DNA of 22,025 nt from a virus. This document shows, one piece after another, positions 1 to 22,025 of this stretch; within the stretch, counting starts at the first letter, position 1; every line of letters starts with the position of its first letter. The notes under the pieces are model-generated. The model was not told where the DNA came from. It made no database searches and worked only from the letters and a program-made list of their open reading frames with translations. The translations under genes were made by a program, and so were the position numbers. The stretch spans positions 1 to 22,025 of the IMG/VR virus record IMGVR_UViG_3300029908_000164. The stretch is one strand, 5' to 3'.

Positions 1-1220
1 TAACTTCGTTTGGGTCATCACCATCGTTAACTAGCCCATCATTGTCTAGTCCAACCTTAACTGGGACGATTACTACTTCTGGATTAACTGCATCATCTGC
101 TGTCGTTACTAATGGAAGTAGCCAATTGGCATCATTAGCATATTCTTCATCGGCAACGGCATCAACATTGGCATCTAGAGATTCAAGTGGGACCTGTAGT
201 TTTAATACAGTATTTTTAGGAACTCCAGGATCTGCCGGTGGTGCTCTAGCTATTAATCCTACATCATCAGGTTTTGGTTATACTTTATTTTATGCTAGTA
301 ATAATACTGGGAACACAGTAACTAGTGTGCTGACAGCTCCACAAGCTGGAGCAAGAAACTATACGATTCCAGACGCTGGAACAAACGCATCATTTGTAAT
401 GACTCAGGGCGCGCAGACCATTGCTGGTGCTACTACTTTTTCAACTCCTATTGCAGTAGGTAGTGGCGGTACAGGAGATGCTTCATTTACTGCATATTCA
501 GTAATTTGCGGCGGCACAACTTCAACAGGAGCGTTACAATCTATTGCTTCAGTAGGAGCTAGCGGCCAAGTATTAACGTCTAATGGCACTAGCGCATTAC
601 CTACATGGCAAGCTGGAATTGGTACGGCACTTCAAATAGTTAACACTCAAACGTTTACATCTAGTGGAACATACACGCCAACTTCAGGAATGCTTTATTG
701 TATTATTGAAGCTGTTGGTGGTGGTGGTGGTGGAGTTACTACTGGAGCAAGTAACATTTCTTCTGGATCTGGCGGAGGATCTTATACAAAAGGATTATTT
801 ACTGCTGCGCAAATTGGATCTTCACAAACAGTAACAATTGGTACTGGAGGAACTGCCGGTAATGCAGGGGTTGCAACTTCCGTTTCAACTTTAGTTGTGA
901 CAACTGGAGGTGGAATAGGGGTATCGATAACTGTCGCATCTACTCCAGGAGGAAGCGGTGGCGCAGCTGGTAGTGTAGCTGGTGGGAAGTTAATTATGGC
1001 AATTCCGGGTGGTGATGGTGGCCCTGGTCAATTTACAACAAATGGTCAAGGATCTGGATTTGGTGGCGCTTCTTTTTATGGATTATCTTGCAAAGGCGCA
1101 GCATCAGGGTCGGCAGGAAATGCAGGAAAAAGCTATGGTGGTGGAGCATCTGGAACGCAAAATGGCACTGCCGCATCTGGAGCACCTGGTATAGTTATAG
1201 TGACTGAGTATTGTAGTTAA
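1..1220 (+). CDS. Tail fibre / glycine-rich adhesin-like protein, 5'-truncated by the window edge
   Basis: The frame is open from base 3 to the TAA at 1218, with no start codon that must be used, so the gene begins left of the window. The first codons encode a pentapeptide repeat (SPSLT, SPSLS, SPTLT), common in fibre shafts. A middle part contains GSGGTGDASFTAYSV and GQVLTSNGTSALPTWQ, a segment I recognise from many phage tail-fibre proteins. The last 180 or so residues are a Gly-rich domain starting near FTSSGTYTPTSG, with runs such as GGGGGG and GGSGGAAGS, ending in GIVIVTEYCS. That C-terminal layout is typical of phage tail fibres and of Gly-rich receptor-binding tips. Likely role: distal tail fibre or adhesin contacting the host surface. 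Family assignment is by pattern, not by search. If the genome is circular, the right-end head operon could run into this gene. Confidence 0.75.
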   Translation, partial: TSFGSSPSLTSPSLSSPTLTGTITTSGLTASSAVVTNGSSQLASLAYSSSATASTLASRDSSGTCSFNTVFLGTPGSAGGALAINPTSSGFGYTLFYASNNTGNTVTSVLTAPQAGARNYTIPDAGTNASFVMTQGAQTIAGATTFSTPIAVGSGGTGDASFTAYSVICGGTTSTGALQSIASVGASGQVLTSNGTSALPTWQAGIGTALQIVNTQTFTSSGTYTPTSGMLYCIIEAVGGGGGGVTTGASNISSGSGGGSYTKGLFTAAQIGSSQTVTIGTGGTAGNAGVATSVSTLVVTTGGGIGVSITVASTPGGSGGAAGSVAGGKLIMAIPGGDGGPGQFTTNGQGSGFGGASFYGLSCKGAASGSAGNAGKSYGGGASGTQNGTAASGAPGIVIVTEYCS

Positions 1221-1238
1221 ATATTCTTAATAAAATTG

Positions 1239-1244
1239 TATAAT
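1239..1244 (+). promoter_or_regulatory. Possible promoter -10 (TATAAT) before the 93-aa gene
   Basis: A perfect TATAAT lies in the short gap after the tail-fibre stop. The hexamer 17 bases upstream (GTTAAA) matches the -35 consensus poorly. A secondary promoter for the small genes is possible but weakly supported. Confidence 0.3.
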
Positions 1245-1270
1245 ATTATTTTCAAAACTGGAGAGTAAAA

Positions 1271-1552
1271 ATGAGTTTTTTAACATTAAGTGAAGAATTA
1301 GAAAGTGCATTATCTGCTGTATGTCATATTGCGCTACAAGCTAAGGGTCTAGACGCCATTTCATTGGTTAATACTGTTATTGCTGGTGTTAAATCAATCG
1401 CTCCTGCTGCTGCTGCGCCAATTATTGATGATATTGCTCCAGTAATTGAGGCTGTTGCCGTTGCTGAAGCCCCAGTTATTACGCCAGCATTAGCAGCTAT
1501 AGAAGCTGTAGCGGAGCCAGTATCAGAAATAGTGAACGATTTGGGAAAGTAA
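1271..1552 (+). CDS. Ala/Val-rich 93-aa protein of unknown function
   Basis: ATG at 1271 is preceded by a good ribosome binding site (GGAGAG, seven bases upstream). The product is low-complexity: the N-terminal 45 residues look helical (ELESALSAVCHIALQAKG), and the rest is rich in Ala, Val, Ile and Pro with regularly spaced acidic residues (IAPVIEAVAVAEAPV). It has no clear signal peptide or strong transmembrane stretch. It follows the tail-fibre gene closely on the same strand and may be co-transcribed with it. I do not recognise the family. A tail-associated or minor structural role is only a guess from position. Confidence 0.6.
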   Translation: MSFLTLSEELESALSAVCHIALQAKGLDAISLVNTVIAGVKSIAPAAAAPIIDDIAPVIEAVAVAEAPVITPALAAIEAVAEPVSEIVNDLGK

Positions 1553-1615
1553 TTAGTTCGGAACCAAAGCTAGATGGGATCTGGGCGAGATTGTTATATT
1601 TATTAGGGCTTAATA

Positions 1616-1804
1616 ATGGCTGACAAGAAAATGTGGATAGCTGATGCTACCAAGGATAAAGGAGCTCTGCATAAGGCTCTTAAAGTTCCAGAAGGCAAGA
1701 AGATACCAGAAAAGAAACTTGAAAAGGGTGAGAAATCCAAATCGCCTAAGATTAGAAAGGAAGTTGCTTTAGCTGAGACACTTAAATCGTTTAAGAAAAA
1801 GTAA
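1616..1804 (+). CDS. Lys-rich small phage protein (62 aa), conserved hypothetical
   Basis: The product is very basic, opening MADKKMWIADATKDKGALHKAL and continuing with VPEGKKIPEKKLEK and a C-terminal LAETLKSFKKK. I recognise this layout (W..... KGALHK.L.VP.GK.IP..KL ... R..LA.TL) as a small protein found in many tailed phages, with no established function. The ribosome binding site is weak. The charge suggests nucleic-acid contact, which is inference. It lies between the 93-aa gene and a hairpin at 1816-1852, on the tail-fibre strand. Confidence 0.7.
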   Translation: MADKKMWIADATKDKGALHKALKVPEGKKIPEKKLEKGEKSKSPKIRKEVALAETLKSFKKK

Positions 1805-1815
1805 TACTTTTAGGC

Positions 1816-1852
1816 AAAAAAAACCCACAGCGGCTCTTTAATTCGTTGTGGG
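1816..1852 (-). terminator. Intrinsic terminator acting on leftward transcription
   Basis: CCCACAGCG (1824-1832) pairs with CGTTGTGGG (1844-1852) with one G-T pair and an 11-base loop. Eight A residues at 1816-1823 become a U-tract only when read on the minus strand, so the signal is oriented against the flanking plus-strand genes. It may stop leftward read-through from the packaging operon. Confidence 0.55.
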
Positions 1853-1869
1853 CAGTACAAAATCGGAGA

Positions 1870-1898
1870 TTGACAGACCGTTTGTATAAAGTAATTAT
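1870..1898 (+). promoter_or_regulatory. Sigma70-like promoter for the 80-aa gene
   Basis: TTGACA (1870-1875) is a perfect -35. Seventeen bases later is AATTAT (1893-1898), matching TATAAT at four of six positions. It lies about 50 bases upstream of the ATG at 1953 and just after the 1816-1852 hairpin. Confidence 0.45.
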
Positions 1899-1952
1899 AG
1901 AGTGTTAACATTATTATTGTCAATAATGACATTAACTAACAAGGTGAAAGTT

Positions 1953-2195
1953 ATGGGATCAGTTCCGTATAAAGCTCAAGATGGCTCAAGAGATTCAATG
2001 AGAATGAAAGCACCAAAAGAAATGGCATCATCAAAAGGTGGCCGTGAAGGCATGAGTGATGCAATGAAATCAACCAAGGGAACACCAGTTAGTGGTGAAT
2101 CGATGAATGGCATGTCTATGCGTGATGTAAAAATCCCGATGGGCGGAAATATGTGCTATGAAATCGGTGATAAATTACCAAAAGTTCGCAAATAG
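1953..2195 (+). CDS. Met/Ser/Lys-rich 80-aa phage protein, unknown function
   Basis: An in-frame GTG at 1902 would give a longer product, but the ATG at 1953 has a strong AAGGTG site six bases away and a promoter just upstream, so I take 1953. The protein begins MGSVPYKAQDGSRDSM and is rich in Met, Gly, Ser and Lys with no hydrophobic core, so it is probably largely disordered until the end (GGNMCYEIGDKLPKVRK). It seems to have its own promoter and terminator, making it a one-gene transcript between the fibre region and the converging packaging operon. I do not know a function. Confidence 0.6.
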   Translation: MGSVPYKAQDGSRDSMRMKAPKEMASSKGGREGMSDAMKSTKGTPVSGESMNGMSMRDVKIPMGGNMCYEIGDKLPKVRK

Positions 2196-2201
2196 TATTA
2201 T

Positions 2202-2243
2202 TTAAACCCCGGGGGTCTTCCTCAATAGCAAGCCGGGGTTTAA
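2202..2243 (+). terminator. Strong convergent terminator hairpin
   Basis: TTAAACCCCGG (2202-2212) pairs perfectly with CCGGGGTTTAA (2233-2243), an 11-bp stem with a 20-base loop, followed by CTTTATTT. It sits seven bases after the 80-aa gene and directly abuts the end of the leftward HNH pseudogene at 2246. It probably terminates the plus-strand gene and may also slow leftward transcripts. Confidence 0.7.
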
Positions 2244-2245
2244 CT

Positions 2246-2742
2246 TTATTTACATTTATAAAATTCATCATGATTATTTTTCGCGAAATTATCATAAGAA
2301 TTTACAGCTTCTTCTTTCGTATAAAAAACTTCCTAAAAAATATCTCTTTCCATTCAAGCAAGCTGCTGCACACCATTTTTTATTGTATTTTGTTTGATAA
2401 ATTCCCTTAGATCTTGTCTTGTTATCACATCTAATACGTTGTTTTATTATATTATCAGATCCTGTTACTGCTCTTAAATTAGAGATCCTATTATCATCTA
2501 AAATTAAATTAATATGATCAATCGTTTGCGGGGATAAATCATTGTACATATATATCCAAGCCAATCTGTGTGCTAAATACTGTTTACTGTTTATCTTTCA
2601 AACCTATTGTTCTATATCCTGCAGCTGTTTTAGTACCGGAAATCGATCCTATTTTAGCTTTATGACTGGTAGACTTCCACGTAAAATTACCTGTCTCAGG
2701 ATTATATTCTAATTTTTCTTTCAATTCAGATTGTGTGATCAT
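2246..2742 (-). pseudogene. HNH homing-type endonuclease gene with AP2-like C-terminus, broken by two frameshifts
   Basis: Reading leftward from ATG at 2742 (AGGA site upstream), the first frame gives MITQSELKEKLEYNPETG and runs to a stop near 2590. There the heptamer ACTGTTT (plus strand) occurs twice in tandem at 2579-2585 and 2586-2592. Removing one copy joins the frame as DKQYLAHRLAWIYMYN. The second segment carries the HNH core (IDHINLILDDNRISNLR) and an AP2-like DNA-binding stretch (SKGIYQTKYNKKW, GKRYFLGSF). Near 2320 one extra base shifts the frame again. Removing it restores YEEEAVNSYDNFAKNNHDEF, ending at TAA 2246-2248. The intact ancestor would be about 162 aa, normal for phage HNH-AP2 proteins. 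Its N-terminus closely resembles the HNH protein at 11213-11515. It follows the portal gene in the packaging operon. Confidence 0.85.
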
Positions 2743-2763
2743 TTTTAGTCCTAGCTATAGGTG

Positions 2764-2920
2764 AGTGAGTGTCAGCATCGACAACCGCTAGGAATGGTCG
2801 ATATTATGGACTCCTCCACTGACGGTATAATTATATAACAACTTAATATTGATATCTATATAATTGTCAGCTTATGCCAAACTGGAATGGCAAAACTTGC
2901 GTCTTTTCAGAACTGACAAC
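2764..2920 (-). other. Structured intergenic segment between portal and HNH pseudogene
   Basis: This 190-base gap lacks a convincing gene. It holds nested inverted repeats: ATCGAC (2777-2782) with GTCGAT (2797-2802) inside GTCAG (2771-2775) with CTGAC (2819-2823), and TGCCA (2875-2879) with TGGCA (2888-2892) inside TTGTCAG (2864-2870) with CTGACAA (2913-2919). Because the outer arms share the GTCAG/CTGAC core, the two outer stems could swap partners. It may be a 3'-UTR structure, a processing signal or a relic of an insertion. No known RNA family is recognised. Confidence 0.35.
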
Positions 2921-2932
2921 CTATTATATCAA

Positions 2933-5296
2933 TTAATCCTCTACTATTACCGATGGATGATTATTGCGGAAATCATGTAGACCTTGAAGATGGGTTTTAT
3001 GGATTTCAGCAGTTTTACCATGTGCATCTAGTATAGATTTATGCATATTTCCAGCAAGTTTCATTCCCTCGACTTCAATATTAGCATCACTATGATATCG
3101 TTCAGCGTCAGTAGTTGCCTTTATTTCTTGCAGAGATAAATCGGCCTTTTCTCTTTCTACATTGTTCTTATCGGCTGCAATAACATTTTTCTCATGTTCA
3201 TTTTTAGCTAATATTTTCTTTAATTCAATCTCTTGTTGCTGTAATTGAAGCTCAATTTTCTTCAAGTCTTGATCTCCGGCCTTTAATTGCAGCTCTCCTT
3301 GTTTCAACTGTAGGTCACCTTGTTTAAGTTGCATTTCTATCTGCATCATCTGATCTTCAGGATTAGGTTTTTTAGGTTCTTCCGGCATATCCATCTCTTC
3401 ACGCAGAATATCAGCAGGATTTTTACCAAGAATAACTTGTCGTATACGATCTACAATTTGAGTCGTATTTTCAAGATCAGTATTAGCAGCATAAAGATCA
3501 GCCAGTGCGCCAACAAGCATAGGATTACTTGGAGCAAGAGTGGCCATAAGGTCTTTAAGAGAGTCCATATTTTCTTGCTTCTGAATTTCATAGTTGCTGC
3601 CAACAGTAACTTCAATTCCATAATTACCTTTTGTTAGATCATTTTCGTAGTCATCACCTTTGGGCTTGTTGATATTGACGATGCTTTGATCACCAGATGC
3701 CTTTCTAACTGTTATATTACGTGTACTATCATAAAGAGACGGAATTAATGACATTACACACTTTGCGGTCTGCTCAATAGCTCTGCCCCAGTTATCAAAG
3801 TACACAAAACTAGCCATTGATCCTTGTTTAGCTCGGTTATTGATAGCAACACCTGACTTTTCATTACCTTGTTCGCCAGTATTTGCCTCAAAATAACCTA
3901 ATGTGTTTTTAATATCTTGCGTGGATTGCTGAAACAATTGCATAAAGTTAGGTGATATTTGAGGGGGTGCCACCTGCTCCGGCATGATTCCTTGATCTCT
4001 ATTGGCTACGAGAGCGCCTTTAGCTAATGAAGGATTTCTCCACATTGCTTCGTAACCCTTGAAGTTTTCAGGTGTTCCGATCCACTGTTCTTTATGAGAA
4101 TTCATCAAGTTCTCAATAGCTTCGGACGCCGTGTAATTAACTATTTTCTGCGCATCTTTAGCTGTTCGGTGATAAGACTTGGTGAATTGCTTGCCTTCAA
4201 TAAATTGACTATGGCCATCTACAAAGATAATTGGCATTATTTTACTAGGCCATACAGCCTCTTCTAAGATCTCATCCTCAGACATGATGTAATTCATTAT
4301 CTTGTAGTCGATGGTATCTCTAGTATCGACAATTTCTAGTGCTTCATGAGTATCTAAAAAAGAATTATCATTAATTCCGAAGCCTAAAGAGGTCATTGTC
4401 TTCTTTAACTTCTTCTCTTTGCTCTTAACGCGAGAGATCATTTCTTGATGCAGCTTAACCTCTTCTCTAGCCTCAGATATTTCTAGTGATCTGCCATCGC
4501 TTAAAAGGGCAATCTGCATAGGGTAAGCTTCTTTCACATACATGTTTGCTACTCTAACCCATTCTTCAGAGCGCCAAAAGCTATCAGATTCTCTATTTAG
4601 CTGAGTCGAAGGGAATGAAGAGGGCATTTCGTCTGCAAAATCTTTCTTTCTATCTGGAAATTTATCGTTAAACTCCTGGATTGTGTAAGTAATCATCTCA
4701 CCGCAAAACTTACTATCTGATTTAGTTGCTTCTTTAGCTGTGGAATCCCAAAAACATGTTAAAGGATCATCAATTGCCCTAAATTTTGGCACTTGATTAA
4801 AGGACATGTCCGATTCATACTCAACATGAACAGCAATGGCGCCAAATCCACGTAATAACGCGCTTTCACCGGCTTGTTGAAATACAATTTCTGACTTATT
4901 GTCAAAAAATATTTGTCTCATTAGTCCATCGTATAGATCAATCTGTGGCTGGCTTACTTCAGCATTTGGGTTGCTTTCATCGGTCGTCGTGTATACCTTA
5001 AATTCTGGGGTTTGCTTACGATATTGGCCGACTAAGCTGGCAATAAGGGCATAGATATAATTAATTTGCAGGCAAGCTTTGCCTTCTTGAACTCGCTCTT
5101 GATATAAATTTTGATCCCACTGATTAATGACGGCAAAGTAAATATCCTCTTTAGCGTTTTCAATATTCATGTTGAAGTACGCGAACCATTCGTTAACGCG
5201 CTCAATGGACCTAGAAATAAATTGATCGTCATCTAAATCACGATCTGGCTTTTCATCTGATACAGCTTGGCCAAGTAAATAACTTGTTTTTGGCAT
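2933..5296 (-). CDS. Portal protein, P22-like, with long C-terminal coiled coil
   Basis: The product has 787 residues, longer than the roughly 725 of P22 gp1. It forms the dodecameric ring at the capsid vertex through which DNA enters and leaves. Recognisable parts are an N-terminal region with RVNEWFAYFNMNIENAKED and QLNINYIY-like helices (LQINYIYALIASLVGQYRKQTPEF), a central body, and NTGEQGNEKSGVAINNRAKQ, typical of this portal group. Residues from about 640 to 735 are charged heptad-like repeats (QLKQGDLQLKQGELQLK), the kind of helix that builds the barrel inside P22-like heads. The start at 5296 has a GGAG site. The stop of the large terminase is two bases upstream, so translation is probably coupled. 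It is the last intact gene of the packaging operon. Confidence 0.9.
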   Translation of the reverse strand: MPKTSYLLGQAVSDEKPDRDLDDDQFISRSIERVNEWFAYFNMNIENAKEDIYFAVINQWDQNLYQERVQEGKACLQINYIYALIASLVGQYRKQTPEFKVYTTTDESNPNAEVSQPQIDLYDGLMRQIFFDNKSEIVFQQAGESALLRGFGAIAVHVEYESDMSFNQVPKFRAIDDPLTCFWDSTAKEATKSDSKFCGEMITYTIQEFNDKFPDRKKDFADEMPSSFPSTQLNRESDSFWRSEEWVRVANMYVKEAYPMQIALLSDGRSLEISEAREEVKLHQEMISRVKSKEKKLKKTMTSLGFGINDNSFLDTHEALEIVDTRDTIDYKIMNYIMSEDEILEEAVWPSKIMPIIFVDGHSQFIEGKQFTKSYHRTAKDAQKIVNYTASEAIENLMNSHKEQWIGTPENFKGYEAMWRNPSLAKGALVANRDQGIMPEQVAPPQISPNFMQLFQQSTQDIKNTLGYFEANTGEQGNEKSGVAINNRAKQGSMASFVYFDNWGRAIEQTAKCVMSLIPSLYDSTRNITVRKASGDQSIVNINKPKGDDYENDLTKGNYGIEVTVGSNYEIQKQENMDSLKDLMATLAPSNPMLVGALADLYAANTDLENTTQIVDRIRQVILGKNPADILREEMDMPEEPKKPNPEDQMMQIEMQLKQGDLQLKQGELQLKAGDQDLKKIELQLQQQEIELKKILAKNEHEKNVIAADKNNVEREKADLSLQEIKATTDAERYHSDANIEVEGMKLAGNMHKSILDAHGKTAEIHKTHLQGLHDFRNNHPSVIVED

Positions 5297-5297
5297 T

Positions 5298-6770
5298 TTA
5301 ATATCTCCGTGGCGGGGTGTTATACCCTAGTTGATTCATTAAGTGCTCGTTGGTACGAGACGAGTTTGGCGCTTTGAAACTATCAAATTGCAAAGTAATG
5401 TATTGTAGAGCATCTTGCGAGTGTGAATATTGGTCTTTATCCGGCATTTCTTTGTACTTTGTTTCGCCTTTACCTACGGCTATGTTAACTTTTTCGTAAT
5501 GATAAGCTCCCTTTAACCCTTTTCTAATCATGGGCGCTAATGGGCCTATTTTAATACTAGGATCACCATCAATCATTGTTGTTAATCTTCTGGCAACAGA
5601 TTCTCGTCGTGGTAAGAACGCATTAGTCTTAGCCGGTATTGTATTGATCCCATGATCTTTAAGGATGGTGAAGCAGGTCTGACGCTCATTTAGCTTGCCG
5701 CCCATATCAGCTGAGCCAGCAGGATCACCAACAGATACTTCGATTTCAAAGTCACCGTATCTACTAGATAGGATTGGATTTACACAATTAACAATAAATG
5801 AGGTAATACCCATATAAGACGTTACTATCTCCTCTAGGATTATTAATTGACCATTAGGCAATAACTGAGAGATTACACAGCAAGGAGTAAGTCCAAAATC
5901 CCACCCTAAGATAATAGGTATATTTGCAACTGGCTTTAGCATTGGTGCAAAGTGAACGGAATCGGAATATTCAGGGTAGACAGGTCGACCATCAATGGTA
6001 CTTCCCCATTCACCACAAAGATAAACTCGAATCCATTCTTCACTTGGGCCGTTAACTTGCTTTAAGTAATAATCAGCGCCTTCGCCTAAATTAGCAATAT
6101 TCTCGGCATCTGGATTAATTGTCCAAGTTAAACCATTAACATCATCTTTATGCCCAATTAATGCTGGTGGGTAGTGATGAACGGAGTAATTATTGGGCTT
6201 TTTAATTTCGAATTGGTCATATAGCCAGTGATCATTGTCAGGTGGGTTAGTGTCTAAAATAACACCACTCCGCGTAGCCTTAACACCATCAAACTCTTTA
6301 GATGGGTAACGTCCAGTACGGCCTACGGCATGATGAAGAATGTCTAGCATGGAAAATCTAGCTTCATTCATCCAAATAAACGTACTCTCTAGAGACATTA
6401 GCTTTTTAATGTCATCATCATTTTCGATGGACATAAACACCACTTCAGCTTTGATGTCTCCAAATTCGAAATAATGGACTATGGGTGAGCCATGAACAAT
6501 TCGTCCTGTCTCAGGGCACGGGAAAAGCTGCTTCCACGTACGCAATGTAGTAGTCGTGATCATTGGGTATGACTCACGAGTAATGATCATTCTTGTACGT
6601 CTAAATCCGTCAGGTGAAGGATCTTGAGAAGCCATCAGTCTGAATAGTTCGAAGCAAGCAGCAACAGATTTTCCGCAGCCAACAGGACCAATAAGCAGTC
6701 GAACACGATTAGGGTCAAGATGAAATTTAAGGCCGGTAGGTGTTGGCGTATATGATATTGGGCTAGCCAT
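5298..6770 (-). CDS. terL: Terminase large subunit (ATPase and nuclease of DNA packaging)
   Basis: The 490-aa protein has an ATPase domain with Walker A GPVGCGKS (residues 28-35) and a Walker-B-like strand ending FIWMNEA (around 155-165), where NE takes the usual DE place as in several terminase families. A motif-III-like ILDTNPP follows. The RNase-H-like nuclease has GWDFGLTP near residue 290 and VGDPAGS near 348, which supply metal-binding aspartates, and a late acidic motif in SQDALQYI. It cuts concatemeric DNA and drives it through the portal. The ATG overlaps the small-terminase stop by one base and the portal gene follows two bases after its own stop. Confidence 0.95.
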   Translation of the reverse strand: MASPISYTPTPTGLKFHLDPNRVRLLIGPVGCGKSVAACFELFRLMASQDPSPDGFRRTRMIITRESYPMITTTTLRTWKQLFPCPETGRIVHGSPIVHYFEFGDIKAEVVFMSIENDDDIKKLMSLESTFIWMNEARFSMLDILHHAVGRTGRYPSKEFDGVKATRSGVILDTNPPDNDHWLYDQFEIKKPNNYSVHHYPPALIGHKDDVNGLTWTINPDAENIANLGEGADYYLKQVNGPSEEWIRVYLCGEWGSTIDGRPVYPEYSDSVHFAPMLKPVANIPIILGWDFGLTPCCVISQLLPNGQLIILEEIVTSYMGITSFIVNCVNPILSSRYGDFEIEVSVGDPAGSADMGGKLNERQTCFTILKDHGINTIPAKTNAFLPRRESVARRLTTMIDGDPSIKIGPLAPMIRKGLKGAYHYEKVNIAVGKGETKYKEMPDKDQYSHSQDALQYITLQFDSFKAPNSSRTNEHLMNQLGYNTPPRRY

Positions 6771-7255
6771 TATTTAGTGGACCCATCAAGATTAACTGTA
6801 ATCGTGTAAGGTACAGCGCCAGTGCTAACTTCAACTTCTGTGCGCTTAGGAGCGTCTAGGCCCATCAAGTCACGAAGATCTTTAATGGCATCGCGTGTAT
6901 TTTTTAGGTATGCAACATGAGCGGGGGATACCGTAAAGTCGCTCTTGGCATTTTCCCATTGCTTTGAAGTCTCGTTAGCAATATAAAATAACTTAAGTGC
7001 TAGATCTTGGCGAAAAGAATCAACATCTTCCCAGATCTCCATCTGATATTCAGCATTAAGTGATTTAATGTAATTTTTCACCATTGCAGTGGAGAATCCA
7101 AGCATTACACCTATTTCAACGTATGAAAACCCTTGAAGTCGGTACTTCCAGCATGCGTGGGCAAGCGCCGTCATCTGCTCTTCATTCGCTTTTTTCGAGT
7201 TAATGGGAGACTCGGACAGAATCTTCTCAGTTGCGTTGCTAATCTTCTTCGCCAT
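6770..7255 (-). CDS. terS: Terminase small subunit
   Basis: This 161-aa protein lies directly upstream of terL with a one-base overlap (TAATG). Residues about 28-70 form a helix-turn-helix (YRLQGFSYVEIGVMLGFSTAMVKNYI), suited to recognising the phage packaging site. This is followed by a helical oligomerisation region (FRQDLALKLFYIANETSKQWENAK and YLKNTRDAIKDLRDLMGLDAP). The C-terminus is short and could contact the large subunit. The position, size and HTH-plus-helices layout make the call reliable. The recognised site is not visible. Confidence 0.85.
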   Translation of the reverse strand: MAKKISNATEKILSESPINSKKANEEQMTALAHACWKYRLQGFSYVEIGVMLGFSTAMVKNYIKSLNAEYQMEIWEDVDSFRQDLALKLFYIANETSKQWENAKSDFTVSPAHVAYLKNTRDAIKDLRDLMGLDAPKRTEVEVSTGAVPYTITVNLDGSTK

Positions 7256-7288
7256 TTTATATTCATCCAGTAATGAATTGTTGACCGA

Positions 7289-7690
7289 TCACTCAGAGGT
7301 TCTTTTTATTAGATGATCTACCTTATCATGTAATTTCTTTATTTCTATTTCATTTTTTGAGTCTATGGTTAAGTCTAAATTGGCTTTAATCCTATCTCGT
7401 TCGCTCGATCTATTATTTGACATCATAATTATCGGGCATTGTATGGCAGCAACACAGCTCAGAAATAGGTTGAGAAATGAATAAGGGAAGGGATCTATCG
7501 GATGAACAAAAATCTCGAAAGAATTAAGAGCGCACCAGCCAATCATCACGGCAAAGAAAAATATAATAAATGACCAGCTACCACCAATTTCAGCAACTTT
7601 GTCAGCAATAGTCTCGCCAAATGTTTCATTTGCTATAAATTCAGCGTCAATCTCATCAATTATTTCATTTTTAACTTTTTTTCTGTCCAT
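7289..7690 (-). CDS. DUF1003 family membrane protein
   Basis: The 133-aa product matches the DUF1003 pattern: FGETIADKVAEIGGSWSFIIFFF, a first transmembrane segment to about residue 55, PFPYSFLNLFLSCVAAIQCPIIMMSNNR as the second, then SSERDRIKANLDL and a charged helix ending LHDKVDHLIKRT. Two membrane segments with a cytoplasmic-type charged tail are expected. The function of DUF1003 is not established. Here it is the first gene of the leftward packaging operon, 33 bases from terS, and faces the lysozyme gene across a 65-base divergent gap. It has an AGGATAA ribosome binding site. Confidence 0.85.
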   Translation of the reverse strand: MDRKKVKNEIIDEIDAEFIANETFGETIADKVAEIGGSWSFIIFFFAVMIGWCALNSFEIFVHPIDPFPYSFLNLFLSCVAAIQCPIIMMSNNRSSERDRIKANLDLTIDSKNEIEIKKLHDKVDHLIKRTSE

Positions 7691-7755
7691 AACTTGAATT
7701 ATCCTCTTAAAATTAAGTTAATATTATATATTATTTAGACAATTGAGCTTGATTT
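7691..7755. promoter_or_regulatory. Divergent promoter gap between packaging operon and lysis genes
   Basis: The gap is nearly all A/T. On the minus strand a perfect TATAAT lies at 7723-7728 without a good -35. On the plus strand TTGAAT (7694-7699) has GTTAAT 17 bases later. Both are plausible sigma70-like promoters, but neither is strong on sequence alone. Confidence 0.35.
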
Positions 7756-8244
7756 ATGACCGATTTAACGAATGCGACATTAATGCTGCAACAGTGGGAA
7801 GGATGCAAGTTAGAGGCTTATCCGGATCCTGTTAGTGGTGATGCTCCGTGGACTATTGGTTATGGCAGTACGGGTTATAATATTATCAAAGGTTCTACTT
7901 GGACTCAGCAGCAAGCTAATTTAGATTTAGAAAATAAGATTAGTACTTTATACGATGAGATTAGCAATCTAGTCGATTACGATTTAGATGACTGCCAATA
8001 CTGCGCATTAATATCATTTGCCTATAATTTAGGCATTGGTGCATTATCTGGGTCAACACTGCTAAAGAATCTTAATATTGACGGATATGGTAATTCTCAT
8101 GACTTTTTACCATGGTGTAATGCTGAAAGGCATCCAGTAGAAGACTTGCAGGAAAGAAGAATTGGTGAAATGTTGTTATTTTCCGGAAGAGGAGTGAAGT
8201 CACAGGCGGCTTGTAAGGAATTATTACCGACTTACTACCCATGA
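7756..8244 (+). CDS. Phage lysozyme (GH24 muramidase, endolysin)
   Basis: The 162-aa protein carries the T4-type lysozyme active site: Glu15 in WEGCKLEAYPD, Asp24 nine residues later, and Thr33 in PWTIGYGST. These match the Glu-Asp-Thr triad of this family. CQYCALISFAYNLGIGAL is the conserved helix after the active site, and the C-terminal QERRIGEMLLFSG is also typical. It cleaves the MurNAc-GlcNAc bond in peptidoglycan at the end of infection. There is no clear signal peptide, so it probably needs a holin. The next gene, which overlaps by four bases, is a holin-like protein. The ribosome binding site is weak. Confidence 0.92.
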   Translation: MTDLTNATLMLQQWEGCKLEAYPDPVSGDAPWTIGYGSTGYNIIKGSTWTQQQANLDLENKISTLYDEISNLVDYDLDDCQYCALISFAYNLGIGALSGSTLLKNLNIDGYGNSHDFLPWCNAERHPVEDLQERRIGEMLLFSGRGVKSQAACKELLPTYYP

Positions 8245-8456
8245 TGGAATTTATAAAGAGTGCTTTGACAACATCTGACAACAAGACAGCAGATATTATT
8301 CGAATTTGTTTCTTTATGTCTTTTGTTGCCTATTTGATACTTCAACTATTAGATTATCAAGAGTTCAGCCCGACTACTTTTGCATCCGGGCTGGCAATAT
8401 TGTTTACATCTGCTAGTGGAAGTTTATTGCTTAAAAAAGACACTGAACCAAGTTAG
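8241..8456 (+). CDS. Holin-like small membrane protein
   Basis: The 71-aa product has two hydrophobic segments (IIRICFFMSFVAYLILQLL, about residues 19-38, and FASGLAILFTSASGSLLL, about 47-64) and a short charged tail (KKDTEPS). This fits a class II-like holin topology. The start overlaps the lysozyme stop (ATGA; a second ATG follows at 8244). The assignment rests on size, topology and the neighbouring endolysin, not on a recognised family. No spanin gene is visible nearby. Its stop overlaps the converging thyX stop by four bases, with no terminator between. Confidence 0.65.
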   Translation: MMEFIKSALTTSDNKTADIIRICFFMSFVAYLILQLLDYQEFSPTTFASGLAILFTSASGSLLLKKDTEPS

Positions 8457-9109
8457 ATATTCATGGCTTGTAAAGTATTTGGGAAGTACTCCCTTAGTTC
8501 ACTTGCCATTGATCTTGCTAATAATTCGTGTTCTTTTTGAGTGCCATTGCCTATTCTAGCTTTCATGTAAAACACTAGGTCTCTAATAGTTCCGGTGACA
8601 TAAAGAGTACTAGCCGTCAAGCCTTCCGGAAGTAGTGACCTAGCTACTTCTTTGGCAATTCCCCTTAAAATAGCATCTTGATAGGATTCAATGGCAGTAT
8701 TCCACACGTCATATTGTATTTCGTCCCAATTTTCGCAATGGTCCTCATCGTAAGTAATAACGCTATTCTGACGATTTTTTGGATCTTGCAATCTGCACTC
8801 TTGCTCGACCATTTCGGAGTTCATTTCGGCGTATCTTCCGCTATATTCTTGGAAATTTAGGCTCCTATGACGCAATAACTGCCTACTTATAGCTCTAGTG
8901 GTGCTTATCTCAAGGGTTGCGGTAACCATCTGCAAGGGCGAGAAGTGTCCATGAGTAATAAGATACTTGAGCAATTTAACTGAAGTATCTAAATTACCCT
9001 GGTTAGCAGGTGATGACACCCTGGCGGTGTAAACTATAAATTCCTCTGGCGTTAAGTGTTCTAAGTCACCTAATGTCTTCGATATTGCGATCAATTTAGC
9101 AGAGTGCAT
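8453..9109 (-). CDS. thyX: Flavin-dependent thymidylate synthase ThyX
   Basis: The 218-aa protein has the ThyX signature RHRSLNFQEYSGRY (the RHRx7S motif), which places dUMP and FAD. It also has SPLQMVTATLEISTTRAISRQLLRH before it, and ARSLLPEGLTASTLYVTGTIRDLVFYMKAR, the usual C-terminal substrate-binding part. It makes dTMP from dUMP using methylene-tetrahydrofolate and reduced FAD, supporting phage DNA synthesis. Length is normal for the family. It is the last gene of the leftward operon that starts at rusA and follows an HNH gene with no gap. Confidence 0.95.
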   Translation of the reverse strand: MHSAKLIAISKTLGDLEHLTPEEFIVYTARVSSPANQGNLDTSVKLLKYLITHGHFSPLQMVTATLEISTTRAISRQLLRHRSLNFQEYSGRYAEMNSEMVEQECRLQDPKNRQNSVITYDEDHCENWDEIQYDVWNTAIESYQDAILRGIAKEVARSLLPEGLTASTLYVTGTIRDLVFYMKARIGNGTQKEHELLARSMASELREYFPNTLQAMNI

Positions 9110-9110
9110 C

Positions 9111-9428
9111 TTATTTCCCTGTTATAGATTTATTTGGAATCCTATAGCTCTTTTTGAGATTATCAAGCCTATTATCATTTCTTAAGGAGTTCTCATGGTC
9201 AATTCTATGTTGAGGCCATCTACCATTCATGTACAAAAAAACAAGTCTGTGTGCATAGTGAGACATTCCACCTAATCCTATTACCACATAGCCATTCTTA
9301 GTTATGGACCCTGCAATTTTCCCGAATTTTACTTTCTGACGTGAAGTTATCCAGGTAAATAACCCTGATTCAGGGCAATAGTTCAGGTTTTCCTTAAGCA
9401 GTTTCTGAGTTACTTTTTTATGCTTCAT
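9111..9428 (-). CDS. HNH endonuclease, short form
   Basis: The 105-aa product has the phage HNH layout: an N-terminal ENLNYCPESGLFTW motif, the YAHRLVFLYMNGRWP helix and the core RIDHENSLRNDNRLDNLK. The DH pair and the Asn residues are kept, so it could be active. It stops soon after the core and lacks the AP2-like DNA-binding domain that usually follows. It lies between the MazG-like gene, whose stop it overlaps by four bases, and thyX, one base away. It is probably a selfish homing-type element settled in the operon without breaking it. Confidence 0.8.
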   Translation of the reverse strand: MKHKKVTQKLLKENLNYCPESGLFTWITSRQKVKFGKIAGSITKNGYVVIGLGGMSHYAHRLVFLYMNGRWPQHRIDHENSLRNDNRLDNLKKSYRIPNKSITGK

Positions 9429-9898
9429 TTTCTATACCTGTCATCAAGTTCTGGGTGATCTTCTATTGCCTGCAGGCATGCAAGAGCGTTCCAAGCTATG
9501 CTAGCAAGGTGCGAGTTGCCATCAATAGCATCATGGTCTTTGCCGTCCATAAATTCGATAGAGTGCCTGAAAATGGCATCTATGAACCGACTAGACGTTA
9601 ATCCATTGCGATAATTATTTGGGCCGTACTTTTTCTTGCCAAGAGCTTCTATCTTTCCAAGTTCATTCAATCCAGCAGGCGGCAAACAAGCAAAAGATGG
9701 CTTATTATCATCAAATTTAACGCCTTTTTGATCTCTATCTGCAAATTTATTGATAAAGTCTTCTCTTAGGAAAATATCGCACGTATAACATCCGCCTGTT
9801 ACTGATAATACAGATTTGGGGTTTTCTTCTCTTTTTACGCACTCACTGCAGTTTCCTTTACGCTTTACATCAAACATTTGCTCTTCCCAGTCATTCAT
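9425..9898 (-). CDS. dATP/dGTP pyrophosphohydrolase-like protein (MazG-like all-alpha) with N-terminal Cys motifs
   Basis: Residues about 55-150 resemble the phage dATP/dGTP diphosphohydrolase family (formerly DUF5664): GVKFDDNKPSFACLPPAGL, LGKKKYGPNNYRNG, RFIDAIFRHSIEFMDGKDHD and a final SHLASIAWNALACLQ. The acidic and His residues are those expected to hold metal and nucleotide. The first 40 residues add two CxxC pairs (Cys17/20 and Cys37/40), probably binding zinc. Likely role: adjusting the dNTP pool, together with ThyX two genes on. The exact substrate cannot be told from sequence. An in-frame Met8 has an alternative GGAAG site. Met1 has AGGA. Confidence 0.7.
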   Translation of the reverse strand: MNDWEEQMFDVKRKGNCSECVKREENPKSVLSVTGGCYTCDIFLREDFINKFADRDQKGVKFDDNKPSFACLPPAGLNELGKIEALGKKKYGPNNYRNGLTSSRFIDAIFRHSIEFMDGKDHDAIDGNSHLASIAWNALACLQAIEDHPELDDRYRK

Positions 9899-9901
9899 TA
9901 A

Positions 9902-10165
9902 TTATTGTCCTTTCTTCTTCTGCGATGCTATTCTGCTTTTAGCAAATGCAGGTGAAATTTTTTGTAACTCCAACCATTCGTCGATGTCTTTTTTATAAAA
10001 ATACACTTTATTGACGATAGAAAAGTAAGCCGGTGCTATGCCTAGGGACATATATAGACGTAGTGAATGAGCCGAGCAGTCAATATACTTAGCAGCATTA
10101 GATAGCGTCATCCTACCGTCATGAGTTATGGTTATTTCGGATATATCTTTCTGTTTAATTGTCAT
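9902..10165 (-). CDS. Small helix-turn-helix DNA-binding protein (excisionase/MerR-like)
   Basis: In the 87-aa product, MTLSNAAKYIDCSAHSLRLYMSLG is a winged-helix DNA-binding motif of the HTH_17/excisionase type, followed by a short wing and VYFYKKDIDEWLELQK. The C-terminus is basic. It could be a transcription regulator or a recombination directionality factor. No integrase is seen in this window, so a regulator is likelier. The start is overlapped by the stop of the upstream gene (ATGA) and has a strong GGGAGGG site. Confidence 0.75.
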   Translation of the reverse strand: MTIKQKDISEITITHDGRMTLSNAAKYIDCSAHSLRLYMSLGIAPAYFSIVNKVYFYKKDIDEWLELQKISPAFAKSRIASQKKKGQ

Positions 10166-10371
10166 AATACCCTCCCCATTGTTATATTCTGCTGCAACTT
10201 TATTAGCTTGTTATTCAGAGTCCAGACTTCACCCGTCTTATCCTCAGCAATCACCCACAGAAGGTCGTGCTCCTGTGAATAATCAAGAATTGCTATGGCT
10301 ACGCCTTTATTCCATATTCCTGGCTTAGACTGAAATACCACGGGAATGTAAGGACTAAGCTGCGTCAACAT
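10162..10371 (-). CDS. Conserved phage protein of unknown function (69 aa)
   Basis: An upstream ATG at 10392 is possible, but the ATG at 10371 has a clear AGAGGA site and gives the start MLTQLSPYIPVVF, so I choose it. The body GIWNKGVAIAILDYSQEHDLLWVIAEDKTGEVWTL followed by LQQNITMGR has the pattern of a small beta-rich protein seen in many phages (DYG.EH.LLWVV..D.TGE.WT). No function is established. It overlaps the end of bet by 17 bases and the HTH gene by four bases, so all three are translated together. Confidence 0.7.
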   Translation of the reverse strand: MLTQLSPYIPVVFQSKPGIWNKGVAIAILDYSQEHDLLWVIAEDKTGEVWTLNNKLIKLQQNITMGRVL

Positions 10372-11164
10372 TAGAGATGTCCTCTTTAGCATCGAATTCT
10401 TTGGCTAATTCAGCGATAGGCTGCATGCGATCTTTAATTAGATTCTTTTGATTTTTATCTAGGCAGCTATACCATTCACGCAAAGCTACTTGACCACTGC
10501 CAGCAATGATCTTCGCGTTGTCCAATAATGTTTGCGTAGCATCCAATACATCAAAGGCAGCTTCGAGTATTTCAGTATTAGGGGATGGATCTACTTTTTT
10601 AGGCTTGTAGGATGATTCTTGCTTAGTACTGGTTGAGTCTGCCTGAGACAACTCATCTGCGGTGTAAAGGCCGCTTAGCTCATTAGGTGCGGCTTTCCTA
10701 AGTGCTAATGCCTCAGCGCACTTGCTTAACATAGCACGAGGTAGCCTAGCCCATAACCCACCAGGTTTACCATTAAATACTTGCATGTATTCATCCATGT
10801 AAGCAGTAGCGGTAAATTCAGCAACATGAGAACCAACTAGCATTTTAATAGTTACAGAAGCTGATATTATTTTCCCATCCTTCTCAACAAAGGTCGCGTC
10901 ACTGTTTCCGATCAATCTTCCAGTTCTTGAAGCTATTAATCTAAATCCATCAATAGAGGTTTGAATGGTTCTTTTGTTCCCACGCTGTATGCTATATATC
11001 TGATTGTCTAATATGCTTAAGCCTTTCTTTTCCGCAATCGCTAAGAAAAGTTGAAATTCTTGATCTGTAGCTCCAGAGCAATACACAGACTTTATTAAAT
11101 CTATTTGGTCATTAGTATAAGAGATTTCTTTCTTCACATCTTCATGTTCTATTACTGCACTCAT
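10355..11164 (-). CDS. bet: Bet-type single-strand annealing recombinase (RecT/Red-beta superfamily)
   Basis: The 269-aa protein shows the Bet/RecT core: DQIDLIKSVYCSGATDQEFQLFLAIAEKKGLSILDNQIY (residues about 19-57), TSIDGFRLIASRTG, and GLWARLPRAMLSKCAEALALRKAAP near residue 135-160. It anneals complementary single strands in phage recombination and replication-linked repair. The C-terminal third is less conserved and probably handles partner contacts. No partner exonuclease gene is seen beside it. A RusA resolvase lies two genes upstream, and a phage SSB is encoded elsewhere in the window. It has a GGAG site before the ATG. Confidence 0.92.
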   Translation of the reverse strand: MSAVIEHEDVKKEISYTNDQIDLIKSVYCSGATDQEFQLFLAIAEKKGLSILDNQIYSIQRGNKRTIQTSIDGFRLIASRTGRLIGNSDATFVEKDGKIISASVTIKMLVGSHVAEFTATAYMDEYMQVFNGKPGGLWARLPRAMLSKCAEALALRKAAPNELSGLYTADELSQADSTSTKQESSYKPKKVDPSPNTEILEAAFDVLDATQTLLDNAKIIAGSGQVALREWYSCLDKNQKNLIKDRMQPIAELAKEFDAKEDISNVDAA

Positions 11165-11212
11165 TTTATGCTCCAGTTTTCTTATAAATTAACATTATCA
11201 ATCTCCGGTTAT

Positions 11213-11515
11213 TTAATATTTAATTCTTGCGTTTATTTTCTTGTCCGTTTCTTTTAAATTTACAAGTCTATTGTCATGTCTATCTAAATTAATATGTAAC
11301 ATTGTGTTAGGCCAATACCCATGCACATATAGCCATGCCAGTCTGTGAGCTAGGTATGGTCTTCTATTAATGCCAATCCTAATTTCACCGTTATACTTAG
11401 TGCCGGCAATCTTACCCTTTACTGCACCACCACCAATCTTTGTTTTTAACCAGATAAACTTACCAGTCTCTGGGTTATATTTAAGATTATCTTTCAGCTC
11501 ATCTTGTGTAATCAT
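11213..11515 (-). CDS. HNH endonuclease-like protein, probably catalytically impaired
   Basis: The 100-aa product begins MITQDELKDNLKYNPETGKF, nearly the same as the HNH pseudogene at 2246-2742, and has YLAHRLAWLYVHGYWP and HINLDRHDNRLVNLKE. The usual IDH at the core is MLH here, so the Asp that normally holds the metal is Leu, while the catalytic His remains. It also ends right after the core with no AP2-like domain. The ATG overlaps the rusA stop by one base. It may be a decaying homing gene or a repurposed DNA-binding protein. Confidence 0.75.
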   Translation of the reverse strand: MITQDELKDNLKYNPETGKFIWLKTKIGGGAVKGKIAGTKYNGEIRIGINRRPYLAHRLAWLYVHGYWPNTMLHINLDRHDNRLVNLKETDKKINARIKY

Positions 11516-11958
11516 CAGTCGACCTTTTCCCTGTATTGAAATGAAATTTTAATTCTATCCTTCGGCACATCGTTGAATCTTTTTAATACGTGTAAATCCG
11601 TTACATAGCTGTCATCGTGATAGAGGACCTCATTAAGAGCATCAAGCACTGACTTAGCAATGTTGTCACAATCTGGCTTGGTAACCTTATGCTTTAACTT
11701 ATTGTTAGCCGGCCTCTTATGGTGAAACTCTAGCCATACTTCTAAGGCGACCTTAGGCGCTATAGGCAGCTCGTGCATTCTTAGCCATCTAGATACTCTC
11801 AATGCCAACTCTTCCTCGAAATTTGCCGTCTTTACTGGAGTGTAGTGGCGTATTGAAAATCCATTGGTAGCAGTGGAAGACTTCTCAACTGTGGATCTTG
11901 CTCTAGCCTTTGCAACTATCGGCATGTCGCACATAAAGGTATAGATATCGGGCAACAT
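11515..11958 (-). CDS. rusA: RusA-family Holliday-junction resolvase
   Basis: The 147-aa protein has the RusA signature KPDCDNIAKSVLDALNEVLYHDDSYVTDL (about residues 89-117), which supplies the catalytic aspartates. The N-terminus (YTFMCDMPIVAKARARS) is the expected first beta strand with a basic cluster. RusA dimers cut four-way DNA junctions and here probably resolve recombination and replication intermediates before packaging. It is the first gene of the leftward recombination operon, with a GGAGG site ten bases from the start. Confidence 0.92.
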   Translation of the reverse strand: MLPDIYTFMCDMPIVAKARARSTVEKSSTATNGFSIRHYTPVKTANFEEELALRVSRWLRMHELPIAPKVALEVWLEFHHKRPANNKLKHKVTKPDCDNIAKSVLDALNEVLYHDDSYVTDLHVLKRFNDVPKDRIKISFQYREKVD

Positions 11959-12027
11959 TACTGCTCAACCTCCATTTCTCAGTCAATTTTCAAGTTGAAT
12001 TCATGTACATACTTTACACTATTTTTA

Positions 12028-12058
12028 ACTAAATGTAACATCTTTTAACACTTTTCCT
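12028..12058 (-). promoter_or_regulatory. Likely leftward promoter of the rusA-bet-thyX operon
   Basis: On the minus strand GTTACA is followed 17 bases later by TAAAGT, each matching the sigma70 hexamers at four of six positions. This lies about 70-100 bases upstream of the rusA start. The positions correspond to the stronger leftward promoter at 18041-18069 relative to a shared upstream element. Confidence 0.4.
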
Positions 12059-12080
12059 TATTTATTTTAATGATTCTAAG

Positions 12081-12138
12081 TAAATACAATAAGTTAAGAT
12101 AATGGATTACAAATATGTAAGATTAAATCACAATAATA
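12081..12138. promoter_or_regulatory. Shared control element, copy 1 (also at 18129-18186)
   Basis: This 58-base stretch aligns without gaps to 18129-18186, with about 43 identical positions by hand count, including TAAATACA, TTAAG, GATTACA and TCACA.TAATA. It sits in the middle of the divergent gap between rusA and the replication operon. Part of it is palindromic (TTACA AATA TGTAA). It may be a regulator binding site shared by early operons. Confidence 0.5.
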
Positions 12139-12142
12139 ACAA

Positions 12143-12171
12143 TTGAATTGTAAATATAATTAAATTACAAT
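12143..12171 (+). promoter_or_regulatory. Rightward promoter of the replication operon with overlapping operator-like palindrome
   Basis: TTGAAT (12143-12148) and TACAAT (12166-12171) are separated by 17 bases. An inverted repeat, ATTGTAA (12147-12153) and TTACAAT (12165-12171), spans the region between and over the hexamers, where a bound repressor would block RNA polymerase. The predicted transcript start is around 12178, some 40 bases before the first gene. Confidence 0.55.
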
Positions 12172-12215
12172 GCGCTCCGATGTATTTAATTTAATGTAAC
12201 TTAATGGGGGCAAGT

Positions 12216-12425
12216 ATGAAGATTGACGGAAATAATTATATTTTGATGACTGATTGGGAAAAACACCACTCATGGCCAAGTCTGAATGGGATAAGAAATA
12301 TCAGAGCCATAGCAGATAAAGGAGATAAGCAAGGTGCAATTTCATTCTTTAAAAAGATAGGCGGCCGTATTTTCATTGATGAAAATGCTTTCCTTGCATG
12401 GGCTTCAAGACAAGTTAGGGATTAA
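12216..12425 (+). CDS. Small helix-turn-helix-like DNA-binding protein
   Basis: An ATG at 12204 lacks a ribosome binding site. The ATG at 12216 follows GGGGGC, so I use it (69 aa). The sequence KIDGNNYILMTDWEKHHSWPSLNGIRNIRAIADK, followed by ISFFKKIGGRIFIDENAFLAWASRQ, resembles small phage proteins with a MerR/excisionase-like fold, where GGRIFIDE forms the wing. It is the first gene of the rightward replication operon, two bases ahead of the DUF1376 gene, and may regulate the operon or assist initiation. Family assignment is by pattern. Confidence 0.6.
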   Translation: MKIDGNNYILMTDWEKHHSWPSLNGIRNIRAIADKGDKQGAISFFKKIGGRIFIDENAFLAWASRQVRD

Positions 12426-12427
12426 TT

Positions 12428-13528
12428 ATGGCAAGTAAAATTAACATTTGGATACCTCTTGATATTGGCGCTTACTTAAGTGGAACTACTAGATTAGTTT
12501 GGCAAGAGCATGCGGCTTACCTTCTTTTGATATTTGATTATTGGACAAATGGACCTCTACCTGACGATGACAAAATCTTATCTAGGATCATTGGGCAAAA
12601 TATTGAAGAGTGGAATGATATGAAAGTCATGATCAGATCATTTTTCATAGCTAAAGATGGCAAGCTTTACCATAAAAGGATTGAGCGAGACCTAGCAAGA
12701 GCCAAGGAATCATGCGCTAAAAACGTAGAACGAGGAAAGAAAGGGGCTAGAGCAAGATGGAGTGCTGAAGATGATAGTCAGAGTAATGCTCAAGCAATGC
12801 TTAATGAATGCTCAGACTATAGTACAAGCATAGTCGAAGCATGCTTAGAGAATAGTCCAAGCATAGTCGAAGCATACTCCAAGCATTGCTTAAGCAATGC
12901 TCAAGCAATGCTTAGCGATGGCTATATAGATAAAGATATAGATATAGATAAAGATATAGATAAATACCAACACTTAAAACAAGATAAACAATCAGATTCA
13001 AAAGAAGAAAAAGAAAAATCTACATCAAAATCTAAGTCAACAACATTGTCGAGCAAAAAAACTAAGGCTCTATTAGAAAATGACAATTACCCTTGGGATG
13101 ACAATGAAGATCATCTGTCAAAACCTGTTTGTCGAGCTAAAGACTCGACCGCTGTGATGGCGCCATCGAAAGTTTCATTTGCCCAAATAATCTTTAAGCA
13201 TTGGCAAGATGTAATGGTTAGCCCTAGGTCAATCATGGATGCTAAGAGGAGATTGGCAATTGAGGCTAGGCTGAAAGATGGTTACATGGTTGATCAGCTT
13301 AAAATGGCGATTGATGGATGCAAGTTGTCAGATCACCACATGGGCATCAATGACAGAAACACGCGATATAACGATATTGAGCTTATTTGCCGAAATGCGG
13401 TTAATGTTGACAAGTTCATCGCATTAATTAACCAGCCCAAGAGTAGCTTGACGGCAAAAGGGCAATCAAACGCTAACATGATCCTTGAGTGGATGCAGGA
13501 AAAGAGCGCGGAGTTAAGCTCAATGTAA
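12428..13528 (+). CDS. DUF1376 (YdaU-like) replication-initiator-type protein
   Basis: Residues about 5-95 match the DUF1376 pattern: WIPLDIGAYLSGTTRLVWQEHAAYLLLIFDYW, LPDDDKILSRIIG, and a basic helix RIERDLARAKESCAKNVERGKKGARARW. The middle (about 118-180) is encoded by an 11-bp DNA repeat array and then by hexamer repeats giving IDKDIDIDKDID, so its amino acids seem driven by DNA function. A Lys/Ser-rich linker follows. The C-terminal domain (about 250-366, FAQIIFKHWQDVMVSPRSIMDAKRRLAIEARL) resembles the C-terminal part of phage replication proteins. Likely role: binding the origin that lies in its own gene, as lambda O does. It is followed 35 bases later by the loader-like gene. The sequence NYPWDDN near residue 220 recurs in the gene at 14048. 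Confidence 0.75.
   Translation: MASKINIWIPLDIGAYLSGTTRLVWQEHAAYLLLIFDYWTNGPLPDDDKILSRIIGQNIEEWNDMKVMIRSFFIAKDGKLYHKRIERDLARAKESCAKNVERGKKGARARWSAEDDSQSNAQAMLNECSDYSTSIVEACLENSPSIVEAYSKHCLSNAQAMLSDGYIDKDIDIDKDIDKYQHLKQDKQSDSKEEKEKSTSKSKSTTLSSKKTKALLENDNYPWDDNEDHLSKPVCRAKDSTAVMAPSKVSFAQIIFKHWQDVMVSPRSIMDAKRRLAIEARLKDGYMVDQLKMAIDGCKLSDHHMGINDRNTRYNDIELICRNAVNVDKFIALINQPKSSLTAKGQSNANMILEWMQEKSAELSSM
12781..12924 (+). repeat. Array of about twelve 11-bp repeats (candidate iterons) inside the DUF1376 gene
   Basis: Units start at 12781, 12792, 12803, 12814 (12 bp), 12826, 12837, 12848, 12859, 12870, 12881, 12892 and 12903, with a degenerate one at 12914. The commonest forms are AAGCAATGCTC/T and AAGCATAGTCG. 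Eight begin with AAGCA. A 19-bp stretch, AATGCTCAAGCAATGCTTA, occurs at both 12785 and 12896, and an 18-bp stretch, CAAGCATAGTCGAAGCAT, at 12825 and 12858. Eleven bases is about one helical turn, so every unit faces the same side of the DNA. Confidence 0.85.
12926..12967 (+). repeat. A/T-rich hexamer repeats, candidate DNA-unwinding element
   Basis: Six hexamers in a row (ATAGAT, AAAGAT, ATAGAT, ATAGAT, AAAGAT, ATAGAT) and a divergent seventh directly follow the 11-bp array. They encode alternating Ile/Lys-Asp. Together with the A-rich stretch to about 13040 they form the easily melted segment expected next to origin iterons. Confidence 0.6.
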
Positions 13529-13563
13529 GGCGTGGTCGATCATTTATTGTACAAGGATAGAAT

Positions 13564-14076
13564 ATGAGAAATGTGGATTTAGAGCGATTTGGGATCATAT
13601 TGACGATGGTTCATGAATATTACGACAAGACAATATCGAAGGGGGTGGCTGCAATGTGGTGGGAGGGCTTGGAGTGTGAATCAATAGACGACATCGAAAT
13701 ATCGTTTAAGCATCACATGAGGAACAATGGGACATTTTGTCCAAAAATTAGTGATATTATCAAAATAATCAATGGCGACCCCAGAGATAACGCGGTCATT
13801 CAGTGGGGCCATGTGATGGCGCAATCTAAACACGCTAGCAATGGCATGTCATTCAGAGATCCTATCACTGCAAGGGTTGTTAAGGCCATGGGCGGTAAAG
13901 AATTGGGCATGTATGGAGCCTCAGACTGGGCCCACAGCAGAAATTATTTCATTGACAGCTATATTGCCTATCAGAATCAAATGGAAGTAGACAAGGCCGT
14001 TGAAAGGCAGAAGTTAATTAATCAAACGCAAAGAAAAGGAATTTCTAATGAAAGATCAGCAAGACAATCAAGTTAA
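13564..14076 (+). CDS. Helicase-loader-like phage replication protein (DUF6475-like)
   Basis: The 170-aa product has the pattern LERFGIILTMVHEYYDKTISKGVAAMWWEGLE, IEISFKHHMRNNGTFCPKISDIIKIINGDP, then AVIQWGHVMAQ and TARVVKAMGGKELGMYG. I recognise this arrangement from phage replication proteins downstream of an initiator, comparable to P-type loaders, and probably the DUF6475 family. It is helical with no ATP-binding motif. It follows the DUF1376 gene, has an AAGGAT site, and its 3' end overlaps the next gene by 29 bases. Role as helicase loader is inferred from context. Confidence 0.65.
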   Translation: MRNVDLERFGIILTMVHEYYDKTISKGVAAMWWEGLECESIDDIEISFKHHMRNNGTFCPKISDIIKIINGDPRDNAVIQWGHVMAQSKHASNGMSFRDPITARVVKAMGGKELGMYGASDWAHSRNYFIDSYIAYQNQMEVDKAVERQKLINQTQRKGISNERSARQSS

Positions 14077-14527
14077 AGTTGGAATACCCCTATCAGATAT
14101 GACCTGCAGCTTTTCCCATGAAGGTAGACAATGCCCAATTGCTGTGTCAGTTCAATTCGAATCTACCTGGCTGTGTTCTCAGCACTTTAAGCATCTTAGG
14201 CGTGGTCAAGAGGCTGAATCAATCTCTTTTCTTCACTCTGTCGTATCAAATCCACTTAAATTCACTGGCAATATGAAAAGGCAAGAGCACTGGTTCGAGG
14301 AAGAGCTGCGCAATTACAATGCAGATTCTGACGCTTGGGTAGATATCATGCCAAAGCCCTCTTCAATTTACACATCACCTGAGTTTGAGAAGAGTGTTAA
14401 GGCAGCTGAGCTCATGACGAAAAAAGTATCCGATCTACATGAGCAGAAAGCGGCTAAAAATGATCTTAAATCTTGCAATTCACCAATTCTTGTAGAAAAT
14501 AACCCTTGGGATGACGTTTTCGTCTAA
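14048..14527 (+). CDS. Zinc-motif protein of the replication operon, unknown function
   Basis: The 159-aa product has Cys20, Cys29, Cys43 and His46 (C-x8-C-x13-C-x2-H, in CSFSHEGRQCPIAV and WLCSQHFKHL), a likely single zinc site. The middle is helical and charged (RQEHWFEEELRNYNADSDAW). The C-terminus ends NNPWDDVFV, an acidic and aromatic tip. A similar YPWDDN occurs in the DUF1376 protein of the same operon, and the two coding sequences share 14 identical bases there. It overlaps the loader gene by 29 bases and has an AAGGA site. It may be a replication accessory factor. No known family is recognised with confidence. Confidence 0.6.
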   Translation: MKDQQDNQVKVGIPLSDMTCSFSHEGRQCPIAVSVQFESTWLCSQHFKHLRRGQEAESISFLHSVVSNPLKFTGNMKRQEHWFEEELRNYNADSDAWVDIMPKPSSIYTSPEFEKSVKAAELMTKKVSDLHEQKAAKNDLKSCNSPILVENNPWDDVFV

Positions 14528-14557
14528 TTTAAGCTATCAAGAGATGCGCTATCTTAC

Positions 14558-14583
14558 CACCCCTATGCGATTGTATAGGGGTG
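14558..14583 (+). terminator. Hairpin ending the replication operon
   Basis: CACCCCTAT (14558-14566) pairs perfectly with ATAGGGGTG (14575-14583), a 9-bp stem with an 8-base loop, 31 bases after the last rightward gene. No T-run follows, so it may be a weak terminator or an mRNA-end stabiliser. The 14528-14688 gap holds only this hairpin and the one at 14660-14681. Confidence 0.5.
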
Positions 14584-14659
14584 AAGTATAAAAGCTTAAT
14601 TTGGTGCACGCATTGAAGTATTTGATATATCTAGAAATTGACGATTATTTTAGACAAGA

Positions 14660-14681
14660 AGCCCTGGTGGTGAGTAGGGCT
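14660..14681 (-). terminator. Terminator of the leftward SSB/small-gene operon
   Basis: AGCCCT and AGGGCT form a 6-bp stem with a 10-base loop. Read on the minus strand it is followed by TCTTGTCT, a T-rich tail. It lies eight bases beyond the last leftward stop codon at 14689. Confidence 0.5.
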
Positions 14682-14688
14682 GTTAGGA

Positions 14689-14871
14689 TTAGAAATCGAA
14701 AAAATAGAAGAGTAAGCCGATTAGGAAAGCAACTAACAAAATGGTAATAGTTACTACTATTACAAATAGCACTGGCATGGCTACCATCAGCCAAGAAATA
14801 TCAATTATCTTCAATAATTTAAGCATCATCAGGATAAATGATGGTAAATACCAAGGAAACGTTATCTTCAC
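14689..14871 (-). CDS. Small membrane protein (60 aa), paralogue of the next gene
   Basis: The product is almost entirely hydrophobic, with PSFILMMLKLLKIIDISWLMVAMPVLFVIVVTITILLVAFLIGLLFYFF forming one or two membrane segments. The motif LKIIDISW...P and its small size resemble transmembrane Fragile-X-F-like phage proteins. The same IIDISW motif occurs in the next gene upstream, suggesting tandem duplication. It is the last gene of the leftward operon, overlapping its neighbour by four bases. Function unknown. Confidence 0.6.
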   Translation of the reverse strand: MKITFPWYLPSFILMMLKLLKIIDISWLMVAMPVLFVIVVTITILLVAFLIGLLFYFFDF

Positions 14872-15059
14872 TTGTACTTGTCAACCATTTTACTTTTAAG
14901 GTCTGACAATTTCATTAATCCAAGTATTGACCAAATAATTATCACAAGTGCTATAGATATTGCTAGTGGTATACTCGCAACTCCCCAACTAATATCTATT
15001 ATGTTAAATCCTTTTAAAAATATTAATATGCATGAACAGTAAAATAAAAAGTTAAACAT
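14868..15059 (-). CDS. Small membrane protein (63 aa), paralogue of the 60-aa gene
   Basis: The protein has MFNFLFYCSCILIFLKGFNIIDISWGVASIPLAISIALVIIIWSILGL, two hydrophobic stretches split by IIDISW, then a basic tail (KLSDLKSKMVDKYK). It shares the ISW-to-P spacing with the gene at 14689-14871. An AGGAGAAG site precedes the ATG, which overlaps the stop of the upstream gene. A role in membrane change or superinfection control is possible, but nothing in the sequence decides it. Confidence 0.6.
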   Translation of the reverse strand: MFNFLFYCSCILIFLKGFNIIDISWGVASIPLAISIALVIIIWSILGLMKLSDLKSKMVDKYK

Positions 15060-15372
15060 TGTCTTCTCCTGTTATTTCTTTGATTAGATCATAACTTTCG
15101 CAACCATACATCATCTCTTTTCCATCAATATAATATTGAGGTGATGATATATTATCAATTGGGGCTTCAATATCCGTGTATAAATACCCTATAAATGCTA
15201 ATTTTTTATCACCCCAGTCTTCATTGTAACTCTCCGTTATTAATACTTTTCTTCCATTTTTACAAAGATACTTTTTTCCTATTTCAAGTTTCACAGGGTT
15301 ATATTTCTTTAGTTCTGTCATTAGCATGACACAATGCGCCCTAAGTTCAATAATATTTTGCCAAATATTCAT
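15052..15372 (-). CDS. Unknown phage protein, about 106 aa
   Basis: An ATG at 15390 is possible, but the ATG at 15372 has GGAG at the right distance and gives MNIWQNIIELRAHCVML. The N-terminal 30 residues look helical. The rest (LEIGKKYLCKNGRKVLITESYN, KLAFIGYLY, GKEMMYGCESYDLIKEI) reads as a small beta-rich fold with KYLCKNGRKV and YDLIKEI strands, as in several short phage proteins of unknown role. It overlaps the upstream coiled-coil gene and the downstream membrane gene, so translation is coupled. Confidence 0.55.
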   Translation of the reverse strand: MNIWQNIIELRAHCVMLMTELKKYNPVKLEIGKKYLCKNGRKVLITESYNEDWGDKKLAFIGYLYTDIEAPIDNISSPQYYIDGKEMMYGCESYDLIKEITGEDNV

Positions 15373-15554
15373 ATCATCTCCAGTATGCAAGCTTTACTTC
15401 TATTTAAGTTAAATTGTAAATTATCAGCATGACATTTCAATTCTTCTACTACCTGTTCAAGATTCTTGATTCGCGATCTTAGAATGTCTACAGTGTATTG
15501 AAGCTCAATACATTTACTTTCCATATTTATATTGTTGTAAATTATTGCTGGCAT
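15369..15554 (-). CDS. Short coiled-coil protein (61 aa), unknown
   Basis: The sequence from MESKCIELQYTVDILRSRIKNLEQVVEELKCHADNLQFNL shows a clear heptad pattern, so an alpha-helical coiled coil covers most of the protein. The first ATG (15554) has AGGAAA upstream and overlaps the end of the 94-aa gene by 13 bases. An internal Met11 lacks a good site. The function is not known. It could be an oligomerising partner for a neighbouring small protein. Confidence 0.5.
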   Translation of the reverse strand: MPAIIYNNINMESKCIELQYTVDILRSRIKNLEQVVEELKCHADNLQFNLNRSKACILEMI

Positions 15555-15826
15555 GACGTCATTTTCCTATAATCTTTAGTCGGTACAATGTCTTGATTCA
15601 TTAAATCTTTAATCGTTAATACTTGAACTAAATCGTAGTCTTTATTGCCATGCATATGTGACCCATCTGGATTCACAAAAAACACATCACCATTCTTTCC
15701 TGCATTCGTAATAAATACACATTGAACTTTCTTTAATTTTGCATGACACACATTCTTAAGGGTTCTGCACGTGTGACCACTACGAGTTTTATAGTATTGA
15801 AGCGATAATGCGTTAACTGTGTCCAT
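15542..15826 (-). CDS. Unknown phage protein (94 aa)
   Basis: The product begins MDTVNALSLQYYKTRSGHTCRTLKN and continues with VQCVFITNAGKNGDVFFVNPDGSHMHGNKDYDLVQVL, suggesting a small beta-rich domain, then a short basic tail. The final strand DYDLVQVL resembles the YDLIKEI ending of the gene at 15052-15372, so the two may share a fold. A GGAG site precedes the ATG. No family is recognised. Confidence 0.55.
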   Translation of the reverse strand: MDTVNALSLQYYKTRSGHTCRTLKNVCHAKLKKVQCVFITNAGKNGDVFFVNPDGSHMHGNKDYDLVQVLTIKDLMNQDIVPTKDYRKMTSCQQ

Positions 15827-15841
15827 ACAATCTCCGTTTAA

Positions 15842-16105
15842 TTAATGTAAAGTTTGTGATTTCTCGTTCATTTTGTCCCACATCTCTTCAGCAGATTCGC
15901 AACAACTTTTACTCATTAAATTAAAAAGTTCACAAGATTTTTCTAGATCGCCTTTTGTTAATCCAAAAACAATGCCTGATGATACTGTTTGTAATACAAC
16001 TAAAACAGACATTGGATCTAAATCAAATCCCATAAATAATTTCAACACTTCAGCAGTCTTTTCTTTTATTTCAGAAACTGATTTTAAGTCAAGTTCTTCA
16101 ATCAT
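15842..16105 (-). CDS. Small helical protein (87 aa), unknown
   Basis: The product looks all-helical and acidic (MIEELDLKSVSEIKEKTAEVLKLFMGF, then DPMSVLVVLQTVSSGIVFGLTKGDLEKSCELFNLMSKSCCESAEEMW). It has no membrane segment strong enough to call. An AAGGAAA site precedes the ATG. Its layout is loosely like the gene at 16115-16330, which has a P..I..I...L.S motif at a similar place, but the similarity is too low to call them paralogues. Confidence 0.55.
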   Translation of the reverse strand: MIEELDLKSVSEIKEKTAEVLKLFMGFDLDPMSVLVVLQTVSSGIVFGLTKGDLEKSCELFNLMSKSCCESAEEMWDKMNEKSQTLH

Positions 16106-16114
16106 TTTATTTCC

Positions 16115-16330
16115 TTAATTAATTGTAATACTACAATGCTCTTTTAAACCATCGCATAGTTGCCTTACTAAATCATTTTTGTCTTCGTCTTCAATAAAAT
16201 GATTAACAGATGAGATAAGTGCGGTAAATATCGACTCAATAATGTCAGCGATTGGTGGGTTATGACGATCATAGATTGACTTTAGGGCTAAATTCATCGC
16301 AGCTTCCATCTTTTCTCTGTTATAGCTCAT
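16115..16330 (-). CDS. Small helical acidic protein (71 aa), unknown
   Basis: MSYNREKMEAAMNLALKSIYDRHNPPIADIIESIFTALISSVNHFIEDEDKNDLVRQLCDGL is predicted as several short helices. An AAGGAT site precedes the ATG. It lies between the Gp157-like gene and the 87-aa gene in the leftward early operon. Small helical proteins beside phage SSB genes are common and include regulators of host functions, but this sequence gives no specific clue. Confidence 0.55.
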   Translation of the reverse strand: MSYNREKMEAAMNLALKSIYDRHNPPIADIIESIFTALISSVNHFIEDEDKNDLVRQLCDGLKEHCSITIN

Positions 16331-16339
16331 GGTAAATCC

Positions 16340-16840
16340 TTATTTAATTACTAATCGATAATCTTGTTTAAGACGAGCGCCGGCTATTTCTTCACTTGGA
16401 TTTAGCAATAGGGCCTGTTTAATAGCCAATTTATCCGGTGAAATACTGACAGTTTCTCGAATAAACTTAGGATCTAGTAGGGAATCGTCATATATTTCGA
16501 CTGAAATAGGGTTAAGAGCTGTTTTAATTTCGAATAATGGTGACTTCTTGATTAATTTAACATCTGCGACCTTCATGGCATCTAAAAGATAGTCACTAAT
16601 ACGAGCAGCCATCTTTTCTAGTCTTGATTGTCTAGCAGCCATGGATAACTTGGCTTGCTTAACAGCATCAGCCTCAGCAAGAAGGTTATTAATGTAAGAC
16701 GCTGTGTTGATAGCCTTATCTTCAAAAGATCCTACAAGGCCCTCTAATGTGTCTTTTAGTACATCTTCTGGGAGATCATCCATAGACATTAAGCTGTCAA
16801 AGTCTGCTTTATATTCCGATGCTATTTCAAATAAGTTCAT
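16340..16840 (-). CDS. Siphovirus Gp157-like protein
   Basis: The 166-aa sequence follows the Gp157 pattern: an N-terminal LFEIASEYKADFDSLM, LPEDVLKDTLEGLVGSFEDKAINTASYINNLLAEADAVK, a helical stretch with AARQSRLEKMAARISDYLLDAM, and a C-terminal beta part (LFEIKTALNPISVEIYDDSLLDPKFI). The family is widespread in phages. It was linked to phage resistance in streptococci, but its molecular action is not settled. It lies nine bases after ssb, as often seen, and has an AAGGG site. Confidence 0.85.
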   Translation of the reverse strand: MNLFEIASEYKADFDSLMSMDDLPEDVLKDTLEGLVGSFEDKAINTASYINNLLAEADAVKQAKLSMAARQSRLEKMAARISDYLLDAMKVADVKLIKKSPLFEIKTALNPISVEIYDDSLLDPKFIRETVSISPDKLAIKQALLLNPSEEIAGARLKQDYRLVIK

Positions 16841-16849
16841 GATAAGCCC

Positions 16850-17266
16850 TTAAAATGGTAAGTCGTCTTCAAATTCTAATTGGCTACGTTCATTCGTAGT
16901 GGTTCTATCTACAGTTACTGCGTTATCATCTTTTTTACTGAGGATATTAAGGTCAGTAGCGATAATCTTCGTGGTTTTACGCTTAATTCCGGCTTTATCG
17001 GTCCATTCAGTCGTTCTGAGGGATCCTTCCACGTAAATGCTGGCACCTTTTGATAGGTATGAGTTGGCAATTGATGCTAGGTGGTTATTAAATACAATGT
17101 TATGCCACTCTGTTTTGTACGTTACTTCACCACTTGTCTTGTCTTTATATCCTGATGATGTTGCCAATGAAATCTCTAATACCTTTCCATCATTGTTGAA
17201 TGTTTTAAGTTCATTCATATTGCCAACATTTCCAATAAGAATTGCTTTATTTAGTCCGCGTGCCAT
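16850..17266 (-). CDS. ssb: Single-stranded DNA-binding protein
   Basis: The 138-aa product has the bacterial/phage SSB OB-fold: MARGLNKAILIGNVG, ISLATSSGYKDKTSGEVTYKTEWHNIVFNNHLASIANSYLSKGASIYVEGSLRTTEW, and TKIIATDLNIL. A short linker leads to an acidic tip EFEDDLPF, the docking tail that binds replication and repair partners. It coats single-stranded DNA during replication and probably works with Bet. The AAGGAAT site is strong. It lies inside the leftward early operon. Confidence 0.95.
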   Translation of the reverse strand: MARGLNKAILIGNVGNMNELKTFNNDGKVLEISLATSSGYKDKTSGEVTYKTEWHNIVFNNHLASIANSYLSKGASIYVEGSLRTTEWTDKAGIKRKTTKIIATDLNILSKKDDNAVTVDRTTTNERSQLEFEDDLPF

Positions 17267-17280
17267 CTCTATTCCTTAAT

Positions 17281-17481
17281 TTAAAATCTATTGTAGTAGT
17301 CGTCGTGATCTTCAAACTTATAATTATTGGGTTTCTTTTTATCGGGATAAAATAAGTCCATTAATTCTATTGTTACAGCATATAAGTACACGGGTATTAT
17401 TAATATAATTCCTGCGATCATTAGGAATGGCCAGATAAACATGGCTATTAATGCAATTAATCTTTTAATTATTACTCTCAT
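17281..17481 (-). CDS. Small single-span membrane protein (66 aa)
   Basis: MRVIIKRLIALIAMFIWPFLMIAGIILIIPVYLYAVTIELMDLFYP contains a long hydrophobic segment (about residues 7-40, one long span or a helical hairpin) after a basic N-terminus. A charged tail rich in Lys, Asp and Tyr (DKKKPNNYKFEDHDDYYNRF) follows. The start directly follows the stop of a 41-codon frame (TAAATG). Family and role are unknown. It is one of four tiny membrane proteins in this operon. Confidence 0.55.
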   Translation of the reverse strand: MRVIIKRLIALIAMFIWPFLMIAGIILIIPVYLYAVTIELMDLFYPDKKKPNNYKFEDHDDYYNRF

Positions 17482-17607
17482 TTAAAAACTCACGTATGTT
17501 GATGCAACAGCAATTATTCCAATCCAGATAATCAAACAAATATGGTTAAAATATTTATCATGAAAGTTATTTATAGCTCGAATTTTTAACAGTATTTTGT
17601 ATTTCAT
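17482..17607 (-). CDS. Possible tiny membrane protein (41 aa)
   Basis: A short frame starts at ATG 17605-17607 and reads MKYKILLKIRAINNFHDKYF, then a hydrophobic segment (HICLIIWIGIIAVASTYVSF). It overlaps the end of the 61-aa gene by about 41 bases, and its TAA directly touches the ATG of the membrane gene at 17481. The tight packing and transmembrane stretch suggest it is real. Its ribosome binding site is weak. Confidence 0.4.
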   Translation of the reverse strand: MKYKILLKIRAINNFHDKYFNHICLIIWIGIIAVASTYVSF

Positions 17608-17752
17608 CAGTGTGTCCAATTAATTTCAGTTTGTCAGATTCAGGTATGTTTAAATATTTATCTTTGTTCATTTCAATATCAAGTTTAAAAGCCTTACACC
17701 AGTTTATTTCTCTATATGCCATATCTAATAGCAATTCATCTTCACTGTCCAT
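17567..17752 (-). CDS. Unknown 61-aa protein
   Basis: The product MDSEDELLLDMAYREINWCKAFKLDIEMNKDKYLNIPESDKLKLIG is acidic and helical with no membrane segment, and ends NTVKNSSYK. It follows the 73-aa gene by 12 bases in the leftward operon. The ribosome binding site is poor (GAGA). No family recognised. Confidence 0.45.
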   Translation of the reverse strand: MDSEDELLLDMAYREINWCKAFKLDIEMNKDKYLNIPESDKLKLIGHTDEIQNTVKNSSYK

Positions 17753-17764
17753 TTTGTATTCTCG

Positions 17765-17986
17765 TTACCCTATTTTTTGTTTAATAATTAAATCATTGAT
17801 GTTGTTATGGATAAAATAAAGGCAGTAGTGGCCATTTAGACCATCCTTTACGGCCTTTTTAATCATCTTATGCATCAATGCTATTGAGGACTTTAGATCA
17901 TTGATATTTTGTGCGGCTTTGAGCTTGTAGTAATCGTCAGATGTGGGGCATGGGGTGACTAGGTAATACGGAGGAGTAGTTGGCAT
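17765..17986 (-). CDS. Unknown 73-aa protein, first gene of the leftward early operon
   Basis: The product begins MPTTPPYYLVTPCPTSDDYYKLKAAQNINDLKSSIALMHKMIKKAVKDGL and ends in a helix LIIKQKIG. A Pro/Tyr-rich N-terminus is followed by a helical body. It lies about 50 bases downstream of a perfect-consensus leftward promoter, so it is likely made early and in quantity. The ribosome binding site is weak. Function unknown. First genes of early operons are often host-directed, which is only inference here. Confidence 0.5.
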   Translation of the reverse strand: MPTTPPYYLVTPCPTSDDYYKLKAAQNINDLKSSIALMHKMIKKAVKDGLNGHYCLYFIHNNINDLIIKQKIG

Positions 17987-18040
17987 AATAATTATCTCAG
18001 TATGTTTGCGTTAAGTTAATTTACTGCATTTGTTGGAGTA

Positions 18041-18069
18041 ATTATAGGTAAGTTGTTTAAAGATGTCAA
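18041..18069 (-). promoter_or_regulatory. Perfect-consensus sigma70 promoter of the leftward SSB operon
   Basis: On the minus strand TTGACA (18064-18069) is followed by exactly 17 bases and TATAAT (18041-18046). Expected start of transcription is about 18034, leading to the gene at 17986. Directly upstream, AGTTGTTA (18071), AGTGTTAAT (18082) and AGTTGTTAAT (18091) recur at about 10-base steps and may be regulator sites. Confidence 0.8.
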
Positions 18070-18128
18070 GAGTTGTTACAAAGTGTTAATAGTTGTTAAT
18101 AATGATGAGAAATAACAAGTAATTGTAA

Positions 18129-18186
18129 TAAATACATTAGTTTAAGGATATAGATTACAGATAGGCAAGATATTGTCACATTAATA
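18129..18186. promoter_or_regulatory. Shared control element, copy 2 (also at 12081-12138)
   Basis: This stretch matches 12081-12138 without gaps at about 43 of 58 positions. Like the other copy it lies upstream of a leftward promoter in a divergent gap, here some 60 bases upstream of the TTGACA hexamer. Confidence 0.5.
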
Positions 18187-18206
18187 TTTATCTGTTGTTG
18201 ATAAGG

Positions 18207-18358
18207 CTGTGAGTAACGCAGGACGTTTAACCAGTTAGATAAACTGTGAGTAAGTGGAGTGAAAGTGTCGATTTTTAGGGCATTTTAGTAGTCAAGTGGA
18301 GTGAAAGTACTAAATAGTGGTCATAATAATGGGTAAAGTGGAGCATAACGTTGAAAGT
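18207..18358 (+). repeat. Direct repeats with exact 42-bp period upstream of the scaffold gene
   Basis: AAGTGGAGTGAAAGT occurs at 18252-18266 and 18294-18308, and its first eight bases again at 18336-18343, each step exactly 42 bases. A GAAAGT follows later in the third copy (18353-18358). Just before, CTGTGAGTAA occurs at 18207-18216 and 18244-18253. No gene is seen in 17987-18481, so this is a control region, perhaps activator sites for the late head operon or a second origin-like site. Confidence 0.7.
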
Positions 18359-18379
18359 TGTTATATTTTGCTGTAAATT
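18351..18379 (+). promoter_or_regulatory. Possible rightward promoter of the head operon
   Basis: TTGAAA (18351-18356), 17 bases, then TAAATT (18374-18379): five and four matches to the sigma70 hexamers. It partly overlaps the third direct repeat and lies 100 bases before the scaffold gene. Activation by a phage factor bound to the repeats is possible. Confidence 0.4.
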
Positions 18380-18402
18380 TAAGCACATACAGTGTACGCA
18401 AT

Positions 18403-18442
18403 CACTATAAATGCGGGTAGCAACTTACTTATTTATATAGTG
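18403..18442. other. Inverted repeat in the scaffold leader
   Basis: CACTATAAAT (18403-18412) pairs with ATTTATATAGTG (18431-18442), leaving a two-base bulge. A second short palindrome, TGTGA and TCACA five bases apart, follows at about 18441-18455 before a T-rich run. These could be a leader hairpin or regulator site. Confidence 0.35.
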
Positions 18443-18481
18443 TGAACGTGTCACATCATTTTTTAAAACACGGGATAGAAA

Positions 18482-19495
18482 ATGGCAGATTTATCAAAGA
18501 AATTGGCATCAATTACGGTTGGCAATACAGACACCAGTGATGCGGCTTTTCAAGCACTCAAAGCTGAGATCCAAAAACCTACTATTAATAGTGTCGAACC
18601 TGACGATGTAGATGATCAAGAAGCCCTTGCCGATGAAGTCGAAGCTATTGAAGAGATAGAGGAAGCTTTAGAGGATGACTTAATTGAAGAATCAGAAGTT
18701 GTCGAAGAAGAGCCAATTTTAGAAGTCGTTAAGAAAGTCGATAAGAAGCTAGATCCTGAGCAACAAGATGCAGTGCAAAAGCGTATTAATAAGTTAGTCG
18801 CTCAGCGCAAGTCAGTTGATGAGGAGAATCGGGTACTCAAGGCGAAGTTAGAAAGTTATCAGGCACCAGTGCCAGCTAATATCCCAGAGATAGTTGGTGA
18901 TACCTGGCTAATAAGACCTGATACTAAGCAACGCGTTGAGATGCCCAGAGCTGCTGATTATGAGGGTAATACTCCTTTATATATGGAGGATATGTATAAG
19001 TTTAATAACCTTAAGAATCAGGTCATTAACGCGGTTACATCTCACCATAGACAAGAGTCGAGTAAGACTGCTTACGTTAATCAGATTAAAGATGATTACT
19101 TAACGACTAAGTTGCCGGCTGCACGTGCTAAGTATAAAGACTTTGAGGCAGTCGTCATCAGTCCAGAGCAAGAGTCGTTAGAAAAGGCTCATCCTTGGAT
19201 TGTCGAGGCTTTAATGGAGTCTGAGTATGGCACTGACATTGTATATAAGTTAGGCAAGCATCCCGAGTACTTGCGTGAGCTTACATCGATGAAACCAGCA
19301 AATGTGATGAAAGAAATTGGCAAATTGGAGGCTATGGAAGAGATGACAGTTAAGCCACGTACAGTTAGCGCAGCACCTAAACCTATTAGTTCCGCAGGGA
19401 AATTAGCAGGTACAGGGGCGGCTAGCGTTAAGACGAAGAGCTTTGAAGAGATGTCTATAAGTCAGTTAAAAGAACGCTTAAAAACGCGCCGCTGA
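18482..19495 (+). CDS. Capsid scaffolding protein
   Basis: The 337-aa protein lies directly before the coat gene, as phage scaffolds do. Residues about 38-85 are strongly acidic (EALADEVEAIEEIEEALEDD and onward). Residues about 85-130 form a charged coiled coil (DPEQQDAVQKRINKLVAQRKSVDEENRVLKAKLESY). The C-terminus is basic (SISQLKERLKTRR), as in P22-type scaffolds whose basic C-terminal helix binds the coat protein. It guides procapsid assembly and then leaves the head. Start has a GGGATAG site. Assignment relies on position and layout. Confidence 0.85.
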   Translation: MADLSKKLASITVGNTDTSDAAFQALKAEIQKPTINSVEPDDVDDQEALADEVEAIEEIEEALEDDLIEESEVVEEEPILEVVKKVDKKLDPEQQDAVQKRINKLVAQRKSVDEENRVLKAKLESYQAPVPANIPEIVGDTWLIRPDTKQRVEMPRAADYEGNTPLYMEDMYKFNNLKNQVINAVTSHHRQESSKTAYVNQIKDDYLTTKLPAARAKYKDFEAVVISPEQESLEKAHPWIVEALMESEYGTDIVYKLGKHPEYLRELTSMKPANVMKEIGKLEAMEEMTVKPRTVSAAPKPISSAGKLAGTGAASVKTKSFEEMSISQLKERLKTRR

Positions 19496-19509
19496 CCCTT
19501 TCCTATCCC

Positions 19510-19547
19510 GGAGGTGATGCGGCAAACTCAACTTAGAGACCCGCATC
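19510..19547 (+). promoter_or_regulatory. Coat-gene ribosome binding site with hairpin between Shine-Dalgarno and ATG
   Basis: A strong GGAGGT (19510-19515) lies 33 bases from the coat ATG, too far to act directly. Between them GATGCGG (19516-19522) pairs perfectly with CCGCATC (19541-19547), which would bring the site next to the ATG. A weak AGAGA lies in the loop, eight bases before the ATG. Phage T4 gene 25 is known to use such a hairpin-split site. Confidence 0.6.
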
Positions 19548-20780
19548 ATGTCTACTGCAAATAATTTTAAAGTCGTCGATTTCATCGGCAAAAACGTATT
19601 AGCCCGTACCGTCAATAGCTTAGCATTCGCCCACACTGCTAACCGTGATTGGGTAAATCCTTGGGGTGCAAGCAATGACTTCAAAATTGGTGATACTTTA
19701 CGTATTCGTAAGCCAGTTTATTTCACGTCCAACAATGGTGCCGAACTACAAGTTCAGGGCATTATTGAAAACCAAGATACTTTAACGATTAACTATCAAA
19801 AGCACGTTGATATTGCTTTGACATCGGTTGACGTTCAACGTTTCCTACAAGATCCAGAAACCAACATCTATGAAGGCGCAGCGCAAGAATTAGCCAATCA
19901 GATCGATGCTGTTGGTGCTCAAACTGCTGCTAGTCGTGTATGGCGTACCATTGGTACTGCTGGTGCCGGTATTACCTCGTTTGCCACTCCCAACTTAAGT
20001 GTTACCACCCAGCGTAAATATGGCGTAGTTAATAGCCGCTACATGACGTTCAATCCTGGTGATGCCGGTTCATTACGCGCAAGCTTACAAAACAGCTTCA
20101 ATAAACCATTTAATGAAAATGTTTCGCAATATGCTCGCCTAGGTGAAGTTGCAGGTCATGACCTCATTGAAGATCAGAACTTAGCGATTCATACCACGGG
20201 TACATTTGCTGGTACTGCATTGGTTAATGGCGCGCTACAAAGTGGATCGACCATCAATCTTAAGGGCTTCACCGCTAGCCAATCTGGCGTATTGAATGTT
20301 GGTGACGTTATTAGCTTTGCTAACGTTTATGGCCTTAACCCTATCAGCCGCTTACAAGTTGGTACTGGTTCAGGTAACTTGGCTCAATTCGTGGTACAAG
20401 AAGTTGTTAACTCTGATGGTAGCGGTTTAGCTACTGTAAGCATCTTACCTGCTATCGTACTTAGTGGTCCTTACCAAAACGTTACTACTGCTGCTGCTGA
20501 TAGCGCTGCCGTATCTGCTGTTGGTATTACTGTACCCGGCACTGCTGCTCAGTGGTCTAATAACTACACGTACAGCCCTGATGCTTTCACTTTAGCGTGT
20601 GTTCCACCACCAATCATGATGGGCGCACCATACTGTAAAGTATTTACTGATCCAGAAACCAACATTTCGATTCGTTGTACTGTTTCCTACAACCCTGTTA
20701 CCGATCAAGACATCATGCGTTTCGATGTATTCTTCGGCTGGCAAGTTTTTGGTCAATACTGTACTCGTCAAATCGGTTAA
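19548..20780 (+). CDS. Major capsid (coat) protein, P22 gp5-like
   Basis: The 410-aa protein, close to P22 gp5 (430), begins MSTANNFKVVDFIGKNVLARTVNSLAFAHTANRDWVN. It has the P22-coat-like GDTLRIRKPVYFTSNNGAELQVQGIIENQDTLTINYQKHVDIALTSVDVQ and an E-loop or P-domain-like segment, then a central region rich in Gly, Ser and Val (about 240-340) where the inserted domain of P22-type coats would lie. It ends FDVFFGWQVFGQYCTRQIG, typical of the family. It builds the T=7-type shell. Its codon use looks more regular than the small genes around it, as expected for a highly made protein. Confidence 0.92.
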   Translation: MSTANNFKVVDFIGKNVLARTVNSLAFAHTANRDWVNPWGASNDFKIGDTLRIRKPVYFTSNNGAELQVQGIIENQDTLTINYQKHVDIALTSVDVQRFLQDPETNIYEGAAQELANQIDAVGAQTAASRVWRTIGTAGAGITSFATPNLSVTTQRKYGVVNSRYMTFNPGDAGSLRASLQNSFNKPFNENVSQYARLGEVAGHDLIEDQNLAIHTTGTFAGTALVNGALQSGSTINLKGFTASQSGVLNVGDVISFANVYGLNPISRLQVGTGSGNLAQFVVQEVVNSDGSGLATVSILPAIVLSGPYQNVTTAAADSAAVSAVGITVPGTAAQWSNNYTYSPDAFTLACVPPPIMMGAPYCKVFTDPETNISIRCTVSYNPVTDQDIMRFDVFFGWQVFGQYCTRQIG

Positions 20781-20790
20781 TATTATGATT

Positions 20791-20825
20791 AGGGTGGGGC
20801 GCATTCGTGCTCTGCCCTTTTTACT
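20791..20825 (+). terminator. Terminator or attenuator after the coat gene
   Basis: GGG-GCGC pairs with GTGC and GCCC across a short loop (20796-20817 or so) and is followed by five T. It lies 11 bases after the coat stop, within the operon, and would reduce expression of the genes downstream relative to coat. Confidence 0.6.
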
Positions 20826-20834
20826 GGAGATAAT

Positions 20835-20993
20835 ATGAGCAAGGTTAAGAGCAAAGATCGTAAAGAGTTGGAAAAGAGTATGACGAAGGCGTTTAATTCA
20901 TTATTGAATAGTCAGCCTGAGTATAGCGGGCATAAAGCACCGGATTTAGCATCAAAGATGAAGCGAATTGTGATGACTGGGGATAAAAAATGA
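20835..20993 (+). CDS. Small Lys-rich protein (52 aa) after the coat gene
   Basis: ATG at 20835 follows a GGAG site at six bases. The product (MSKVKSKDRKELEKSMTKAF, ending RIVMTGDKK) is basic and helical. Its TGA overlaps the next ATG (ATGA), so it is translated in the head operon. Function unknown. Confidence 0.65.
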   Translation: MSKVKSKDRKELEKSMTKAFNSLLNSQPEYSGHKAPDLASKMKRIVMTGDKK

Positions 20994-21349
20994 TCTTTAA
21001 CCCTACATTACTCATGATGACTGATTCGGCCAAGAAGAGTGGGCAGCATTACGCACTCTATAAAAGTTGGGAAGAGTACATTATCTGTGATTTCTACGAG
21101 CGTGATGATTACTTAAAGCGCGGCTATCGTGAGGACCCATCAGAATTTCTTAAGTGTATAGCTGATTGGGGCGATCAAATGTCCAAATTGGCAGATAAAA
21201 GAGATTTGTTGTCACAAGAAATAGAAGAATTAGAGCAGAAAGTGCCAAAAGTTCGCAAGAAAAGAGTTAATAAAGTGAAAGTTGACGATGAATTTGCGCA
21301 ACCAGGTGATGATGTAATATCCGCACATGAGCCCATGGTGGATGATTAA
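20990..21349 (+). CDS. Unknown head-operon protein (119 aa)
   Basis: The product starts MIFNPTLLMMTDSAKKSGQHYALYKSWEEYIICDFYERDDYLKRGYREDP, then a coiled-coil helix (LADKRDLLSQEIEELEQKV), a basic patch (RKKRVNKVKVDD) and an acidic end. It lies between the coat and gp4-like genes, where P22-like phages carry small accessory genes. Its function cannot be told. A GGGGAT site precedes the ATG. Confidence 0.6.
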   Translation: MIFNPTLLMMTDSAKKSGQHYALYKSWEEYIICDFYERDDYLKRGYREDPSEFLKCIADWGDQMSKLADKRDLLSQEIEELEQKVPKVRKKRVNKVKVDDEFAQPGDDVISAHEPMVDD

Positions 21350-21363
21350 CCAGTGATTTAACC

Positions 21364-22025
21364 ATGTCGAAAACTGCAATTCAATTGATTACCGATGCAT
21401 TCTTGCAAACTGGCATGATACCGCAAGAAAATGCGAATGTGCCAGCGTATATGATCAACCAGGGATTAGTGTTGTTGAATGACATTATTCTCATGTGGGG
21501 ATCAGATACAAGCCTCGCTCCTTATCAAAATGTTATCAATTTCACGTTTAAGGCCAATCAACAGTGCTATAAGTTCGGTATTGGCGATCAATATGATGTA
21601 AATGCTGAACCAATGATCGACATTCTGTCATTTACCTACGAGATTAATCCAGGTAATGGTAATAATTTGGTATTTGCCTGTGAAATGATGACTGAGACGG
21701 AGTATTCATCGATACTTTATCGTGGTGTTGCGACATATCCTGCAAAGTACTTAATGCGTCCATTTGCCGAATATACAGAGATTGTAGTTCAGCCATTGCC
21801 TCAGCAAGATTTTCCTGTTCAATTAGTTTTGAAGCAGCGGTTAGCTGAGATTAGTCTATATCAAGACTTAGAGTGTAGATTTCCGCCAGGGTTCTTGCTG
21901 TGTCTTAAGTATCAGTTGATGCTAGATATTTGTGATGCATTCTCCTTCGAGTGCTCCACTTCGTTCCAGTTGAAAGCTGCTAATGCGCTTAAGAGTATGC
22001 AAGCTAATAACAGGATGGACCTCTA
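21364..22025 (+). CDS. P22 gp4-like head-completion (DNA stabilisation) protein, 3'-truncated by the window edge
   Basis: The frame from ATG 21364 stays open to the last base (220 codons visible). It reads MSKTAIQLITDAFLQTGMIPQ, then NQGLVLLNDIILMWGSDTSLAPY, AEYTEIVVQPLPQQDFPVQLVLKQRLAEISL, and FPPGFLLCLKYQLMLDICDAFSFECS. This matches the P22 tail-accessory factor gp4 pattern (start with an adaptor helix pair, L.P..Y, then a P.G....L...LA...). P22 gp4 closes the portal after packaging and joins head to tail. The ribosome binding site is weak. The gene continues beyond the window. Confidence 0.75.
   Translation, partial: MSKTAIQLITDAFLQTGMIPQENANVPAYMINQGLVLLNDIILMWGSDTSLAPYQNVINFTFKANQQCYKFGIGDQYDVNAEPMIDILSFTYEINPGNGNNLVFACEMMTETEYSSILYRGVATYPAKYLMRPFAEYTEIVVQPLPQQDFPVQLVLKQRLAEISLYQDLECRFPPGFLLCLKYQLMLDICDAFSFECSTSFQLKAANALKSMQANNRMDL

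Follow-up and report, generated by a model that had tools for sequence, protein, structure and literature searches.

Organization of the initiator locus

The window (the whole stretch of DNA analysed here, a 22,025-nucleotide IMG/VR fragment) contains a replication initiator gene with a tandem repeat array placed centrally in it, between the DUF1376 domain and the O-like region (Table 1). The protein matches PF07120 with an E-value of 1.9e-18 (67.1 bits versus a gathering cut-off of 30.1), and its PHROG matches are annotated as 'primosomal protein', 'replication initiation protein' and 'replication initiation O-like'. Its C-terminal O-like region probably contacts the helicase loader, a function for which the downstream gene is the probable candidate, its match to the 'helicase loader' group phrog_2289 being weak. 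Elsewhere, the fragment encodes a P22-like portal, a terminase, RusA and RecT. Direct homologues of the initiator in IMG/VR are limited to two near-identical contigs, which are uninformative because the DNA of the gene is unchanged in them and no variation is added. The cumulative GC skew of the fragment, which covers 22 kb only, is uninformative as to the origin: its two near-equal minima, near 12.0 and 17.5 kb, track the orientation of the genes.

Table 1. Features of the initiator locus (positions in the window)
Feature	Position	Strand	Basis or remark
Replication initiator gene, 366 aa: DUF1376 domain, linker with array, C-terminal O-like domain	12428..13528	+	PF07120; PHROGs
DUF1376 domain, residues 8-89, predicted winged helix	12449..12694	+	Pfam; AlphaFold2 pLDDT 88
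Long C-terminal helix of N-terminal domain, residues 83-116	12674..12775	+	AlphaFold2 secondary structure
Proposed DNA-reading motif RGKKGARARW, xARW class	12731..12760	+	motif class predicts iteron word
Iteron array, 12 units (11 bp, one 12 bp)	12781..12913	+	consensus AAGCAnTGCTn
Iteron 1	start 12781	+	GAGTAATGCTC
Iteron 2	start 12792	+	AAGCAATGCTT
Iteron 3	start 12803	+	AATGAATGCTC
Iteron 4	start 12814	+	AGACTATAGTAC, the sole 12-bp unit
Iteron 5	start 12826	+	AAGCATAGTCG
Iteron 6	start 12837	+	AAGCATGCTTA
Iteron 7	start 12848	+	GAGAATAGTCC
Iteron 8	start 12859	+	AAGCATAGTCG
Iteron 9	start 12870	+	AAGCATACTCC
Iteron 10	start 12881	+	AAGCATTGCTT
Iteron 11	start 12892	+	AAGCAATGCTC
Iteron 12	12903-12913	+	AAGCAATGCTT
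Candidate unwinding element, GATAAA/GATATA hexamers	12920..12967	+	80% A+T
C-terminal O-like region, residues 254-339	13187..13444	+	phrog_18020 E 2.4e-11; phrog_16167 E 2.3e-24
Probable helicase-loader gene, P-like position	13564..14076	+	phrog_2289 E 8.6e-5; DUF6475 E 3.7e-6

Two further observations concern the rest of the window. Five 10-bp AAGTTGTTAA-like repeats lie at 18050-18099, where an intergenic region separates leftward genes from an ORF at 18482, and are possibly regulatory or a second repeat site. Three similar small genes on the minus strand (2292-2742, 9111-9428 and 11213-11515) resemble HNH homing endonucleases (NPETGxFxW ... AHRLAWLY), the first of them seemingly split into two frames.

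The repeat pattern is held at the DNA level

An earlier note on this DNA had described head-to-tail 11-bp units, each read in a different frame, with A/T-rich hexamers directly behind them, and this description holds. Eight of the twelve units start with AAGCA, the codon phase runs 2, 1, 0 from unit to unit so that all three frames are used across the array, and the hexamers adjoin the iterons. The claim that the protein repeats every 11 residues stands only in part: such a repeat is present but weak, with 26% identity at lag 11. Tandem Repeats Finder reports an 11/22/33-bp array together with 6/18-bp repeats at 12924-12962, and the array is the top lag-11 stretch of the window (peak identity 0.65; next best elsewhere 0.40). 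AAGCA/TGCTT words number 12 per 135 bp in the array versus at most 3 elsewhere in the window, and the form AAGCAnTGCTT is also a near-palindrome.

The DNA pattern itself had been proposed to be under selection. Synonymous recoding supports this proposal, as the protein cannot account for the 11-bp period. Among 20,000 recodings drawn from the phage's own codon usage, none was as high as the observed lag-11 identity of 0.64 (0.37 +/- 0.04 expected from the protein alone), none matched the lag-22 identity, and AAGCA/TGCTT words averaged 2.5 with a maximum of 9, versus 12 observed. In the hexamer part, lag-6 identity is 0.77 versus 0.58 under recoding (P 5e-5). Thus, both array and hexamers are more regular than the amino acids require, indicating that the pattern is maintained as DNA.

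The same words recur in initiator genes of other phages

Searching IMG/VR by word, we found AAGCAATGCTNAAGCAATGCT in 36 stretches and pairs of AAGCAATGCT at any spacing from 0 to 12 in 99 stretches, versus 5 for a reversed control pattern; an exact triple repeat was too strict as a query. Exact AAGCAATGCT pairs lie within initiator-type genes (Pfam hits plus genes clustering with them by BLAST) in 51 of 73 stretches at spacing 11 or 12, versus 2 of 26 at other spacings. The host genes of these matches belong to several families, including those with DUF1376, Lin1244_N, DnaT and DnaB_2 domains, and in 11-bp arrays one and the same word reads as SNA, QAML or KQC depending on frame.

A protein-first set was gathered by the DUF1376 domain with no selection on the word, and the window and a small number of annotated phages were added to it. 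In nearly all of the 110 non-redundant DUF1376 phage genes of this largely protein-based sample, words phased at 11 or 12 bp occur in the linker directly behind the domain. The earlier note had regarded an in-gene phased array as unusual for a DUF1376 protein; it is instead common in DUF1376 phages, with a spacing of 11 or 12 bp. A second short-period repeat then follows in these linkers, such as TTCACC (read as PSPSPS), ACCAATA, GATACA in Rac or GATAAA/GATATA in the window. The word excess over synonymous expectation is about fivefold in each of three large classes: 162 AAGCA/TGCTT words versus 32 (maximum 42) in 51 xARW genes, 92 AACCCA words versus 17, and 43 GTTCAA words versus 8. Spacings cluster at 11 (25, 37 and 13 pairs, respectively), at 12 in the AAGCA class only (31 pairs), or at roughly double these values. 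Serine codons also differ between the elements: AGC accounts for 105 of 180 in the iteron part but for 0 of 119 in the PSPSPS part beside it, 114 of those 119 being TCA. The check that the earlier note had suggested, whether the DNA repeat persists while the protein varies, therefore came out in its favor, in that AAGCAnTGCT words recur in the linker in differing frames and with non-random synonymous codons.

These data bear on whether the array might be a low-complexity protein spacer that grew by slippage, with the DNA repeat as its by-product. The linkers are indeed of low complexity, and all arrays made up only of 12-bp units stay in one frame (SNAPSNAP). However, 11-bp arrays cycle through the frames, and a slip of one unit would therefore put the gene out of frame; moreover, the pattern is destroyed by synonymous recoding, serine codons divide by element, and other phages have the very same words in non-coding DNA. 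We consider this explanation very unlikely.

Outside this set, the window array has no match in E. coli genomes, and the array of another sequence (L263) gave one match there, by chance, in a transporter gene. The tandem peptide QAMLKQCSSNA gave chance matches in phages, and a free-spacing word search of bacterial genomes returned, among the matches listed, mainly unrelated repeats, for example at spacing 15 in pentapeptide-repeat genes. In Prevotella-type genomes (L040-L119), AAGCAATGCT recurs with a spacing of 22 bp; these repeats frequently lie outside long genes and are unrelated to initiator genes. In Vibrio phage 1.183.O (L312), in-gene repeats of a DUF1376 gene at 1423-1452 are publicly annotated as a CRISPR spacer, which is probably a mis-annotation of iterons. 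Both cases could be taken to suggest a mobile or recombination-promoting repeat of the REP or CRISPR kind that hitchhikes in initiator genes. Yet the position is fixed behind the N-terminal domain, the spacing is fixed at 11/12 bp and the word is specific to the adjoining motif, which makes such an origin of the repeats extremely improbable.

A short motif and the iteron word change together

The N-terminal domain of DUF1376 initiators closes with a short motif, and judging from sequence comparison the iteron word tracks this motif rather than the ancestry of the domain. Among 112 non-redundant genes, 110 with a classified motif, xARW goes with AAGCA/TGCTT in 46 of 53 genes, NGxKGGR with AACCCA in 27 of 28, AGKAS with GTTCAA in 18 of 23, GAxKRW with GGCAAA/AGCAAA in 3 of 3 and ANQIRW with ATCAGA-type words in 2 of 2, with almost no cross-occurrence. 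The classes and words had been proposed before the A5 and A6 scans, on the basis of 80 genes of the A4 scan and a handful of annotated phages, and their definition thus draws on a portion of the data. The A5 scan contributed the majority of KGGR and AGKAS genes; the AGKAS scan yielded mostly near-identical E. coli prophages. On a domain tree built without the motif, the motif classes switch 13 times and the word switches along. Within the xARW clade, two NGxKGGR members (L280, L287) carry AACCCA, and Rac (L401) and L313 carry GTTCAA, while L347, inside the other clade, carries AAGCA. A class-free partial Mantel test gave r 0.46 (0 of 2000 permutations as high), and domains that are close but differ in motif have hardly any linker words in common. 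An independent-pairs sign test, which is underpowered, gave about three concordant pairs and no discordant one; the covariation is thus strong but not decisive, as formal independent contrasts are few. In a small set of genes from bacterial genomes the KGGR rule fits the single case, whereas two xARW-type genes (L494, L495) have other phased words, indicating that the xARW expression is too broad and lumps subclasses. In addition, part of the covariation could reflect exchange of one small DNA module, given that motif and iterons adjoin in the gene.

The AAGCAnTGCTT word is shared by phages of proteobacteria, cyanobacteria and actinobacteria. Such a distribution might be expected if a host protein read the iterons and the initiator were not the binder. 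But a single conserved host factor would then have to exist across this broad range of hosts, and within the DUF1376 family the word changes with a motif of the phage protein; a host reader is therefore highly improbable.

A second initiator family with non-coding arrays

The same word accompanies a second initiator family, represented by gp74 of Tweety, gp81 of Avani, gp88 of Piper2020 and gp79 of Rita (mycobacteriophages), gp89 of Gordonia phage Holliday and gp49 of Arthrobacter phage Sonali. These proteins have no Pfam match above the cut-off and no detectable sequence relation to the DUF1376 initiators, and they end in a KAAAARW-type motif. Here the AAGCATTGCTT array and its variants lie downstream of the gene as non-coding DNA (in Rita, at a distance of one more gene), and the iterons cannot include the codons of the motif. 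Where the motif deviates (Dori, Liefie, REQ2), the words are different as well; in REQ2, the motif AGRKGAQATW pairs with ATGGCAAA, which is also the word beside GAxKRW in DUF1376 genes.

Both arrangements occur on one contig: L010 combines an AAGCA array inside a gene with a non-coding intergenic array that has GATAAG repeats (3371-3403 and 9843-9900). Three related contigs (L006, L028, L029) carry the non-coding array, which in L006 and L028 sits behind a gene that reads as a DNA methyltransferase.

Predicted structure and comparison with known origins

AlphaFold2 models the N-terminal domain of the window protein as a winged helix with a single long helix behind it, in which the motif lies (pLDDT 88), and a low-confidence model of the actinophage family (pLDDT 68) has the same order of elements. 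The N-terminal domain of pSK41 Rep is among the best PDB matches for both families (Z 6.8 for the window protein and 7.5 for the second, both below 8 and short of a secure fold match); the structures 4pql, 5kbj and 4pt7 match the window model at Z 6.7-6.8 with an rmsd of 2.7-2.8 over 73-74 residues. Such matches may simply reflect a generic winged helix. Foldseek alone gave no match with E <0.001, and a Pfam scan of the window protein found DUF1376 only, with no RepA_N domain. That two long helices might grip the near-palindrome in a bZIP-like manner is speculative.

In lambda and Stx phages, iterons and an A/T-rich element lie in the middle of initiator gene O, with the loader gene next to it (PMC5043065, PMC7466680). 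The window likewise has tandem in-gene iterons, an adjoining A/T element, a loader-like gene downstream (weak match) and a C-terminus matching an 'O-like' PHROG. However, lambda has four iterons of 18-19 bp with an internal dyad, in contrast to twelve units of 11 bp here, and the N-terminal domain of the window protein is DUF1376. The array is thus lambda-like in logic but, given its unit length, not a member of that group. In pSK41, a winged-helix N-terminal domain of RepA_N type binds Rep boxes central in its own gene, and in RepA_N plasmids (pSK41, pPR9) the linker encoded by the origin is dispensable, and domain and origin swap as a module (PMC5703833). The origin candidate in the window is likewise central, in a linker between two domains, and the predicted N-terminal fold may be similar, at a Z-score below 8 and with no RepA_N match by sequence. 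The RepA_N domain of PLE RepA covaries with its origin (PMC8263062); PLE iterons are about 30 bp, compared with 11 bp in the window, and covariation in DUF1376 genes instead resolves to a motif of about 10 residues in a near-unchanged domain. SPP1 has direct repeats and an unwinding element, with oriL inside gene 38 and oriR intergenic (PMC6316719), a layout resembling that of L010, with one in-gene and one intergenic array. For Brutus and Scipio, two Obolenskvirus phages, direct repeats midway along the gene of the replication protein were noted and suggested by the authors to be an origin (PMC10888812); that account is not known to describe a shared word, phasing or motif correspondence. A further Obolenskvirus, QH4 (L311), encodes an initiator of DUF1376 type that falls into the KGGR class.

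Discussion

Our computational analysis establishes a phased array in the window, a constraint on it at the DNA level, a conserved architecture and covariation of motif and word. The array is very probably the replication origin of this phage, with iterons and an unwinding element in the linker of a DUF1376 initiator and a probable helicase-loader gene downstream. The earlier note had likened the arrangement to the logic of lambda O, which is the best-supported reading, the words recurring both in DUF1376 linkers and as non-coding DNA. From these patterns we infer protein binding, melting, helicase loading and origin activity. The origin would be built into a dispensable linker of the phage's own initiator gene; because such a linker tolerates almost any sequence, constraint on the DNA can override codon choice there. 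The winged-helix domain, whose long helix bears the basic RGKKGARARW at its end, would bind the AAGCA(n)TGCTT iterons, and protomers would stack on one face of the DNA, given that the iterons are one helical turn apart. The resulting nucleoprotein array would melt the A/T hexamers beside it. The replicative helicase would be recruited by the O-like domain at the C-terminus, together with the loader encoded just downstream.

Repeated binding sites also play operator and partition roles in plasmids and phages, and the array could in principle serve autoregulation of the initiator or act as a centromere-like site rather than as an origin. However, it lies within the gene and not at a promoter, repeats of the melting type directly adjoin it, the association is with replication initiator genes, and fold and architecture fit known in-gene origins (fold matches below Z 8). 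We therefore regard an operator or partition site as unlikely.

In-gene origins, covariation of initiator and origin, swapping of domain and origin, and repeats in Obolenskvirus replication genes are already known. What appears new in the literature searched is the widespread 11/12-bp word, its constraint at the DNA level and the correspondence between a short motif and the word across two families; among the matches listed in that search, we found no description of AAGCAATGCT as a phage element. The evidence is evenly poised on a further proposal, that the motif of about 10 residues at the close of the winged-helix domain is a modular DNA-reading code common to two or more initiator families that show no detectable relation in sequence, and that a change of motif (xARW, NGxKGGR, AGKAS, GAxKRW, ANQIRW) alters the cognate 11-bp word.

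With this reading, DUF1376, an anonymous domain, becomes a predicted origin-binding domain, and a rule is at hand for locating replication origins in many phages and prophages, including E. coli Rac (ydaU) and mycobacteriophage Tweety. Natural motif swaps between close relatives make the specificity of initiator for origin testable. If the motif does set the word, the origins of very many uncultured phages would be readable from sequence.
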